Positions 1 to 64,000 of a DNA stretch of 64,000 nucleotides are shown here, piece by piece; the first letter of the stretch is position 1, and each line of letters begins with the position of its first letter. A program made the translations under genes and the position numbers. The notes under the pieces are model-generated. The model saw only the letters and a list, made by a program, of their open reading frames with translations. It was not told the DNA's origin and made no database searches. This stretch comes from an uncultured Dokdonia sp. Its GTDB lineage: Bacteria > Bacteroidota > Bacteroidia > Flavobacteriales > Flavobacteriaceae. The stretch spans positions 434,001 through 498,000 of the forward strand of contig NZ_CANLNH010000001.1 in NCBI RefSeq assembly GCF_947492535.1, given 5' to 3'.

Positions 1-117
1 GCAACAGGATCAGCGACAGTCTTAATTGGAGGGAAACCTGCAGCAAGATTAGGCGATACCACAGTTCATGGAGGCATGATAGTAGCAGGAGAAGCAACGG
101 TTTTAATAGGAGGATAA
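1..117 (+). CDS. PAAR-domain spike-tip protein (5' truncated by window edge)
   Basis: Reading from base 1, an open frame of 38 codons ends in TAA at 115-117. It contains the PAAR signature (KPAARLGD followed by VHGG) and ends in a second TVLIGG turn, which is the repeat pattern of PAAR proteins. These proteins form the sharpened tip on the VgrG-like spike of contractile injection systems. Only the C-terminal part is visible. The stop lies 2 bp before the ATG of the gp25 gene, so the two are in one operon. The family call is strong; whether the full protein carries an effector extension cannot be seen here. Confidence 0.85.
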   Translation, partial: ATGSATVLIGGKPAARLGDTTVHGGMIVAGEATVLIGG

Positions 118-119
118 TT

Positions 120-530
120 ATGAAAATAGATAGAGATTTTTTAGGAAGAGGGTGGAGTTTTCCTCCTGAATTTAATAAGGCTCAAAAAGAGGTGACAATG
201 ACAACAGATGTAGAAGACATCAATAATAGTTTGATCATTTTGCTTTCTACTCGATTAGGAGAGCGTGTAATGCTTTCTGATTATGGGTGTGATCTGGAAG
301 AACTATTGTTCAAACCACTTACGCTTACACTAATAACACAAATAAAAGGAATTGTAGAAAGAGCGATACTTTACCATGAACCAAGAGTTGATATTTTAAA
401 TATTGATATAGAAGGGTCTAATGAACTAGAAGGAGAAGTGTTAATAGCTGTTGAGTACTTAGTCAGAAATACAAATACAAGAAGTAATATCGTCTTCCCT
501 TTCTATAAAGGAGAGGCAACAGAAATCTAA
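120..530 (+). CDS. gp25-like baseplate wedge protein
   Basis: The 136-residue protein has the size and signature of the T4 gp25 / GpW family. The diagnostic stretch is around residues 45-70, GERVMLSDYGCDLEELLFKP, where the family normally reads GERVMxPxFGxxLxxLxFEP. gp25 is the most conserved baseplate wedge component of contractile tails, T6SS and extracellular injection systems (eCIS), and its core is sheath-like. The ATG overlaps nothing but follows the PAAR stop by 2 bp, and the J-type baseplate gene starts 4 bp after its stop, which is the canonical PAAR-gp25-J order. No signal peptide is seen, as expected for a cytoplasmically assembled particle. Confidence 0.88.
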   Translation: MKIDRDFLGRGWSFPPEFNKAQKEVTMTTDVEDINNSLIILLSTRLGERVMLSDYGCDLEELLFKPLTLTLITQIKGIVERAILYHEPRVDILNIDIEGSNELEGEVLIAVEYLVRNTNTRSNIVFPFYKGEATEI

Positions 531-534
531 AAAC

Positions 535-3500
535 ATGAAGAAACAAATAGATACATTTTCACACTATAGCGACGGTAAATCACAATCGCAACGCTTTTTA
601 GAGACATTAGATCCTAAGAGTTTCAAACTTCATGATTTAAACATGGCAGATTGGTTGCTTTTTGCATACAATTTTGCAAAGCATGTGAACTACTTTGATA
701 AAGAAAATGACACAACTCCTGAAGGAAACTGGCAAGACTTTTTTAATTATTTTGATATTGATCAAGACAGTATTCCTAGAAGGGAGACTATTGCGTATAA
801 AAAATTAGAAAAGAATGTTTTAAAAACGCTTTCTGAATTTGAAAATGAAAGAACGCTTACACCACATTTAAGTCTTTTTGTATGTTTTATTAGATTATTA
901 GAGTTTTCTCAAGAAAAATTTAATAATCTCACAAAGAGACATCTTGACTTCTACTATGGAGAAATATTAAAAATAGAAAAGAAAGAGGCGGTTGCAGATA
1001 AAGCGTATATCATTTTTGAACTTGCTAAAAAAGCAATACAAGAAAAAATACCAGCAGGTACCGCATTAGATGGAGATAAAGACACTCAAGGTAAAAAAAG
1101 AGTATACAAAACAGATGAAGAGTTTGTTGCAAATCAAGCGAAGGTTGTTGCTTTAAAAAGTTTTTTGAATGATGAAAATAAGCAAGAACTTAAACTTGCT
1201 AGAAGAGCAGATTCCTTAGATGGTTTAGAAAAAGAGTTGCCAGAAGAAAGTAATTTTTGGTGGCCATTTGGATACAACTCTGACGAGGCTAATTATGAAG
1301 AATTACCAGATGCCAACTTAGGGTTTTCTATAGCTTCATCATTATTAAATCTAAAAGAAGGAAAAAGAAAAGTTACTGTAAAAATAGATTATGAAACTTC
1401 TTCAAGAGGTGTATTAGATTTTACAGCAAATGACTTTAGAAATACTATTGAAATTCAGTGTAGTGGGGAAGAAGAATGGTTGTCTGATATTACATTAAAG
1501 AATGTTACTAATGCCAATAAATCATTAACGCTTTCATTTGAATTAGCAAAAGATTTTCCTGCAGTTGTAAACTACAACCCAGAAGTGTTATTAGAAAGCT
1601 TTGATACAGAATTTCCAATTGCTCGATTTTTAATTAAAGGAAATAAAGGGTATGAATTATACCAAGCATTATCAGCAAAGGCAGTTAAAAATATAACCGT
1701 TTCTGTAGATGTAGAGGGAATAACAACCGCTATGATCGAGAATGATAACGGAACATTAAATGCAGAAAAGCCCTATTTTCCATTTACAGGACAACCTACT
1801 AGAGGTTCTAATTTTTACATTAAACATCCAGAAATTTTTTCTAAAAATTGGAATAATGTAAATGTTAAAATAAACTGGAAGAATACTCCAAATTCTATAA
1901 CAGATCATTATAAAGCTTATGTGTTTAATTCTGGAGATAACCTCTCACAACAGACTTTTAAAACAATAGCTCCAACAGCAAGATTAGAATCTAGTTCAGA
2001 AGTATCACCTTTATCACAAGCGTTTTCGTTAGCAACATCTCAAGCCACAGGATCAGTAGTAAATTCGGATGCTTATTTTAGAGCCAATGCTTTTCTATTA
2101 GATAGAAAAGAATGGAACTTGAAAAATGCAAATGTTGTATTATTCAATAAAACAACAGATGGCTACAATACTAATTTTACAATCACAAATACAACAAGTG
2201 ATGTAGGTACTGCAGAAGCAATACGATTATCTCTGAATCAAACAGCATTACAAGATGTATATCCTCAACTATATACATTGGCATTATTAGACTCTAATAC
2301 AAATACGACAGGAGATTCTGAAACATTAATTCCTAATGAGCCGTATATTCCTGAAGCGCAAGATATTGAGTTAAGTTATTCAGCGTCAGATGTGGCTTAT
2401 TCATACTTGTCAAAAAGTATAAGTGAAGGACCTTCGAAAAGTAAAGAAATAACGGTGTTTTGTGAAGATGTCTTTGGGCAATATGCAAAAACATCAAATT
2501 CTAAACAGTTGGTACCTGTATATGGTCCAGGTGGAGAATTTTATGTAGGATTAGAAGCAATGCCTAATCAAAGAATATCATTGCTTATTCAAACATTAGA
2601 AGGAAGTGAAAACCCTCTAGTTGAAACTTTTGAAGATCGCGAAAAAATAACTTGGGAAGTACTCTCAGGGAATGCATGGAGAAATTTGTCAGAATATATT
2701 CTAGAAGACAATACCAATAATTTCTTACGATCAGGAATTGTAAAATTTGATATTCCTAGAGATGTAGATGTAAATAATACCCGTCTTCCTAAAGATCTTA
2801 TTTGGATAAAGGCGAGTATGAAGAGAAGTTATGATGCCGTGTGTAGAGTGCAAGGAGTTTTTGCACAAGCAGCTTTAGTAACATTTGAAAATAATGAGAA
2901 TGACGTATCTCATTTAGAAACAGGACTAGCCGCAGAAACTATTAGTAAACTTATTACTAGGATTCCTAAAATTAAATCTGTAACCCAAAATTACAACTCA
3001 TTTGGAGGTGTATATGAAGAGTCAGATGAGCAATATTACAGAAGAATTAGTGAGCGTTTAAGACATAAAAATAGAGCTATTACTTCATGGGATTATGAAC
3101 AACTTGTTTTAGAAAACTTCCCAGAAGTGTTTAAAGTGAAATGTTTAAATCATACTTCTGAAGACTCTTTTATGTCGCCTGGTAATGTAACACTAGTTGT
3201 TGTACCAGATACGAGAAATAAAAATGCTTTTGATATTTATCAACCTAGAGTGAGTAGAAATAGTTTGACGACCATAAAAGAGTATGTAAATAGTTTAAAC
3301 ACAGCACATGTAAATGCTTCAGTAATGAATCCTAATTATCAAGAGGTAGAGGTGTCTATAGCTGTAAAATTCTTTGAGCAATTTGATGAAGAATTTTACA
3401 AAAAGCAATTGGATGAAGACATTAAAAAATACATTTCTCCTTGGGCTTTTGAAGCAGATCGTTCTGTTGTTTTTGATGTGTCTTTAAACACAAATCTCAT

Positions 3501-3750
3501 GTTAAACTACGTGGAGCATTTACACTATGTAGATTACATAGACAACATTGCTGTATATGTAGATGGGGTATTACAAAGTAGCGCTTCGATAACGGCAGAT
3601 CCTAAATCTATTTTAGTATCAGCAAAACAACATCAAGTAGTTATTACTCAGAAAGTTTGTGCTAGTACCGATAGTTTTCAAAGGACAGGTGAAAATAGTG
3701 AGGCTATGAGTCCACCAGAAAATCCAAATCCACCAACTGTAGGTTTATAA
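535..3750 (+). CDS. Baseplate J/gp6-like wedge protein
   Basis: This is a 1071-residue protein. The C-terminal third is typical of baseplate protein J: a stretch near residues 880-930 with VTLVVVPDTR, then QPRVSRNSLTTIKEYV, followed by beta-strand-rich sequence around VEVSIAVKFF and a domain ending in VYVDGVLQ. The N-terminal two thirds are an extension much longer than phage J (about 300 residues) but common in Bacteroidetes injection systems (Afp11-like). It would form the baseplate wedge ring that triggers sheath contraction. It starts 4 bp after gp25 and is followed by an 87-bp spacer carrying a perfect copy of the 14-bp palindrome. The last 20 residues are Pro/Asn rich. Orthology with Afp11 specifically is inferred from order and size. 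Confidence 0.8.
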   Translation: MKKQIDTFSHYSDGKSQSQRFLETLDPKSFKLHDLNMADWLLFAYNFAKHVNYFDKENDTTPEGNWQDFFNYFDIDQDSIPRRETIAYKKLEKNVLKTLSEFENERTLTPHLSLFVCFIRLLEFSQEKFNNLTKRHLDFYYGEILKIEKKEAVADKAYIIFELAKKAIQEKIPAGTALDGDKDTQGKKRVYKTDEEFVANQAKVVALKSFLNDENKQELKLARRADSLDGLEKELPEESNFWWPFGYNSDEANYEELPDANLGFSIASSLLNLKEGKRKVTVKIDYETSSRGVLDFTANDFRNTIEIQCSGEEEWLSDITLKNVTNANKSLTLSFELAKDFPAVVNYNPEVLLESFDTEFPIARFLIKGNKGYELYQALSAKAVKNITVSVDVEGITTAMIENDNGTLNAEKPYFPFTGQPTRGSNFYIKHPEIFSKNWNNVNVKINWKNTPNSITDHYKAYVFNSGDNLSQQTFKTIAPTARLESSSEVSPLSQAFSLATSQATGSVVNSDAYFRANAFLLDRKEWNLKNANVVLFNKTTDGYNTNFTITNTTSDVGTAEAIRLSLNQTALQDVYPQLYTLALLDSNTNTTGDSETLIPNEPYIPEAQDIELSYSASDVAYSYLSKSISEGPSKSKEITVFCEDVFGQYAKTSNSKQLVPVYGPGGEFYVGLEAMPNQRISLLIQTLEGSENPLVETFEDREKITWEVLSGNAWRNLSEYILEDNTNNFLRSGIVKFDIPRDVDVNNTRLPKDLIWIKASMKRSYDAVCRVQGVFAQAALVTFENNENDVSHLETGLAAETISKLITRIPKIKSVTQNYNSFGGVYEESDEQYYRRISERLRHKNRAITSWDYEQLVLENFPEVFKVKCLNHTSEDSFMSPGNVTLVVVPDTRNKNAFDIYQPRVSRNSLTTIKEYVNSLNTAHVNASVMNPNYQEVEVSIAVKFFEQFDEEFYKKQLDEDIKKYISPWAFEADRSVVFDVSLNTNLMLNYVEHLHYVDYIDNIAVYVDGVLQSSASITADPKSILVSAKQHQVVITQKVCASTDSFQRTGENSEAMSPPENPNPPTVGL

Positions 3751-3759
3751 GGCGTTTAC

Positions 3760-3773
3760 GCTTTCGCGAAAGC
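3760..3773. repeat. 14-bp iterated palindrome, copy 1
   Basis: Perfect GCTTTCGCGAAAGC in the spacer between the two large baseplate genes. It is one of nine perfect copies in the window. Confidence 0.9.
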
Positions 3774-3837
3774 AAAAAAAATATTAATTAAAAAGTACAT
3801 GTCATCTTGGTTTTGTACTTAGAAAAAACATAAATAA

Positions 3838-6609
3838 ATGTTAGAAAATCAGCATATCAGTATACCTAAAAAAGTTGAGACTCAAGATGATTTGGATTTT
3901 CAATTTTTGAGAAGAACAGGTATTAATTATATAGAGCAATTAGGAAGTAAACTTTGGACTGATTTTAATTCTCATGATTCAGGTATCACAATATTAGAAG
4001 TATTAAGTTATGCCATAACTGATCTAGGTATGAGAATGAATCTGGATACCGCAGATATCTTAGCATCAAATGAAGCAACAAAAGGTATACAAGATCAATT
4101 TATCAAAGCTTCAGAGATTTTACCTGCCAAACCTTTAACACAAATAGATTATAGAAAGTTAATCATAGATATTGGAGATGGCTCAATGGGTGAAAAGCTC
4201 GTGAAAAATTGCTGGATCATGCCTAGAGAGCAAACGCTATATGTAGACTGTAAAACGGGCGATATCGCTTTTGATAGTGCAGAATTACAGACAGATAAGT
4301 TGCAGATTTTTAATGTAAAAGGACTTTACGATATCTTAATTGATTATAATGATGAGATAGATGATTGTGGGAGGTCTACAGTGTTATCAGAAACATTAAA
4401 TCGATTTCATGATAATAGGAACTTGTGTGAAGATCTAATAGAGATTAAAGAAGTGCCTACTCAAAATATTGCGGTATGTACAAGAATTGAAGTAGAAAAT
4501 AATGCAGATGAAGAATGGGTACATGCAAATGTTTTAAAAGTAATCAATAACTATCTAGCACCAGATATTAATTTCTATTCTTTAAATCAATTATTAGAAC
4601 AGGGATATGCTACAGATGAAATATTTGAAGGTCCTATTCTGGATAATGGATTTATAAAGACAGAAGAATTATTGAATAGTCAATTACGTAGAGAAGTACG
4701 GGTTTCTGATCTTATTAAAGAAATTATGTCTGTAGAGGGTGTAAAAGTCATTAATGAAATTTCTATTAATAATTGTGATGGAAAAGTAAATCTAGATGAT
4801 TGGGTGATATGTGTAGATTATGGGAAGAAACCTGTATTATGCGATTTAAGCTCTTTTAGTTATAGTAAAGGAACATTGCCTTTAAATATTAATGATGCAC
4901 AAGTAAAAGCTTTTCAGCAACAAATTAGAGAAGAGGAAGCACTTGCTAGAGAAAATGCAAGACTTAATAAAGAATTAGTAGTACCACAAGGAACTGTTTT
5001 AAATATAGAAAACCATACGACCATACTTAATGATTTTCCAGACACGTATGGTGTAGGAGAGTCAGGTATTATAGGGAAATCCTCACCAGAAAGAGAAGCA
5101 TTAGCAAAACAACTAAAAGGATATCTATTATTCTTTGATAAAATGCTTGCTAGTTATTTTCAGCATTTAGGAAAAGTGAAAGAGTTGTTAAGTGTGAATG
5201 GTTCATTAAAGCGCACGTATTTTACACAAGCAATAAAAGGGGTAAAAGGATTTGACGAATTAGTAAATGATTATACAACTTCTGATGATGATCAACTTAC
5301 AGATGATCTTTACAAGGCATTAGATAATAGTGTAGAAAGAAGAAATCAAATTTTAGATCATCTTATCGCAAGGTTTTCAGAGCAATTTAATGAATATACC
5401 TTTTTAATGAAGACGCTATATGGAAGTGCTTCAGATGAGATTATTGTAAATAATAAAGAAGCATTTTTAGGAGCCTATAAAGACATTAGTGCAGAGAGAG
5501 GTTTAGGGTATAATTATTATGCACAACCAGATTCAGAATTATGGGATACTTCAAATATTTCGGGTGTACAGAAAAGAATAGCACGATTATTAGGAATACA
5601 AAATTATGATCGTAGATATGTGTCAGATTCACCCGTAGTGATTAATAGTGCGACAAGTACAGATGGAGATACCACGTATACTTGGAAAGTGAAAAATGCA
5701 ATTGGAAATATTGCACTCTCATCTGTAAATACAAAAGAACTAGAGTATGCTGCTTTACAAGAAATGTATGAAGCCGTTTTTCTTTCTATACAAATAGATA
5801 CGGAAGATCTTGACATTGCTTTTGAACAAACGTTAGAAGATGGAGATTTTGTAGGAAACTTAAAAATATGTGTATCTGGTTCAGGTAGATATTATTTCAA
5901 AGTAGTTAAAAGAGAAGTCGTAGATGGTGTTTCTACAGAAGAAGTAATAGCCGTTCATAATCCTACTTATATCACGGAGGAAGAATTAAAAGATGTTATT
6001 AGAACATTGATTGCTTACTTCAAGTTTGAGTTTTCAGAAGAAGGAATCTTTTTAGTAGAACATTTACTTCTAAAACCAAGAACGGCCCTTGATTATGAGC
6101 TTTTAGGTATAGGATGTATGGATGTAGATAGCAGTTTTATTGTAGCATCTGATGTCAAAACTGATGTTGAACCGGGGAGTGAAGAATTTATGACTTCTTG
6201 TGAAGAAGAGTGTGAAAAAGATGCGTTTGATCCGTATTCATATAGAGTAAGTATTGTGTTGCCAGGATATACGTTTCGTTTTTCTAATCCTGATTTCAGA
6301 AAATATGCTGAGACATTAATTAGAGAAGAACTTCCAGCACATGTATTAGCTAAAATTTGTTGGGTAGGAGATAGACAAGACGGTACCGCTGCCGCAAATG
6401 ATCTTTATGACTTTGAAAAAGTATACAGGAAATATCTAATAGATAAGTCAGGAGAAGATCTAGCGAGCTTAGCTGAAAGCACAAGAGGTCTTATAACAGC
6501 AATGAATAACTTAAATAATATATACCCTCCAGGAAGACTTCTAGATTGTGATCAAGATAGTAATGATGACTTGAATGGAAAAATAATCTTAGGGCAATCA
6601 AACATTTAA
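3838..6609 (+). CDS. Second large baseplate-associated protein (Afp12/gp7-like)
   Basis: The 923-residue protein opens with a motif typical of large tail baseplate proteins in Bacteroidetes: around residues 40-65 it reads LWTDFNSHDSGITILEVLSY followed by AITDLGMRM, where the family pattern is DYNxHDPGITxLExLxYAxTDLGxR. The middle contains a long helical region (about residues 350-385) and the C-terminal part ends in a compact domain with Cys-rich sequence near residue 790. By position after the J-type protein it corresponds to Afp12 or gp7 of other injection systems. No signal peptide is present. The ATG at 3838 gives the only sensible start. The structural role is well supported; the exact wedge position is inferred. 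Confidence 0.7.
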   Translation: MLENQHISIPKKVETQDDLDFQFLRRTGINYIEQLGSKLWTDFNSHDSGITILEVLSYAITDLGMRMNLDTADILASNEATKGIQDQFIKASEILPAKPLTQIDYRKLIIDIGDGSMGEKLVKNCWIMPREQTLYVDCKTGDIAFDSAELQTDKLQIFNVKGLYDILIDYNDEIDDCGRSTVLSETLNRFHDNRNLCEDLIEIKEVPTQNIAVCTRIEVENNADEEWVHANVLKVINNYLAPDINFYSLNQLLEQGYATDEIFEGPILDNGFIKTEELLNSQLRREVRVSDLIKEIMSVEGVKVINEISINNCDGKVNLDDWVICVDYGKKPVLCDLSSFSYSKGTLPLNINDAQVKAFQQQIREEEALARENARLNKELVVPQGTVLNIENHTTILNDFPDTYGVGESGIIGKSSPEREALAKQLKGYLLFFDKMLASYFQHLGKVKELLSVNGSLKRTYFTQAIKGVKGFDELVNDYTTSDDDQLTDDLYKALDNSVERRNQILDHLIARFSEQFNEYTFLMKTLYGSASDEIIVNNKEAFLGAYKDISAERGLGYNYYAQPDSELWDTSNISGVQKRIARLLGIQNYDRRYVSDSPVVINSATSTDGDTTYTWKVKNAIGNIALSSVNTKELEYAALQEMYEAVFLSIQIDTEDLDIAFEQTLEDGDFVGNLKICVSGSGRYYFKVVKREVVDGVSTEEVIAVHNPTYITEEELKDVIRTLIAYFKFEFSEEGIFLVEHLLLKPRTALDYELLGIGCMDVDSSFIVASDVKTDVEPGSEEFMTSCEEECEKDAFDPYSYRVSIVLPGYTFRFSNPDFRKYAETLIREELPAHVLAKICWVGDRQDGTAAANDLYDFEKVYRKYLIDKSGEDLASLAESTRGLITAMNNLNNIYPPGRLLDCDQDSNDDLNGKIILGQSNI

Positions 6610-6631
6610 AAGCGTTTAAAAAAAATAAAAG

Positions 6632-9600
6632 ATGAATACTAAATTAGATAATATAACAGCACAGTATAGAAAGTTCAATGAGAACCAGGCGCTTACAGAA
6701 GACCAGTTGAACGAATTTATAGACTATTTTGAAGATCAAGATCGCCTTTCTAGAACCCGACTTAGTGGTACAGGTATTGTTTGTGGATTTTCAACAACTC
6801 CATCATTTGGATTATCAGATCCTACCTTAAATGGATTAGGAATTAGTCAAGGGGCAGGAGTGACAACAGATGGAGACATTATTACTCTTAGAAACAATTT
6901 AAACGGTTCTAAAGAAGTGTCAATAGATTTTCCTGGGAAAGTATATACACATTACAGAGCGTATGGAGCTAATGATAAAATATTTAAATACTCTCATTTT
7001 ACGGAAGTAACGACTATTCTTGAATTAAGAAGTTCAAATGATATTCAAGATGATGAAGTAGGTTTTGTAGCATTAGATGAAGCTACTTTAGCAGGGAAAG
7101 TAGTACTTCTGTATTTAGATAGTTATGTAAATGAAGCAGGGGCTTGTGATACTGTAGATTGCGATAGTCAAGGTGACGAGCAAGTGTCAGAATTAAAGGT
7201 ATTATTAGTGAATACTTCTGAGGCTCAAAATATTATAGAAGGCAACACTCAAGATACTATTTATAATGTGCACAATGCTTTTGAAGTGCTTTACGATGCC
7301 TTACCAAATATAGAAGTTGCTAGAGCCTTTTTAACAGCAGATGTAACAACAAACGCAGGAGTAAGAACAAAGTTTGCAAGCGCGATTGAAAGAGATAATA
7401 TTCTTACAAATTTACGAACAGGGTTTTTATCAATTAGTTCAGCATTTAATATTGACTTAGGTGGATTGTCATTAGAAGAGGAATTAAACACTAATAATGG
7501 GTTGCTAAGTACAACAGGTACGGATTTTCAGTATCGTTATGATGTATTAAAGGACTTAGTAGCAACATATAATGAAATTAAAGGGTTGCTTTTACATTTG
7601 AAAGCTGAATGTTCACCTAGTATTTATTCATTTCCTAAACATCTTATGTTAGGTCCAGTAGGAGCTTCTCTAGAATTAGGAGAGAATACTATATATCGTC
7701 ATGATTTTTATAAATCTCCTATTCTTTCAGAAGAAGATGAGAATTATACAAGAGTAGTATTATTAGCAGAACGTTTTGTGCAAAAAGTTAGAAATTTCAG
7801 AAAGTTTATTGGGCCTGTAAGAATTACACCTTCTAAAAAAGATACTGATCTAGGAGAAAAAGCAGTTCCTTTCTATTACAATGTGACAGATGATTTATTA
7901 GAGACTTGGGATTATGAAAAATCAGAAAATGATAAAGAAGATCATAATTTAAGTTACCACAAAGGAAATTTAGCTGATGATGATTTTATTCAAAATCCTT
8001 TAAACTACACATTAGATGATAATAACTTCTTTAGAATAGAAGGTCATTTAGGACAATCGTATAAGATTGCGTATGAAAATATCAATGCGATTAAGACAAA
8101 ATACGGATTGCCATTTGATATTAAGACATTAATGTTGCGTAGAAAATCGGCAGATGTAATTAGTAGTGGTCCTATTCTTGGATTACCTACAAGAGAGATA
8201 CCAACGACAAGAATTTCAGCAGAGCCTACAGAAACCTTAGGTGATATACAAAAAGTCAGTGCAGATGTAGTAAATAATGAAGACCTTTTAAGGAGAGCAG
8301 AATCATTTCCTGAATTATCTCTAGATTCTGAAGCGACAAAAATTTCGGTTGCAGATTTAAGACAACAATTATTAGAAGTGTCAGAAGCTTTTGTAAGTAA
8401 CGCAGAAGTAGATCAGCAAGAGACATTACAAACGATTGCTAATCTAGATTATCAACTGAATTTATTAAATGAAGTTGAGGCTTTGACAAAACCACCATTA
8501 ACACAAGACGGAGGTGTTACCGTAGTAACACAAGATCCTAAAGAAGATGAAATAGAAAGTGAGTTGTTGAGTGATTTTATGGAAAGACACTCAGGGTTAG
8601 AGCACTTTGCTGGAGTAGAGCCAGGAGGAACATTTATTCTTCTACATGAATCGGAAGATAGTCCGCAAGTGATTGCTGATTTCTCATTACCATATTTATG
8701 TTGTGATAAAAAAGATCCTGTATTCTTAGTATTACCAGCAACACAACTTTGTGAAAATGATGCACCTATTCCAATGACAGTAATCCCACTAGATGGAGAG
8801 ATTAAAGCATTTGCCAATGGTGTAGCAATTTCAGGTATTGTAGCTCAAGGAGGACAAAGTGTATTCAATCCAAGCTTAGTGCCAGCAGCAAATCATGGAA
8901 GTCAAATTACATTTACGGTGAACGATGATCCAGTAGAAACAGTATTAACAGTAGTGCCTCAGTCACAAATAACTGTTGTAGCTGATAATATAGTATACGA
9001 TGATAATGCAGAAAGTGCAGAAGTAGATTTTGTAGTAACAGGTCATAATTCAAGTTATACCTATGAGTGGAACTTTGGTGATGGTAGTCCATTAGTTGCA
9101 ACTCAACCAGTAAAAGGTATTGTAAAGCATGTATACAACTTAGTAGTAGGACAAGAGGATATTTATAATCCAACTCTTACGATTACTAATGCAAATGGGT
9201 GTAGTACAATGGTAAGTATAGAACCTTTATCACTTAAACTTGTAATTAATAGAAATACACAAATACGTATTTATTTTGATTCATCAGGATCTATGAATTC
9301 TTCTCTAGCTCCTTTAACAACGATGAAAGACGGAATACTTAAGAATACATTATTGCCATTATATGATAATGATGTAGCAGCATATGAAGATAAGGTTAGA
9401 ATACGTAATTATTCAAATGAGAGAACATTTAATGTACTTAATTTAGAAGGAGAAGTTGCTCCAGAAGGTAATGTGATTGTATTAGTATTCCAAGATGAGG
9501 CTAGTCCTGTTTATCATTCAAGTTCTATTACACCAAGAAGAGGTCAATTTGATACAGATATAGCAACATTTAAGAGTAGATTATCGAATAATTTTGGAAC

Positions 9601-9904
9601 AGGAAATCCAAACTATTATAGAGGTATTGTATTCCAAGTAGATGGGAATGGAACATTTAAAACTTTAATGCAAGCCGTAGAAACGGGTAATCAATCTGAA
9701 TATGCATCAGTTAGTAATAATTTAATTACAGAAGTAGCAGATGGTCAAGTACAATTCCAATATGATATTGAAGATGGAGATACAGCTCAGGACTACTTTA
9801 ATATTATTAAAGCAGCGTTAGAGTCATTTGGATACGAAATACCTAATGCTACGTCACGAACTACTTTACCAGAAAGTCCGGCATCGCCTACTTCAACGCT
9901 ATAA
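6632..9904 (+). CDS. Large injection-system-associated protein with PKD and vWA domains
   Basis: This 1090-residue protein has no recognised N-terminal family. It shares its N-terminus (YRKF, then FNEF-like sequence and DYFEDQDRLS near residues 28-40) and a central block (GVEPGGTF and IADFSLPYLCC near residues 665-695) with the next gene, so the two are paralogues. A PKD-like domain lies at about 790-870 (EWNFGDGSP at 812-820). A von Willebrand A-type MIDAS motif, DSSGSM, is at 883-888 and the remaining 200 residues could form the vWA fold. PKD and vWA domains usually bind surfaces or metal-dependent ligands. No signal peptide is seen, so it probably acts on the assembled particle, for example as a fibre or target-binding part. 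This role is inference from operon position. Confidence 0.6.
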   Translation: MNTKLDNITAQYRKFNENQALTEDQLNEFIDYFEDQDRLSRTRLSGTGIVCGFSTTPSFGLSDPTLNGLGISQGAGVTTDGDIITLRNNLNGSKEVSIDFPGKVYTHYRAYGANDKIFKYSHFTEVTTILELRSSNDIQDDEVGFVALDEATLAGKVVLLYLDSYVNEAGACDTVDCDSQGDEQVSELKVLLVNTSEAQNIIEGNTQDTIYNVHNAFEVLYDALPNIEVARAFLTADVTTNAGVRTKFASAIERDNILTNLRTGFLSISSAFNIDLGGLSLEEELNTNNGLLSTTGTDFQYRYDVLKDLVATYNEIKGLLLHLKAECSPSIYSFPKHLMLGPVGASLELGENTIYRHDFYKSPILSEEDENYTRVVLLAERFVQKVRNFRKFIGPVRITPSKKDTDLGEKAVPFYYNVTDDLLETWDYEKSENDKEDHNLSYHKGNLADDDFIQNPLNYTLDDNNFFRIEGHLGQSYKIAYENINAIKTKYGLPFDIKTLMLRRKSADVISSGPILGLPTREIPTTRISAEPTETLGDIQKVSADVVNNEDLLRRAESFPELSLDSEATKISVADLRQQLLEVSEAFVSNAEVDQQETLQTIANLDYQLNLLNEVEALTKPPLTQDGGVTVVTQDPKEDEIESELLSDFMERHSGLEHFAGVEPGGTFILLHESEDSPQVIADFSLPYLCCDKKDPVFLVLPATQLCENDAPIPMTVIPLDGEIKAFANGVAISGIVAQGGQSVFNPSLVPAANHGSQITFTVNDDPVETVLTVVPQSQITVVADNIVYDDNAESAEVDFVVTGHNSSYTYEWNFGDGSPLVATQPVKGIVKHVYNLVVGQEDIYNPTLTITNANGCSTMVSIEPLSLKLVINRNTQIRIYFDSSGSMNSSLAPLTTMKDGILKNTLLPLYDNDVAAYEDKVRIRNYSNERTFNVLNLEGEVAPEGNVIVLVFQDEASPVYHSSSITPRRGQFDTDIATFKSRLSNNFGTGNPNYYRGIVFQVDGNGTFKTLMQAVETGNQSEYASVSNNLITEVADGQVQFQYDIEDGDTAQDYFNIIKAALESFGYEIPNATSRTTLPESPASPTSTL

Positions 9905-9922
9905 TTGCTAAAAAAATAAAAG

Positions 9923-12412
9923 ATGATGAATAATCGATTAACTAATATAACAACAGAATATAGAAAGTTCAGCAAAGGACAATATGTGGAGCATACGCAA
10001 TTTAATGAGTTTTTAGATTATTTTGAAGATCAAGATCGCCTCTCTAAAACCTTATTACGAGGAGTAGGTATTGCCTGTGGATTTAAACACCAGCTCAAGT
10101 ATTCTAATGCTAGAACCACTAATGGTATTAGAATTGTAAATGGAATAGAGATATCTCAAGGAGTTGGTGTTACTACAGATGGCGATTTTATTACACTTAG
10201 CAATACTTCACAAGTAAGTGATGAGTTAGGGGTAAGTGATCTAAAAACAATAGATTTAAAAGGTATATGTTATTCATACTTTAAACCTTATGACAATTCA
10301 AAAGCAAATTATCCTCCTTTTTATGATGATAATGGGGATCAGATTAGACTTTGGGAATTATCAGAAACTAATAAGGGAAGTGATGATTATATGCCTATTA
10401 ATGAGACTAGTGATTCTATTTTAAATGCACTATATCTACTCATTTATGTAGAGTCATATGAGAAGGAAGTGCGCCCTTGTAGAGGAGTAGATTGTGATAA
10501 TCATGGATTACAACAGGTACAAAATGTAAAAGTACTGTTTACCAATTTAAAAGGAATTACCAATATCGTTAATAAAGGGGATACACTATATCCTCATCCA
10601 TTAAATACTTCTATTCCAGAACTGAGGTTAAAACGAGCTCTTGTAGATGCTGACATAGACAGTATTGATGATTTTAAAAAAGTGTACAGCGATATTGTCT
10701 TAGATACTACGTTGCTAAATGAAGTGTCTACAGGAATATCAAGGATCACATCACATTTCAGAATTGAAAATAGATTTGATGAGTTAGATGTAATATCAAA
10801 ACTAACTAATGTGATAGCGCTTGGTAATGATGGGACTACAGGGTTTCAATATGCATATGACTTTATGAAAGATTTGGTAGAAACATATAATGAAATAAAA
10901 GCATTATTGCCAAAATCATTCACAAGTTGTTTTCCAGATATGAATGCATTTCCTAAACACATAATGATTGGGAAAATTGTAGATAATACACCTAATAATT
11001 ATAAGCATACATTTTATAATTCTCCAGTATTGGATGATGAAGAGATTGAAGCTAAAGTAAAAATATTGATTGAAAGGTTTAACGAATTAGTCGATAAGTT
11101 TACGTTGCCAGAAGTCGTTAATAAGATGGCTCCAGATATTAATATTACACCGTCTAGAAAATCAATAGAATTAGGAAATAAAGCAATTCCATTTTACTAT
11201 AGTATAGATGAAGAATTTTTAAAAAGATGGAGTTTTGATAAATCAAGACACAGAATAGCTAATAGGAATTTGACATACAATAATTTAAATCCTTTGTTGT
11301 CAAATGATCCAAATGTAATAGCTGCTGTCGCATTTAACTTAGAAAAATATACTTTTTACAGAATAGAAGGCCATCAATCGCAACCTTATACCTTAGTAAA
11401 AGAAGTACTTGATTTTAAAAAAGAAGCCTCTCAATTATCTTTTGATGTGATGTCACTTTCATTAGAAGAGTTGAATAACAACAAAGATCTTTCTAAAGCA
11501 TATTATAAAGAGTATGTAGCAGAACATCCAGGTATAGAGCACATGGCTGGAGTAGAGCCAGGAGGAACATTTGTAATAGTATATGAATCAGAAGCAAATC
11601 CAACAGTAATTGCAGATTTCTCTCTTCCATACTTATGTTGTGGACCAAAAGTAGATGTAAGTTTGAGTCTTCCTGTAGATGAGATTTGTAGTGGAAGTAA
11701 AGCCATTCCTTTTACAGTATCTCCATTAGATGGGGTTGTTGCAATAGCTGATCCTATCAAAGGAAACGGAGGCGTTGTGAAAAAAGGAGAACAGTATTTC
11801 TTTGATCCAACACTTGTAAGTTCATTATTTTATGATACTGATATTGCATTTACGGTAAACGGAAAATCTACAGGAACTACGATAAGAGTGGTATCACAAC
11901 CTAATGTGTTAATCACTGTAGAAGATATAACACTTTCTGAAAATGATACAGATGTGTTTGTGAAATACAAGATAGAAGGTACAAATATCACTAATTATCA
12001 GTATGAATTTGATTTCTTAGGTAATGGAAACTATACCTCAGTAATACCTCTTAATGGAATCGTTGAATATACATTTATCAATTACAGGAATAGAAAGAGT
12101 TTAGAGGCACCCGTGACTAACGTAATAGTAAGTGGAAATGGTTGTTCTGATAGTATAGATGTACCGGTAGATACAAGAGCTGTACCTCTTATAACAAATA
12201 TCCTGTTTCCAGATGGAGCATGTTGTGAAGAGAGTGTAACTCCAAAAGTTAGTGCTGTTAATTTCCCAACAAATTGTTGTGAAGAAAATATAATTCCAAA
12301 GGTTAGTGCTGTTAACTTCTCAACAAATTGTTGCGAAGAACAAGGAGTAACACCAAGAGTAGCGGCAGTAGTTTTCCCAGATCCCGCTTGTTGCGAGACG
12401 TTAATATCTTAA
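9923..12412 (+). CDS. Paralogue of the preceding protein, Cys-Cys repeat tail
   Basis: The 829-residue protein aligns by eye with its upstream neighbour at the N-terminus (EYRKFS, then FLDYFEDQDRLS) and in the central GVEPGGTF / IADFSLPYLCC block at about 540-575. It lacks the vWA domain. After a possible PKD-like beta domain (about 650-740) it ends in about 70 residues built of four units of the form FP-x3-CCE followed by PKVSAV-like sequence. The two ATGs at 9923 and 9926 are equally likely starts. It follows the first paralogue by 18 bp. Two divergent copies in one operon suggest a heteromeric or alternative particle part such as a tail fibre. The function is not known. Confidence 0.6.
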   Translation: MMNNRLTNITTEYRKFSKGQYVEHTQFNEFLDYFEDQDRLSKTLLRGVGIACGFKHQLKYSNARTTNGIRIVNGIEISQGVGVTTDGDFITLSNTSQVSDELGVSDLKTIDLKGICYSYFKPYDNSKANYPPFYDDNGDQIRLWELSETNKGSDDYMPINETSDSILNALYLLIYVESYEKEVRPCRGVDCDNHGLQQVQNVKVLFTNLKGITNIVNKGDTLYPHPLNTSIPELRLKRALVDADIDSIDDFKKVYSDIVLDTTLLNEVSTGISRITSHFRIENRFDELDVISKLTNVIALGNDGTTGFQYAYDFMKDLVETYNEIKALLPKSFTSCFPDMNAFPKHIMIGKIVDNTPNNYKHTFYNSPVLDDEEIEAKVKILIERFNELVDKFTLPEVVNKMAPDINITPSRKSIELGNKAIPFYYSIDEEFLKRWSFDKSRHRIANRNLTYNNLNPLLSNDPNVIAAVAFNLEKYTFYRIEGHQSQPYTLVKEVLDFKKEASQLSFDVMSLSLEELNNNKDLSKAYYKEYVAEHPGIEHMAGVEPGGTFVIVYESEANPTVIADFSLPYLCCGPKVDVSLSLPVDEICSGSKAIPFTVSPLDGVVAIADPIKGNGGVVKKGEQYFFDPTLVSSLFYDTDIAFTVNGKSTGTTIRVVSQPNVLITVEDITLSENDTDVFVKYKIEGTNITNYQYEFDFLGNGNYTSVIPLNGIVEYTFINYRNRKSLEAPVTNVIVSGNGCSDSIDVPVDTRAVPLITNILFPDGACCEESVTPKVSAVNFPTNCCEENIIPKVSAVNFSTNCCEEQGVTPRVAAVVFPDPACCETLIS
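12206..12400 (+). repeat. Four-unit CCE repeat encoded at the 3' end of the second paralogue
   Basis: Translated units contain FP(D/T) then two adjacent Cys and Glu, followed in three units by PKVSAV or PRVAAV. The two inner units are nearly identical (NFPTNCCEE and NFSTNCCEE), so they look like recent duplications. Paired cysteines could cross-link subunits or bind metal, which is inference. Confidence 0.75.
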
Positions 12413-12485
12413 ATAATAGAGTAGTCATAAACATCACAAGTACAATAAATAGAATAAGTATAATAGAATAAATAAATTTTAAATT

Positions 12486-12893
12486 ATGTGTAGTATAAAT
12501 TTCGCAGTAGTGCCAGAGAGTACTGTTGACCCTATTACTAAAATTAATGGGAGATATAGATTATCTGGACAAGTAAACTGGATTGATTTTCCAGTAACGA
12601 TATCAAATCCACAAACTCCAAATATTCCTTTAATAGGTACCTATGATATGGGTATTCAAATTGTAACAGCAGGAGGCACTAGTGAATGGTTCGATACGAT
12701 AGCAGCATTTACTGTCGCTAGGATATGCCCTAGAGACTCTGGTGAAGGTGGAGATGGTGGTCCTATTGATATTGGTGACGTTCCTATTGGTGATGATCCT
12801 ATTGGTGACGGCGGTGGCCCTATTGGAGGCGGTGGCGGTGGCGATGTTGTCGAAATCACAGATGCAAGTGATGAACAAGTAGATGCTCGATAA
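12486..12893 (+). CDS. Small protein with Gly/Asp-rich repeat tail, last gene of the injection operon
   Basis: The 135-residue protein has a beta-rich first part (about residues 1-85, with YDMGIQIVTAGGTSEW reminiscent of a fibronectin-type strand pattern). Its tail is low complexity: repeats of DVPIGDDPIGD type run into poly-Gly. No known family is recognised. It begins 73 bp after the large paralogue and the operon terminator lies 139 bp after its stop, so it is the likely last gene of the cluster. The tail could be a flexible linker or a calcium-binding type Gly/Asp segment. Two long reading frames on the opposite strand here are caused by the repeat composition. Confidence 0.55.
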   Translation: MCSINFAVVPESTVDPITKINGRYRLSGQVNWIDFPVTISNPQTPNIPLIGTYDMGIQIVTAGGTSEWFDTIAAFTVARICPRDSGEGGDGGPIDIGDVPIGDDPIGDGGGPIGGGGGGDVVEITDASDEQVDAR

Positions 12894-13031
12894 AGTTGTT
12901 AATAACAAATAGTAGTAAAGCCTAAGAAACACATCTTTATACTTTGAACTATTGTTTTTAGAGAAAGGAGTTATAAAAGATTGTTTCAACGTATGGTGTG
13001 TTTTCTAGGTTAAATTCTTTACTTAATAAGT

Positions 13032-13065
13032 AAATACCCCTCAAGATGTATCTTGAGGGGTATTT
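13032..13065 (+). terminator. Strong terminator of the injection-system operon
   Basis: A perfect 16-bp inverted repeat (13032-13047 and 13050-13065) has a 2-base centre and core CCCCTCAAGAT / ATCTTGAGGGG, flanked by A and T tracts. The bases between 12894 and 13031 hold no gene. From 13066 to 13253 there is only a weak AT-rich hairpin (13129-13154). Confidence 0.85.
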
Positions 13066-13253
13066 ATATACGCTAACGTATGATTATAATACGGTGTGCA
13101 TAAGTGTAAGTAGGGATGCTTGCCTTATGTAATTTTGTTTTTTTATAAAATTACTGGAAAGAATTAAAAAAATTACGGATAAAACGTAAGTTGTTGATAA
13201 TCAGTGAATTTTGTGTAAATTTAGATAATTACTAATCTCATAAACACACTATC

Positions 13254-13424
13254 ATGTTAAAATCAATTTTAAAATTAGACGGAGTTAAAGAACTAAATAA
13301 TGCATCACAACGACAAATAGAAGGAGGATGGATTCCTAGAAATATATGCCATTCTGATGAAGAATGTCATCCTACACAAGAATGTATTGCTTGTATTTGT
13401 ACAGCTCCAGGTGATCCAGTATAA
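13254..13424 (+). CDS. Double-glycine-leader small Cys-rich peptide
   Basis: The ATG at 13254 opens a 56-codon frame ending in TAA at 13422-13424. The first 25 residues (MLKSILKLDGVKEL, then RQIEGG) match the short Bacteroidetes leader type that ends in a GG cleavage site, as in bacteriocin-like or lanthipeptide-like precursors. The predicted core after GG is 31 residues with five Cys (positions 32, 39, 44, 47, 49), including the arrangement CIACIC. No peptidase-transporter, LanB/LanC or radical-SAM gene is within view, so processing would be by an enzyme encoded elsewhere. A terminator follows 24 bp later. The gene is monocistronic; product class and function are not known. Confidence 0.65.
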   Translation: MLKSILKLDGVKELNNASQRQIEGGWIPRNICHSDEECHPTQECIACICTAPGDPV

Positions 13425-13448
13425 TATATAGTATTAGCCAGTTAAGTA

Positions 13449-13477
13449 AGCGAACTTTTTTAAGTTCGCTTTTTTTA
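13449..13477. terminator. Bidirectional terminator between the GG peptide and galM
   Basis: A perfect 9-bp stem AGCGAACTT / AAGTTCGCT with a TTTT loop is followed by a T run. It lies between the rightward peptide gene and the leftward galM stop. Confidence 0.85.
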
Positions 13478-13480
13478 TCA

Positions 13481-14464
13481 CTATTCATTTACGATAGAAA
13501 AAGTAAACAGACTTCTGTTTCTATAAATGTCATTAGGCTGTAATATACTAGAAGGAAATTGATCGTTATTTGGGGCATCTGGGAAATGTTGATTTTCAAA
13601 GCATATTGCAGGATATGCTTTATATACCGTAGCATCTTTGAAGTCTAATTCAGGGAATATTTTTGGCGTATACACAACCATCGCAGGTTGATTAGTAGCT
13701 ATAGTCATTAGAATCCCTGAAGAGGTACTATATAACGAAGCTTTTTCTGATTGATCATTTAGAATAAAAGTGTCATCATATCCCTTAAAATTTGTACTTC
13801 CAATTTTAGATCGTTGTGTTCGATCATAACAGCTATTTAGAACAGGAATATTGTTTCCAGTAGGAACTAGGTTTGAATCTACTTCTAAATAAGAATCACT
13901 CGCTATTTGTAAATGATGATCTAAGATACTGCCAGCGCCATTAAGATTAAAGTAAGAATGATTTGTAAGATTTACATAGGTGTCTCTATCTGTTGTAGCC
14001 GTATATTCTATAATAACCTCATTTTCTTCGGTAAGTATATATGTAACAGAAACGTTTAAATTTCCAGGATACCCTTCTTCAAGATGTTTACTTATATAGG
14101 ATAATGTAATTGTTTGGGAATTTTTTTGAGTTTCAAATGTCCAATATTTTTTATCAAACCCATGTTTGCCTCCATGTAAATGGACTCCATCATTAAACGT
14201 GAGATTTGTTCCTTTAAGAAGATTACTTTCTTTTGAGTTTGAAATACGACCTGCATATCTTCCTATAGTACATCCTAAATATAACCCATGTTTAGTATAA
14301 GGTACTTGTGTATAGGCTTCAGGTGTAGAAAGACCCGCAACAACATTAACGCTTTCTCCATGTTTGTTGGGAACTTTTAATGAGATGATCGTAGCTCCAT
14401 AATTAGATACTTCTAAACTACATCCATTCGTATTTGTAAGTGTTTTCGTTTTAAGTGTGGGCAT
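13481..14464 (-). CDS. galM: Aldose 1-epimerase (mutarotase)
   Basis: The 327-residue protein carries the full GalM active-site pattern. HLHGGKHGFDK is at 95-105 (catalytic His97), NHSYFNLNG is at 168-176 (His169) and the catalytic base is Glu290 in CFENQHFPDAPN. These match the His96/His170/Glu304 arrangement of the well-studied Lactococcus enzyme. It interconverts alpha and beta anomers of glucose, galactose and similar sugars in the cytoplasm; no signal peptide is present. The gene lies 123 bp downstream of a GH113-like glycosidase on the same strand, so it likely handles hexoses released by that enzyme. A copy of the 14-bp palindrome separates the two. Confidence 0.93.
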   Translation of the reverse strand: MPTLKTKTLTNTNGCSLEVSNYGATIISLKVPNKHGESVNVVAGLSTPEAYTQVPYTKHGLYLGCTIGRYAGRISNSKESNLLKGTNLTFNDGVHLHGGKHGFDKKYWTFETQKNSQTITLSYISKHLEEGYPGNLNVSVTYILTEENEVIIEYTATTDRDTYVNLTNHSYFNLNGAGSILDHHLQIASDSYLEVDSNLVPTGNNIPVLNSCYDRTQRSKIGSTNFKGYDDTFILNDQSEKASLYSTSSGILMTIATNQPAMVVYTPKIFPELDFKDATVYKAYPAICFENQHFPDAPNNDQFPSSILQPNDIYRNRSLFTFSIVNE

Positions 14465-14540
14465 AAAAAAACTATAGGATCGAAATATAACTAACTTTTA
14501 GATGACCACAAAAGTAATATCAGGAAGTATCTTTGTATAC

Positions 14541-14554
14541 GCTTTCGCGAAAGC
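14541..14554. repeat. 14-bp iterated palindrome, copy 2
   Basis: Perfect GCTTTCGCGAAAGC, extended by flanking bases to TACGCTTTCGCGAAAGCGTA, between galM and the glycosidase gene. Confidence 0.9.
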
Positions 14555-14587
14555 GTACCCAGAAAAAATAGCATTAAAAGAGAGGGT

Positions 14588-16918
14588 TTACTCACTGAAC
14601 CATTTCCGTACGGTCGCTTCTGTAGCCTTATTATTAGGTGTGAATGCTGTGTTTTCTGTACCACGATATTCAAGATAACTAGGAAATTTCCACCATAAAA
14701 TACCCGCACACCAAGGTTCATTTTGAATCCCTTCAAAAATTACTTCATAGCAACGTCGTTGATGCTCCTCATTAAAAGGCGTGTCTCCATCTGCATGCGG
14801 ATTTTTCCAAGGCATTTCAATACTTCTAAATCCTATTTCTGTAAAAACAATAGGCTTTTTATACGTCTTATATACTTTTTCAATCTTAGTTTTAATCGTT
14901 TCAAAATTAGCTTTTAACTCCTCATCTGTAGGTGTATCATTTTTGCTTAAAGGATAATACGAATTTAAACCAATGAAGTCCAATTCATTCCAAAAATCGA
15001 TGGTCTCAAATTCTTCTCCCCAGTTGGCAGCATACGTCAGATTTCCTTGATACAAACCTCTCGTTTTTTGAAACATCTCTTTCCATTGTTCGCTATGCGA
15101 AAGTGTCGCTTTTACAAACTCAACCCCCATACACAAGGCATCTATTTGATGGATTTCAGCAAGGAAAGCATAATGTCGTATCCATCTGTAGTAATAATCA
15201 AAAAACGCATCCCAATCGGCTTCATTCTCATATTCAAGAGCCCCAGGCCAACTACTTCCAAAAAATACTTGTGGTTTTAATAGTGATTGCATGCCTCTTT
15301 TTTTAGCTTCAAATACACTATGTATCACACCTTGGTCATTTTCAGAACCCGCTCTACTCCCTATAGAAAGGTAGGTAGGGGTACTTCCCATTCGGATATA
15401 ACTATAGGGAACAATAGCCATCGCATTACTTCCCATCTCTTGTTGTTTTACAATAGCTTCTGTCGCTTTTTGAGATAAATATCCGTTATAAATACTGTAT
15501 CCTTCATGTGCAAAATTGAATCCTTTTAGATATTTGATGGCTGGTTTTTCTCTTTTCTTTTTGGTATGCTTTAGGGCTTCTTTGGCTAGGTATTGCTGCC
15601 ATTTAGGTTCTAAAGATTGTAACTCTTTTTCTGAAGGCGTCCAGTTATTATATTGGCGTAAAAAAGTTTCTTTTCCTAGATGATCTATTAAGAATACAAC
15701 TAGAGATGCAGACATGCACTCGGTAAGTAAGGGTGATTCTTTTTCAATCAACTCATTGTCAAAAAGCTCTTTTAAGGTAAGGGTGTTTTTTGATTCAAAT
15801 AACCGAGCAGACCAATAGCGATATCCTTCTCTTTGCCATTGGTTTGTAAAGGAAACGGCAAGCCCTTTAGAGAGAACCTTAGACGCTGCACCTCCAAGTA
15901 GATGCTGTATAATGAGTTCGTTTTCTTTTTCTATATAATTGTCAAGATATTTGTCATTAATGATGGTGTGTACCGCATTGTTTTGAATATCAATATGTGC
16001 TTGTTGTGTGTTTCCTAACAGTAATCCTTTGTCTTCTGCGGTGTCATATATGTGATATGCAATCTTAGGAATTGTACTTTTACTACCGGTAAAATCGATG
16101 ATTTTCTGATATGTGTCTTCTAAATCCGTAATCAGCGAATTTGCTTCTTCTTGTGATAGCGATTTTTGATGAGTAGTAATGGTGTAATGTGCTGATTGCG
16201 CAATACCATGATTTCCTTCGGAGTAATCAAAATATGTCGTAGTATCTAATTGCCACTGGGTATTAAAATTTCCCATGACAACTCTATTGTTTGTATGGTA
16301 AAGTTCATAATCCATATTTTGCCAAAAGAAAGAAGCACCTGCTTTTTGGATACTACGTTCAAAAAAATTGTATAGTGTTTGGGCATCATTTCCCGTAAAG
16401 AAACTAAATGGAAGTTTCTTGTTATCTGGATTAGGATAGAAAGAAACAGATAAGACATTAGAAGCGTCAGTATATATTTTTGAATGAAATGAAATTCCTT
16501 GATTAGAGATTTCAATTGGCATTGATTTTGTAAATCGATGTAGTAAAGAATGTTCTTTAGGAGTGCCTATTAAAAAAAGAATCTTGTTTTCTATATCGGA
16601 TGCTGTGATTTCAGAAACTTCTTTATATAAAAAAGTAGCATTTCTACGTCTTCCATTTTGAGGAAGTTGGTTGATTGTATCTAGTAAGGCTTTATATTTT
16701 TTATTGAGCGTAGCGTCTGTCGTTCCATAGGCGATAAGAACCTCTCTTTTGTCAAAAAAACTACGTCTTAATTCGCGTCGAGTAGGAGGAGAGACTACTT
16801 CTTCTAATACATTGTTTTCGTGAATCGCGATATCTTTTGATGCCGTTGTAAATGCAGAAACACCAAAAATGACTAGCAAAATAGAAAAGAGTATTATGCC
16901 TACATACGTGCGTTTCAT
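14588..16918 (-). CDS. GH113-like glycosidase with N-terminal peptidase-like domain
   Basis: The 776-residue protein starts with an N-terminal membrane or signal segment (residues 5-27). The C-terminal 310 residues resemble GH113 mannanases: a barrel start KGFNFAHEGY, SSWPGALEYEN, acid/base candidate Glu600 in MGVEFVK, TYAANWGEEF, LNSYYPLS and nucleophile candidate Glu694 in VFTEIGFRS. Residues about 260-430 look like a gluzincin MA-type peptidase scaffold, but where HExxH is expected the sequence reads ELIIQHLLGG, so it is probably inactive. Such fusions would be anchored outside the cytoplasmic membrane. It is the first gene of a leftward pair with galM. Substrate is inferred as mannan-type glucan from family only. 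Confidence 0.72.
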   Translation of the reverse strand: MKRTYVGIILFSILLVIFGVSAFTTASKDIAIHENNVLEEVVSPPTRRELRRSFFDKREVLIAYGTTDATLNKKYKALLDTINQLPQNGRRRNATFLYKEVSEITASDIENKILFLIGTPKEHSLLHRFTKSMPIEISNQGISFHSKIYTDASNVLSVSFYPNPDNKKLPFSFFTGNDAQTLYNFFERSIQKAGASFFWQNMDYELYHTNNRVVMGNFNTQWQLDTTTYFDYSEGNHGIAQSAHYTITTHQKSLSQEEANSLITDLEDTYQKIIDFTGSKSTIPKIAYHIYDTAEDKGLLLGNTQQAHIDIQNNAVHTIINDKYLDNYIEKENELIIQHLLGGAASKVLSKGLAVSFTNQWQREGYRYWSARLFESKNTLTLKELFDNELIEKESPLLTECMSASLVVFLIDHLGKETFLRQYNNWTPSEKELQSLEPKWQQYLAKEALKHTKKKREKPAIKYLKGFNFAHEGYSIYNGYLSQKATEAIVKQQEMGSNAMAIVPYSYIRMGSTPTYLSIGSRAGSENDQGVIHSVFEAKKRGMQSLLKPQVFFGSSWPGALEYENEADWDAFFDYYYRWIRHYAFLAEIHQIDALCMGVEFVKATLSHSEQWKEMFQKTRGLYQGNLTYAANWGEEFETIDFWNELDFIGLNSYYPLSKNDTPTDEELKANFETIKTKIEKVYKTYKKPIVFTEIGFRSIEMPWKNPHADGDTPFNEEHQRRCYEVIFEGIQNEPWCAGILWWKFPSYLEYRGTENTAFTPNNKATEATVRKWFSE

Positions 16919-17093
16919 GAGGTAGTGTCGTTAGAATTTTTTAAAAGTACTGTAAAAAGTAATATATAATCTCTAAATATTTATTAAAGTTGAGATAAAC
17001 GCTAGATCATATAGTGTATAGAAAAATAGATGAGTAATACTGTAATTTTAGTAGTAACTTGCCTACATAGTATGCATAACCAATCTTCTTGAA

Positions 17094-18047
17094 TTGATAT
17101 TCCGTAAATACATATATATAGGTTTCTTTTTATTGAGTTATACACTGTCTAGTCAGCAATTACAAATAGATGGAGGTGTATTACTCAAAGCAGAAATCAC
17201 ATTAGGGAATCAGAGTCAATGGCTTAAAGTAGGCGCTTTTGGTTTTGGAATTGCAAATTATGGAGATGTATCATTAGAAAGCGGTTTGTCTTTTGCGTCC
17301 TATCAATTTTTTAAAAAACATACCAAAAAGAGATCGGGTCTTGCTTATAGTTATGAGTTTTTTGCTTTAGGAGGTATAGGTAAAAATACAAACCTCTTAG
17401 GGTCTTCTGTTTCAGAAATGAATACAGCAATCATTTTTGATCCTCGTAAAAAAGGAGGATTTAATGGTCTGGGTTTTGGTTTCGGAAAAGATTATTTACC
17501 AAAAGACTTAAAGAGTTATGGTATAAAAAGAGGTCAGTTTATTATGCGATTTAGTAATGCAAACCATAGTGTTCATGCTGTATTTTCAAACGACTTTAAA
17601 ATTGGTAAATTATTTAATGGAGAACGTACAGATTATGCCACAACAGGATCACTCACCGTAGGATTTGCTCATATTCAAAATGATTTTAGGGTGTATCAAG
17701 CAGGATTAGGAATAGAATTATTTACCCCTCAACCTGATTATTCAAGATCTCCTAGAAACAAAATAAATTCAGATGATGGTCGAAAAAACGTATGGTTTAC
17801 CTTACCACCTTTTAAAGATCTTTTTTATGCAAATCTTTATGCGTTTGGGACCTATCAGGATGAAAACTATGAACTACATTCTAAGCTAGGAATCAATAGT
17901 CAATGGATAGGAGCTTATGTGCAGAACACATTACATGATGGTTTTGGTTTAAATCCTCGTTTCCCTTGGAATGTTGAAGAGAAAGATAAACTGTTTTTTG
18001 AACTAACAGGGAGTGTCATTTATACCTTAGGAGTACCCAATGATTAG
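17094..18047 (+). CDS. Secreted beta-strand-rich protein, possibly toxin-23-domain-like
   Basis: The 317-residue protein has a signal peptide (about residues 1-20, ending SLSSQQ-like). The rest alternates short beta strands with Gly and aromatic residues, for example FGFGIANYG, NGLGFGFGKDYLP, and FIMRFSNA followed by VFSNDF. This pattern recalls the domain annotated as polymorphic toxin type 23 in many Bacteroidetes, but it is also compatible with a small outer-membrane barrel. The start is unusual: no ATG is available and the frame begins at TTG 17094. The stop overlaps the next gene by 8 bp, which couples it to the LRR lipoprotein. Toxicity is not shown by anything here. Confidence 0.45.
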   Translation: MIFRKYIYIGFFLLSYTLSSQQLQIDGGVLLKAEITLGNQSQWLKVGAFGFGIANYGDVSLESGLSFASYQFFKKHTKKRSGLAYSYEFFALGGIGKNTNLLGSSVSEMNTAIIFDPRKKGGFNGLGFGFGKDYLPKDLKSYGIKRGQFIMRFSNANHSVHAVFSNDFKIGKLFNGERTDYATTGSLTVGFAHIQNDFRVYQAGLGIELFTPQPDYSRSPRNKINSDDGRKNVWFTLPPFKDLFYANLYAFGTYQDENYELHSKLGINSQWIGAYVQNTLHDGFGLNPRFPWNVEEKDKLFFELTGSVIYTLGVPND

Positions 18048-18969
18048 AAGCAGTATCATAGTCGTTTTTATACTTGTAGTACTGACTAGTTGCAGTACAT
18101 ACAATACCTTTTATGGAGAAACTGTTAGAAGCTCAGAAGTTACTACAGAAACAAGGCGTTTAGACCTTAGTTATCAAAATATGCAAGAGGGGTCAATTGC
18201 ATTTGAAAAACTGCAATCATTACGTATGCTCAACGTGTCGGGTAATACACAAATAGATGTTGGTGCTGTTCTAAGATCGCTTCCGTCCCCAGAAACCTTA
18301 GAAGTACTAGTTTTAGATAGTTTATCCCTAGATGAATTACCAAAAGAAATTCAGTTATTTAAAAATTTAAAACAACTATCACTTGCCTATAATCCCTCAC
18401 TTCCATTAGAAAAAACAATCACTACGATTGAAGAAATACCGCTGGAGTTTTTAAACTTAAAAGGGAATCAAATCACACAGTTACCAGAAACGATCACGCA
18501 TTTAGAAAGTATAAAAGACCTTAACCTATCGTATAATGAATTACACGATACGCAGAGTTATACATATCTGAGTAAGATGCCTAGCTTATATTCTTTGTGG
18601 TTAGATCATAACAAGTTAAAAACACTTCCCGAGACCTTTGGAAAAATAGCTCAAATACGGTACGTATATATAGATCATAATGAGTTGACAACATTACCAA
18701 ACCTTTCTGGGCTAAAAAATACTTGGGTAGTACATGCAGGACATAATCGTTTTACCTCATTACCTGAAGAATTAATGGAAATGCCTGGATTGTTTTTAAT
18801 ACATATGAATAATAATAATATAGGTGCAATCCCCAGATCGTATGGAGAAAAAGACTACTCGATGATGGCTTTAATACTCGATCATAATCCACTTCCTGAA
18901 GAAGAACGTATTTGGGCGGAAAAAACATTTAAAAAATTCTTCTTATTATCTTTTAAACAAACATTTTAA
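18040..18969 (+). CDS. Leucine-rich-repeat lipoprotein
   Basis: The 309-residue protein has a lipoprotein signal (ILVVLTSCS, Cys18), so it is membrane anchored. Residues about 45-280 form roughly ten leucine-rich repeats of the LxxLxLxxNxLxxLP type, for example LNLKGNQITQLPETI and LWLDHNKLKTLPETF. LRR domains act as protein-binding surfaces. The gene overlaps the upstream secreted beta protein by 8 bp, so the two are translated as a pair and may interact. No enzymatic motif is seen. An ECF sigma gene follows after 74 bp with no clear terminator between. Confidence 0.8.
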   Translation: MIRSSIIVVFILVVLTSCSTYNTFYGETVRSSEVTTETRRLDLSYQNMQEGSIAFEKLQSLRMLNVSGNTQIDVGAVLRSLPSPETLEVLVLDSLSLDELPKEIQLFKNLKQLSLAYNPSLPLEKTITTIEEIPLEFLNLKGNQITQLPETITHLESIKDLNLSYNELHDTQSYTYLSKMPSLYSLWLDHNKLKTLPETFGKIAQIRYVYIDHNELTTLPNLSGLKNTWVVHAGHNRFTSLPEELMEMPGLFLIHMNNNNIGAIPRSYGEKDYSMMALILDHNPLPEEERIWAEKTFKKFFLLSFKQTF

Positions 18970-19043
18970 AAAAGAATATATACATAGTTTGAATTATTTT
19001 TTTTGATAGGAATGCTGTACATTAGTTGCCTGTAAAATAACCC

Positions 19044-19577
19044 ATGCAACCAGACCAACTTATAGCGAAATTTCAACAAAAGGACGAGAGTGCTTTTGCA
19101 GAAATTTATGCACGTTATAGTGAGAATATTCTTGGAGTTATACACAGTGTTTTACACGATCAAGAGTTGTCTGAAGAGGTATTACAAGATGTCTTTGTAA
19201 AAGCTTGGAATAATGCTAGTTCTTACAATGCACAAAAAGGTCGGTTTTTTACGTGGTTACTCAATATTGCACGTAATGCAGCTATTGATAAAACCCGTTC
19301 TAAAGCATTTAAAAATAGTAAACGAAACCAAGATGCAGCTTTTTTCGTAGATATCCTTGAAGATAAAAATAATTTCTCTTCAAAGGTAGATGCAATAGGA
19401 ATTAAAAAGTATATAGAAGTACTAGAACCTATTTGTAAGAAGGTTATACAGTTATTATTTTTTAAAGGATATACACAGAAAGAAACAGCTGAAGCGTTAG
19501 ACATTCCATTAGGGACGGTCAAAACTCGCAACAGGATTTGTATTAATAAGTTAAGAGACGTATTAGGAGTAACGTGA
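19044..19577 (+). CDS. ECF-type RNA polymerase sigma factor (SigK-like)
   Basis: The 177-residue protein has sigma region 2 (LQDVFVKAWNNASSYNAQKG, then FFTWLLNIARNAAID at about 47-85) and region 4 with a helix-turn-helix (GYTQKETAEALDIPLGTVKTR at about 142-162). The spacing and the partner gene match the SigK group. Its TGA stop overlaps the GTG start of the RskA-type anti-sigma gene (sequence GTGA), so the two are translationally coupled. It would direct transcription of an unidentified regulon on release from the anti-sigma factor. No autoregulatory box like those near 40-41.6 kb is seen upstream. Confidence 0.88.
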   Translation: MQPDQLIAKFQQKDESAFAEIYARYSENILGVIHSVLHDQELSEEVLQDVFVKAWNNASSYNAQKGRFFTWLLNIARNAAIDKTRSKAFKNSKRNQDAAFFVDILEDKNNFSSKVDAIGIKKYIEVLEPICKKVIQLLFFKGYTQKETAEALDIPLGTVKTRNRICINKLRDVLGVT

Positions 19578-20413
19578 TAGATATTCAAGAATATATCGAC
19601 TCGGGAGTTTTAGAACTCTATGTCTACGGGACACTTTCCGAAGCAGAAAGTGCTGAGGTATCCCGATTAGTAGCATTACATCCTGAACTCAAGGCAGAAG
19701 TTGAGCATATTGAAATCGCATTGCAACAGCTCACAAGTGCTGCCGCTCCGTTTACACCGTCCAGTTTTGACAGCATCCAATCTAAAATCCAGTCAACAAA
19801 TGGTGAAGATGTAATCCCGCTCCTACCTATCGACGAGGAAAGTTCGCAAAGGCCAATAAAACAAATAAGTAAACGTACTATATTTATTTCATCTTTAGGT
19901 TGGGTAGCAACAATACTGTTGCTTGTAGTTTTAGGGTATCAATTTGCAGGTGGTAAAAAACTCGAAGATAAAATTACTACGTTAGAACGTGAGCAAATCC
20001 TTCAACAAGCCAAAACTGACATGGCCGAAGAAGAGCTGGTCAAAGCAAATGAAATGCTTGATATACTCCGTACAAAAGACATTATTTCTGTACCATTAGG
20101 AGCGCAAGAAATCTCGCCAGAAGCCTATGCTTCTATCTACTGGAATAAAGAAACTGATAAAGCCTATGTAGATGTACGTGGTTTACCTACACCTCCAAAG
20201 GGTAAAGTATATCAATTATGGTCATTGACTTTAGATCCGCTTACACCTACAAGTATGGCTGTACTAGATCAATATGATGCAAACGGCACTCAACTTTTTG
20301 AAGTAAATAATCCAAATGCCTCTGAAGCTTTTGGAATTACGTTAGAGCCAGAAGGTGGTAGCGCATCTCCTACCTTAGAACAACTCTATGTTCTTGGAGT
20401 TGTCGAGCCTTGA
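19574..20413 (+). CDS. RskA-type anti-sigma factor
   Basis: The 279-residue membrane protein starts at GTG 19574, overlapping the sigma stop by 4 bp. The N-terminal 90 residues are the cytoplasmic sigma-binding part, a single transmembrane helix lies at about 106-126 (IFISSLGWVATILLLVVLGY), and a coiled-coil stretch follows (about 130-165). The C-terminal domain is the RskA type: YWNKETDKAYVDVRGLPTPP followed by GKVYQLWSL and ending in LEQLYVLGVVEP. It sequesters the sigma factor at the membrane and is expected to be inactivated by proteolysis on a periplasmic signal. The zinc-binding HxxxCxxC motif of ZAS anti-sigma factors is absent. Confidence 0.85.
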   Translation: MIDIQEYIDSGVLELYVYGTLSEAESAEVSRLVALHPELKAEVEHIEIALQQLTSAAAPFTPSSFDSIQSKIQSTNGEDVIPLLPIDEESSQRPIKQISKRTIFISSLGWVATILLLVVLGYQFAGGKKLEDKITTLEREQILQQAKTDMAEEELVKANEMLDILRTKDIISVPLGAQEISPEAYASIYWNKETDKAYVDVRGLPTPPKGKVYQLWSLTLDPLTPTSMAVLDQYDANGTQLFEVNNPNASEAFGITLEPEGGSASPTLEQLYVLGVVEP

Positions 20414-20447
20414 TATCACTATCAAATAGAGTTTATACATTTGTATA

Positions 20448-21320
20448 ATGAATTTGATAGAAAAATTAAAACGCCACTATTCTTTATACAAAGTCAAGAA
20501 GAATGTTCTTAAAAAAATTACTCAGCAACAGATTGCTTATAAATTATATAAAGATGAAGAACAAAAATCTTTGGTAGATTATACTAGTGAATTAGATAGT
20601 GAGATTAAAAGTTATTTAAAAAAGAATAAGAATACGATATCTGGTGTAGATAAAGGTTGGTATACATATGTCTATCAAATGATAGAAGAATTACTAAATA
20701 ATGGATTGACTAATGAAGATGTTATAGGATATAAAGAAAAATATGCAACATTTAGATGCTATATTCAAGCCACAACTAAAGAGAAACAATACATTTTTGA
20801 TAAAATTATAAATACGTATACGAATGTTATCAATACTAGATGTCAGTTCTGTGATAATGCAGGAGTCATACAATCAATTGAAGGATGGGATTTTAATTTA
20901 TGTTTAAAACATTATTTAAAGTATAAGTATGACCTATCTGTAGATGATTCTATTTATAATTATAAAGATTATTTCGGAGAAAGATTAGACAAGAGAAATT
21001 ATAAGGATGTTTCAAACTCTTTGTATAGTCAAATAGAAGAACAATACTTGTCAATTTATATTTCAATGTTAAAACATTATTTAGAGAAGCAAGAATCGAT
21101 TTCTTTAGAAACTATAAGAGTCGTATTAAAAGATTATTTTATGACGTTAAATGATATATGGGAAAGAGATGATGTTTTATCTATTGATAATAAAAAGTAT
21201 AAAGCGGAAATAAATTTTATTGATGAAGAAGGTAACCGTATTATGATGCCTGATATTGATAAGAGTTTTCAAAGTAAAGGTGAGACTATAAGGCATCTTA
21301 TAAATAAGTCTTTTAAATAA
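20448..21320 (+). CDS. Unknown protein with a Cys/His cluster
   Basis: No family is recognised for this 290-residue protein. It is Lys, Tyr and Asn rich, and its codons are more AT rich than those of its neighbours, which suggests recent acquisition. It is predicted mostly helical and soluble. The only motif seen is a possible zinc site near residues 143-166, CQFCDNAG followed 17 residues on by LCLKHY. A TAnnTTTG-type element (TACATTTG, 20436-20443) ends only 4 bp before the ATG, so either that box is fortuitous, the transcript is nearly leaderless, or a later start is used. It stands alone between the anti-sigma gene and the PfpI-like gene. Confidence 0.5.
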   Translation: MNLIEKLKRHYSLYKVKKNVLKKITQQQIAYKLYKDEEQKSLVDYTSELDSEIKSYLKKNKNTISGVDKGWYTYVYQMIEELLNNGLTNEDVIGYKEKYATFRCYIQATTKEKQYIFDKIINTYTNVINTRCQFCDNAGVIQSIEGWDFNLCLKHYLKYKYDLSVDDSIYNYKDYFGERLDKRNYKDVSNSLYSQIEEQYLSIYISMLKHYLEKQESISLETIRVVLKDYFMTLNDIWERDDVLSIDNKKYKAEINFIDEEGNRIMMPDIDKSFQSKGETIRHLINKSFK

Positions 21321-21354
21321 AACCGATAGATTCTCCTAAAATCATCATTTACTA

Positions 21355-21376
21355 TGACGAAATCATCATTTCGTCA
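21355..21376. promoter_or_regulatory. Perfect inverted repeat upstream of the PfpI-like gene
   Basis: TGACGAAAT and ATTTCGTCA form a 9-bp perfect stem around a 4-base centre. No T run follows, so an operator or mRNA hairpin is as likely as a terminator for the upstream gene. It lies 48 bp before the ATG at 21425. Confidence 0.4.
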
Positions 21377-21424
21377 GTGTTTACAAGCTATTATGACGTA
21401 TTTAGCATCATCAAAAATAAGATT

Positions 21425-22519
21425 ATGTCTAAAAAACGCCGCATCCTTAAGTGGACATTCATTACATTTTTATCCTTAATAGTTATCCTTTTTTGTTTTG
21501 GGTTATGGTTTAAAAGCTTATTGCCACCTAAAGAAATAGGATTAGAAAATTCACTAGCTAAGAATTTGCCATATCTATCTGAAAATATACAACCCAAACG
21601 AGGTAAAATACTAGCCATAGTAACAAGTACAGATACGATGGGAAGTAGCGAAAAAGCAACAGGATATGAGTTGACAGAACTAGCCAGAGCTTATTATGTA
21701 TTTGAAGCCAATGGTTTTGAAGTAGATATTGCAAGTCCATTAGGAGGAAAACCGCCAGTGATTATTGACGATGATGATATGGGAGCTTATGATTATGCGT
21801 TTTTAAATGATTCCATCGCGCAATATAAAACAAGTCATACGATAGCTGTAGAAAATATAGATCCTAGCGAGTATCAAGCCGTATTTTTTGCAGGAGGCAA
21901 AGGCGCTATGTTTGATTTTCCTGATAATAAAGCGATTCAATCCATTATCCGTGAGTATTACCAATCAGATAAAGTAGTTGGAGCCGTATGTCATGGTCCA
22001 GCAGCATTGGTAAATGTCGTTTTAGATAACAATCGTCCTTTGTTAGAAAACAAAACAGTAAGCGGTTTTACAAACGAAGAGGAGTTACTTCTTATCCCTG
22101 AAGCAGAAACCATATTCCCATTCTTATTACAAGATAAATTAACAGCCCAAGGCGCACAAGTAGATGAAGGGACGATGTATTTGGAGAAAATTAGTCATGA
22201 TAAAAATTTAATTACGGGACAAAATCCATGGTCTACATGGACGTTAGCAGAAACGATGATCAAACAATTAGGACACACACCTAAGTATAGAGAAATTACC
22301 GCAGAAGAAAATGCAGTACAGGTATTGTCTGTATATCATAATGAAGGATCTAAAAAAGCAAAAGAGATCATCAAAAAAATGATAGTAACAGATAAGAAAA
22401 AAGTGAACAGAGTTTTGATTGCGGCCCATAGTATTGTCGCTGCAATGAAAGGAGATATAGGACAATTTTATGATATGATTCGTCTCGTGTCATATACTAA
22501 AAAACAGGAATCCATCTAA
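21425..22519 (+). CDS. Membrane-anchored DJ-1/PfpI-family (class I GATase-like) protein
   Basis: The frame opens at GTG 21377, but the ATG at 21425 is preferred because it starts directly with MSKKRR and a transmembrane anchor (about residues 9-30); this gives 364 residues. The central domain has the nucleophile elbow AVCHGP with Cys189 and the fold pattern of Hsp31/PfpI proteins, including FFAGGKGAMFDFPDN. Family members act as glyoxalase III, deglycase, chaperone or protease-like enzymes. The membrane anchor places this domain outside the cytoplasm. A C-terminal extension of about 80 residues is not part of the family core. It is followed 34 bp later by an AraC regulator on the same strand. 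Confidence 0.78.
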   Translation: MSKKRRILKWTFITFLSLIVILFCFGLWFKSLLPPKEIGLENSLAKNLPYLSENIQPKRGKILAIVTSTDTMGSSEKATGYELTELARAYYVFEANGFEVDIASPLGGKPPVIIDDDDMGAYDYAFLNDSIAQYKTSHTIAVENIDPSEYQAVFFAGGKGAMFDFPDNKAIQSIIREYYQSDKVVGAVCHGPAALVNVVLDNNRPLLENKTVSGFTNEEELLLIPEAETIFPFLLQDKLTAQGAQVDEGTMYLEKISHDKNLITGQNPWSTWTLAETMIKQLGHTPKYREITAEENAVQVLSVYHNEGSKKAKEIIKKMIVTDKKKVNRVLIAAHSIVAAMKGDIGQFYDMIRLVSYTKKQESI

Positions 22520-22553
22520 GTGAAATATAAGTACATTTGAAAAAAATAATCTA

Positions 22554-23609
22554 TTGAGTTTTTTAGATATTCTTCTTATTATCATAAGTAGCGCAGGACT
22601 TTTGCATGGAGTTTTATTTGCGGTCTATTTATGTGCTATAAAAAAGAAGCGAACACTTCCCAATATTTTATTAAGCTTTATTTTAATCTGCATGGCATTC
22701 AGAATAGGAAAATCTGTGATGCTAAATTTTGGACATGAATTGGAACCTTTATTCATATTTGCAGGCTTATCTTTTTTATTACTTATAGGTCCTTTGTTAC
22801 GATGGTACGTTTTAGGAATGACTCAGAATACATTTGAATTACCTGCCTATTATTACATAGAGCTTATTCCTTTTGTGATAGTATTTATTATGAGTTTTTT
22901 TATAACAAAAAACTGGTTTGATGAGGACAATAAACAAGCAATTATTGTATTTGGAAGTGTTCTGATATTTATATACCTACATTTTGCAGGCTATATTATT
23001 AGTGCTATTACGCTTTCGCGAAAAGCAAAAAAGAAGCATACAGATAGGCTTCATATAAAAGCAACGAAAGATATTTTTGAATGGTTATCAGTACTCTTAA
23101 TTGGTTTCATTATTATTTGGTTTTCATATGTTTTGAATATTATTGAAGATACGGTTCCTTATATTGTAGGTCCTATTGTATATTCTGTAGTTATTTACTT
23201 TTTGAGCTACAAAGCATACATATTAAAAATTACAGATATTGATGGAAATGTGTTTCAGGAAAATGATCATGTGTCATTGTTTCATAAGATGAAAACAGTA
23301 GTGATAGATCAGAAATTATACCTAGAACCTGATGTTTCTCTTTCTCGCTTAGGAAAATTAATAGGAATAAGTGCTCAGAAAACATCTAAGATTATTAATC
23401 AGGAATCTGGTCGAAATTTTAATGACTTCATCAATTATCATAGAGTACAGCAAGCAAAAAAACAATTGCTCGATGCTTCTAACGTACATCATACTATTTC
23501 TTCTATAGCATTTGATACAGGTTTTAGTAGTCTATCCTCTTTTAATAGTGCTTTTAAAAAGTTTGAAGGAATGACACCTTCGTCTTATAGAGATAGAAAG
23601 AAAGGTTAA
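22554..23609 (+). CDS. AraC-family regulator with membrane N-terminus
   Basis: The 351-residue protein has about seven hydrophobic segments in its first 220 residues and a C-terminal AraC DNA-binding domain (about 250-348; SLSRLGKLIGIS, then HHTISSIAFDTGFSSLSSFNSAFKKF and GMTPSSYR). Such membrane AraC proteins are common in Bacteroidetes and couple a membrane or extracellular cue to transcription. The start is TTG 22554, since no ATG fits; a TACATTTG promoter-like element lies at 22532-22539. A near-perfect copy of the genomic 14-bp palindrome (23012-23026, one extra A) is inside the coding sequence. Its target is likely the adjacent PfpI gene, by position only. Confidence 0.83.
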   Translation: MSFLDILLIIISSAGLLHGVLFAVYLCAIKKKRTLPNILLSFILICMAFRIGKSVMLNFGHELEPLFIFAGLSFLLLIGPLLRWYVLGMTQNTFELPAYYYIELIPFVIVFIMSFFITKNWFDEDNKQAIIVFGSVLIFIYLHFAGYIISAITLSRKAKKKHTDRLHIKATKDIFEWLSVLLIGFIIIWFSYVLNIIEDTVPYIVGPIVYSVVIYFLSYKAYILKITDIDGNVFQENDHVSLFHKMKTVVIDQKLYLEPDVSLSRLGKLIGISAQKTSKIINQESGRNFNDFINYHRVQQAKKQLLDASNVHHTISSIAFDTGFSSLSSFNSAFKKFEGMTPSSYRDRKKG

Positions 23610-23622
23610 TTTGTATTTTAAA

Positions 23623-23661
23623 AAACGCCTTACTCAATTAATCAGCAAGAGTAAGACGTTT
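23623..23661. terminator. Likely bidirectional terminator
   Basis: AAACGcCTTACTC pairs with GAGTAAGaCGTTT across a 13-base loop, with one mismatch. It lies between converging genes and is flanked by A and T runs. Confidence 0.6.
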
Positions 23662-23703
23662 AACTAAACAAAACCAAAATCAAATCAAACGTGTGGGTTT
23701 TTA

Positions 23704-24981
23704 TTATAAGTCTTTAAGCACATTAGCGGTTAATGGACCTAATTCATAACTAGCATCTTTTAATTCTCTTTTTATAGAAATAACTTGATTATAAAGCTCA
23801 TTTGCTTTATAAATCTCCGCGAGATGGTATTGAGCTACTGGCTCAAAGGTTTTATCTATGACATATGTATTTGCAATGTCAAGCGCTTTTTTATAATCCC
23901 CTTTTTGGTAGTATACATAAGCTAGTAAATCATAAGATAACGGGGTAGGTCTATTGGTAACTTCTTTCTGGGCAATTGCGAGTGCTGTATCATATGCTTT
24001 TTTTTCACTTACAAGAACTTCTACAGTGTGCATATTATACATGTCTCCATATGCGGGTTTTTTAATTTCTTCAAAGTATTGATTGAGATATTCATTCTTA
24101 GCAGTATAATCGTTCTGGTACTCGGCTATTTCGGCTTTTAATAAATAATAGTCTGGACTTTGATGTTGTTTTTGGATGATATCTAAAATACGTAACGCTT
24201 CCGTTGGATTTTTTTCGTGTGAATACGTAATCCATGCGATCCCTTTTTTCGCGTAAGCGTTACCAGGATCTATAGCTAATGATTTTAAATAATAATTGTA
24301 TGCATCTTTAATGCGTCCTGCATGTCCATAATAATCACCAAGATTTGTATACGTCCATAACTTTAGCTTTTCATTATTGCTATATTCTGCAATTGCTTTT
24401 GCACGTTCCATATTATGAATGGTCGCATCTAGGTTGCCTTTATAATCTTTCCATTTTGCAAGACGGATAAGATAATTGAAATTAGAATAATCTGTAATTA
24501 AATATAAATAGGTTTCTGCAGCTTTATAGTTACCTAGTTCCATAGCTACATCAAATTGCATATAATGAGTTTCTAGTTTGTTAGGGGAAAAGAATTGTGC
24601 TTTTTGTAAAGCTGTAGCAGCTTCCTTAAATCTATGTTGAGAGATAAGATTCTTAGCGAGAGCTCTTAAATACCCGTCTTTAGAGATATGAGCATTATCT
24701 GCAGCTTTCTGTAATGCTATTTCTGCTTTTTTAAGAGACTCAATAGCTCCTGTGTTTTCAAAAAGTGTTGTGTATACTTGTGCACTTTTTCCTAACGCTA
24801 TGATTTGAATACTGTCTTGTTTGATTCTAGTATTCCAAAATTGTAAATGTTGTGTTGTGAGGTCTTTGTTTTCTAGACTTGTTTCTTCTAAGTATTGATT
24901 GTAATCTTTAGGATTTGTGATTTGTTTCTCTTGACAAGCGTATAGAAAACAAATACATATAATTAGATATACTGATTTCAT
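23704..24981 (-). CDS. TPR-repeat lipoprotein
   Basis: The 425-residue protein has a lipoprotein signal peptide (ICICFLYACQ, Cys16). The body is a chain of tetratricopeptide repeats, for example KDAYNYYLKSLAIDPGNAYAKKGIAW and YDLLAYVYYQKGDYKKALDIA. TPR lipoproteins act as scaffolds. It is the third leftward gene after the two DUF4331-related genes, separated from them by a hairpin at 25013-25053, so it may be transcribed together at reduced level or separately. The context of DUF4331 secreted protein plus TPR lipoprotein recurs in Flavobacteria. Function is unknown. Confidence 0.8.
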   Translation of the reverse strand: MKSVYLIICICFLYACQEKQITNPKDYNQYLEETSLENKDLTTQHLQFWNTRIKQDSIQIIALGKSAQVYTTLFENTGAIESLKKAEIALQKAADNAHISKDGYLRALAKNLISQHRFKEAATALQKAQFFSPNKLETHYMQFDVAMELGNYKAAETYLYLITDYSNFNYLIRLAKWKDYKGNLDATIHNMERAKAIAEYSNNEKLKLWTYTNLGDYYGHAGRIKDAYNYYLKSLAIDPGNAYAKKGIAWITYSHEKNPTEALRILDIIQKQHQSPDYYLLKAEIAEYQNDYTAKNEYLNQYFEEIKKPAYGDMYNMHTVEVLVSEKKAYDTALAIAQKEVTNRPTPLSYDLLAYVYYQKGDYKKALDIANTYVIDKTFEPVAQYHLAEIYKANELYNQVISIKRELKDASYELGPLTANVLKDL

Positions 24982-25012
24982 AGTGTTTTGATTTGTGTTT
25001 GTTGAGGTGTTG

Positions 25013-25053
25013 TTTTAAAAGGAGTTTGCAATACCTGCAAACTCCTTTTAAAA
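25013..25053 (-). terminator. Long hairpin between the DUF4331 pair and the TPR lipoprotein gene
   Basis: A perfect 18-bp inverted repeat (25013-25030 and 25036-25053, core AGGAGTTTGCA) with a 5-base loop. It ends in a TTTT run on the leftward strand, so it is probably a partial or full terminator. Confidence 0.7.
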
Positions 25054-25060
25054 GAGATTT

Positions 25061-25699
25061 TTAATTATGTGGAGCTTCTAAGTATGGAAATGAATTAGAA
25101 GGTGTTTCTCCTGCAGCGCTTACTCCATCTGTAACCAGAATTGGCAAATCAGGAGTTCCATCACCATCTGTGTCTTGCCCATTAAAGCGATCGCCGTTTT
25201 GACCTCCAAAAAACAGAATAAGAGAAATGTCAATCACATCATCAGTTAATGTACGTCCTGTTAATACATTTGTACCGTCAAAATAAGATGTAGGTGCATC
25301 TGGTGCTACTTGTAATACATCTGATGCTAAAATCGTTGTAAGGGTTGGTGCATCTAGTCCTAAAATATTTGTTTCATATTCGACACCAAAGGCAGCGTGT
25401 AAGTCTACCGCGCGTTGTAAAAATGTAGGTTGAAATGCAGCTCCTTGTTCTGATGGGATGGTTACGTTAAAAGCATTTTCTGTGGTACTGTCTGGACTTA
25501 GTACCGTATTAATTCCTGGACGTCCCATTTGATCTTCTTGTACAAAAGTCCCAGAGAAGTCAACAACGACCATGTCATCATCGTCATCGTTCATCATCAT
25601 GTCGTCTGTTGGGATTGTGGCATCATCATCATCACTACAGCTCATAAATACAACCATGGCTAGTAGTATAAATAGTGTTTTTAAATTAGTAAGTTTCAT
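25061..25699 (-). CDS. DUF4331-related lipoprotein (C-terminal-half type)
   Basis: The frame is open from 25750, but the ATG at 25699 directly precedes a lipoprotein signal (FILLAMVVFMSCSDDDD), so it is the likely start and gives 212 residues. After an Asp/Met-rich linker the domain contains QMGRPGINTVL and later TGRTLTDDVIDISLILFF. These correspond to the second half of full-length DUF4331 proteins (GxPLxNEVxIP type). It follows the first-half protein by 23 bp. The two halves are therefore encoded separately, one secreted and one lipid-anchored. The molecular role of DUF4331 is not established. Confidence 0.7.
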   Translation of the reverse strand: MKLTNLKTLFILLAMVVFMSCSDDDDATIPTDDMMMNDDDDDMVVVDFSGTFVQEDQMGRPGINTVLSPDSTTENAFNVTIPSEQGAAFQPTFLQRAVDLHAAFGVEYETNILGLDAPTLTTILASDVLQVAPDAPTSYFDGTNVLTGRTLTDDVIDISLILFFGGQNGDRFNGQDTDGDGTPDLPILVTDGVSAAGETPSNSFPYLEAPHN

Positions 25700-25722
25700 A
25701 AATATGTTTTTTAATAAATTGA

Positions 25723-26400
25723 TTATTGTTTTCTTTTTGCTTCTACCCAAGCATTAAATACTTCGACACCTGTTCCTGCTGGATGCGTAAATGTGCCTCC
25801 TAAAAGAGTGTTAGGTACCTCGACTACAATAGATAATATGTTAGTGCCGTCAAAGTCATCATTACCTGGGTTATTAAAACCATTTGGTGCCATTCCTCCA
25901 ACGACAGCATTAAATTGATTAAAGTCAAAGAAAAATGGATCTTCACGTAAACCAGCAAAGTAAGAGATACCATTTGCCGTTTCTGTAGTAGCTGTAGCTC
26001 CTGTAGAAATGTCTACTTGTCCCGTAAGTTGTGTGTCTGCATCAATAGTACTGTTGAGTCCAGTAGCACTAGGTGAATACGGGCCAAAGAAATACATGAC
26101 ACCATCTCTTGGAATTGCTTGGATAATAAGGTCCTCTACTAAATCTCCGTTATTGTCAATATTAATTTCTACAAGAACATTCTCGTCAAATTGCGCTGTA
26201 CTTCCCGGAGGTAGTAATCCTTGAACATTTGCTACAAAAACAGTATTGTCTTGTGTAGCGCCTTCAAAAGCATAAAAATCTGTGATATCTGTTGTAGTTG
26301 TAGCTACATCAGGGGCATCAACATGGTCTGCAGCAACTAAACCAAAAGTAAGTGACAAAGCCATGCAACTGCCTAGAATTAATAAACCTGTTTTTTTCAT
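25723..26400 (-). CDS. DUF4331 domain protein (N-terminal-half type)
   Basis: The 225-residue protein has a signal peptide (residues 1-24, ending LVAADH). The start of the mature protein matches the DUF4331 pattern: ADHVDAP followed by TDITDFYAFEG, then VFVANVQGLLPP and ISYFAGLREDPFFFDFNQFN. The family usually spans over 350 residues; here the fold appears divided with the downstream lipoprotein. It is the first gene of a leftward unit with that lipoprotein and perhaps the TPR lipoprotein. A candidate ECF-type promoter lies at 26431-26460. The protein is predicted to be periplasmic or extracellular. Confidence 0.82.
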   Translation of the reverse strand: MKKTGLLILGSCMALSLTFGLVAADHVDAPDVATTTTDITDFYAFEGATQDNTVFVANVQGLLPPGSTAQFDENVLVEINIDNNGDLVEDLIIQAIPRDGVMYFFGPYSPSATGLNSTIDADTQLTGQVDISTGATATTETANGISYFAGLREDPFFFDFNQFNAVVGGMAPNGFNNPGNDDFDGTNILSIVVEVPNTLLGGTFTHPAGTGVEVFNAWVEAKRKQ

Positions 26401-26430
26401 AATAGTTGTTTTAAAATTGTTTTACGCCGA

Positions 26431-26460
26431 GACTTACGAAGATGAATGAAAGGCGGTTTT
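26431..26460 (-). promoter_or_regulatory. Candidate ECF-sigma promoter for the DUF4331 unit
   Basis: On the leftward strand AAAACC is followed after 16 bp by CGTAAGTC. AACC and CGT(A/C) with 16-17 bp spacing is the general ECF sigma pattern. It lies 31 bp upstream of the DUF4331 start. Which sigma factor reads it is unknown. Confidence 0.4.
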
Positions 26461-26577
26461 AATAGAAATGTTAAAATTTTCACAACAAAAAATGAGATGA
26501 TCTTTTCTTACTTGTATTTTAAATTTCATTTTTAAAAGAAAAGACCTAATTTAGTTCACTATCAAAAACATGTTATT

Positions 26578-28950
26578 GTGGGGAAAAATGAACCAAAATT
26601 AGATCTTCTCATTCCAAAAGTATTAGTCTTATTATACCTTATTATTGGTGTGGTACCAAGGTTTAAAGCTGTAGATCCGATTGGTTCTCAATGGTTTTAT
26701 TTTTCGGTAATTAATTTGCTAAGTCTTTTTTATATCTATGCAAATAGAAAAGAGATCGCTTTTTTTAGAAAACAACGACAGGTGCTTTTATTCTTTGGAA
26801 GCTATATCCTCTTCTTTTTGCTAGGAGGTATTTCCATATTTGGTGCTTTTAATGTCTCAGAAGCACTTAAAGATTTAGCAAGAATAGCGATAGCTCTTAT
26901 TGCTGTTATGAATCTTTTTTTGATTTTGAAGATAGCACCCAAAGCATTGTTTGAATATATTGTTAAGGTGTCTCATATATTAATAATGTATATAGCAGTT
27001 CAAGTAATTTGGGTGTTTTTGGATGCCGATATTTATAGGAATGGAACATTGTTAATGAAGACATCCCTTGGAACTTATGGAACTCAAAATGCAACTGCTG
27101 CTACATTGGCTATTCAGATTCCTTTTTTGATATGGGGTCTTATGAAACATACTGGTAAGTGGAAAATAATTAGTATTGTGAGTCTGTTTTTGGGTGTTTC
27201 AGCATTACTTTTTATAGGCGCTAGAACGGCAGTTTTAGGAGCTATAATTTATATGGCGATTTTCTTGATATATTTTCTTTATGATAATTTATTAAAGAAA
27301 TCGATGGTTATTTCTGCTAAAAAAATAATGCTTCCTCTTGTTGGAATTCTTGTAGTGTCTTACCTTTTTGCAACAAATATTAATAGGATAGAACCATCTA
27401 GACCTAATACATTTCAAGAATTGTTATTTGCTCCAGCAATAAATGCTAAAGTCAATAGCGATAAAAGTAAAAGTGTTGTAAGCTATGCAAGTGGACGAGA
27501 TATATATTATGAGATGGCTTTTGATGATTTTAAAGCAAATCCTATTCTTGGATTAGGGCTAGGGAACTGGAAACTTGCCAATAAGGATAAGTATTTTGCG
27601 AGCGCAAAGAGAGATAAATTTATATATCCGTTACGAGTACATAACGATTTTTTACAGATTCTTGCAGAAGTAGGAATCGTTGGTTTTATTGCATATTTAT
27701 TTATTTTTATTATACTTATATTTTTTATTCTAAAGTTGTTTTTTAAACATCAACATCATGATGATCGATGGATATATGCAGTTATTATTCTTTCCTTATT
27801 AGCCTATGGTTTTGATGCTTTGATTAACTTTCCATTGGAAAGAACTCCCATACAAGGACATTTTGTAGTGCTAGCTTCTTTAATTTTAGCTTTCTTTTAT
27901 AGTAGATATAAGAAAGATGATGCTAAAAAAGTATCTATTGGAATGCCAATGATTACTACAATAGGGATTTTTGCTATAAGTGCTTCTGTTATTACTTTTA
28001 TGAAATATCAATCTTATGTAACACAAAATTATGTTTTGGCAGATACATCGGGTAAAAACCTCATGCAGGATAAGTATGTGCTTTCTTATGATGAAATAGT
28101 AGAAGATCTTTCTGGTTTCTTTACCATAGCAGGAGTAGGTAGACCTAATGAACATGTAAAGGGAATGTATGCTATGAGTGAGGGAAGATTAGATAAAGCA
28201 TTGTATCATTTAGATAAGTCTATTGAACTAGCACCAAATCACTACGAATCAAAAATGCTTAAAGGTATTATTTATGGGCAGCGTAGAATCAATCCTGATA
28301 GTGCTATTTTTTATGCTAAACAAGGTTTTGAAAAGTACCCAGCTATTAAAAATAATTATGTCATTCTATTAAATGCATACAGAGCAAAAGGAGATACTAT
28401 AAGTTATTTTAATACAATAGATACCTTTTTAAAACGCGATCCAGATGATATTAGTCAATGGCAACTTAAAAGTCAACGCATCATAGATTTTTATAATGAT
28501 ACTGATCGTGCCATTGCAGTAATAGATGAGGCATTAGAGAAAAATCCAAATGATGAAGCATTAATTAAACACAAAGAAAAGTTTACAGTAAAAAATAGTG
28601 CCTCAGATATAAAAGAATGGTACGCAAAAGCATTTGAGTTTATTGGAGAAAAGAAATATAGAGAAGCCAAGTCTGAGTTTTTAAAAATATTAGAAATAAC
28701 CCCTTCTAATAATCCTACACTCCTTAATCTAGGGATTATAGAAATAAAACTCAAAGAATATGAAAATACAGTAAAACACCTTACGAAAGTTATAGATTCA
28801 AAAAAGTATAAGGATGGACGTGCCGAGTATAATAGAGGGCTAGCGTATGAAAGATTAGGAGAGAAAACGAAGGCAGCTAAAGACTATCGAAAAAGTAAAG
28901 AATTAGGATATAAATTAGCGTTAAAGCTAAGTGATAGCAAATTTGAATAA
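26578..28950 (+). CDS. O-antigen-ligase-like membrane protein with C-terminal TPR domain
   Basis: The 790-residue protein has 10-12 transmembrane segments in its first 480 residues and the Wzy/WaaL-type periplasmic loop with GLGLGNWKLANKDKYF and later RVHNDFLQILAEVGIVGFIAY. This is the conserved HNxxLQxxxExGxxG-type element of O-antigen ligases and polymerases. Residues about 530-785 form TPR repeats (for example EGRLDKALYHLDKSIELAPN). It would polymerise or transfer a surface glycan at the outer face of the inner membrane. The start is GTG 26578 because the nearby ATGs are out of frame. Its stop TAA abuts the ATG of the next gene. No glycan-synthesis cluster is nearby. Confidence 0.8.
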   Translation: MGKNEPKLDLLIPKVLVLLYLIIGVVPRFKAVDPIGSQWFYFSVINLLSLFYIYANRKEIAFFRKQRQVLLFFGSYILFFLLGGISIFGAFNVSEALKDLARIAIALIAVMNLFLILKIAPKALFEYIVKVSHILIMYIAVQVIWVFLDADIYRNGTLLMKTSLGTYGTQNATAATLAIQIPFLIWGLMKHTGKWKIISIVSLFLGVSALLFIGARTAVLGAIIYMAIFLIYFLYDNLLKKSMVISAKKIMLPLVGILVVSYLFATNINRIEPSRPNTFQELLFAPAINAKVNSDKSKSVVSYASGRDIYYEMAFDDFKANPILGLGLGNWKLANKDKYFASAKRDKFIYPLRVHNDFLQILAEVGIVGFIAYLFIFIILIFFILKLFFKHQHHDDRWIYAVIILSLLAYGFDALINFPLERTPIQGHFVVLASLILAFFYSRYKKDDAKKVSIGMPMITTIGIFAISASVITFMKYQSYVTQNYVLADTSGKNLMQDKYVLSYDEIVEDLSGFFTIAGVGRPNEHVKGMYAMSEGRLDKALYHLDKSIELAPNHYESKMLKGIIYGQRRINPDSAIFYAKQGFEKYPAIKNNYVILLNAYRAKGDTISYFNTIDTFLKRDPDDISQWQLKSQRIIDFYNDTDRAIAVIDEALEKNPNDEALIKHKEKFTVKNSASDIKEWYAKAFEFIGEKKYREAKSEFLKILEITPSNNPTLLNLGIIEIKLKEYENTVKHLTKVIDSKKYKDGRAEYNRGLAYERLGEKTKAAKDYRKSKELGYKLALKLSDSKFE

Positions 28951-29484
28951 ATGCAAAAAATTTTAGGAATAGGATCTAGAATAGATCACCCTACTCACGG
29001 AGTCGGTGTAGTTACAAATGTAACCTCAGAATTGTACTGGGTTACTTTTATAAAAGAGGGTTTAGAAACCATTACAGTAGATGATACCTTTGAAATTATT
29101 GAAGCTGTAGAAGATGAGGTAGATACGGTAAGTTTTTATGAAGTAGAAAAAAGTTTAAGGGAAATGCTTAAACGGTATAGTGATATCTCAGAAGTAGTGC
29201 CTATTGCCGATAAATGGAAAGGTGGCACTATGACATTACGTCCTAAGGATACAAACCTTAGTTCTAAAGATATCCCGATAGATACATTTTTCCATAAAAT
29301 TGTTATGGTACGAGATCGTATACGTGTCATGGAACAAAAAATTAATTCCAGCAAAACACTTGATGATCAAGATAAAATAGATTTACAACAGTATATCACA
29401 AGAATTTATGGAAGCTTAACAACATTTAATGTTCTTTTCAAGAATAGTACTCAGAATTTTAAAGGAGAGAGCTCTAAAAAATAG
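28951..29484 (+). CDS. Conserved protein with Tudor/CarD-like N-terminus
   Basis: The ATG follows the upstream stop with no gap. The 177-residue protein starts with a small beta fold, GIGSRIDHPTHGVGVV then YWVTFIKEGLETI, that resembles the CarD/Tudor-like module in which a basic patch binds a partner. The rest is helical with a conserved-looking block (about 85-150). No TM or signal peptide is seen, so it is cytoplasmic. The same pattern is a frequent hypothetical in Bacteroidetes. Its tight coupling to the glycan-ligase-like gene suggests a shared transcript but not necessarily a shared process. Function is unknown. Confidence 0.6.
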   Translation: MQKILGIGSRIDHPTHGVGVVTNVTSELYWVTFIKEGLETITVDDTFEIIEAVEDEVDTVSFYEVEKSLREMLKRYSDISEVVPIADKWKGGTMTLRPKDTNLSSKDIPIDTFFHKIVMVRDRIRVMEQKINSSKTLDDQDKIDLQQYITRIYGSLTTFNVLFKNSTQNFKGESSKK

Positions 29485-29510
29485 AAAATGTTTTTTTACG
29501 TTGTTATGGT

Positions 29511-30350
29511 ATGCTTATAATTACTCAAGGATATGTTGAAGAATACGATTGGTTAATACCATATTTAATAGGATTTTTAATCTTATGGTTCCTCTATATA
29601 TTCTTTCGGATTTATGAAAATTGGTATGCAAATAAGAATGATCGCTTATTGTATAGAGATATATTTGTTTTTAGAAAGCTTTCGCGAAAGCAAATAAAGG
29701 TGCTCTCCAATGAGTTTCACTTTTATACATTATTAACAGCTAAAGAAAAAAAACGTTTTGAGCACAGAGTTGCGTGTTTTATAAAAGATAAAGAGTTTAT
29801 AGGAAGAGACAATCTTGAAGTGACAGATCGTATGATCGTGCTTATTTCTGCTATTGGTTGTATGCTGACTTTTGGAAGGAAAAATTATAAATATAAACTT
29901 ATTGATTATGTTCTCATTTATCCAAAAGCGTTTTATAGTAGCATGAATGAGGAGTATCATAAAGGAGAGTTTAACCCTAGAGAGAAAGCACTTGTATTAT
30001 CTTGGGAAGATTTCGAAAATGGATATCGTATTACCGATGATAATCTTAATCTAGGAATCCATGAATTTATGCATGCCTTGCAACTTGGGGCAAAACAGAG
30101 TAGTGATGTAGATGCTTTAAGATTTGAGCGTCAATTTCAAAAAATACTAAGAAGACTCACAGATCAAGATCTTAAAGACAAGCTAGATGAGGTGCGTTAT
30201 TTTAGAGCATATGCCTTTACAAACGAATTTGAATTTATGGCGGTTCTGGCTGAATATTTTATTGAGTCTCCAAAAGATTTTGAAACACATTTTCCTCAAT
30301 TATACGCATATCAAAAATGCTTGCTGAATTTTGATTTTGCAGGATATTAA
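29511..30350 (+). CDS. MtfA-like zinc peptidase (M90 type)
   Basis: The 279-residue protein has an N-terminal TM helix (about residues 12-30, YLIGFLILWFLYIFF). The metal site is H184-EFM-H188 in LGIHEFMHALQLG, matching the HExxH pattern, with a downstream Glu candidate in FTNEFEFMAVLAEYF (about residues 240-250). The overall order matches MtfA/M90 peptidases, including RDNLEVTDRMIVLISAIGC. In Enterobacteria MtfA is regulated by Mlc and is an aminopeptidase; this protein is anchored instead of soluble. One copy of the 14-bp palindrome is embedded in its coding region, translated as KLSRKQ. Confidence 0.82.
   Translation: MLIITQGYVEEYDWLIPYLIGFLILWFLYIFFRIYENWYANKNDRLLYRDIFVFRKLSRKQIKVLSNEFHFYTLLTAKEKKRFEHRVACFIKDKEFIGRDNLEVTDRMIVLISAIGCMLTFGRKNYKYKLIDYVLIYPKAFYSSMNEEYHKGEFNPREKALVLSWEDFENGYRITDDNLNLGIHEFMHALQLGAKQSSDVDALRFERQFQKILRRLTDQDLKDKLDEVRYFRAYAFTNEFEFMAVLAEYFIESPKDFETHFPQLYAYQKCLLNFDFAGY
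29678..29691. repeat. 14-bp iterated palindrome, copy 3 (inside a gene)
   Basis: Perfect GCTTTCGCGAAAGC within the M90-like peptidase coding sequence. Its presence in a gene shows the motif is not only intergenic. Confidence 0.9.
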
Positions 30351-30398
30351 TCTATTTTAAAATAAATAATAATAACGAAACAATTAATAATTAAATCT

Positions 30399-31103
30399 AT
30401 GGAATCTCCTGAATATCCTCAAATGATGCCTGTAAGTGGTTTGACCGATGAACGTCGTGCTGCTTTTTACAGGAAGACATATACACATGTTGCATTAGCC
30501 GTACTACTTTTTATAATAACAGAATTTTTGTTTTTCCAATCACCAGCAATTGTGAATTTTGCAGCTTCTTTGATAGGAGGCTGGAGTTGGTTACTACTGT
30601 TAGGAGTTTTCATGTTTGTTACAAACTATGCTGAAAATTTAGCATTAAAATCAGAAGATAAGAATACACATTATATCGCATTGGTTATATATGTGATAGC
30701 AGAAGCTTTCATCTTTATCCCAATGCTGTTATTTGCTTTACAAGCTATTGATGGTGTTCAAATGTTGCAACAAGCAGCTGTTATGACTATTGCTTTATTT
30801 GCTGGGCTATCTACTATTGTGTTTGTAACAAAAAAAGATTTTTCATTTTTAAAATCCATATTAGCGATAGGTTTCTTTGTTGCATTGGGTCTTATAGTCG
30901 CAGGTGTTATATTTGGATTTGATTTAGGATTATGGTTCAGTGTAGGAATGGTATTACTAGCTGGAGGGTCTATACTATATACGACATCAAATATGATTCA
31001 TAAATATGAAGAAGAGCAATATGTGGCAGCTGCCCTAGGCTTATTTGCTTCATTGATGTTATTGTTCTGGTATATTCTGAGAATTTTTATGTCAAGAGAT
31101 TAG
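30399..31103 (+). CDS. Bax inhibitor-1/YccA family membrane protein
   Basis: The 234-residue protein has seven predicted transmembrane segments and the family features: an N-terminal ERRAAFYRKTYTHVALAVL region, IFIPMLLFAL, and the C-terminal pH-sensing-type region FWYILRIFMSRD. Bacterial relatives are calcium leak channels or regulators of membrane proteases such as FtsH. It follows the MtfA-like gene by 48 bp on the same strand and ends at a strong terminator, so it is the last gene of this group. Assignment to the family is secure; the physiological role is not. Confidence 0.92.
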   Translation: MESPEYPQMMPVSGLTDERRAAFYRKTYTHVALAVLLFIITEFLFFQSPAIVNFAASLIGGWSWLLLLGVFMFVTNYAENLALKSEDKNTHYIALVIYVIAEAFIFIPMLLFALQAIDGVQMLQQAAVMTIALFAGLSTIVFVTKKDFSFLKSILAIGFFVALGLIVAGVIFGFDLGLWFSVGMVLLAGGSILYTTSNMIHKYEEEQYVAAALGLFASLMLLFWYILRIFMSRD

Positions 31104-31124
31104 ACATCGTACTATAGAGATTAT

Positions 31125-31166
31125 AAAAAAAGCGATCCTATTTTAAAAAAGGATCGCTTTTTTTTA
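31125..31166. terminator. Bidirectional terminator after the Bax-inhibitor gene
   Basis: A perfect stem AGCGATCC / GGATCGCT is extended by A7 and T8 runs, with a 12-base AT loop. It lies between converging genes. Confidence 0.88.
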
Positions 31167-31189
31167 AGAAGCTAATTGTATTTGTGGTG

Positions 31190-32311
31190 CTATTTTTTTA
31201 CAATCACTTTTTGTGATTCTTGTATTCCGTCTATTCCAACGATTTTAATAAAATAGATACCTTCTGTGACATCTATTGCATTCCAGAAAACGGTTTCTTG
31301 CTGTAGATCAAGAGTGGTTACTTTTTGACCTAAAAGATTATAGACAGTTATATTTTCTATTTTTGATGTATCAATAATGTCTATATTGAAGGTGCGCCCT
31401 ATAGTAGGAGATATGATTACTTGTTTAGCCGAAAAATCTTCTGTAGCAAGTGTTACTTCTCTACGTACAATAGCATTAGGGGTAATTAGATTGCCGGCTC
31501 CACTTTCAATAAATACCTCTACAAGCACCCCATCGCTAGTGTATCGATTTACAGCACTGTTATTTCCGTCACCTATTAAAATATCTCCGTCTGGAAGAAA
31601 GGCAAAGCCTTCGGCAAAATTAATTTCGTCAATGAAGATTCCTATAAAATTACCTTCACTGTCAAACCTTTTTACAGTTCCTCCATTGTAATCTATAACA
31701 ATCAGATCACCATTTTCTTCAAACCAAATATTAGTAGGACCTAAAAGATTAGAATCTATAAACGTTTCTAAGAAAACACCATTTTGATCAAATTTCTCTA
31801 CAGAATCTCCAGTGAATGAAGCAACATAAAGATTACCGTCACTATCCCAATCTATTCCTATACTTTGAGGAACTCCTATATTCGTAAATTCATCTACAAA
31901 AGTGCCATCTAATTGATATCTAAATACGTTACCATTGCCTAGCCATTGTAATACATATAATAGACCATCAGGACCTATCTTCATTCTGGTAGGTCCATCA
32001 ATTCCAGAAGCAAAGTTTTCAATAAACTCCCCAGTTTGAGCATTATGTTTTGTGATAAGATCTGTATTAAGACTAGAGATTAATACTTCATTTTCTGATT
32101 CAAGAAATAAAATGTCTTGTGGCCAAGCAATATGATCATCTATAAATACTTCTGGATTTTCTCCGTTTTCATCAAACTTGAGTATTTGCCAGGGTGGGTT
32201 ATTGAAATTTCCAGCATCGCTTACATAATAGTGTACTTCTTGTTCTTGTGCATTACTATGTATTGCAGCTAAGAATAAAAGGAAAATGCAGTGTAATTTT
32301 AATGTTTTCAT
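31190..32311 (-). CDS. Secreted NHL/SMP-30-type propeller with T9SS sorting domain
   Basis: The 373-residue protein has a signal peptide (residues 1-21, ending SNAQ). The body is a six-bladed propeller of NHL type: repeats such as IKFDENG, GSVEKFDQNGVFLETF and NRYTSDGVLVEVF. The last 75 residues form a type IX secretion C-terminal domain (VYNLLGQKV, then WNAIDVTEGIYFIKI and KVIVKK), so the protein is exported through the T9SS and attached or released outside. GldA at 51784 fits a gliding/T9SS organism. Binding or lactonase activity cannot be inferred. An upstream AraC gene reads in the same direction after 81 bp. Confidence 0.87.
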   Translation of the reverse strand: MKTLKLHCIFLLFLAAIHSNAQEQEVHYYVSDAGNFNNPPWQILKFDENGENPEVFIDDHIAWPQDILFLESENEVLISSLNTDLITKHNAQTGEFIENFASGIDGPTRMKIGPDGLLYVLQWLGNGNVFRYQLDGTFVDEFTNIGVPQSIGIDWDSDGNLYVASFTGDSVEKFDQNGVFLETFIDSNLLGPTNIWFEENGDLIVIDYNGGTVKRFDSEGNFIGIFIDEINFAEGFAFLPDGDILIGDGNNSAVNRYTSDGVLVEVFIESGAGNLITPNAIVRREVTLATEDFSAKQVIISPTIGRTFNIDIIDTSKIENITVYNLLGQKVTTLDLQQETVFWNAIDVTEGIYFIKIVGIDGIQESQKVIVKK

Positions 32312-32392
32312 AAAATCAGATTTTTAAGGTTATGAAAACTAATTTCAATCTTATCTCATAAGATATTGTCCAAAATTATAAAGGTTACCTTG

Positions 32393-33526
32393 TCACGACA
32401 AAGTTTTACTTCTATGTAAAGACCTGTATTCAAGAGGTGTGCAGTTATGTTTGTTTTTGAAAATAGTATAGAACGTAGTTCTACTATTAAAACCTAGATG
32501 AAAATACATTTGATGTATGCTCATATCTGGTTCTTTTATAAGAAGTTCTTCAGCTTCTTTTAATCGATATTCATTAATGAATTGATTAAAGTTTTTATGT
32601 GACATCTCATTAATAAGTTGGGAGACAATATGTGTGGGTAATCCTATATGAGATGCAATATCTACAAGCCTTAAATCATTATTTAAATAAGGCCTAGTGG
32701 TTTCTATGTGTTGGGTAAGTTGTTTGTAAAATTCTTTTTTAGTTTCCGGACGTAGTGTTTCTTTTTCTTTTTTGGAAGGTTTAAAAAGACTTGTAAATAA
32801 TTCGCCATTAAATATTTTTGGCTCCATGTATACCATGTACCCTATACCATATACACCAATTGCCATTGTAAAACTAATTATGTAATCCCAAGTAGGATTA
32901 AAAAATGAAAATTTCACTAATACATAGTAGCTTATATATGCTAAGACAAAAAGACTAAATAGTGACAAAAGAAATGTAATCCATTTACCGCGTAGTTGCG
33001 TAGCTATATTTTCTTTAGGAGGTCTGTGTATTTTTATAAAATCATAGCATATAATTATATATATAATGAGCATGCCTATAGCGACCCATGGAGATTTTAA
33101 TGCCCAATAAAGTTTAAATGCAATCTCTTCTTTACTTTCCTTAAATTCTGTAAAACCTTCCGTCTTTATAAAATAGATAGCAGTAAGTATTGTAAATATA
33201 ATTGGGATTATAAAATGAAGAAAGTTGACTTTATAATCCTTTATATAGAATTTTAAAATGTATACATAAAAGAGAGGTCCAAAGAAAAAATACCATGCCT
33301 CATCAAAAAAATAAGCATGAGGGTATTCTCCTCTATATTGTGTCCATACGAGAACATACTGAACTAGAACTAATGAGAATCCAAGAATGATAGAAGCGAT
33401 TGGCCAGTTATTCTTTCTGCCATTTTTGTCTGTAAATAAAAGAATAGACAAAAAAGATCCTATCGCACTAACGACTAAAAATAATGAAGTCCAAGTAGAA
33501 AAAGAAGGCGCTGACATATAGTACAT
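32393..33526 (-). CDS. AraC-family regulator with membrane N-terminus
   Basis: The 377-residue protein has about six to seven membrane segments (residues 8-250) and a C-terminal AraC domain (about 275-372): LRLVDIASHIGLPTHIVSQLIN, then MSIHQMYFHLGFNSRTTFYTIFKN and CTPLEYR. It resembles the regulator at 22554 in architecture but not closely in sequence. ATGs at 33526 and 33517 are both possible starts. It lies upstream of the propeller gene on the same strand and might control it. The ligand is unknown. Confidence 0.82.
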   Translation of the reverse strand: MYYMSAPSFSTWTSLFLVVSAIGSFLSILLFTDKNGRKNNWPIASIILGFSLVLVQYVLVWTQYRGEYPHAYFFDEAWYFFFGPLFYVYILKFYIKDYKVNFLHFIIPIIFTILTAIYFIKTEGFTEFKESKEEIAFKLYWALKSPWVAIGMLIIYIIICYDFIKIHRPPKENIATQLRGKWITFLLSLFSLFVLAYISYYVLVKFSFFNPTWDYIISFTMAIGVYGIGYMVYMEPKIFNGELFTSLFKPSKKEKETLRPETKKEFYKQLTQHIETTRPYLNNDLRLVDIASHIGLPTHIVSQLINEMSHKNFNQFINEYRLKEAEELLIKEPDMSIHQMYFHLGFNSRTTFYTIFKNKHNCTPLEYRSLHRSKTLS

Positions 33527-33557
33527 TATTCATATTTAATATACTTAATATCAGTAA

Positions 33558-34217
33558 TTAATTTACAAGCTTTCTTAATTCTTTTACTGTGGTAACTGGA
33601 TCACTTGCTTTAAATACATAGCTTCCAGCTACAAGTACATCAGCCCCAGCATCTACCAATTGTTTTGCATTTTTATTTGTAACACCTCCATCTATTTCTA
33701 TAAGAGTTGAAGCATTTTTGCGTGTAATTAGTTCTTTAAGAGCACTTACTTTAGAATACGTATTTTCTATAAAGCTCTGCCCTCCAAATCCAGGATTAAC
33801 ACTCATTATGCAAACCATATCTAAATCTTGAATAACATCTTCTAATAGATGTACACTAGTATGTGGATTTAAAGCTACTCCAGCTTTCATTCCTGTAGCT
33901 TTGATTGCTTGTACAGTACGATGTAGATGCGTACATGCTTCATAATGGACTGTAAGAATAGTACTTCCAAGGTCTGCAAACGTCTGGATATACCTGTCAG
34001 GATCTACAATCATAAGATGTACATCTATTGTTTTTGTAGCATGTTTTATAATGTCACGTAATACAGGCATACCGAAAGAGATATTTGGCACAAAAACACC
34101 GTCCATAATATCGATGTGAAACCAATCTGCATCACTATTATTTATCATTTCTACATCACGTTGTAGATTTGCAAAATCTGCGGCAAGTACGGAAGGGGCA
34201 ATCAGTTTTTCTGACAT
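33558..34217 (-). CDS. rpe: Ribulose-phosphate 3-epimerase
   Basis: The 219-residue protein has all Rpe motifs: LIAPSVLAADFANL at the N-terminus, DWFHIDIMDGVFVPNISFG, VHLMIVDP, and CIMSVNPGFGGQSFIENT, then IEIDGGVTNKN and DVLVAGSYVF. It interconverts ribulose 5-phosphate and xylulose 5-phosphate in the pentose phosphate pathway. The metal ligands are the His/Asp residues of the HIDIMDG and DVHLM motifs. It sits between a BLUF photoreceptor gene and an AraC gene, all leftward. Confidence 0.97.
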   Translation of the reverse strand: MSEKLIAPSVLAADFANLQRDVEMINNSDADWFHIDIMDGVFVPNISFGMPVLRDIIKHATKTIDVHLMIVDPDRYIQTFADLGSTILTVHYEACTHLHRTVQAIKATGMKAGVALNPHTSVHLLEDVIQDLDMVCIMSVNPGFGGQSFIENTYSKVSALKELITRKNASTLIEIDGGVTNKNAKQLVDAGADVLVAGSYVFKASDPVTTVKELRKLVN

Positions 34218-34266
34218 GAATAAGAGTTTATAATTTTTTGTAAAACTACATCTTTTTTAAGAATTC

Positions 34267-34677
34267 TTATCCAGCACTTATAAAAGAATTAACCGTTTTA
34301 GAGAGCGCTTCCATTTCTGAAGACTCTAGATAATTGAGTAAATTAAGATACGAACGTAAACTCTTCGTTTGATTTTCTTCTAAGATCGATGTAAAACCAG
34401 CTTTATATCCTGTGAAGTATAAAACATCTATTTCTTTTTCAAACAACGTAATAATATTTTTATGTCTTGGGTCTTTTTTGATTTTTGAATAATAAAGCTC
34501 TTTTATTTTTACTTCATCTCCTTCAAAATACTGCAAAAAATTTCCTGAGTTATGCAATAGTATACCACTTATGCCCCTCTTAATATTTTTAGTAGAACAG
34601 GAATCAAACAACTCTTTTAGTTCGTTACCCTCTAAGGCGTTTCTTAATGTGCTGACATAACATATACTATATAGCAT
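34267..34677 (-). CDS. BLUF-domain blue-light photoreceptor
   Basis: The 136-residue protein is a stand-alone BLUF domain of normal length. The flavin-site residues are visible: Tyr7 (ICYVS), Asn31 (TKNIKRGISGILL) and Gln49 (NFLQYFEG), and the DPRH element is present. This is the hydrogen-bond network that switches on blue light, so it should be photoactive if FAD is bound. The Trp/Met segment near residue 95 is altered (LYFTGYKAG). No output domain is fused, so it would signal by protein contact. It is encoded between rpoD and rpe; the adjacency of a light sensor to the primary sigma gene is curious but unproven in meaning. Confidence 0.87.
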   Translation of the reverse strand: MLYSICYVSTLRNALEGNELKELFDSCSTKNIKRGISGILLHNSGNFLQYFEGDEVKIKELYYSKIKKDPRHKNIITLFEKEIDVLYFTGYKAGFTSILEENQTKSLRSYLNLLNYLESSEMEALSKTVNSFISAG

Positions 34678-34725
34678 AGATAATTTGGGGGATTGTCTAA
34701 TTATTAATAAACAAGGTGCAAAAAA

Positions 34726-34750
34726 AATCCTCGGTAATCAGCCGAGGATT
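34726..34750 (-). terminator. rpoD terminator
   Basis: AATCCTCGG / CCGAGGATT is a perfect 9-bp stem with a 7-base loop, followed on the leftward strand by a run of T. It lies 60 bp after the rpoD stop. Confidence 0.9.
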
Positions 34751-34809
34751 CATTCATCAATCAAAAAACGAACAGTTATGATAAACTGTTGTTACCGTAA
34801 TTAGGAATA

Positions 34810-35673
34810 TTATCCTAAATAAGTTTTTAATATTTTACTACGAGACGTATGCTTAAGTCTGCGTATTGCTTTTTCTTTAATCTGACGTACACGCTCACGA
34901 GTAAGATCAAAAGTTTCTCCAATTTCTTCAAGAGTCATAGGGTGTTGATCTCCTAATCCGAAGTATAAACGAATAACATCTGCCTCACGAGGCGTTAATG
35001 TTTCTAATGCTCGTTCAATTTCAGTACGTAATGACTCGTGTAATAATTCACGATCAGGATTTGGTGATTCACCAGAACGTAATACATCATACAAGTTAGA
35101 ATCTTCTCCTTCAACAAGAGGAGCATCCATACTTACGTGACGTCCTGAGTTCTTCATAGACTCTTTTACGTCGTTAATCGTCATATCAAGTTCTTTTGCA
35201 ATTTCTTCTGCACTTGGCGGACGCTCATGTGCTTGCTCAAGAAATGCATAGGTCTTGTTAATTTTATTAATAGAACCAATCTTATTAAGTGGTAAACGTA
35301 CAATACGAGATTGTTCTGCTAGTGCCTGTAAGATAGATTGACGAATCCACCATACAGCATATGATATAAATTTAAACCCACGAGTTTCATCAAAACGTTG
35401 TGCCGCTTTAATAAGACCAAGATTTCCTTCATTAATTAAATCAGGTAATGTTAATCCTTGGTTTTGATATTGCTTTGCAACTGATACAACAAAACGTAAG
35501 TTTGCTTTGGTTAATTTTTCTAAAGCACGTTGATCTCCGGCTTTAATACGCTGTGCTAACTCCACCTCTTCATCTGCGGTAATCAGGTCAACTTTTCCAA
35601 TTTCTTGTAGGTATTTGTCCAGGGAAGCAGTCTCACGGTTAGTAACCTGCTTGGTAATTTTGAGTTGTCTCAT
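34810..35673 (-). CDS. rpoD: Primary RNA polymerase sigma factor, short Bacteroidetes RpoD
   Basis: The 287-residue protein has region 1.2 ([17 protein letters not shown]), region 2 ([20 protein letters not shown] and [12 protein letters not shown]), region 3 and region 4 ([29 protein letters not shown]). Bacteroidetes primary sigma factors lack region 1.1 and recognise the TTG / TAnnTTTG promoter type, which agrees with elements seen elsewhere in this window. It is the sole housekeeping sigma factor of the group. The gene is followed by a strong terminator; its 450-bp upstream region (35674-36126) contains a copy of the 14-bp palindrome and no gene. Confidence 0.97.
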
Positions 35674-36126
35674 GTAAAAATCAACTTTAGTTTGAGTGTT
35701 GTACTAGTTATACGTAATAAAGTCGCATAATGTTACAAAAACTTTACATTAATTTTAAATTATATTGAAAATAATCCTTTTTCCGCTTTCGCGAAAGCGT
35801 ATAATACCTCTAAAAATTTATAAAATAAGCGTCCGTTTTTTAAGCTTTATAAAATCATAAGGCTCCTATTATATCTTACATATTACGGGTTTCTCTTAAA
35901 AAAACAGAATAATCAATACAATACATGGGATTGTTAGCAGAAAATGCAAAAAATAAAATAGCGTTTCGTACAAACTGCAAGAAGTAGGAGGTAGTTCTGA
36001 TAAGAATAATAAGAGGAAATTATAAAATTTGAATTGTATTAATAAACAAAAACCTTTTGTCTTGTTAATGTATAGTACCTCAAAATGTGGTAGTGTATCA
36101 AAACTTTAATCTTAACATATATTCCT
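35674..36126. other. Intergenic region between rpoD and the GNAT gene
   Basis: This is a 453-bp AT-rich divergent spacer. Only short frames of about 20 codons or less are open. It holds a copy of the 14-bp palindrome at 35785 and presumably both promoters. The leftward strand near 35730 has TTTTTG but no clear TAnnTTTG partner. No RNA gene is recognised. Confidence 0.6.
35785..35798. repeat. 14-bp iterated palindrome, copy 4
   Basis: Perfect GCTTTCGCGAAAGC upstream of rpoD, followed by GT as in copies 2, 5 and 8. Confidence 0.9.
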
Positions 36127-36732
36127 ATGATCTTCCCAATACAGTTATATAACAAGAATATAGCATTACAGGTTTTGCAAAAAGCAATGATAGAAAACCC
36201 AAATCTTTTATGGATGACAGGCACTTGTAAAAAACGACTTAATAACTTGTATGAGTTTTGTATACGACTAGCAATGTCAAAAAAAGGAGCGTATCTAAAT
36301 TCAGATACAAAAGGAGTGGTGCTATTTTATAGAGAAGGAGATGGAGTTACTCTTATAGGTCTTTTGAAAAAGATACAACTCTATTTCTTCTTTGTTGTCT
36401 CTGTGATAGATATTTTCAAAATAATAGAAATGATGAAATTACAGCGATTGATTAAACGTAAAATGCCTAATGCACCGTATTTATATTGTTTAATAATGGC
36501 GGTGCATCCTGAAGAAAAAAGGACACAAACAATTATTCAAATGAGGGATTTTTTGTTTGAACAAAGTAAACAACAACAATTGCCTATTTATATACAAACC
36601 TCTTTGAGAAGGAATAAAATTCTTTTTGAACGCTATGGTTTTGAATGTTTTGATACGGTTGTAAATACATCTGCAAACTATACGCTTTGGTTATTAAAAA
36701 GAGATTATGAAAAATACGATGCCCTCACTTAA
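36127..36732 (+). CDS. GNAT-like N-acetyltransferase
   Basis: The 201-residue protein has the acetyltransferase pattern in its second half: YLYCLIMAVHPEEKRTQTIIQMRDFL (beta4 and the acetyl-CoA-binding loop) and LPIYIQTSLRRNKILFERYGFECFD (the typical YGF element). The first 100 residues include a hydrophobic segment at about 85-100. The substrate is unknown. The stop overlaps the desaturase start region by 26 bp, so the two are co-translated. Similar GNAT/desaturase pairs suggest lipid or amine modification, but this is inference. Confidence 0.68.
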   Translation: MIFPIQLYNKNIALQVLQKAMIENPNLLWMTGTCKKRLNNLYEFCIRLAMSKKGAYLNSDTKGVVLFYREGDGVTLIGLLKKIQLYFFFVVSVIDIFKIIEMMKLQRLIKRKMPNAPYLYCLIMAVHPEEKRTQTIIQMRDFLFEQSKQQQLPIYIQTSLRRNKILFERYGFECFDTVVNTSANYTLWLLKRDYEKYDALT

Positions 36733-37810
36733 ATTTAAAAAAGATGATATTTTTTTTAAGTATTTAAGAACTGAAATCAACGCCTATTTTACAGCTACTG
36801 CATTGACTAAAAAAGCAACCTCATTTTGGTATGTTAAAGCTTGGAGTTTTATCACTTTGTATATAGTTACTTATAGCTTTCTTCTCATTTACGGAAAGCA
36901 TATCTCTGTGCTTTATGCTTGTTATGCAACGTTAGGAACTTTGTCAATATTGTTAGGTTTGAATATAGGTCATGATGCAGCTCATGGCTCAATTTCAAAA
37001 AATCAATCTGTAAATAAACGGTATGCTATTGTTTTTGATATACTAGGTGGTAATTCCTATATATGGCGTATACGTCATGTATATGCACATCACCCCTATC
37101 CAAATGTTATAGGGTTTGATAGTGATATTAAACAATCAAAACTAGTACGTATATTTCCTAGAGACGCCTATCTCAAGTTCCATAGATTTCAGCATATATA
37201 TACGCCTATACTTTTGATTTTTAGTTATACCCTTAATTGGTTTTTAATTAGAGACTTTCAAGATTTTTATGTACAACGATTTGGAAAGAAAATCATAAAA
37301 AAACACCCAAAGGGAACCTTTCAAAAAATAGTTTTATTTAAGCTCTTATATTTGAGTTTTATACTCGTAGTGCCTCTTCTTAGTATGGGTATTAATCGTC
37401 ATCTATTTTTTGGATTTTTAGTAATGAACGTTTTTTCGGGAATACTTATTAGTATTGCTTTAGTGTCTACACATGTAGGAGCTCATCATGAATTTCCTCT
37501 TCCTAATGCAGAAGGGGATTTTGATCATACCTGGTCTACACACCAAATAGCAACTACATCTGATTTTTGCACAAATAATAAACTAACTAATTTCTTTTTT
37601 GGAGGTTTTAATCATCATGTAATTCATCATCTTTTTCCAGACATAAACCACGTGCATTATGTTAATATCACTCCAGTTTTAAAAAAAGCAGCTAGAAAGT
37701 TTGATGTAAATTATAGAACAGAAGAAAATTTATTTCACGTTTTTAAATCACACATTACCTTATTAAAAAGAGAAGGGTATGAATATAATATCTTACACCA
37801 GGAAATCTAA
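36707..37810 (+). CDS. Membrane fatty acid desaturase (acyl-lipid/linoleoyl-CoA type)
   Basis: The 367-residue membrane protein has three histidine boxes: HDAAH (89-93), HVYAHH (124-129) and HHVIHHLFP near residue 305-313, where the third is of the [QH]xxHH front-end type. Four hydrophobic segments flank them. It introduces a double bond into membrane fatty acids using a di-iron centre and reduced ferredoxin-like electron donor. The ATG at 36707 overlaps the GNAT gene; the ATG at 36719 is a possible alternative start. Its stop shares 4 bp with the stop of the convergent membrane protein gene at 37807. Confidence 0.9.
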   Translation: MKNTMPSLKFKKDDIFFKYLRTEINAYFTATALTKKATSFWYVKAWSFITLYIVTYSFLLIYGKHISVLYACYATLGTLSILLGLNIGHDAAHGSISKNQSVNKRYAIVFDILGGNSYIWRIRHVYAHHPYPNVIGFDSDIKQSKLVRIFPRDAYLKFHRFQHIYTPILLIFSYTLNWFLIRDFQDFYVQRFGKKIIKKHPKGTFQKIVLFKLLYLSFILVVPLLSMGINRHLFFGFLVMNVFSGILISIALVSTHVGAHHEFPLPNAEGDFDHTWSTHQIATTSDFCTNNKLTNFFFGGFNHHVIHHLFPDINHVHYVNITPVLKKAARKFDVNYRTEENLFHVFKSHITLLKREGYEYNILHQEI

Positions 37811-39450
37811 AATTTATAGGATATTCCAAATTGTAATCCCAGATAATACGGTTTAAAATTACCTATATTATCAGTATATGGATTTAGTTGATACTTAAAT
37901 GCGGGTTCTACATCTAATCTCCATTTGTCAGAAAAGTTATAATGAGTCCCTAATCCTAAGTTTAATGCTAAACTTAAATCTTTAAGGCTAGTTTCTCTTC
38001 CAATAAAGATACTTTCTCCACTATCTGCTGTTGCAAAAACTCTATTATTTGTTAGAACGAATAAGCTTAGTCCGGAATTAAAACTCATAGAAAGACGCTT
38101 GTTTAAAAAACGATATTGATAATCAATAGGGACTTCTATGTAAGATATATCTTGTTCTATACTAACAACATCATTAGAATTAAAAAAGGCTAATGCTTCA
38201 GGGCTAGGTTCAATACCTCCTGATTGTTCTAAGTTTTGAGGATCAATTCCTGAGAGTTGAAATATATTAACATTATTGTTTGTAATAAGTACTTGGAAAT
38301 TTTCTGTTTTATATTGTAAAGGAGCTAGACCTATTCCAAAACGTATACTAGATCTTTCCGAAAATTTATAGTCGGTTCTTATACCATATCCTATAGTTCC
38401 TATAGCATCTCTTGGATTGTCTACAAGTCTATTATCTATTGAAGAGCCTTTCGTTAGTGATCCATAACTTAGTATATTAGTATATGGGGATATTGCAAAT
38501 TTATAATCTACAGATTCTTTGCGATCTTTTTCTCGCTCTTCATCTGTTTTAGGGAGTTTAGGCGCTTTTTTCTTAACTGGTTTTTCTTCTTTTGGAGCTG
38601 CAGTAGCAAGCGCGTCTTTTTTGATTTTTTCTGCTTTTTCTATCGCTTGTAAAGAGTCTAACCATTTTTGAGCTGTAATTCTACTGTCTTCTTTTTGAGC
38701 AGCAATTGCGGTCGCTAATTCTTTTTTGATTTTTGCTTGATATGCAGTTTTTGCTTCAAGTTCTTTTTGATCTCTAGCTTCTTGGGAAGCACTTTTCATT
38801 GTTTGTAATATCCCTAAAATCGACGCTACTCTTGCATCATCTTGTACACTTGCATCATCTTGTACAGAAGTATTTATGGCTGTTTGATTTAAAGTAGTAT
38901 TAGTTGTGTTAGTATAGCGACCAGTTGGATTCTTAGTGCCAATTGTTTTAGTAACTGTGTTTTTTATGTTGTTAGCGTTTGTGTTTTGAGAAGATGTAGC
39001 AACACCCGATGTATTTGTTGTTAGAGATGTGCTACTAGTAGTAGCATTATTATTTGATGTATTTTGATTTGCTATTGCTTCTGTTTCAGATGGTATAGAA
39101 GATGTGTTATCTGTAAGTTTCGTGTCTGTTTTTTCGTTAGAAATATTCCTTTCTATAGAAGAAGATGATGTGTTATTTATTTCATTTTGAGAAGCCTGAG
39201 TTGTACTTACAATTTCTGGTACTTCGTTTGTATTTGGAGCTAAGGTACTCCAAGGTGCCCAGTATAATAATCCTGTTAGCATTCCTACAATTAGAAAACC
39301 TCCAAAATATAACCATAATGGAGCTATTCTTCGATCATTTTTTTGATCTAGTTCTGAAGCAATAGTATCCCATAAATCTGCACCAGGTGCTTGTTCAAAA
39401 TCCTTGAACCGCTCATTGAATAATTTGCCTATGTCTTTTCTATTACCCAT
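37807..39450 (-). CDS. Anti-sigma-like protein with coiled-coil linker and C-terminal beta-barrel
   Basis: The 547-residue protein has a short cytoplasmic N-terminus (residues 1-42, FEQAPGADLWDTIASELD) like the sigma-binding part of its neighbours and one TM helix (about 43-65). A Ser/Thr/Asn-rich stretch (about 66-200) leads to an Ala/Lys coiled coil (about 215-320). The last 220 residues have alternating beta-strand sequence of a PorT-like outer-membrane barrel (SIRFGIGLAPLQYK, ending GLQFGISYKF). It could bridge the inner and outer membranes and relay an outer-membrane signal to the sigma factor, whose gene overlaps it by 8 bp. Barrel and anti-sigma roles are inferred. Confidence 0.65.
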   Translation of the reverse strand: MGNRKDIGKLFNERFKDFEQAPGADLWDTIASELDQKNDRRIAPLWLYFGGFLIVGMLTGLLYWAPWSTLAPNTNEVPEIVSTTQASQNEINNTSSSSIERNISNEKTDTKLTDNTSSIPSETEAIANQNTSNNNATTSSTSLTTNTSGVATSSQNTNANNIKNTVTKTIGTKNPTGRYTNTTNTTLNQTAINTSVQDDASVQDDARVASILGILQTMKSASQEARDQKELEAKTAYQAKIKKELATAIAAQKEDSRITAQKWLDSLQAIEKAEKIKKDALATAAPKEEKPVKKKAPKLPKTDEEREKDRKESVDYKFAISPYTNILSYGSLTKGSSIDNRLVDNPRDAIGTIGYGIRTDYKFSERSSIRFGIGLAPLQYKTENFQVLITNNNVNIFQLSGIDPQNLEQSGGIEPSPEALAFFNSNDVVSIEQDISYIEVPIDYQYRFLNKRLSMSFNSGLSLFVLTNNRVFATADSGESIFIGRETSLKDLSLALNLGLGTHYNFSDKWRLDVEPAFKYQLNPYTDNIGNFKPYYLGLQFGISYKF

Positions 39451-39997
39451 TTACAATTGAGTTTTTTTGGGTGGTTGTATATGTTGCAGTGATTTTTTCT
39501 TTTAAAATTAATTTGGCTCTATGCAAGTTTGATTTTGAAGTTCCTACACTAATTCCTAAGATTTCACTTATCTCCACATGTGTGTGATTGTCTAATTCAT
39601 ATAAATTAAATACCAACCTGTATCTACTCGGAAGTTCTTGTATGAGTGCTAGCATTTGTTGCAGGTTTACAGGAACTTCATCAATATCTACTGTTGTGTC
39701 TTCTTTTAAATGTTGGTCTGTTATAGGTTCTATAAATGGTTCTTTTTTATAACGATCTATAGCTCTATTTATAGTAATTCGCTTCATCCATCCCTCAAAA
39801 GACCCTTTGCCATTATAGGTCTTGATACTTTGAAATATTTTTATAAAAGAATCTTGTAAATTATCTTCTGCTTCTGCACGATTCTTACAATACTTTAAAC
39901 AAAGCGCAAAAAGCTTGTCCTTATATGTATTATATAGGATTTGCTGTGATTGTCGATCACTTTTTTTACATTTTTCTATGAGTTGGACGAGCTCCAA
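39443..39997 (-). CDS. ECF RNA polymerase sigma factor, copy A
   Basis: The 184-residue protein starts at TTG (39995-39997, leftward) because no ATG fits. Region 2 reads CKNRAEAEDNLQDSFIKIFQS and MKRITINRAIDRYK, and region 4 has ELDNHTHVEISEILGISVGTSKSNLHRAK. It is paralogous to the sigma factor at 40970. The stop overlaps the downstream membrane protein by 8 bp, so it is a coupled sigma/regulator pair. A promoter-like box shared with the paralogue (40017-40047) lies 20 bp upstream, consistent with autoregulation. Confidence 0.87.
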   Translation of the reverse strand: MELVQLIEKCKKSDRQSQQILYNTYKDKLFALCLKYCKNRAEAEDNLQDSFIKIFQSIKTYNGKGSFEGWMKRITINRAIDRYKKEPFIEPITDQHLKEDTTVDIDEVPVNLQQMLALIQELPSRYRLVFNLYELDNHTHVEISEILGISVGTSKSNLHRAKLILKEKITATYTTTQKNSIVNG

Positions 39998-40016
39998 ATA
40001 CTTTAGTTTGTTTTAG

Positions 40017-40047
40017 AATAGACTGAATAATGACAAATGGTTGCGTC
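40017..40047 (-). promoter_or_regulatory. Candidate autoregulated ECF promoter A
   Basis: Leftward GACGCAACC (40039-40047) is separated by 14 bp from AGTCTATT (40017-40024). The same arrangement precedes the paralogous sigma gene at 41554-41584, which is the best support. GCAACC and GTC resemble the AAC and CGTC cores of ECF promoters. Confidence 0.65.
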
Positions 40048-40101
40048 ATTATAAAATAAAATTTATTTTTTTTGAAAAAAATCAAAAATTCCTTCTAATT
40101 T

Positions 40102-40129
40102 AAAGATACTCATAATTATGAGTATCTTT
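40102..40129. terminator. Perfect hairpin between ECF box copy 3 and sigma copy A
   Basis: AAAGATACTCAT pairs with ATGAGTATCTTT around AATT. In the leftward direction it is preceded by AAAA and followed by AAATTAG, so its terminator strength is uncertain. It lies about 9 bp downstream of the orphan ECF box, so transcripts from that box would begin at or in the hairpin. Confidence 0.5.
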
Positions 40130-40138
40130 TCTATACCT

Positions 40139-40170
40139 AGTAGACTTATATGATTAAGAATGGTTGCGTC
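40139..40170 (-). promoter_or_regulatory. Third ECF box (orphan, 15-bp spacer)
   Basis: Leftward GACGCAACC (40162-40170) and AGTCTACT (40139-40146) with a 15-bp spacer, one longer than the other two. It precedes the hairpin at 40102-40129 and not a gene directly. It could be a second promoter for sigma A, a small-RNA promoter, or a remnant of the duplication that produced the two pairs. Confidence 0.5.
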
Positions 40171-40234
40171 ATTTCTTATGAAGAAAACAACCTATACTAG
40201 AAACCCTTAGTATGGATGGTTCATCATTTAGTGT

Positions 40235-40966
40235 TTAATGATTGGTTTTTAAAGAATCTGTTTTTATTTGATTTGCTTTTATAATAGAATCTATTTCTTT
40301 TTTATTTGTGGTTTTCATTTCTTGACCATCTTTACTATTGTAATAGTAGTATACTTTTTGAGTTGTTTGAGTAACAGGTACATCATTTCTATTTACAATA
40401 GTATCTATATCCATTGTATTTACAGTTGTATGTGATGGAGAAGTTGTTTTTGGATTTTTCTCTTTTGGAATAACAACTACGTTAGAAGCATTCTTAGTTT
40501 TGCCTTTTGAAGGTTGCTCTTTTATATTAGATTCTTTTTGGGTTGTAGTTGATTTAACTACACTTTTTGAAGTTGGTGTTTCTTGCTTCTTATTAATTTT
40601 AAGATCTTGTACTTCGTTTTCTTCGTTGTTTTTAGGATCTGTACCTGCGGTAACATCAGGAGCTACTTCATAACTTGCTTTTTCTTCTATAGATATAGCC
40701 TTAGTGTCTACATTTTCTATAGTTGTTTTTTCTTCAAAAACGGTCGTATTTATAGAAGAATGACTACTATAATTTATTATAAATAGAACACCAATTAGAA
40801 CTAATAACCCAGCAGATCCTAATTTTATATAAAATGCAAATCTTCTTTTTTGTTTACGTTCTTCTAAAGAATGTTGTATTCTCTCCCAAGTAGCTTCATT
40901 AGAAACTTTCTCTGTTGCTTGTAGTTTAGTTTTAATTAAACTTCCTATATCTTCTTGTGATTTCAT
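40235..40966 (-). CDS. Membrane anti-sigma-like protein without barrel
   Basis: The 243-residue protein is the partner of the sigma factor at 40970, starting 3 bp after its stop. Residues 1-40 (IGSLIKTKL, then NEATWERIQHSLEERK) resemble the N-terminus of the 547-residue partner at 37807, and one TM helix lies at about 43-63. The rest is Thr/Lys/Ser-rich low-complexity periplasmic sequence with no beta-barrel. It is therefore a shorter version of the same scheme: sigma-binding tip, one TM, and a periplasmic tail. It is probably an anti-sigma factor by synteny; the sequence contains no canonical anti-sigma motif. Confidence 0.6.
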   Translation of the reverse strand: MKSQEDIGSLIKTKLQATEKVSNEATWERIQHSLEERKQKRRFAFYIKLGSAGLLVLIGVLFIINYSSHSSINTTVFEEKTTIENVDTKAISIEEKASYEVAPDVTAGTDPKNNEENEVQDLKINKKQETPTSKSVVKSTTTQKESNIKEQPSKGKTKNASNVVVIPKEKNPKTTSPSHTTVNTMDIDTIVNRNDVPVTQTTQKVYYYYNSKDGQEMKTTNKKEIDSIIKANQIKTDSLKTNH

Positions 40967-40969
40967 AGG

Positions 40970-41515
40970 TTATAAATTCAATATTTTGGCACTAGAAAAT
41001 GCTAGTATTTTTTCTTTTAAAATTTGCTTAGCACGATGAAAATTAGACTTTGATGTCCCTACAGAAATTGATAACATTTTTGCAATTTCTTTATGAGAGT
41101 AATCATCTAATTGATAAAGATTAAATACAAGACGATATCTGCCTGGTAACTCTTGAATAGCTTTAAAAATAAAATCAATAGGTATATCTATATGTTCTTT
41201 ATCAATAGTTACTTCGCTAGTGTTACTTTCTATTTGATAGGGTAAATCTGTCGTTTTTCTTTGTCTAAACTTATCTACAGCTTTATGAATTGTAATACGT
41301 TTTATCCACCCTTCAAAAGATCCTTTGTTTTTATATTTATGGATCGTTTCAAATATGATGATAAAAACATCATGTACATTATCTTCAGCCTCAGCTTCAT
41401 TTCTACAGTACTTTAAAGATGTTGTGTATACAAGATCCTTATACTTTAGAAATAATAATTTTTGGGCTGCTAGATCATTTTTTTTGCATCCAGCAATAAG
41501 TTGTGTTTTTTCCAA
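40970..41515 (-). CDS. ECF RNA polymerase sigma factor, copy B
   Basis: The 181-residue protein begins at TTG (41513-41515, leftward), as does copy A. Region 2 contains RNEAEAEDNVHDVFIIIFE and IKRITIHKAVDKFRQ, and region 4 contains LDDYSHKEIAKMLSISVGTSKSNFHRAK. It shares long stretches with copy A (GRYRLVFNLYQLD versus SRYRLVFNLYELD). The promoter-like box at 41554-41584 lies 38 bp upstream. Two sigma/regulator pairs in tandem point to a local duplication followed by divergence of the regulator, as only one regulator has a beta-barrel. Confidence 0.87.
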   Translation of the reverse strand: MEKTQLIAGCKKNDLAAQKLLFLKYKDLVYTTSLKYCRNEAEAEDNVHDVFIIIFETIHKYKNKGSFEGWIKRITIHKAVDKFRQRKTTDLPYQIESNTSEVTIDKEHIDIPIDFIFKAIQELPGRYRLVFNLYQLDDYSHKEIAKMLSISVGTSKSNFHRAKQILKEKILAFSSAKILNL

Positions 41516-41553
41516 TGATTTGTTATTCAGTTTATAGCTATTAAACTTATCTT

Positions 41554-41584
41554 AATAGTCTAGCAAATAGAAAAAGGTTGCGTC
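41554..41584 (-). promoter_or_regulatory. Candidate autoregulated ECF promoter B
   Basis: Leftward GACGCAACC (41576-41584) is followed after 14 bp by AGACTATT (41554-41561). Element order and spacing are the same as promoter A, while the spacer sequence differs, so the elements look selected. Confidence 0.65.
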
Positions 41585-41611
41585 GCTAATGCATTAAATG
41601 TATATAATTTT

Positions 41612-41625
41612 GCTTTCGCGAAAGC
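41612..41625. repeat. 14-bp iterated palindrome, copy 5
   Basis: Perfect GCTTTCGCGAAAGC upstream of ECF promoter B and just after the stop of the leftward HTH gene. Confidence 0.9.
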
Positions 41626-41639
41626 GTATAAAGAATATT

Positions 41640-42605
41640 TTACTCAAAATCCAAGGTCTCAGAAGCATTAATAAGATGCTCTAATGCTTGGATTTTTTTA
41701 TGAATTTTATTGAAAAACGTATTCCTTTCTTTCTCTCCGGCAGTATTCAATAACTTAGAATGTTGCAATTGCTTGTCTAGATATGTTTTTGCATGATCAC
41801 AGGTAATCCTATCTGAAGTACGATAATAGGAAAGGAGTGTAAAAGGAATATATAGTGATTGTTGGTCTTCAACTTCTGCATAGATATTATTGTTCATTAA
41901 TAATAACTCATTATAATATAACAGATATGTTGAGTCTTTAATCACCCGTTGCGAAATAGTAGTGATTGTTTCTTTAAGACTTGCTGTAATCAGAATAGCA
42001 TCCTTTTCTGTAAGATGTCCAGCTTTAAAGTAAAAGTAAATTTGCTTTAAAGTACCATTTATTGTTGTGAGATCCCATATTTCTGTAATAGGTAAGTCAT
42101 CATAAAGAAGACCTAGGCGTTTTGCTATTTTTTGAATGTCAAGACTAGGAGTGAAGTCACTATAACTCACAGAATGAAAATTAGAATCTAATAATTTTAA
42201 CCAGACATATATCTTAAAACGCATCATGATATCACTTTTTAAGTCATAAAAAATGGGAATGTCTTTTGCCGAGTATATTAATTTGCACCCCTTTTTACCT
42301 AATAAAGGGATGAGGTTTGTATATGAATTTTCAAAATAGATTTTTAATTCTTCTTCATTACGTATAGGAGCTGTCTTTTCTACAGAAACCCAATTGCTTT
42401 GCTTACTTACAAATAACTTATCTAAAGAGAGTTTAAAATACTTTGCTAATGTGACACTTTCTGATAGTGAAAACTTACTTTTTAAACTCGTTCTTCTATG
42501 TGCAGCATCATAACTTATATCAAGTGCTGTAGCAATAGCTTCAATTAGAGATGTGTTAGAAGCTATTGAGTGTCTGATTTCTTTTAAGAAAAGTTCTTGT
42601 TCCAT
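41640..42605 (-). CDS. HTH-domain transcriptional regulator-like protein
   Basis: The ATG at 42605 (MEQELFLKEIRHSI) is preferred to the upstream in-frame TTG at 42620 and gives 321 residues. Residues about 12-65 form an XRE-like helix-turn-helix (SLIEAIATALDISYDAAHRR then FSLSESVTLAKYFKLSLDKLF). The remaining 250 residues are helical and have no recognised ligand domain. This two-part layout is common among Bacteroidetes regulators of unknown function. It is leftward, upstream of sigma copy B, and separated from it by one palindrome copy and the ECF box, so it is probably an independent gene. Confidence 0.65.
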   Translation of the reverse strand: MEQELFLKEIRHSIASNTSLIEAIATALDISYDAAHRRTSLKSKFSLSESVTLAKYFKLSLDKLFVSKQSNWVSVEKTAPIRNEEELKIYFENSYTNLIPLLGKKGCKLIYSAKDIPIFYDLKSDIMMRFKIYVWLKLLDSNFHSVSYSDFTPSLDIQKIAKRLGLLYDDLPITEIWDLTTINGTLKQIYFYFKAGHLTEKDAILITASLKETITTISQRVIKDSTYLLYYNELLLMNNNIYAEVEDQQSLYIPFTLLSYYRTSDRITCDHAKTYLDKQLQHSKLLNTAGEKERNTFFNKIHKKIQALEHLINASETLDFE

Positions 42606-42723
42606 GATATGAAAATACAATTTTTGTGATTATCACAAAAATTAAATCCAATACTTGTGTTTTGAATGAATAAATATGCGAATAGTGCAATAGTTTTGAT
42701 CTAAACTTTTAACACATACACTT

Positions 42724-43323
42724 ATGAAACATATTCCTTTAGCTCTCATTATTTTTAGATGCGTTGCTGCTTTTATGATTTTTGGAATGTCTTATGCCTA
42801 TAGAGAAGCTGCTGTTCCGTTAATTTTAGTTCTTATGTATTTAGGATTAATATCTGATATCCTAGATGGTATTATAGCAAGAAAATATCAAATCGCCACA
42901 GCGACACTACGCAGGTTAGACAGTCAAGCAGATATGATATTCTGGGTATCAATAGGTATAGCCACTTGGTTTATCTACCCAAATCTTATATTGGATCATA
43001 TTACAGAAGTGCGTATTCTTTTATGCTTAGAGGTTTTCTGCTATGTAGTAAGTCTACTTAAGTTTAAAAGAGAATCTGCATCACATGCATTCTTATCAAA
43101 ATTATGGGGATTAACCCTTCTTGCAGTCTTCACATCCATGCTTGGATTTCAGTATGCAGGTACGGTATTTTATATTTCACTAATTATTGGATACATAGCA
43201 CATATAGATAGACTTCTTATTACATTACTGTTACCACAATGGACACACGATGTTCCTAGCTCCTATCACGCATACCTTATTAGAAAAGGAATCTCTTTTA
43301 AAAGAAATCCATACCTAAACTAA
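42724..43323 (+). CDS. CDP-alcohol phosphatidyltransferase family protein (motif Gly replaced by Leu)
   Basis: The 199-residue protein has five to six TM segments. The family motif D-xx-DG-xx-AR-x8-G-xxx-D-xxx-D is present at residues 45-70: Asp45, Asp48-Gly49, Ala52-Arg53, Asp66 and Asp70. The central Gly, however, is Leu62. The four Asp that bind the two metals are kept, so activity is possible. Family members transfer a phosphatidyl group from CDP-diacylglycerol or CDP-choline-type donors to an alcohol in phospholipid synthesis. The specific alcohol cannot be told. It is a single gene, followed by a small outer-membrane-type protein. Confidence 0.78.
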   Translation: MKHIPLALIIFRCVAAFMIFGMSYAYREAAVPLILVLMYLGLISDILDGIIARKYQIATATLRRLDSQADMIFWVSIGIATWFIYPNLILDHITEVRILLCLEVFCYVVSLLKFKRESASHAFLSKLWGLTLLAVFTSMLGFQYAGTVFYISLIIGYIAHIDRLLITLLLPQWTHDVPSSYHAYLIRKGISFKRNPYLN

Positions 43324-43392
43324 ATAAAGATTCTCGCACGATCATTCGATTACAACATTGCGAGTAGACCTAACATTTTAAAATTAACAATT

Positions 43393-44061
43393 ATGAAAAA
43401 AATATATTTTGTCATAGTAATGAGCTTATGCACATACATGATGTCAGCTCAGTCAGACTTAAGTAAGCCAAAGACAGTTACAAATGAGTATTGGGAATAT
43501 GAAAAAGAATGGCAACGCCCTAAATTTGAAATAGGAGGAGGGCTCTTCATCCCACAAGGGCAATTAGCTACATTTGTTAAGCCCTCACCATTTATAGATG
43601 TAAATGTTTATTTCCCTTCTAGAAGAAATAAATCTATTGTAGCAGTATTTCAATTTATAAGACCTTCTCAAGAAAATCAGTTTATACTTCAAAATGCAGA
43701 CGATATAGATCAATTAGAAGCTGTTTCAACTGATTTTATTGTAAATTCATTTTTGAGTTTTAATCAGAATTTAACTTCAGAAAATAGTAAAAGTAGGGTT
43801 GAATTAGGGTTAGGCGTCGGTATTTCTACCATGATTGTTCAAACACCTTTTAGTTTTTTTAATAATGATGATAGAAATGCAAGTAGAGGATTGGTATCTT
43901 TTTTAATAGCTCCAGGGCTACATTGGAAATTTGCGCCTACAAAAAATACACATATAACACTAGGGGCAGATGTTCAGTATTCCCCATATAAATTGAAAGG
44001 AGCTATAGAACAAGATATAGGAGGACTTGCAATTTTACCTAAAGTACTTTATCGTTTTTAA
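43393..44061 (+). CDS. Predicted outer-membrane beta-barrel protein
   Basis: The 222-residue protein has a signal peptide (residues 1-19, ending MMSAQ). The mature part shows alternating amphipathic strands (FEIGGGLFIPQ, IVAVFQFI, RVELGLGVGIST, ITLGADVQYSPY) and ends in KVLYRF, a terminal aromatic typical of BAM substrates. No specific family is recognised. It is transcribed after the CDP-alcohol transferase with a 69-bp gap. It is followed by a strong terminator. Confidence 0.68.
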   Translation: MKKIYFVIVMSLCTYMMSAQSDLSKPKTVTNEYWEYEKEWQRPKFEIGGGLFIPQGQLATFVKPSPFIDVNVYFPSRRNKSIVAVFQFIRPSQENQFILQNADDIDQLEAVSTDFIVNSFLSFNQNLTSENSKSRVELGLGVGISTMIVQTPFSFFNNDDRNASRGLVSFLIAPGLHWKFAPTKNTHITLGADVQYSPYKLKGAIEQDIGGLAILPKVLYRF

Positions 44062-44208
44062 ATATACCTTTTATATATAGTATAACACATATTGATAAGA
44101 TTAGCATTAAGTTGGTGAAAAATAGAAATATTTTTGTTTTGGCAGCTGGATCATCACACAAATCAAAGAGCTTTTATAGAAGACTAAATGAATGTAAAGT
44201 ATAGCTGT

Positions 44209-44245
44209 AAAAAAAGGAGTTATTTTTATAATAACTCCTTTTTTT
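44209..44245. terminator. Bidirectional terminator
   Basis: The stem AAGGAGTTATT / AATAACTCCTT is extended by runs of A and T on each side. It lies between the outer-membrane protein gene and the leftward lipoprotein gene. Confidence 0.88.
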
Positions 44246-44262
44246 ATAATAACTATTTGTTT

Positions 44263-44814
44263 TTACTCAACAGAAGTTACTACATTAAATACACTAATGA
44301 GTCCTCCATTGCTTCCTATGTTGTTAATAGAGAATACACGACCATCGGTTAATGTAACTTCAAAACGAGTTAAATACTGATCTCCAGTTGCAATACCATC
44401 AAGGGTATTGTTGGTAATAGATAAAAAATCTTCAGTTGTGATGACTAGATTGTGAACTGGAAAATCATTTTCTCCATTAGAGAAACTAGTATCTTCTATA
44501 GTACGTAATAATACTTCTTCAGTAATAGCATTTTCACTATTTCCTGCGTCTTCGGTTCTATCTAAATAAGTAATAAATACATCTAATTTATCTAATAAAA
44601 CTCCATTTTCTGCATCTCTATATTCTAAGTTAGCATTTAAGTTTCCATCTAAATTACCATTGAAGATAACATTGGTTGTAATATCTGCAGCGAGTACAAT
44701 TCCATTTTCAAAATCGTCCGAACGAACATTAGAATCATCGCTACTGCAACTCCATAAAGCTACAGCTGCAAACGTAAGTAATAGTATTTTTTTTATTGTC
44801 TTTTTCATTTTCAT
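44263..44814 (-). CDS. Small lipoprotein of unknown function
   Basis: The frame is open from 44844, but MKMKKTIKKI at 44814 (or MKKTIKKI at 44808) directly precedes a lipoprotein signal peptide with CSSDDS after the cleavage site. The mature part of about 160 residues is beta-rich and acidic. No domain is recognised. It is a single leftward gene with a terminator 18 bp downstream. Such SCSSDD lipoproteins are typically outer-membrane anchored in Bacteroidetes. Confidence 0.65.
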   Translation of the reverse strand: MKMKKTIKKILLLTFAAVALWSCSSDDSNVRSDDFENGIVLAADITTNVIFNGNLDGNLNANLEYRDAENGVLLDKLDVFITYLDRTEDAGNSENAITEEVLLRTIEDTSFSNGENDFPVHNLVITTEDFLSITNNTLDGIATGDQYLTRFEVTLTDGRVFSINNIGSNGGLISVFNVVTSVE

Positions 44815-44935
44815 AATTATGCGTTTATGTATTGATAATGCCAAATTACTAAAGATATATATATTGAAGAAAAAAAGGGGTGGTAACTATTATCGGGAAT
44901 TACTTTAACGTTGATCTTACTACGTTCATGAGTTC

Positions 44936-44949
44936 GCTTTCGCGAAAGC
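44936..44949. repeat. 14-bp iterated palindrome, copy 6
   Basis: Perfect GCTTTCGCGAAAGC in the divergent spacer between the lipoprotein gene and the hybrid kinase gene. Confidence 0.9.
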
Positions 44950-45057
44950 ATACTTAGCCCTATATTCTAGGAGTTTAGGATGCTTATAAAGAAACTAATT
45001 TGAAATTATATGCCAAAAAACACTAAATTGCGACGCCCCTAATCTGAATATTGTTTA

Positions 45058-47793
45058 ATGAATACATTAATTAATCGACTTTTTCAAAAGTCATCGGTCA
45101 TTGATGAGACATCAATTGGCTCAAGTAGTCCTTATCAAGAATTTTTACAACATTTTTATTCTCAAGGAATTACATCTCAGAAACTTGATGCTCTTAAAGA
45201 GAAAATATCCAATATTGATTTTAATCCTGATCCTACAAAATCAAGCTATCAACTAGTTGAGTGTTATTTAGAAATAGAACATTATCTCCTTTATCATGAT
45301 GTTGGATTTTTAGGGAATACGGTATCTCTTCGCAAAGAGTTACAAGATTTTTTCCCTTCAATAGCAAATGCTCAACCGTTTTCTGTTTTATATAAAAATG
45401 AGTCTACAGAAGAGATTGCTTTAGCTCTTTTGCTTTCAGACTATTTACACAAAGCAGCTACAGACTATTGCGGCTATGTTTCAGTGCTTGAACCAACTTT
45501 TATTTTAGATAAGAATATAAATTTAGATCTCTTAGAAGGTAATATTGTACACTATCTTTCTTGTAAGCGTAAGATTAGAGAATATATAGATGCGCTCAGT
45601 ATTGAAACACATAAAATTTGTGAGAAAAAAGCGATCATTAATCCATTTCATACATGGTTTTCACAATTTACCAACTTCTATCAAAACCTAAAAGCTTCTG
45701 ATAAAATCATGTATTATTTACCTGAGGAAGGGCCTTTAGCTTCATCTGAAACTATTCCGACCACTCCTGAAGTTAAATTACAGAATAGAACCAACATACT
45801 AGACACACACCAAAATACACCTGCTATTGCTTCTGAAATAGATGCTTCTTTATATAAAGCAATGTTTGAAAACATGCTTGATGGCGCTATTCTATTTGAA
45901 AAAAGCGGAAGGGTGATCCTTGCTAATGAAAGAGCACGTACGTTTCTTAATTTATCAGAAGAAAATATAAATGAACAAAACATTTTTGGATTACTACCAG
46001 TAGAAATTTCCCAAAAATTAAAAGAAGATATAGAGGATCGTACTCACAAGAAAGAAAAAAATATTTTAGGTAAAAGAGAAGAGATTCATTTATATACATC
46101 TGACGGGTCTCTTGAATATTATGAGATCACGATCTCAAATAATTATAATAAAGGAGAGGATACCTATAGTGTTTTCTTAAAAAATATCACTAAGAAAAGA
46201 GATAGCCTAGATGTTTTAAGTAAGCAAATGGAACATGTCCAAAAAGCAGCAAAGGCCAAGTCGACTTTTCTTTCTAATATGAGTCACGAAATACGTACGC
46301 CACTCAATGTGATTCTAGGCCTTGCAGATATCATTAAAAAAAGTGATAATGAAGATGCAGAGCAATTTAAAAAAAATATTGAAGGCATAAATTTTTCTGC
46401 AAAAAGTCTACTGTCTATAGTAAATGATATTCTTGATTTTTCTAAAATTGAAGCTGGTAAGCTATCAATTCAATCGTATAATTATAACATACGAAAGGTA
46501 ATTACCTCTTTAGCCGAAGGCTTTAAGACAAAGGCAAATGAAAAAGGGATTCTACTTTATACAGAAATTGATGAAAATATCCCTGATATTGTCGTAGGTG
46601 ATCAATATAGGCTTAACCAGATTCTTACAAACCTGATTGGAAACGCCATAAAATTTACCCACGAAGGAGATATAGGTGTTATTGTATCGTATAAAGAACT
46701 TCATGAAGGTCAAATTGAAGTGCATTTTGAAGTGAAAGACTCTGGGATAGGGATTTCTAAAGACAAACTGAATCATATTTTCGATAGTTTTTATCAGATA
46801 GAAGAAGCCGGGCATTCAAAGTCAAATGGAACTGGACTTGGATTAGCAATCACTAAAGAACTTATCAATCTACAAAATGGAACACTTACAGCGTCAAGTA
46901 TTGAGGGTGAAGGGTCTAGTTTTTGTTTTAGACTTCCGCTTACCAAGAGTAAATTGCAAAGCACCGAAGAAAACATTAAGACCCATAAGCGCTGTGATAA
47001 ACAACTTGAAGGATTACGTGTGCTGGTCGCAGAAGATAATACCATGAATCAATTCTATATCAAGCAACTTATGAACCGTCTTGGTATTGAGGTAGATATA
47101 GCTGATAACGGACAGGAAGCTGTAGATGTTTATAGCCAAAAACAAAATGGGTATTATAATCTAATACTTATGGATATGCATATGCCCGTATTAGGAGGGG
47201 TAGATGCTATTAAGAAAATACGAATGTCTCATAAGGACTCGATAAAAAAAGTGCCCATAGTCATGTGTACTGCCGATGTTTTTCCAGAATCTAGAAAAAA
47301 TGCCATAAAAGCTGGTATTGATTTTTACCTCACAAAGCCTGTTGATGAAGACGCTTTAAAAGAAGTGCTTTTTTGGCTTGTTTCTGATGAAGAAACAAAT
47401 TTAGATGAGGTAAGCACTCCAAAGAAAGAAGATACGCATAGTGCTACGGTGAATATTGCTAAGCTAAAAGAGACTTTTGATAATGACGAAGAATTTATTA
47501 TATCTCTTTTAGAAATATTTATCGCAGATACTCCTGATGATTTTAATAGTTTAAGTACATGTGTTGAGAGAAAATTTTATACAAGAGCTAGTGAGCTTGC
47601 GCATAAGTTAAAATCAAGTTTTATGAATCTGGGGATGACCCATCAAGGATATTTGTTGCAACAAATAGAAAAAAATATCAGTACAGGAGAAGGCGTTGAA
47701 ACAGGTGTAAAATACTTTGAGCAGTTTAAGAAAATATACACAAAGACACTGCTAGATGTAAATATACAACTCATAGAACTCAAGCGTCTATAA
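45058..47793 (+). CDS. Hybrid histidine kinase with receiver and Hpt domains
   Basis: This 911-residue kinase contains a whole phosphorelay. After a helical N-terminal sensor of unknown type (1-255), a PAS domain lies at about 262-375, HisKA at about 400-465 with phospho-acceptor His410 (SHEIRTPLN) and HATPase_c at about 510-625 (DSGIGISKD, GTGLGLAI). A receiver domain follows (about 655-775) with phospho-acceptor Asp706 (LILMDMHMP), then an Hpt domain (about 800-905) with His849 (ELAHKLKSS). No TM helix or signal peptide is seen, so it senses something inside the cell. The final response regulator is not adjacent. The ATG start is clear, and the gene stands alone. Confidence 0.9.
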   Translation: MNTLINRLFQKSSVIDETSIGSSSPYQEFLQHFYSQGITSQKLDALKEKISNIDFNPDPTKSSYQLVECYLEIEHYLLYHDVGFLGNTVSLRKELQDFFPSIANAQPFSVLYKNESTEEIALALLLSDYLHKAATDYCGYVSVLEPTFILDKNINLDLLEGNIVHYLSCKRKIREYIDALSIETHKICEKKAIINPFHTWFSQFTNFYQNLKASDKIMYYLPEEGPLASSETIPTTPEVKLQNRTNILDTHQNTPAIASEIDASLYKAMFENMLDGAILFEKSGRVILANERARTFLNLSEENINEQNIFGLLPVEISQKLKEDIEDRTHKKEKNILGKREEIHLYTSDGSLEYYEITISNNYNKGEDTYSVFLKNITKKRDSLDVLSKQMEHVQKAAKAKSTFLSNMSHEIRTPLNVILGLADIIKKSDNEDAEQFKKNIEGINFSAKSLLSIVNDILDFSKIEAGKLSIQSYNYNIRKVITSLAEGFKTKANEKGILLYTEIDENIPDIVVGDQYRLNQILTNLIGNAIKFTHEGDIGVIVSYKELHEGQIEVHFEVKDSGIGISKDKLNHIFDSFYQIEEAGHSKSNGTGLGLAITKELINLQNGTLTASSIEGEGSSFCFRLPLTKSKLQSTEENIKTHKRCDKQLEGLRVLVAEDNTMNQFYIKQLMNRLGIEVDIADNGQEAVDVYSQKQNGYYNLILMDMHMPVLGGVDAIKKIRMSHKDSIKKVPIVMCTADVFPESRKNAIKAGIDFYLTKPVDEDALKEVLFWLVSDEETNLDEVSTPKKEDTHSATVNIAKLKETFDNDEEFIISLLEIFIADTPDDFNSLSTCVERKFYTRASELAHKLKSSFMNLGMTHQGYLLQQIEKNISTGEGVETGVKYFEQFKKIYTKTLLDVNIQLIELKRL

Positions 47794-47850
47794 CCGTTGA
47801 GATCTTAAATTCTAGCAACTAGATGTTGTTAGGTGTAAAATAATAAATAC

Positions 47851-47864
47851 GCTTTCGCGAAAGC
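47851..47864. repeat. 14-bp iterated palindrome, copy 7
   Basis: Perfect GCTTTCGCGAAAGC between the hybrid kinase and pnp stops. The region 47794-47962 contains no gene. Confidence 0.9.
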
Positions 47865-47962
47865 AAAAAAAATCGACTACCTAATAAAAGATAGCCGATT
47901 TCTATAAGTGATCAGTCTTGAGCGCTATATTGTCTCAATACTAATAATTTATGTAAGTAAGA

Positions 47963-50200
47963 TTAGTCCTTGTTACGGTTACGGTCTCTATTATCGCGAC
48001 CACCGCCACGATTATCACGACCACCACGATTGTCTCTTCCGCCATTGTTATCTCTTGGTGGGCGAGGTTTCCATCCTTCTGGCTTCTCAAGTAATGCTTT
48101 ACGAGATACTTTCTCTTTACGAGTTCTAGAATCTATACCAAAGTATTTTACTTCTAATTCTTCACCCATAGATAGTACATCACTTGCATTTTCTGTACGA
48201 GCCCATGCGATTTCAGAAACGTGAAGTAATACTTCATTTCCTGGAGCGTCTAGATACTCTACTACAGCACCAAAATCAAGCATCTTGATTACTTTTACTT
48301 TATAGGTGTCTCCTACAACAGGCTTAAATGTAATTGAATCTATTTTTGCTAATACAGCATTGATTCCATCTTGACCTGTTCCAAGAATCTCAACAATTCC
48401 TTCTTCAGTAACAGGATCTTCATTGATAACAATAGTACATCCTGTTTCTTTTTGAAGTTCTTGTATTACTTTTCCACCAGGACCTATAAGTGCTCCGATA
48501 TATTCATTAGGAATACGTACAGTTACCATTTTCGGCGCGTGAGATTTCACATCCTCACGAGGTGTTTCAATCGTATCTGTAAGTTTTTCTAAGATATGTA
48601 AACGTCCATCACGTGCTTGTTGTAATGCATTTACAAGAATCTCATAGGAAAGACCTTTTACTTTGATATCCATTTGACAAGCTGTAATACCATCTGCTGT
48701 TCCAGTAACTTTAAAGTCCATGTCACCTAAGTGATCTTCATCTCCTAGAATATCAGAAAGTACCGCATATTTCCCAGAATCTGCATCAGATATTAATCCC
48801 ATTGCAATACCAGAAACTGGCTTTTTCATTTGTACACCTGCATCCATCATTGCCATGGTTCCTGCACATACTGTTGCCATAGAAGAAGAACCATTAGATT
48901 CTAATACTTCAGATACAACACGTACTGTATATGGGCAATCATCTGGCACCATTCCTTTAAGTGCACGTTGTGCAAGGTTACCATGACCTACTTCACGACG
49001 TGAAGTACCACGGATAGGTCTTGCTTCTCCAGTACAGAAAGGAGGGAAATTGTAATGTAAATAGAATGTTTCTTCACCTTCGTAAGATGGCATGTCAATT
49101 TGATTTGCTTCTCTTGAAGTTCCTAGCGTTACAGTGGCAAGTGCTTGTGTTTCTCCACGTGTAAATACAGAAGATCCGTGTGTAGATGGTAAATAATCTA
49201 CCTCACACCAGATAGGGCGTATGTCTGTAGTCTTACGTCCATCTAAACGAAGTCCTTCATTTAAAGTAAGGTCACGTACAGCTGCTTTTTCTGCTTTGCG
49301 GTAGTATTTTGAAACAAGGTCTCCAAAGTCTTCTAATTCTTCTTCAGAAAATGTTGCTTTAATTTCTTCTTTAATTTCACCAAAAGCAGCACCACGCTCT
49401 TGTTTTGAAGAACCTCCTTTTGCTACAGCATATACTTTATCATATGCCATTTCATGGATTTTCTTTTGTAAATCTTCATCTTCTCTTTCTGGATCATACT
49501 CGCGTACTTCTTTCTTTCCGAAAGCTTCTGCAAGACGCTCTTGAGCTGCACATTGTACTTTAATAGCTTCATGTGCAAACTTAATTGCTTCAGTCATTTC
49601 TTCTTCAGAAATTTCATCCATTTCACCTTCTACCATCATAACACTATCTGCAGATGCACCAATCATCATATCGATATCAGATTCTGCTAGTTGTGCTCTA
49701 GATGGATTAATTACAAACTCACCATTAACACGTCCTACTCTTGCTTCAGAGATAGCACATTCAAATGGGAAATCTGATAATTGTATTGCTGCAGAAGCGG
49801 CAAGTCCAGCCATAGCGTCTGGCATTACATCTTCATCATGTGACATTAACTGAATCATCACTTGTGTTTCAGAGTGATAATCTTTTGGGAATAATGGACG
49901 TAATACACGGTCTACTAGACGCATGGTTAATACTTCTCCATCACTTGGACGTGCTTCTCTTTTAAAGAAACCTCCAGGGTAACGTCCTGCTGCTGCAAAT
50001 TTTTCGCGGTAATCTACCGTAAGTGGTAAGAAATCTACGTCTGCTTGTTTGTAGTTAGATACTACGGTACACAATAACATACATTTCCCAGATTGCACAA
50101 CAACGCTTCCATGCGCTTGTTTTGCAAGTTTTCCTGTTTCGATGGAAATTTCACGACCATCACCGAGGTCTATTACCTCTTTGTAAACTTTTGGAATCAT
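47963..50200 (-). CDS. pnp: Polyribonucleotide nucleotidyltransferase (PNPase)
   Basis: The frame is open from 50242, but [19 protein letters not shown] at 50200 is the conserved family start; this gives 745 residues. Two RNase PH-like domains, a helical domain between them, a KH domain ([21 protein letters not shown]) and an S1 domain ([21 protein letters not shown]) follow in order. The last 30 residues are an Arg/Gly/Asn-rich tail (GGRDNRGG repeats) often seen in Bacteroidetes. PNPase degrades RNA 3' to 5' with phosphate. It is downstream of rpsO on the same strand, the classic rpsO-pnp order, with a terminator at 50426-50446 between them. Confidence 0.97.
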
Positions 50201-50402
50201 AATTAAGTTCTTCATTCTCGCAAAGACAGGCAATCTTACCAAACCTTACGAGTTGTTAATAATACATGGATGACACACTTCTATTAAGAAGGGGTATCCG
50301 TTTTTTAGGTCGTTGTGTTGTAGTTGTAGTTGTGGTGACCAATGAAAAACTAGCTGTTTAGCTTTCTCTGCCTCTTGTCTCGGAGGACTTAATGTGTTAT
50401 AC

Positions 50403-50416
50403 GCTTTCGCGAAAGC
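50403..50416. repeat. 14-bp iterated palindrome, copy 8
   Basis: Perfect GCTTTCGCGAAAGC with flanks ACG and GTA, in the rpsO-pnp spacer just after the rpsO terminator. Confidence 0.9.
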
Positions 50417-50425
50417 GTAAAAAAG

Positions 50426-50446
50426 AAGGGGGCACATAGCCCCCTT
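50426..50446 (-). terminator. Terminator after rpsO
   Basis: AAGGGGG / CCCCCTT is a 7-bp GC stem with a 7-base loop. On the leftward strand it is followed by CTTCTTTTTT. It likely sets unequal levels of rpsO and pnp. Confidence 0.8.
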
Positions 50447-50455
50447 AAAAATTCT

Positions 50456-50725
50456 TTATTTTCTAATACCTAATTCTTTAATTATAGCACGGTATCTTAA
50501 TACGTCTTTCTTGATTAAATAATCAAGAAGCGAACGACGCTTACCTACCAGCTTTACTAATGAACGCTCTGTATTATAATCTTTACGATTATTTTTTAAG
50601 TGCCCCGTTAGGTGATTAATACGGTGTGTAAACAATGCGATCTGTCCTTCAGCAGAACCTGTATCGTTTTTACCTTTACCGTGTTTTTCGAAAATTTCTT
50701 CTTTAACTTCTTTTGTTAAATACAT
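50456..50725 (-). CDS. rpsO: 30S ribosomal protein S15
   Basis: The 89-residue protein matches S15 over its whole length: FEKHGKGKNDTGSAEGQIA, then LFTHRINHLTGHLKNNRKDY and RSLLDYL, then RYRAIIKELGIRK. It binds 16S rRNA at the central domain and initiates platform assembly. A clean TAnnTTTG box (TATCTTTG, leftward) lies 54 bp upstream of the ATG. pnp follows in the same direction. Confidence 0.98.
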   Translation of the reverse strand: MYLTKEVKEEIFEKHGKGKNDTGSAEGQIALFTHRINHLTGHLKNNRKDYNTERSLVKLVGKRRSLLDYLIKKDVLRYRAIIKELGIRK

Positions 50726-50778
50726 TCCAATATTATTTAAATGATTTTTATGTATATGATAGACTGTCTATCAGCGTG

Positions 50779-50786
50779 CAAAGATA
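50779..50786 (-). promoter_or_regulatory. rpsO promoter -7 element
   Basis: Leftward TATCTTTG followed by CA matches the Bacteroidetes -7 consensus TAnnTTTG exactly. A convincing -33 TTG at 19-21 bp was not found, so only the -7 is called. Confidence 0.6.
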
Positions 50787-50899
50787 CAATATTTAATAAC
50801 ATAAAATAAAGTGTCGTGAAAAAACAAATTTTGGAAAGAAATTAAACGTTTTCTTTTTTCTTAAGTCATAATATCGTAAACCATAAAATTGAGAATACG

Positions 50900-51733
50900 A
50901 TGAAAAAATTTGAAATGATTAAAATGTTGAGTATGGCGATCATGGTGCTTTTTGCTATTGCATGTTCTGATAATGAAGATGAGGTAACAAGTCTTGATAC
51001 AGATCCAACAGCAGCCGATTTGTTATTGTCTGCACAAGTAGATACTACCGAAGATGCTAGTTATGCTATTATAGAAAATCTATATATAGAGAATGTAGAT
51101 GAGACTCACGCTAATGTGGTGAATTCGTTTTTTGCAGATTGTGCTTTGGTTACTGTAACGCCTAATGGAGATGGTAGCGGAAGTGTTTTAGTAGATTTTG
51201 GCGATAGTTGCGAACTAACTAATGGTGCTATTGTATCTGGGCAAGTCAATTTAGAATACACTATTGAACAAGGCAATTCACGCACAGTGATGTATACTTA
51301 TATTGATTTTACGTATAATGGGAATGAAGTATCTGGAGGAGGTACCGTGCAACGTGTTTTTGAAAATGAAAACGGGAATCCACAATCTGAGGTGAATTCA
51401 GCAATCACTATTTATTTTCCTGAGCAAGACGTAACTGCTACTCGTGAAGCCAATAGAGTACGAGAGTGGATAGAAGGCGTGGGGTCTGGTACTTGGACCG
51501 ATAATGCATTTCATGTGACGGGAAGTTGGGATACATCAGTAAGTAATGGATTTATGAGGAGTGGAGAGGTTTTAGAAACTTTAAGAAGAGAAGCTACATG
51601 TCCTCACTTTGTGAGTGGAACGTTAGCAATTACTAGAAACAATGTGAGTGGAACACTAAACTATGGAGATGGAGTTTGCGATAATATTGCAATCGTAACT
51701 ATAGGAAATCAAGATTTTACCATTCAACTGTGA
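50900..51733 (+). CDS. Lipoprotein of unknown function
   Basis: The 277-residue protein has a lipoprotein signal (VLFAIACSDNEDE). The mature region is beta-rich with two similar halves around GTGTW and VSGTLNY-type turns and two pairs of Cys (near 77, 93 and 251, 268). No domain is recognised. It is divergent from rpsO and ends at a hairpin terminator. Outer-membrane localisation is likely. Confidence 0.65.
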   Translation: MKKFEMIKMLSMAIMVLFAIACSDNEDEVTSLDTDPTAADLLLSAQVDTTEDASYAIIENLYIENVDETHANVVNSFFADCALVTVTPNGDGSGSVLVDFGDSCELTNGAIVSGQVNLEYTIEQGNSRTVMYTYIDFTYNGNEVSGGGTVQRVFENENGNPQSEVNSAITIYFPEQDVTATREANRVREWIEGVGSGTWTDNAFHVTGSWDTSVSNGFMRSGEVLETLRREATCPHFVSGTLAITRNNVSGTLNYGDGVCDNIAIVTIGNQDFTIQL

Positions 51734-51751
51734 ATTTGATGTAAGCGTTAG

Positions 51752-51783
51752 AATCCCTTTACATTTGTATATGTAAGGGGATT
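51752..51783. terminator. Bidirectional terminator between the lipoprotein gene and gldA
   Basis: AATCCCTTTACAT and ATGTAAGGGGATT pair with one G-U, around a 6-base loop, followed by ATTTTATTTT. It ends at the gldA stop. Confidence 0.8.
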
Positions 51784-52680
51784 TTATTTTGAAGTAAGCT
51801 CAAGAAAAAGACTTTCTAAACTTGCATTCTTTTGATTCAATTGTAAAATTTTAAGTTCGTTGTCATGCGCAAAATCAAATACTTTAGAACGCATGTCTTC
51901 TTTTGTATTAAAAGTAATTTCATAGATGAAATCATGTGTGTTCTTTACAGACACAACTTTATCTAATCGTTCTAAAGCAACTGTTTCTACACGGTAGTCA
52001 AACTCTACAATAACAGCTTGTTGTTGCCCTTCTCTAAGTTCTTGTAGTTTTTTGTCAGCTACAATTTTTCCTTTATTAATAATAATAACACGATCACAGA
52101 TAGCTTCTACTTCTTGCATAATATGCGTGCTCATTAAAATAGTCTTTTCTTTACCAATAGATTTGATAAGCCCTCGTATTTCTAGTAATTGATTTGGATC
52201 TAAACCTGTTGTAGGTTCATCTAGAATTAAAACTTCAGGATCATGTAATAAAGCATTTGCAAGTCCAACACGTTGTCTATATCCTTTGGAGAGTTGCCCT
52301 ATTTTTTTATGTGCTTCAGGTGTGAGACCCGTAAGTTCTATCACTTCTTGTACGCGTTCTTTTTTTGTTTTATGCACATTTGCATTAAATGCTAAATACT
52401 CGCGTACATACATTTCTAAGTAGAGTGGATTGTGTTCTGGTAAATACCCTACAGATTTGCGTACGTTTTGTATTTGTTTTAAAGTGTCATACTCATTTAC
52501 AATGGCAGTTCCTTTAGTGGGAGAAAGGTAGGTAGTTAAGATTTTCATCATCGTACTCTTTCCTGCACCATTAGGGCCTAAAAAGCCTACAATCTCTCCT
52601 TTGGTAAGTGTGAAAGAAACATCATCCAATGCTTTTTGAGTGTGATATGTTTTGGTGATATTTTTTACAGCGATAGACAT
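51784..52680 (-). CDS. gldA: Gliding-motility ABC transporter ATP-binding protein GldA
   Basis: The 298-residue ATPase has Walker A GPNGAGKST (35-43), signature LSKGYRQR, Walker B VLILDEPTTGLDP and switch His in LMSTHIMQE. The long C-terminal extension and overall sequence match GldA. In Flavobacterium johnsoniae GldA works with GldF and GldG in gliding motility; gldFG are not in this window. A TAGATTTG element (leftward, 52695-52702) lies just upstream, but it would give only a very short leader. The neighbouring pheA operon is divergent. Confidence 0.9.
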   Translation of the reverse strand: MSIAVKNITKTYHTQKALDDVSFTLTKGEIVGFLGPNGAGKSTMMKILTTYLSPTKGTAIVNEYDTLKQIQNVRKSVGYLPEHNPLYLEMYVREYLAFNANVHKTKKERVQEVIELTGLTPEAHKKIGQLSKGYRQRVGLANALLHDPEVLILDEPTTGLDPNQLLEIRGLIKSIGKEKTILMSTHIMQEVEAICDRVIIINKGKIVADKKLQELREGQQQAVIVEFDYRVETVALERLDKVVSVKNTHDFIYEITFNTKEDMRSKVFDFAHDNELKILQLNQKNASLESLFLELTSK

Positions 52681-52818
52681 AAAAGACGTTTTTACAAATC
52701 TAACGAATAAGAATAATACATATTTTATATTATTTCAGTAGTTTTTTTATGAAAACATAAATATTCAATACGAAAATTGAAACTACTGAAAAAAAAGTTA
52801 AAAAATAATTGACTTATG

Positions 52819-52848
52819 TTGTTTAACTTACTTTTTTTTCTACTTTTA
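52819..52848 (+). promoter_or_regulatory. Bacteroidetes-type promoter of the aromatic leader
   Basis: TTG at 52819-52821 and TACTTTTA at 52841-52848 (consensus TAnnTTTG, last base differs) are separated by the consensus 19 bp. This places the transcription start about 10-15 bp before the leader ATG at 52867. Confidence 0.65.
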
Positions 52849-52866
52849 CAGCATAACAAATTCATA

Positions 52867-52935
52867 ATGTTTACAAACATTTATTACTGGAATAACTATT
52901 TCTTTTTCTTCGGGCAGTTGAAATCGGGACGGTGA
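52867..52935 (+). CDS. pheL: Aromatic-residue-rich leader peptide of the pheA operon
   Basis: A 22-codon frame has ATG at 52867 and TGA at 52933-52935. Nine of the 22 residues are aromatic: Phe2, Tyr6, Tyr7, Trp8, Tyr11 and the run Phe12-Phe15 (IYYW then YFFFF). This is the classical design of a leader peptide read by ribosomes to sense charged tRNA-Phe/Tyr. It lies directly downstream of a promoter and is followed by a factor-independent terminator and the Phe/Tyr biosynthesis operon. The symbol pheL is used by analogy with enteric leaders. It is too short to have another likely function. Confidence 0.85.
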   Translation: MFTNIYYWNNYFFFFGQLKSGR

Positions 52936-52998
52936 TTGTAATAAATACACTCAAAAACTCTTAAAGTCCTGATTTTTTTATCAGGACTTTTTTTTGTT
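52879..52998 (+). promoter_or_regulatory. Transcription attenuator of the Phe/Tyr operon
   Basis: Four pairing segments are visible. Segment 1 (52879-52887, inside Tyr6-Tyr7 codons) can pair perfectly with 52938-52946 just after the leader stop (9 bp). Segment 2 (52923-52930, ATCGGGAC) can pair with segment 3 (52966-52973, GTCCTGAT; seven Watson-Crick and one G-U pair). Segments 3 and 4 (52963-52973 and 52980-52990, AAAGTCCTGAT / ATCAGGACTTT) form a perfect 11-bp terminator followed by T8. A ribosome stalled on the Phe codons leaves segment 2 free, so 2-3 pairs and the terminator is prevented; a ribosome reaching the stop covers segment 2. Pairing is read by eye; function is inferred. Confidence 0.8.
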
Positions 52999-53080
52999 TT
53001 AATGGGAATCAGTTTACCCTGTGAATTGTTACTAGAAATATGAAGTAAAATAAGATTTTCACCTGTGTGGAAATAAAATA

Positions 53081-53206
53081 AAAAGTCGGATGTTGGGATG
53101 AGATTCCCGCCTTCGAGATAAAAAAAAGTCGGATGTTGGGTGAGATTCCCGCCTTCGAGATAAAAAAAAGTCGGATGTTGGGTGAGATTCCCGCCTTCGC
53201 GGGAAT
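53081..53206. repeat. Three tandem 42-43-bp repeats upstream of pheA
   Basis: Three units share AAGTCGGATGTTGGG, then TGAGATTCCCGCCTTCG. Unit starts, marked by the base G of GTCGGA, are at 53085, 53128 and 53170. Units 1 and 2 end in AGATAAAA, whereas unit 3 completes the palindrome. The array is within the transcribed leader, after the attenuator. It has no CRISPR architecture because there are no spacers. Confidence 0.9.
53187..53206. repeat. 20-bp REP-like palindrome three bases before the pheA ATG
   Basis: ATTCCCGCCTTCGCGGGAAT is a perfect 8-bp stem with a CTTC loop. It has the ATTCCC-N8-GGGAAT form of dispersed repeats such as neisserial dRS3. Its stem ends only 3 bp before the pheA ATG, so it could mask the start region of the mRNA. 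Confidence 0.75.
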
Positions 53207-53209
53207 AAA

Positions 53210-54028
53210 ATGAGTATAGCAATTCAAGGCGTAAAAGGTTCTTTTCATCACAAAGTGGCGCAGACATTTTTTGAGGCCAATGTATCTGTACTAGAATGCA
53301 TGTCGTTTCCAATACTCGTAGATCAATTAGTGTCTGGAAAAGCGACGGCAGCAGTGATGGCTATAGAAAATTCGATTGCAGGAGCTATTCTGCCTAATTA
53401 TGCACTTATAGATCAGCATCAACTCACAATAGAAGGAGAATTTTACTTAGATGTACAACATAACCTTATGGCTTTACCGGGAGAGAATATAGAAGATATT
53501 AAGGAGGTATGGTCACATCCAATGGCGCTCATTCAATGCCGTGCTTTTTTTGAACAGTACCCTACTATAAAATTAGTAGAAGCTACAGATACAGCAGCCG
53601 TTGCACATCAGATACAAGAACAACAACTTAAAGGGGTTGCTGCGATTGCTAGTGAAGCAGCTGCTCAGATTTACGGTTTGGATATTATTGCGCATCAAAT
53701 ACAAACGATTAAACATAATGAGACACGTTTCTTCATCTTAAATACAAAGGAGAAACAACTTAATACAGCTTGTAATAAGGTATCTATCTGTTTTAGAACA
53801 GATCATAAAAGAGGGAGTCTAGCTACTATTCTTAACGTTATGAGTGATTGTAAACTCAATTTGACTAAAATACAGTCAATGCCAGTTATAGAAATGCCAT
53901 GGCAGTATGCCTTTTTTGTAGATGTAACTTTTGAGGCCTATAGCGATTATGAAAAAGCAAAAAAAGTACTGGCTATTATGTCTACAGATTTTAAAGTATT
54001 AGGGGAATATAAAAATCAAAAGCGATGA
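53210..54028 (+). CDS. pheA: Prephenate dehydratase
   Basis: The 272-residue protein has the prephenate dehydratase domain (ENSIAG near 53, VEATDTAAVA at 123-132, and the catalytic Thr172-Arg173-Phe174 in NETRFFIL) and a C-terminal ACT domain (about 190-270). It converts prephenate to phenylpyruvate. There is no fused chorismate mutase. The ACT domain reads KIQSMP where Phe-sensing enzymes have the ESRP motif (residues 222-225), so Phe feedback may be weak or different. It is first in an operon with an aminotransferase, tyrA and a DAHP synthase/chorismate mutase, under the attenuator. The ATG overlaps no other gene; the next ATG overlaps its stop (ATGA). Confidence 0.94.
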   Translation: MSIAIQGVKGSFHHKVAQTFFEANVSVLECMSFPILVDQLVSGKATAAVMAIENSIAGAILPNYALIDQHQLTIEGEFYLDVQHNLMALPGENIEDIKEVWSHPMALIQCRAFFEQYPTIKLVEATDTAAVAHQIQEQQLKGVAAIASEAAAQIYGLDIIAHQIQTIKHNETRFFILNTKEKQLNTACNKVSICFRTDHKRGSLATILNVMSDCKLNLTKIQSMPVIEMPWQYAFFVDVTFEAYSDYEKAKKVLAIMSTDFKVLGEYKNQKR

Positions 54029-55167
54029 TACAACCTGCAAATAGATTATTAGAAACCAAGGAGTATTACTTTTCGCGAAAGCTTAAAGAAGTACGCGCAT
54101 TAGAAGCTGCAGGTCATCCTATTATAAATATGGGAATTGGAAGTCCAGATGTGGCTGCTCCAGATGCTGTTGTAACTGCTCTAAATACTGCGTTAGAAAA
54201 CCCTAAAGTACATCAATATCAGAGTTATACGGGAATTCCTGAGTTAAGAGAAGCAATGGCTGTTTTTTATAAGAAACAGTACAATGTGCAGATAGATCCA
54301 ACGACAGAAGTATTGCCTTTGATGGGGTCGAAGGAAGGGATTATGCATATAAGTATGGCATTTCTTAATGCAGGAGATGAGGTTCTGATTCCTAATCCTG
54401 GATACCCTACATACAGTGCAGTGGCTAAGTTGGTTGAGGCAGTACCTGTATTATATGATTTAGATGAAACAAATCATTGGTTGCCAGATTTAGAGGCATT
54501 ACAAGAGCAGGATCTACGTCAAGTAAAAATCATGTGGATAAATTACCCACATATGCCTACAGGAGCCACCGTGAAAGATGGTTTTTTTGAAAAATTAATT
54601 GCTTTCGCGAAAGCAAACGACATCCTTATTGTTAATGATAATCCCTATAGTTTTATATTGAATAAAGACCCCATGTCAATTCTTAGCGTAGATGGCGCAA
54701 AGGAAGTTGCTTTAGAACTTAATTCCTTGAGTAAGAGTTTTAATATGGCGGGCTGGCGTGTAGGTATGGTGATGGGAAGTGAAACATTTATAAATCACAT
54801 CTTGAAGGTGAAATCTAATATGGATAGTGGTATGTTTTATGGTATTCAGCAAGGCGCTATTGCTGCATTACAACTTGATGATTCTTGGTTTGAATCTATA
54901 AATACACGTTATAAAAAACGAAGAGCTCTTATCTATACGCTTGTAGAAAAATTAGGGTGTACCTATAAAGAAGATGGTGTAGGGCTTTTTGTGTGGGCAA
55001 AACTCCCAGAAGGTGTAGATGCTGAGGTTTTTATTGATAAAATATTGTACAATCAGCATGTATTTATAACACCAGGAACCATTTTTGGAAGTCAAGGTGA
55101 AGGCTATATACGTTTTAGTTTGTGCGTAACAGAAGATCAAATTCAAAAAGCGATTGATCGGTTTTAA
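54025..55167 (+). CDS. PLP-dependent aminotransferase (class I/II) of the aromatic operon
   Basis: The 380-residue protein is a fold-type I aminotransferase: GSPDVAAPDAVV near the N-terminus, NPGYPTYSA, INYPHMPTGA, VNDNPYSF, PLP-binding Lys237 (SLSKSFNMAGWRVG) and IRFSLCV at the C-terminus. Placed between pheA and tyrA, it most likely transaminates phenylpyruvate and 4-hydroxyphenylpyruvate, the last step of Phe and Tyr synthesis. Its start overlaps the pheA stop by 4 bp. It contains one perfect copy of the 14-bp palindrome (54601, encoding AFAKA) and a weaker copy at 54069-54082. Exact substrate range is inferred from the operon. Confidence 0.87.
   Translation: MIQPANRLLETKEYYFSRKLKEVRALEAAGHPIINMGIGSPDVAAPDAVVTALNTALENPKVHQYQSYTGIPELREAMAVFYKKQYNVQIDPTTEVLPLMGSKEGIMHISMAFLNAGDEVLIPNPGYPTYSAVAKLVEAVPVLYDLDETNHWLPDLEALQEQDLRQVKIMWINYPHMPTGATVKDGFFEKLIAFAKANDILIVNDNPYSFILNKDPMSILSVDGAKEVALELNSLSKSFNMAGWRVGMVMGSETFINHILKVKSNMDSGMFYGIQQGAIAALQLDDSWFESINTRYKKRRALIYTLVEKLGCTYKEDGVGLFVWAKLPEGVDAEVFIDKILYNQHVFITPGTIFGSQGEGYIRFSLCVTEDQIQKAIDRF
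54601..54614. repeat. 14-bp iterated palindrome, copy 9 (inside a gene)
   Basis: Perfect GCTTTCGCGAAAGC within the aminotransferase gene, read as AFAKA. A two-mismatch relative is at 54069-54082, and 55172-55185 in the next spacer differs at one base. Confidence 0.9.
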
Positions 55168-55249
55168 TAACGCTTTCGCGAAATCGAACTTGTGAGATTC
55201 ACGACCACAGGGAGAGAGAAACGATAAAGCATATAAAGAAGAATAACAG

Positions 55250-56101
55250 TTGGAAAAAATATACATCATAGGGATCGGATTGATAGGAGGCTCTTTTGCA
55301 AGAGATCTTAGAAAATTATACCCAAAAGCTAAAATCTTTGGGATAGATACAACGCCTAGTCATATCACTGAAGCTATACGTATAGGATTAATTGATGAAG
55401 AGGCCACAATTGAAGGCTTAGGAGAAGCAGATATGGTAGTGTTATCTATTCCTGTTGATATTGCCGTAAAAGTACTGCCAAAAGTATTAGATCATATAAA
55501 CGATCAAACATTGGTTATTGATATGGGATCTACCAAAGCATCTATCTGTGCTTGCGTAGCAACTCATGAGAAGCGAAGAAATTTTTTAGCCTGTCATCCT
55601 ATTGCAGGAACAGAGTTTTCTGGGCCAATGGCAGCTATAGAAGGGCTTTATCATGGGAAGACTAATATTATTTGTGAAGTAGAGAAAACAAGTTTTAAAC
55701 TACAAGAAAAGGCTTTGCAATTATTTACGTCTATAGGGATGCGTATTCGGTATATGGATCCTGTGTCTCATGATAAGCATATTGCTTATGTGTCTCATTT
55801 ATCACATATAAGTGCTTTTATGTTAGGGAAAACAGTAATTGATAAAGAAAAAAACGAACGAGATATTTTTGATATGGCAGGAAGTGGTTTTGCATCTACT
55901 GTAAGACTTGCAAAAAGTAATCCAGTTACTTGGACTTCCATATTTAAGCAGAATAAGAAAAACATTTTAGAAACACTAGATGAGTATATTTCTAATCTCA
56001 CTCACTTTAAAGAATTAATGCAAGAAGATAATTTTATAGCAGTGCATAAAGAGATGGAAAATACAAATCATATTAAAGAAATATTAAAAGGAATAGAATA
56101 A
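55250..56101 (+). CDS. tyrA: Prephenate dehydrogenase
   Basis: The 283-residue protein begins at TTG 55250 (MEKIYIIGIGLIGGSFARDL), because the NAD-binding GxGxxG sits at the very N-terminus and no ATG precedes it. The prephenate-binding motif is seen in ACHPIAGTEFSGP (about 118-130) and DKHIAYVSHLSHISAF. It oxidises prephenate to 4-hydroxyphenylpyruvate, the Tyr branch. No chorismate mutase or ACT domain is fused. The gap to the preceding gene is 82 bp and carries an imperfect palindrome copy. Confidence 0.93.
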   Translation: MEKIYIIGIGLIGGSFARDLRKLYPKAKIFGIDTTPSHITEAIRIGLIDEEATIEGLGEADMVVLSIPVDIAVKVLPKVLDHINDQTLVIDMGSTKASICACVATHEKRRNFLACHPIAGTEFSGPMAAIEGLYHGKTNIICEVEKTSFKLQEKALQLFTSIGMRIRYMDPVSHDKHIAYVSHLSHISAFMLGKTVIDKEKNERDIFDMAGSGFASTVRLAKSNPVTWTSIFKQNKKNILETLDEYISNLTHFKELMQEDNFIAVHKEMENTNHIKEILKGIE

Positions 56102-56129
56102 GCCTGAAGAGGTATAAATTTGTAATACT

Positions 56130-57215
56130 ATGGAGAATAAGAAAGAACTTAGAAATTGGTTAGATGCTTTTGGTTTGGATCATCCACTTGTGATCGCTGG
56201 ACCGTGTAGTGCCGAAACAGAAGAGCAGTTATTGAAAATTGCACATCAACTTAAAGATACAGATGCAACGGTATTAAGAGCTGGTATATGGAAACCTCGT
56301 ACACGACCAGGTAATTTTGAAGGGGTAGGCGCACTAGGATTAAAGTGGCTACAGAAAGCAAAGCAAGAAACAGGAATGCTTACGACTACAGAAGTTGCAA
56401 ATCCGCATCACGTAGAGCTTGCGTTACAACATGATGTAGATATTCTATGGATTGGAGCTCGTACGACAGTATCTCCTTTTATTGTGCAAGATATTGCAGA
56501 TGCGCTTAAAGGAACCGATAAGACAGTATTAATTAAAAATCCTGTGAATCCAGATTTATCATTATGGCTAGGCGCTGTAGAGCGTTTTTATACTGCAGAT
56601 ATTAAAAATTTAGGAGTGATTCATAGAGGGTTTTCTACTTATGAAAAAACACGTTATAGAAACAATCCAGAATGGCAAATAGCAATTGATCTTCAAAACC
56701 GTTTTCCAGATCTTCCTTTAATTCTTGATCCTTCTCATATTGCAGGTCGTCGTGATATTATTCATGATCTGAGCCAGACGGCATTAGATCTGAATTACGA
56801 TGGTTTGATGGTAGAGACACATTATGATCCAGATAATGCTTGGAGTGATGCTGCTCAACAAATTACTCCAGACACATTAATCCAAATGATGATTGATCTG
56901 AAAATTAGAAAAGTAGAAGGAAGTGAGGTAGAGTATAACAATAAAATTAATACCCTACGTACGCAAATAGATGTAGTGGATCATCAACTTATAGAGTCTT
57001 TAGGAAAACGTATGAAGATTGCAGATCAGATTGGACACCTTAAAAAAGATAATAATGTTGCGATACTACAAACAAAACGTTGGAATGAAATTTTAGGGAA
57101 GATGATTTTAGAAGGAGAACAAAATAACTTAAGCGAAGAATTTATTCTTAGAGTATTTAAAGCAATACATCAAGAATCTATTAATCATCAGCAAAAAATA
57201 GCACTTTCAAAGTAA
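56130..57215 (+). CDS. Bifunctional DAHP synthase / chorismate mutase (AroQ type)
   Basis: The 361-residue protein joins a DAHP synthase barrel (about 15-265) to a C-terminal chorismate mutase of the AroQ class (about 270-355). Synthase motifs are VIAGPCSAET, GIWKPRTRPGNFEGVG, NPDLSLWLGAVER and ILDPSHIAGRRD. The mutase has LRTQIDVVDHQLIESLGKRM then QIGHLKKDNN. One protein therefore provides the first step of the shikimate pathway and the chorismate-to-prephenate step, so chorismate flux is directed to prephenate in the same operon as pheA and tyrA. The ATG is 29 bp after tyrA. A strong terminator follows at 57249. Confidence 0.95.
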   Translation: MENKKELRNWLDAFGLDHPLVIAGPCSAETEEQLLKIAHQLKDTDATVLRAGIWKPRTRPGNFEGVGALGLKWLQKAKQETGMLTTTEVANPHHVELALQHDVDILWIGARTTVSPFIVQDIADALKGTDKTVLIKNPVNPDLSLWLGAVERFYTADIKNLGVIHRGFSTYEKTRYRNNPEWQIAIDLQNRFPDLPLILDPSHIAGRRDIIHDLSQTALDLNYDGLMVETHYDPDNAWSDAAQQITPDTLIQMMIDLKIRKVEGSEVEYNNKINTLRTQIDVVDHQLIESLGKRMKIADQIGHLKKDNNVAILQTKRWNEILGKMILEGEQNNLSEEFILRVFKAIHQESINHQQKIALSK

Positions 57216-57248
57216 GAATATATTTTTTGATTGTAATTCTTAATTATA

Positions 57249-57294
57249 AAAAATGTCCATTGAGGTTTCATTAAAACCTCAATGGACATTTTTT
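57249..57294 (+). terminator. Terminator of the aromatic operon
   Basis: A perfect stem of about 20 bp (57249-57268 and 57274-57293, core TGTCCATTGAGGTTT) has a 5-base loop and a T tail. From 57295 to 57510 there is AT-rich sequence with no gene seen. Confidence 0.9.
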
Positions 57295-57510
57295 ATATAG
57301 AAATATTGATAAGTAAAGTAACAATCTTTGTTATGTAATATCATGCCGATAGCTAATAAAAAGAAATAATTTTGTAAGTATTAGACTACTTTTTTGGTAA
57401 TTAAAATGTTTTTTTTCGGTAAAAAGCAAAAAAAACATGATTAAGTGCTCAAATAATCCTAAATTAGTCAACTTAAATGTATAATGATAATTATTTTTTA
57501 TTTTCCCTAA

Positions 57511-57945
57511 ATGACAAAAAATACAAAATCAGTATTATTCATTGACGATGATAAAGCAACGAATTTCTTGAATGAGCGTATAGCTAGGAATTATGGTTGC
57601 TTTAATAAAGTAGTTACAGTTCAAAGTGGTATTCAAGGATTACAATATCTCACGACTTGTCATTCGGATATCAATAAGAAGCCTGATTTAATCTTTTTAG
57701 ATATCAATATGCCAGCTATGAATGGATGGGAATTTTTAGATGAGTTTTATAAAATGCCAGAAACGTTTACTAGAGGAATAAAAATTGTCATACTTTCTAC
57801 TTCTTCTGAGCCAAAGGATATTGATAAATTCAATAAAAATAAAAAATTACTTGATTATATAAATAAACCAATCAATCTAGATGTGTTAAATAATGTGATG
57901 CGAAAATTTTCTGACGTCACAAAATCTAATATAGGTTTCGGATGA
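57511..57945 (+). CDS. Single-domain response regulator, intact receiver
   Basis: The 144-residue protein is a stand-alone receiver. Acidic pocket Asp12-Asp13, phospho-acceptor Asp64 (IFLDINMP), Ser96/Thr97 (ILSTSSE) and Lys119-Pro120 (INKPI) are all present, so it should accept phosphate. It has no output domain. Its stop overlaps the next receiver gene by 4 bp. A TonB-dependent receptor and a YfiR-type histidine kinase follow on the same strand and are the likely cognate unit. Confidence 0.88.
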   Translation: MTKNTKSVLFIDDDKATNFLNERIARNYGCFNKVVTVQSGIQGLQYLTTCHSDINKKPDLIFLDINMPAMNGWEFLDEFYKMPETFTRGIKIVILSTSSEPKDIDKFNKNKKLLDYINKPINLDVLNNVMRKFSDVTKSNIGFG

Positions 57946-58349
57946 AAAATAGAGTGCATAAAATACTATTAGTTGATGATAATAAAGCAACCAATTTTTT
58001 TAATAAACAAATTTTAAAAAAATATGGTTTTGAAGGGGAGATAGTAGTAAAAACAGACGGTTTAGAAGCTATAGAGGAAATAGAAAACTCTGAAATGGCG
58101 GATGTCATTTTTTTAGATATCAATATGCCAATTATGAATGGGTTTGAGTTTCTAGAAAAAATTCAAACCATAGAAGCTTACAAATTATATAATCCATTAA
58201 TAGTAATTATGATGGGTGTAGAACTACCTACAGAAGATGTAGAGAAGATTAAAAGAATAAATAATGTGCTATTAATGCATAGAAAAATGCTATCTAATGA
58301 GTCTATAGACGAAGTGCTTTCTTACTTGCCAGAAGGTGTTGCTATATAG
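57942..58349 (+). CDS. Single-domain response regulator with degenerate active site
   Basis: The 135-residue receiver starts within the stop of the previous one and is a paralogue of it (shared LDINMP, NKATNFF). Asp12-Asp13 and phospho-acceptor Asp59 are kept. The conserved Thr/Ser position falls in IVIMMGVE and reads Met-Gly, and the Lys-Pro pair appears as Lys-Met (HRKML). It may bind phosphate poorly, or act as a phosphate sink or binding partner. The adjacent intact receiver and the downstream kinase suggest a phosphorelay module. The degeneracy is seen; the role is inferred. Confidence 0.78.
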   Translation: MKNRVHKILLVDDNKATNFFNKQILKKYGFEGEIVVKTDGLEAIEEIENSEMADVIFLDINMPIMNGFEFLEKIQTIEAYKLYNPLIVIMMGVELPTEDVEKIKRINNVLLMHRKMLSNESIDEVLSYLPEGVAI

Positions 58350-58380
58350 GTTTATTTATAAAATGATTTATTAAAATAGA

Positions 58381-61089
58381 ATGCTTAAAAAACTATCCCT
58401 AACTGTTTTTCTTGCCTTTCTTTTTATAAGTATTGGACTTGCTCAAAATACTGTGAAAGTACATGGTAATGTGTCTGATCAATTTGGAAACCTTCCAGGC
58501 GCTCGTATCTTTATAGAAGGTGAAGGTGTATCTACATCTACAGATATAGACGGTAATTATACAATACAAATGATCCCTGGTGATTATATAATTACAGCTT
58601 CTTTTACTTTGTATAAGACAGTTTCTAAAACGATTTCTGTAATTGATGGTATAGAAGAACTAAAAGTTGATTTTCTACTTGAAACTGGTTTTTCGGTGAA
58701 TCAATCTGTTAGTATTGATTCTAAATCTATAAATACGTCACTTTTTAATGCGAGTTCTCCTATTGAAGTAGTAACCGCTCAAGATATAGCAAACTCATCT
58801 CAATATGATTTAAGTCAAGTATTACAGTATTTAGTGCCTTCATTTCATTCTGCAAGACAAACAATATCTGATGGTACAGATCATATAGATCCAGCAGCTT
58901 TACGAGGTTTAGGGCCTGATCAAATTTTAGTGTTAATTAATGGGAAAAGACGACATAATAGTGCACTGCTACATGTAAATGGTACTGTGGGAAGAGGAAC
59001 TGCAGGAATAGATTTTAATGCAATACCAGTAACAGCAATTGATAAAATAGAAATATTAAGAGATGGCGGAACAGCACTTTATGGATCTGATGCTATTGCT
59101 GGGGTAATAAATATTATTCTTAAAGAAGATATTAATGAAACCTTAGTGTTTGCAAAAAATAGAATAAATACAGAAGGAGATGGATATACATATGTGCTTG
59201 GAGCAAATTCTGGATTTAAAATAGGAAAAAAGGGATTTGCAAACCTTACAGGAGAGTATAGAAATCGAGAATCTACAAATAGATCTGGTAATTATACAGG
59301 TACAGTATATACAGATGATGTCGCGTTGGATGATCAACTTATTGAAGAAAATGATTTTTTTGGTCAAACTGGGTTTTCTGATAGAAGGATTATCGAAGCT
59401 GGAAATGCTGCTACAGAAAATCTTTCAATAGCCCTTAATAGCGAAATTGAAATTTCAGATAATACTTCTTTCTATTTATACGGATTACGAAATAGTAGAA
59501 TAGGAAAATCTAGAGGTTTTTATCGTTTACCAAAAGACGAATTGAGAGTAGTATCAGAATTATACCCCAATGGCTTTTCTCCACAAATAGTTACCAATAG
59601 TATTGATAATTCATTGTATGCAGGATTTAAAAAAGAACGTAATGGATGGAGTGTTGACTTTAGTCATGGAATAGGAGCAAATCGTATTGATTTTAATATT
59701 TTCAATTCTAATAATGCGTCACTAGGCGTAAGCTCTCCTCGTAACTTTTTTGCAGGAACATATAGATATACACAGCATGCCACAAACTTAGATATAAGTA
59801 AAGAAATGAATTGGCTTAATGGAGTAACAGTTTCTTTTGGAGGAGAACTTCGAAGAGAAAATTATACCATTTTGCCTGGCGAAGAGGCCTCTTATATAGA
59901 TGGGGGCGTAACGTATATTAATAGTGATGGAGAAGAGATTCCGCGTATCTCAGGTTCTCAAGTGTTCCCTGGTATATCTCCTGATAATGCGATTAGCCGT
60001 TCTAGAACATTAAACTCTATATTTTATCAAGTAGATGCTAAGGTAACTGAAAAGTGGTTTGTCAAAGCAGCAGGAAGGTCTATGGCTGGCAGAAATATTT
60101 TTGACGGTTTGATATGGAAATTATCCTCAAGATATAATTTTAATGAAAACTTTGGATTAAGAGTAGGGTATAATACAGGACGTAGACCACCATCATTACA
60201 TCAATTGTTTTTTCAGAACATTGGCACACAATTTATCTCTACAGGTCCTGCTCAAATAGGAACTTTTAATTCTGAAAGTGAAGTGGCTAGAGCTTTTGGA
60301 ACTCATAATATTAAACCAGAATCTTCTACATATTTTAGTGCTGGTTTTAATGGCAAAATAGCTGATAAGTTTACATTTTCATTTAATTATTATGATATAA
60401 AAATTAAAGATAGGATTGTTCTTTCTGGAAGGATTTCAGAAGGATTTGATGAGATTTTAGATCCTTTGCAAGTAGATATTGCACAGCTGTTCACCAATGC
60501 TTTAGATTCTAGAACAAATGGATTTGATGCCACTTTTGGATATCAAGCTTCTATAGGTAGAGGAAGGCTTAGTACTACACTTACTGGTAATATTACAGAG
60601 ACAAAAATTAGAGGAGATATAAATGTGCCAGAACCTTTTGTAGAAGCTGGACTTGAAGATATCTTCTTTAGTAGAGAAGAAATTGCTAGAGTTGTATCAT
60701 CTCAACCCAGAAGTAAGTTTATTTCTACTTTTACATACGATATTAATAAGTTTCGATTCTTGGCAAGAAATACCTACTTCGGTACAGTACTTTTTATTTT
60801 TCCATTAGATATAACCCCAGATGATTTTGTTATTAATGATTTTACTGGTTTGCCACAATCAAGAGATCAGAAGTTTTCTTCAAAAATTCTGACAGATATA
60901 TCAGTGTCTTATAAATTGAATAATAGTATTGATTTTACAATAGGAGGAAATAATATTTTTGATATTTATCCAGATAAAATCAATCATTCTGCATTGACTG
61001 GACGAGGTCAATTTGTATATAGTAGAAGAGTGCAACAATTTAATGTGAATGGGGCTAATTATTTTATTGGATTTCAAGCAAAATTTTAA
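58381..61089 (+). CDS. TonB-dependent outer-membrane receptor
   Basis: The 902-residue protein has a signal peptide (1-21, ending GLAQ), a CarboxypepD_reg-like N-terminal domain (about 23-105, VHGNVSDQFGNLPGARIFIEG) and a plug domain (about 110-245, PAALRGLGPDQILVLINGKRR and EILRDGGTALYGSDAIAGVINIIL). The beta-barrel ends in a terminal aromatic (YFIGFQAKF). It transports a ligand across the outer membrane with TonB energy. No SusD-like partner follows, so it is not a standard polysaccharide utilisation locus. The next gene, a YfiR-domain sensor kinase, starts 5 bp after its stop, so ligand uptake and sensing are likely linked. The ligand is unknown. Confidence 0.9.
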   Translation: MLKKLSLTVFLAFLFISIGLAQNTVKVHGNVSDQFGNLPGARIFIEGEGVSTSTDIDGNYTIQMIPGDYIITASFTLYKTVSKTISVIDGIEELKVDFLLETGFSVNQSVSIDSKSINTSLFNASSPIEVVTAQDIANSSQYDLSQVLQYLVPSFHSARQTISDGTDHIDPAALRGLGPDQILVLINGKRRHNSALLHVNGTVGRGTAGIDFNAIPVTAIDKIEILRDGGTALYGSDAIAGVINIILKEDINETLVFAKNRINTEGDGYTYVLGANSGFKIGKKGFANLTGEYRNRESTNRSGNYTGTVYTDDVALDDQLIEENDFFGQTGFSDRRIIEAGNAATENLSIALNSEIEISDNTSFYLYGLRNSRIGKSRGFYRLPKDELRVVSELYPNGFSPQIVTNSIDNSLYAGFKKERNGWSVDFSHGIGANRIDFNIFNSNNASLGVSSPRNFFAGTYRYTQHATNLDISKEMNWLNGVTVSFGGELRRENYTILPGEEASYIDGGVTYINSDGEEIPRISGSQVFPGISPDNAISRSRTLNSIFYQVDAKVTEKWFVKAAGRSMAGRNIFDGLIWKLSSRYNFNENFGLRVGYNTGRRPPSLHQLFFQNIGTQFISTGPAQIGTFNSESEVARAFGTHNIKPESSTYFSAGFNGKIADKFTFSFNYYDIKIKDRIVLSGRISEGFDEILDPLQVDIAQLFTNALDSRTNGFDATFGYQASIGRGRLSTTLTGNITETKIRGDINVPEPFVEAGLEDIFFSREEIARVVSSQPRSKFISTFTYDINKFRFLARNTYFGTVLFIFPLDITPDDFVINDFTGLPQSRDQKFSSKILTDISVSYKLNNSIDFTIGGNNIFDIYPDKINHSALTGRGQFVYSRRVQQFNVNGANYFIGFQAKF

Positions 61090-61094
61090 TCACT

Positions 61095-62909
61095 GTGAGA
61101 ATAACATCAAAATATATAATAAAGAGAAGCCAGATCTGGTATCTCTTGTTTTTTTGTGTTATAAATACAATGTATTCTCAAAAATCAAATGAAGAGGTAG
61201 AACGGCAACAGCGTGCAATTTTTATTTTCAATTTTGCGCAACAAGTTATTTGGCCTGAAGAAAGTAGAAAAGATGCATTTACTATTGGTGTAATGGGAGC
61301 AGATCCAACTATCGTCAATGTGAATCAAATGGCTCAAAAAAGGTTTGTATACGGAAAACCTATTCAAGTAAGACGTATTAATAGAATAAGTGAGATAGAC
61401 GATCTTCATATTATATATGTTCATAAGAAGTATAACTTTAATGTAGAGTCTATTCTCAAACAAATAAGAGGCAAAAGAATTTTATTAATTACAGAAGGAT
61501 ATAGCTATAATGCTTCTATGATTAATATGATTAGAGCTGAAGGAACGTACAAATACGAGATTAATAAAAGACTAATTTCCAGAGCAAATTTAAAGATGAC
61601 TTCTTCATTAGAAGAATATGCTATAAGCTCTATTGATAAATGGCAAGAACTCTATAAAAATGCTGAGGAAAAACTTTCTGCAGTTACTGAAGAAAATGAG
61701 CAGCAAAAAGAAATTATAGAACAACAACAGGAAGAAATCGGACATCAACAAGACGCTATTGTTACACAGCAAAAAGAAATAGAAACAAAAGAAGAGGTCA
61801 TTCTTGAAAAGGACTATTCAATTCAAAATTTATCAGAAGATAGTGAATTGAAAAATATAGCATTACAAGAAAAAATAGCGTTAGAAAAAAAATTAGAACG
61901 GAGTATACAAAAACAGATAGAACAGCTAAAAACTCAAGAAGAAAAAATTAAGCAAAGTGATGAGCAAATAGAGCAGCAACGTCAGTTTTTGGAGTATCAA
62001 AATGCAGATATTGTAGAGAAAGAAGCCATTTTAGAAAAAAACACAAAAACGATTGTTAATCAAAAACGAGCAAACCAAATCCTTATTCTACTATTGTTTT
62101 TCTTAGGAGCTGCTAGTTTATGGATATTTTTAAGTAGAAGGAAAAGTAAAAGACTCAATAAACTATTAAAAAAACAACACACAGCTATAGAGGAGCAATC
62201 AGAACAATTAGCTTCAAAAAATAAAGAACTAGAACAGTTTGCCTATATAGCAAGTCATGATTTACAAGAGCCTCTTAATACAGTATCAAGTTTTATAGAA
62301 CTATTAGAGATAGAATACAAAGAAAAATTTGATAGTGATGGAAAAGAAATTCTAAACTTTATAAAAGAAGGAAGCGTTAGAATGAAAAAACTTATTGATG
62401 CTTTATTACAGTATTCTAGGCTTGGTCGTAATTTGAATTTTAAAGCGGTAGATTGTAGCGTTATTCTAAAAGAACTTCAAGCAGATTTAAAAGTTGTCAT
62501 AGAAGAAAATGATGTATTAATAGAAACTCATAATCTTCCTGTAGTACATGGAAACGATATTGAGTTGCGATTGTTATTTCAGAATTTAATAAGTAATGGG
62601 ATTAAATTTAGATTGCCAGATACTAAACCACATATCTTTATCGATTGTAAACAGTTAGAAGAAAATATAGATGATGAGGTTAAAAAATATTGGCAGTTTT
62701 CTGTAAAGGATAACGGAATTGGAATTCCAAAAGAATACCAAGATCGTATTTTTGGAATTTTCCAAAGACTACATTCAAGAGAAGAGTATAAGGGATCAGG
62801 AATAGGATTAGCGCATTGTGAGAAAATTGTAAAATCTCATGGTGGAACTATATGGTTAACGTCTAAAAAAGATCAAGGGTCAACTTTTTATTTTACAATT
62901 CCAACATAA
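61095..62909 (+). CDS. Histidine kinase with N-terminal YfiR-like sensor
   Basis: The 604-residue protein starts at GTG 61095, 5 bp after the TonB receptor. A signal peptide or anchor (about 13-30) is followed by a YfiR/DUF4154-like domain (about 35-180; RAIFIFNFAQQVIWPEE, GVMGADP). A long Gln/Glu-rich coiled coil (about 190-325) and one TM helix (about 328-350) follow. The cytoplasmic kinase has HisKA His388 (SHDLQEPLN) and HATPase_c (NLISNGIKF, DNGIGIPKE, GSGIGLAH). YfiR is normally a separate periplasmic repressor of the cyclase YfiN in Pseudomonas; here it is joined to a kinase. The coupling to the TonB receptor suggests sensing through its periplasmic side. Confidence 0.85.
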   Translation: MRITSKYIIKRSQIWYLLFFCVINTMYSQKSNEEVERQQRAIFIFNFAQQVIWPEESRKDAFTIGVMGADPTIVNVNQMAQKRFVYGKPIQVRRINRISEIDDLHIIYVHKKYNFNVESILKQIRGKRILLITEGYSYNASMINMIRAEGTYKYEINKRLISRANLKMTSSLEEYAISSIDKWQELYKNAEEKLSAVTEENEQQKEIIEQQQEEIGHQQDAIVTQQKEIETKEEVILEKDYSIQNLSEDSELKNIALQEKIALEKKLERSIQKQIEQLKTQEEKIKQSDEQIEQQRQFLEYQNADIVEKEAILEKNTKTIVNQKRANQILILLLFFLGAASLWIFLSRRKSKRLNKLLKKQHTAIEEQSEQLASKNKELEQFAYIASHDLQEPLNTVSSFIELLEIEYKEKFDSDGKEILNFIKEGSVRMKKLIDALLQYSRLGRNLNFKAVDCSVILKELQADLKVVIEENDVLIETHNLPVVHGNDIELRLLFQNLISNGIKFRLPDTKPHIFIDCKQLEENIDDEVKKYWQFSVKDNGIGIPKEYQDRIFGIFQRLHSREEYKGSGIGLAHCEKIVKSHGGTIWLTSKKDQGSTFYFTIPT

Positions 62910-62911
62910 AA

Positions 62912-62944
62912 AAGCTCCCAATAAAAATAGTATTGGAAGCTTTA
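62912..62944. terminator. Terminator after the YfiR-kinase gene
   Basis: AAAGCTcCCAATA and TATTGGaAGCTTT pair with one mismatch around a 7-base loop. It lies between the kinase gene and the leftward gene at 62973. Confidence 0.75.
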
Positions 62945-62972
62945 TACTTAAGTACGTTTATGAAACGCTTAT

Positions 62973-63428
62973 CTATTGTTTAGGTCTTTTAAAGATATAT
63001 CTCGTAATAAAAATACCTTTTCCATCACCTTTTCCACCTTCACTCTCTACAGCACTTGCTACAAAAGCAAGATCCCATCCTTGCGCAAGCATATCGTTAA
63101 TTTTTGATTCAATAAGAGCGTCATTAGAAGCGATGTTTTGGAAACGAATACCACCTAGGTTAAAGAAGTTTAAAAGTTTTGTTTCATCAAATCCTTTTAC
63201 TCTAATCTCGTCTCTTTTTGACTTGTTACGTCCTTTGTCTTCTTCGGTTTGAGTAGATGTAAACTCTTTATAATCTCTTGTGTCATTTGCAGAAATAATA
63301 CGACTACGACCTAATCCGTTAGGTACGATAGATTCTATAGAAGTTACAATTTTTACTTCATACTCCTGTGCTTGTATATCAAGTGATAGTAAAGAAATAA
63401 AAGCGAATACTAGTAAGATTTTTTTCAT
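62973..63428 (-). CDS. Secreted protein of unknown function
   Basis: The 151-residue protein has a signal peptide (1-20, ending IQAQ). The mature part ends in a GWDLAFVASAVES region, then GIFITRYIF, a pattern similar to short DUF4177-type domains. No catalytic motif is visible. It is a single leftward gene between the kinase terminator and rsgA, and probably periplasmic. The DUF4177 similarity is weak and read by eye. Confidence 0.6.
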   Translation of the reverse strand: MKKILLVFAFISLLSLDIQAQEYEVKIVTSIESIVPNGLGRSRIISANDTRDYKEFTSTQTEEDKGRNKSKRDEIRVKGFDETKLLNFFNLGGIRFQNIASNDALIESKINDMLAQGWDLAFVASAVESEGGKGDGKGIFITRYIFKRPKQ

Positions 63429-63515
63429 AATGTATTGTTATTAAATGGTTTTTACAATCGCAAATTAAATGAATTCGTATGTAAAAAGTAACTATTTTTG
63501 CTATAATTAATAAGT

Positions 63516-64000
63516 ATGACAGGAATTGTATATAAATCTACCGGAAGTTGGTATACCGTAAAAACGGAAGATGGAGCTTGGTATGAATGCAGGATTAAGG
63601 GTAAATTTAGAATTCAAGGTATAAAAAGTACAAATCCAGTAGCAGTAGGGGATATTGTAGATTTTGATCTTGATACTAAAAGTGATGTAGCTACAGGAGT
63701 TATTACGACGATTCGAGAGAGAGAAAATTATATTATTCGAAAATCTGTAAACTTATCTAAACAAACACATATCATTGCATCAAATGTTGATCAGGTCTTT
63801 TTATTGGTTACATTAAATAATCCACCCACATTTACAGCTTTTATTGATCGATTTTTGATTACGGCCGAAGCCTATGGTATCAAAGCAATATTACTTTTTA
63901 ATAAAATAGATACCTACACAGAAGATGAGTTACTTGAAATTAAATTTCTTGCTGCTATGTATAGAGAAATAGGGTATGAATGCATGGGGATTTCTGCTTT
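63516..64000 (+). CDS. rsgA: Ribosome small-subunit-dependent GTPase A (3' end outside window)
   Basis: From ATG 63516 to the window end, 161 codons are open. The N-terminal OB-fold region (GIVYKSTGSWYTVKTEDGAWYECR, with AVGDIVDF after it) is followed by the circularly permuted GTPase part, of which SNVDQVFLLVTL and the G4 motif LFNKID are visible. RsgA assists late assembly of the 30S subunit. The gene is divergent from the secreted-protein gene at 62973. The remaining GTPase and the zinc-binding C-terminus are beyond the window. Confidence 0.92.
   Translation, partial: MTGIVYKSTGSWYTVKTEDGAWYECRIKGKFRIQGIKSTNPVAVGDIVDFDLDTKSDVATGVITTIRERENYIIRKSVNLSKQTHIIASNVDQVFLLVTLNNPPTFTAFIDRFLITAEAYGIKAILLFNKIDTYTEDELLEIKFLAAMYREIGYECMGISA

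What the first reader, a model, noticed from the sequence alone, without database searches (positions are those of the whole stretch)
52867..52998. Ribosome-mediated attenuator for Phe/Tyr synthesis in a Bacteroidetes
A 22-codon leader with nine aromatic codons (four consecutive Phe, three Tyr, one Trp) lies between a promoter and an 11-bp terminator with T8. A candidate antiterminator (52923-52930 with 52966-52973) and a competing 9-bp pairing (52879-52887 with 52938-52946) complete a classical attenuation design. The downstream operon makes exactly these amino acids. Leader-peptide attenuation is best known from Proteobacteria and is less studied in Bacteroidetes, where transcription-translation coupling is little tested.
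Basis: partly seen in the sequence, partly recalled or inferred. Interest (0 to 1): 0.88.

Follow-up and report, generated by a model that had tools for sequence, protein, structure and literature searches.

The report
Ribosome-sensed attenuator for aromatic amino acids
In front of the genes that make phenylalanine and tyrosine this bacterium carries a tiny test message rich in those amino acids, which very probably lets the genes be read only when they run short; the design is classical, but here it turns out to be conserved across much of a bacterial phylum where it has hardly been described.

Summary
The finding holds up. At 52867-52995 lie a 22-codon leader with nine aromatic codons, an 11-bp terminator with T8, an 8-bp antiterminator and a 9-bp competing pairing, at the stated coordinates. 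Behind it are prephenate dehydratase, an aminotransferase, prephenate dehydrogenase and DAHP synthase-chorismate mutase. The same leader precedes pheA in 168 of 170 relatives' loci by script (139 distinct sequences; the other two by eye), against 3 of 450 shuffles. All three alternative helices covary. The antiterminator strand sits inside leader codons in all three reading frames, so RNA, not peptide, is selected. A stall model gives antitermination at aromatic codons and little just past them. The genome also has His, Trp and probably Ile leaders; His and Trp leaders are near-universal in the family sample. Best reading: classical ribosome-mediated attenuation, inferred from sequence; starvation-dependent read-through is untested. 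Precedents: Rfam Bacteroid-trp, and "strong clues" in Flavobacterium psychrophilum. No Rfam family covered the Phe/Tyr element in the loci scanned. New member of a known kind, with use as a natural test of transcription-translation coupling in Bacteroidota.

The parts
52819..52848 (+). probable promoter: TTG, 19 nt, TACTTTTA; start of transcription expected near 52853, giving a leader of about 14 nt before the ATG
   Evidence: resembles TAnnTTTG (-12 to -5) of flavobacterial sigma-A (PMC9723704, passages); a -7-like element found before 84 of 139 relatives' leaders, TACTTT in 78 of 139, with 57 TTG occurrences 18 nt upstream; start site inferred
52867..52935 (+). leader ORF MFTNIYYWNNYFFFFGQLKSGR*
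   Evidence: ORF of the same type at 168 of 170 pheA loci
52882..52911 (+). control codons: Tyr-Tyr-Trp (52882-52890) and Tyr-Phe-Phe-Phe-Phe (52897-52911)
   Evidence: last aromatic run conserved, synonymous TTT/TTC and TAT/TAC changes within it
52879..52887 (+). segment 1, pairs with 52938-52946
   Evidence: 9 pairs; covaries in 44 aligned relatives
52923..52930 (+). segment 2, antiterminator strand inside leader codons
   Evidence: 8 pairs with segment 3; covaries
52938..52946 (+). partner of segment 1, just after the leader stop codon
52963..52973 (+). segment 3, 5' arm of the terminator and partner of segment 2
52980..52995 (+). segment 4, 3' arm of the terminator (52980-52990) and T8 (52988-52995)
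53080..53199 (+). 2.8 tandem copies of a 42-bp repeat between terminator and pheA; not part of the attenuator
   Evidence: not in the same-genus genome G206, whose terminator abuts pheA
53210..54028 (+). pheA, prephenate dehydratase
54025..55167 (+). class I/II aminotransferase, probably aromatic (substrate inferred from context)
55250..56101 (+). tyrA, prephenate dehydrogenase
56130..57215 (+). DAHP synthase fused to chorismate mutase

Best explanation
A classical ribosome-mediated transcription attenuator with the four-segment layout of the E. coli trp leader. RNA polymerase starts about 14 nt before the leader ATG (inferred). When charged Phe-, Tyr- (or Trp-) tRNA is plentiful the ribosome runs to the leader stop codon, covers segment 2, segment 3 pairs with segment 4 and transcription ends before pheA. 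When an aromatic tRNA is short the ribosome stalls on the aromatic codons, leaving segment 2 free; it pairs with segment 3 as soon as this is made, the terminator cannot form in time, and pheA, the aminotransferase gene, tyrA and the DAHP synthase-chorismate mutase gene are transcribed. Shown here: the parts, their conservation and covariation, the fit of the spacing to a ribosome footprint in a model. Inferred: that the leader is translated, that the decision is made during transcription, and which of the three amino acids matters most (Phe first, from the run).
For: Leader + terminator before pheA in 168 of 170 loci by script, the other two (L078; L114 with a GTG start) by eye; among 30 family genomes picked for the most divergent PheA, 25 of 29 scored, one more by eye; 3 of 450 shuffles. 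Helix 2:3: 96.2% of cells paired, 30 double changes, covariation 0.397 against 0.246, 0 of 500 shuffles; helix 3:4: 94.0%, 34 double changes, 0 of 500; helix 1:2: 68.6%, 68 double changes, 0.369 against 0.171, 0 of 500. Own segments 2 and 3 pair 6 of 6 in 116 of 139 leaders, against 25% for segment 3 of other leaders and 2.6% for shuffled segment 2. Segment 2 lies in frames 2, 1, 0 of the leader in 101, 25 and 12 of 138, so it is kept as RNA. Segment 2 starts 7-16 nt (mode 11) after the aromatic run. Stall model, footprint assumed: antiterminator probability 0.92-1.0 with any of the last 13 codons up to the end of the run in the A site, 0.74 one codon later, 0.12 two codons later, 0.07 at the stop. 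Operon content matches the codons. A at -3 of the leader start in 86% of 139, fitting the initiation signal of Flavobacterium johnsoniae (PMC6847099, abstract and passages), Shine-Dalgarno-like motif in 0 of 139.
Against: No expression data. At equilibrium the terminator wins even in the modelled starved state (0.81), and without a ribosome the antiterminator is still favoured (0.64; window 1.0), so a purely thermodynamic switch is not predicted. For helices 2:3 and 1:2, two of five measures (number of pairs with double changes; further pair types) are not beyond the shuffles (173 and 228 of 500; 106 and 32 of 500). On a PheA tree the independent-pair tests point the right way but have too few pairs for significance. 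Two divergent family genomes (L217, L225) lack the element in the DNA seen.
Confidence: 0.92

Rival explanations
1. Translational rather than transcriptional control: the hairpin next to the pheA start codon blocks initiation, and a stalled ribosome opens it.
For: In many relatives the hairpin ends within about 5-40 nt of the pheA start, in the same-genus genome the T-run abuts it.
Against: The T-run after the hairpin is kept, and in the window the hairpin lies 220 nt before pheA behind tandem repeats; in L138 it lies 419 nt away, in L091 about 530 nt. A start-codon block should not survive that.
Confidence: 0.04
2. The leader encodes a small aromatic-rich protein with its own function and the hairpin is an ordinary terminator behind it.
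For: The ORF is conserved, with a typical initiation context.
Against: After the aromatic run the peptide differs between lineages because the RNA element is read in different frames (at least 5 frame changes on the PheA tree); segments 2 and 3 covary; it sits in front of the aromatic operon, and His and Trp leaders of the same build sit in front of hisG and trpE.
Confidence: 0.02
3. A tRNA-sensing (T-box), riboswitch or protein-binding leader in which the ORF is incidental.
For: A structured leader with a terminator before an amino-acid operon is also what such elements look like.
Against: No T-box or riboswitch match at gathering score in the whole window; the aromatic codons are kept while their third bases change.
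Confidence: 0.02

Closest known systems
pheA (pheL) and trp leader attenuators of Proteobacteria; Rfam RF01859 Phe_leader
   Same: Leader peptide with control codons, mutually exclusive 1:2, 2:3 and 3:4 pairings, terminator before the first structural gene.
   Different: No recognisable sequence relation: 16.4 bits against a gathering score of 55. Control codons include Tyr and often Trp (Trp in 90 of 139 leaders), no Shine-Dalgarno motif, and the operon also holds tyrA and DAHP synthase. The E. coli leaders are recalled, not compared by a call.
Bacteroid-trp (Rfam RF01692, Bacteroidete tryptophan peptide leader)
   Same: Leader-peptide attenuator in the same phylum; matches this genome's own trpE leader (L209, 50.3 bits) and 4 of 7 relatives' trpE loci.
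   Different: Senses Trp (WWW), precedes trpE; does not match the pheA leader.
Leader-peptide attenuation candidates in Flavobacterium psychrophilum (PMC9723704) and short ORFs in leaders of Bacteroides thetaiotaomicron (PMC7366714)
   Same: Strong clues for leader peptide attenuation upstream of amino-acid biosynthesis operons in the same family (passages seen); B. theta leader ORFs are called reminiscent of leader peptides (passages seen).
   Different: The passages name no Phe/Tyr leader and give no covariation; the paper's Table S7, which may list it, could not be opened here.

Membership tests
Ribosome-mediated (leader-peptide) transcription attenuation | Short ORF with codons for the amino acid that the operon makes | tested here: met
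   9 of 22 codons aromatic; operon makes Phe and Tyr
Ribosome-mediated (leader-peptide) transcription attenuation | Intrinsic terminator between leader ORF and first structural gene | tested here: met
   52963-52990 with T8; helix covaries
Ribosome-mediated (leader-peptide) transcription attenuation | Antiterminator that excludes the terminator and is masked by a ribosome at the stop but not by one stalled at control codons | tested here: met
   pairing and covariation; spacing and footprint model with an assumed E. coli-like footprint
Ribosome-mediated (leader-peptide) transcription attenuation | Segment 1 that can sequester segment 2 | tested here: met
   mean duplex energy -11.1 own against -7.8 cross; weak in the window at equilibrium when no ribosome is present
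Ribosome-mediated (leader-peptide) transcription attenuation | Leader is translated and read-through rises on starvation | not testable with these tools
   needs ribosome profiling, 3' end mapping or reporter fusions
Rfam RF01859 Phe_leader | Score at or above the gathering score of 55 bits | tested here: not met
   16.4 bits, E 4.3
Rfam RF01692 Bacteroid-trp | Score at or above the gathering score of 49 bits | tested here: not met
   no match in the window nor in the 9 pheA loci and 4
T-box leader | Match to the Rfam T-box model at gathering score | tested here: not met
   only S15-Flavobacteria matched in the window

The most novel reading that the evidence does not exclude
The pheA leader is a three-way aromatic sensor (Phe run, early Tyr codons, often a Trp codon) and one of a full set of classical attenuators (aromatic, His, Trp, probably Ile and Thr) that Bacteroidia run with leaders lacking Shine-Dalgarno signals and starting about 6-18 nt from the transcript end, which would mean that ribosome loading and transcription are tightly coupled in this phylum from the first codons on.
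Probability: 0.45. Interest if true: 0.65.

Novelty: new member of a known kind. Interest (0 to 1): 0.5.

Why it matters
Leader-peptide attenuation only works if a ribosome follows RNA polymerase closely. Bacteroidota start translation without Shine-Dalgarno pairing (PMC6847099, abstract) and none of the papers found here tested their coupling. A deeply conserved attenuator, with siblings before hisG and trpE, is comparative evidence that coupling is strong enough to regulate by, and offers ready-made reporters for testing it. It also gives annotators a covariation-backed element to name before pheA: in the loci scanned, the Rfam copy named only the Trp leader. An author in 2010 still wrote that leader-peptide systems were not known outside Proteobacteria and Actinobacteria (PMC2965389, passages).

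Tried and rejected
T-box, riboswitch and known leader families: whole-window Rfam scan gave only the S15 leader; relaxed scan of 52780-53230 gave ten sub-threshold matches, Phe_leader among the weakest. E. coli-type promoter scan: chance level, replaced by the flavobacterial motif; a first strict pattern (TA..TTT) found it before only 34 of 139 leaders.

DNA-level copies elsewhere in the own genome: 13 matches, the true one and 12 short ones with E 0.007 or worse; not pursued.

Outside the family: 16 of 27 non-family Bacteroidia loci by script, L202 and L205 by eye, L194 doubtful, 8 without. A second set: 6 of 8 Bacteroidia (L342 with a doubtful terminator), 0 of 1 from the same order. Other classes of the phylum: 0 of 29 in the first set (the 30 loci include L324, same order, also without; many of the 29 are from one family), 2 of 11 in the second. 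So the element looks like a Bacteroidia trait with scattered cases beyond; the two same-order, other-family genomes lack it.

thrA: a Thr/Ile-rich leader ORF in front of one copy (L304), no terminator found by script; left open. The ilvD leader was seen in this genome only.

Counting choices: 170 loci = 90 of the 268 family genomes with PheA (the 30 given as loci plus 60 picked from the listed places, so biased to close PheA) and 80 named loci; some are the same records, hence 139 distinct. In one search and segment 2 is the best-pairing stretch, which favours pairing; the cross and shuffle controls use the same rule, and searches do not choose. L083 fell out of the frame count. For alignment A2, 46 diverse leaders were selected by script (length limit, similarity under 0.84) and 44 used: L083 and L128 were left out because leader or terminator looked irregular. 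In one search the aromatic fractions next to the end of the run are set by construction. One search counted L226 as without, but its contig starts inside the gene; L229 had no upstream DNA. The His and Trp loci are the 30 best-scoring of 55 and 59 genomes with a match; L279 is the own genome.

Full report
What is there. The window carries, divergent from a gldA-type ABC transporter gene (51784-52680, minus strand), a leader region and then pheA, an aminotransferase gene, tyrA and a DAHP synthase-chorismate mutase gene. The region folds better than all of 200 shuffles.

Is it conserved? PheA was found in 268 of 299 genomes of the family. I read upstream DNA of 90 of these, not a random choice, and of 80 named loci. 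A script asking for a short ORF with at least five aromatic codons and a following intrinsic terminator found it at 168 of 170. The two misses show it by eye: L078 and L114, with a GTG start. With the first, slightly different criteria the figures were 87 of 90, against 3 of 450 shuffles. The named loci include Flavobacterium, Aquimarina, Winogradskyella, Maribacter, Tenacibaculum, Leeuwenhoekiella and others. In 30 family genomes picked because their PheA is most divergent, 25 of 29 scored and one more by eye; L217 and L225 lack it, L226 and L229 have no upstream DNA.

Does it covary? On a MAFFT alignment of 44 diverse leaders, with the structure taken from the window, the antiterminator (2:3) has 96.2% of cells paired and 30 cells changed on both sides; the terminator (3:4) 94.0% and 34; the competing 1:2 helix 68.6% and 68. 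For each, cells paired, doubly changed cells and covariation score exceed all 500 shuffles, and sliding the partner by 1-3 columns lowers all three. Two cruder measures do not exceed the shuffles for 2:3 and 1:2. Related sequences can exceed shuffles without structure, so I also counted changes on a PheA tree of 109 proteins: the six-base core of segment 3 changed at least 10 times, the reading frame of segment 2 at least 5; sign tests on independent pairs had too few pairs. Segment 3 has to fit both segment 2 and segment 4, and lineage by lineage all three change together: GUCUCG with CGAGRC, AUCCUG with NAGGAU, AUCCCG with NGGGAU, GUUCCG with CGGGAC.

RNA or peptide? The aromatic run is kept as amino acids with synonymous changes, while segment 2, only some four codons further on, is read in frame 2, 1 or 0 in 101, 25 and 12 leaders, giving unrelated residues. 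So the codons up to the run are selected as codons and the stretch behind it as RNA. That is the signature of attenuation.

Does the geometry work? Segment 2 starts 7-16 nt, mostly 11, after the last aromatic codon. Masking an E. coli-like ribosome footprint (15 nt before and 12 nt from the A-site codon; my assumption) and folding the transcript up to the end of segment 3 gives antiterminator probabilities of 0.92-1.0 for stalls at codons -13 to -1, counting the last aromatic codon as -1, 0.74 one codon later, 0.12 two codons later and 0.07 at the stop. In the window it falls from 0.98 at Gln17 to 0.09 at Leu18. Without any ribosome it is 0.64 on average and 1.0 in the window; at equilibrium over the whole leader the terminator still has 0.81 in the starved state. 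The switch is thus predicted to be kinetic, as in the textbook case, and strong braking without translation is not predicted for this genome.

Transcription or translation? In many relatives the hairpin lies next to the pheA start, where it could also block initiation, but in the window it is 220 nt away behind 2.8 copies of a 42-bp repeat, in L091 about 530 nt and in L138 419 nt, with the T-run intact. Termination is the better reading.

Start signals. A -7-like element precedes 84 of 139 leaders, mostly with TTG 18 nt before it (57 TTG occurrences at that distance). It puts the 5' end some 6-18 nt before the ATG if it starts transcription 12 nt on, as reported for Flavobacterium psychrophilum (PMC9723704, passages). 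A at -3 in 86%, no Shine-Dalgarno-like motif in 139, as expected for the phylum (PMC6847099, abstract and passages).

Not alone. The same genome has MKNNTIHHHHFTLYRSSEVK before hisG, MRNNTVHTWWWNTKQTLS before trpE and MRNQIINSVIIIIPLRE before ilvD, each followed by a terminator. In the family sample a His leader with terminator precedes 28 of 30 hisG loci and a Trp leader 27 of 30 trpE loci by script; the other two and three show one by eye, L245 with only two His in a row and L297 with an unclear start. Outside the family, 16 of 27 Bacteroidia pheA loci score, two more by eye; a second set gives 6 of 8. In other classes of the phylum it is rare: 0 of 29 and 2 of 11.

What is known. Rfam has a Bacteroidete Trp leader (RF01692), which matches this genome's trpE leader and 4 of 7 relatives; it was listed in 2010 (PMC2864571, passages). 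Flavobacterium psychrophilum transcriptomics reported strong clues of leader-peptide attenuation before amino-acid operons (PMC9723704, passages). From memory, a 2004 comparative study by Vitreschak and others also predicted some attenuators in Bacteroidetes/Chlorobi; no call showed it. A 2010 survey saw none outside Proteobacteria and Actinobacteria (PMC2965389, passages), and a paper on his genes in Bacteroidota holds the word leader nowhere in its main text (PMC8305728, word search). Ten literature searches listed no paper on a Phe/Tyr leader in this phylum; subscription journals and supplements were out of reach, so absence from print is not shown. Rfam gave no match at gathering score for the pheA leader in the window or in the 13 other pheA loci scanned, and 16.4 bits against 55 for Phe_leader.

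Verdict.

Noticed in passing
window 53080-53199: 42-bp tandem repeat, 2.8 copies, with GATTCCCGCCTTCG core, lies between the attenuator and pheA; the same-genus genome G206 lacks it, and L091 carries other repeats with a similar CCCGCC..GGCGGG core at the same place.
   Followed up: partly
window 50723-50786, minus strand: S15-Flavobacteria ribosomal protein leader (RF03161, 73.1 bits).
   Followed up: no
L208, upstream of hisG (own genome, contig C13): His leader MKNNTIHHHHFTLYRSSEVK with terminator; same build before 28 of 30 hisG loci by script; none of the 8 hisG loci scanned matched an Rfam family at gathering score.
   Followed up: partly
L209, upstream of trpE (own genome, contig C14): Trp leader MRNNTVHTWWWNTKQTLS with terminator, matches Rfam Bacteroid-trp; Rfam caught 4 of 7 relatives' trpE leaders scanned.
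   Followed up: partly
L211, upstream of ilvD (own genome, contig C7): Ile-rich leader MRNQIINSVIIIIPLRE with terminator; not checked in relatives.
   Followed up: no
L304, upstream of an aspartate kinase-homoserine dehydrogenase gene (own genome, contig C7): Thr/Ile-rich ORF MKTTNYILISSITISTFGTITPLGL, but no terminator found by script.
   Followed up: no
L217, upstream of pheA: One of two divergent family genomes without the leader; its upstream DNA is filled with AGACCTG/CAGGTCT-type repeats.
   Followed up: no
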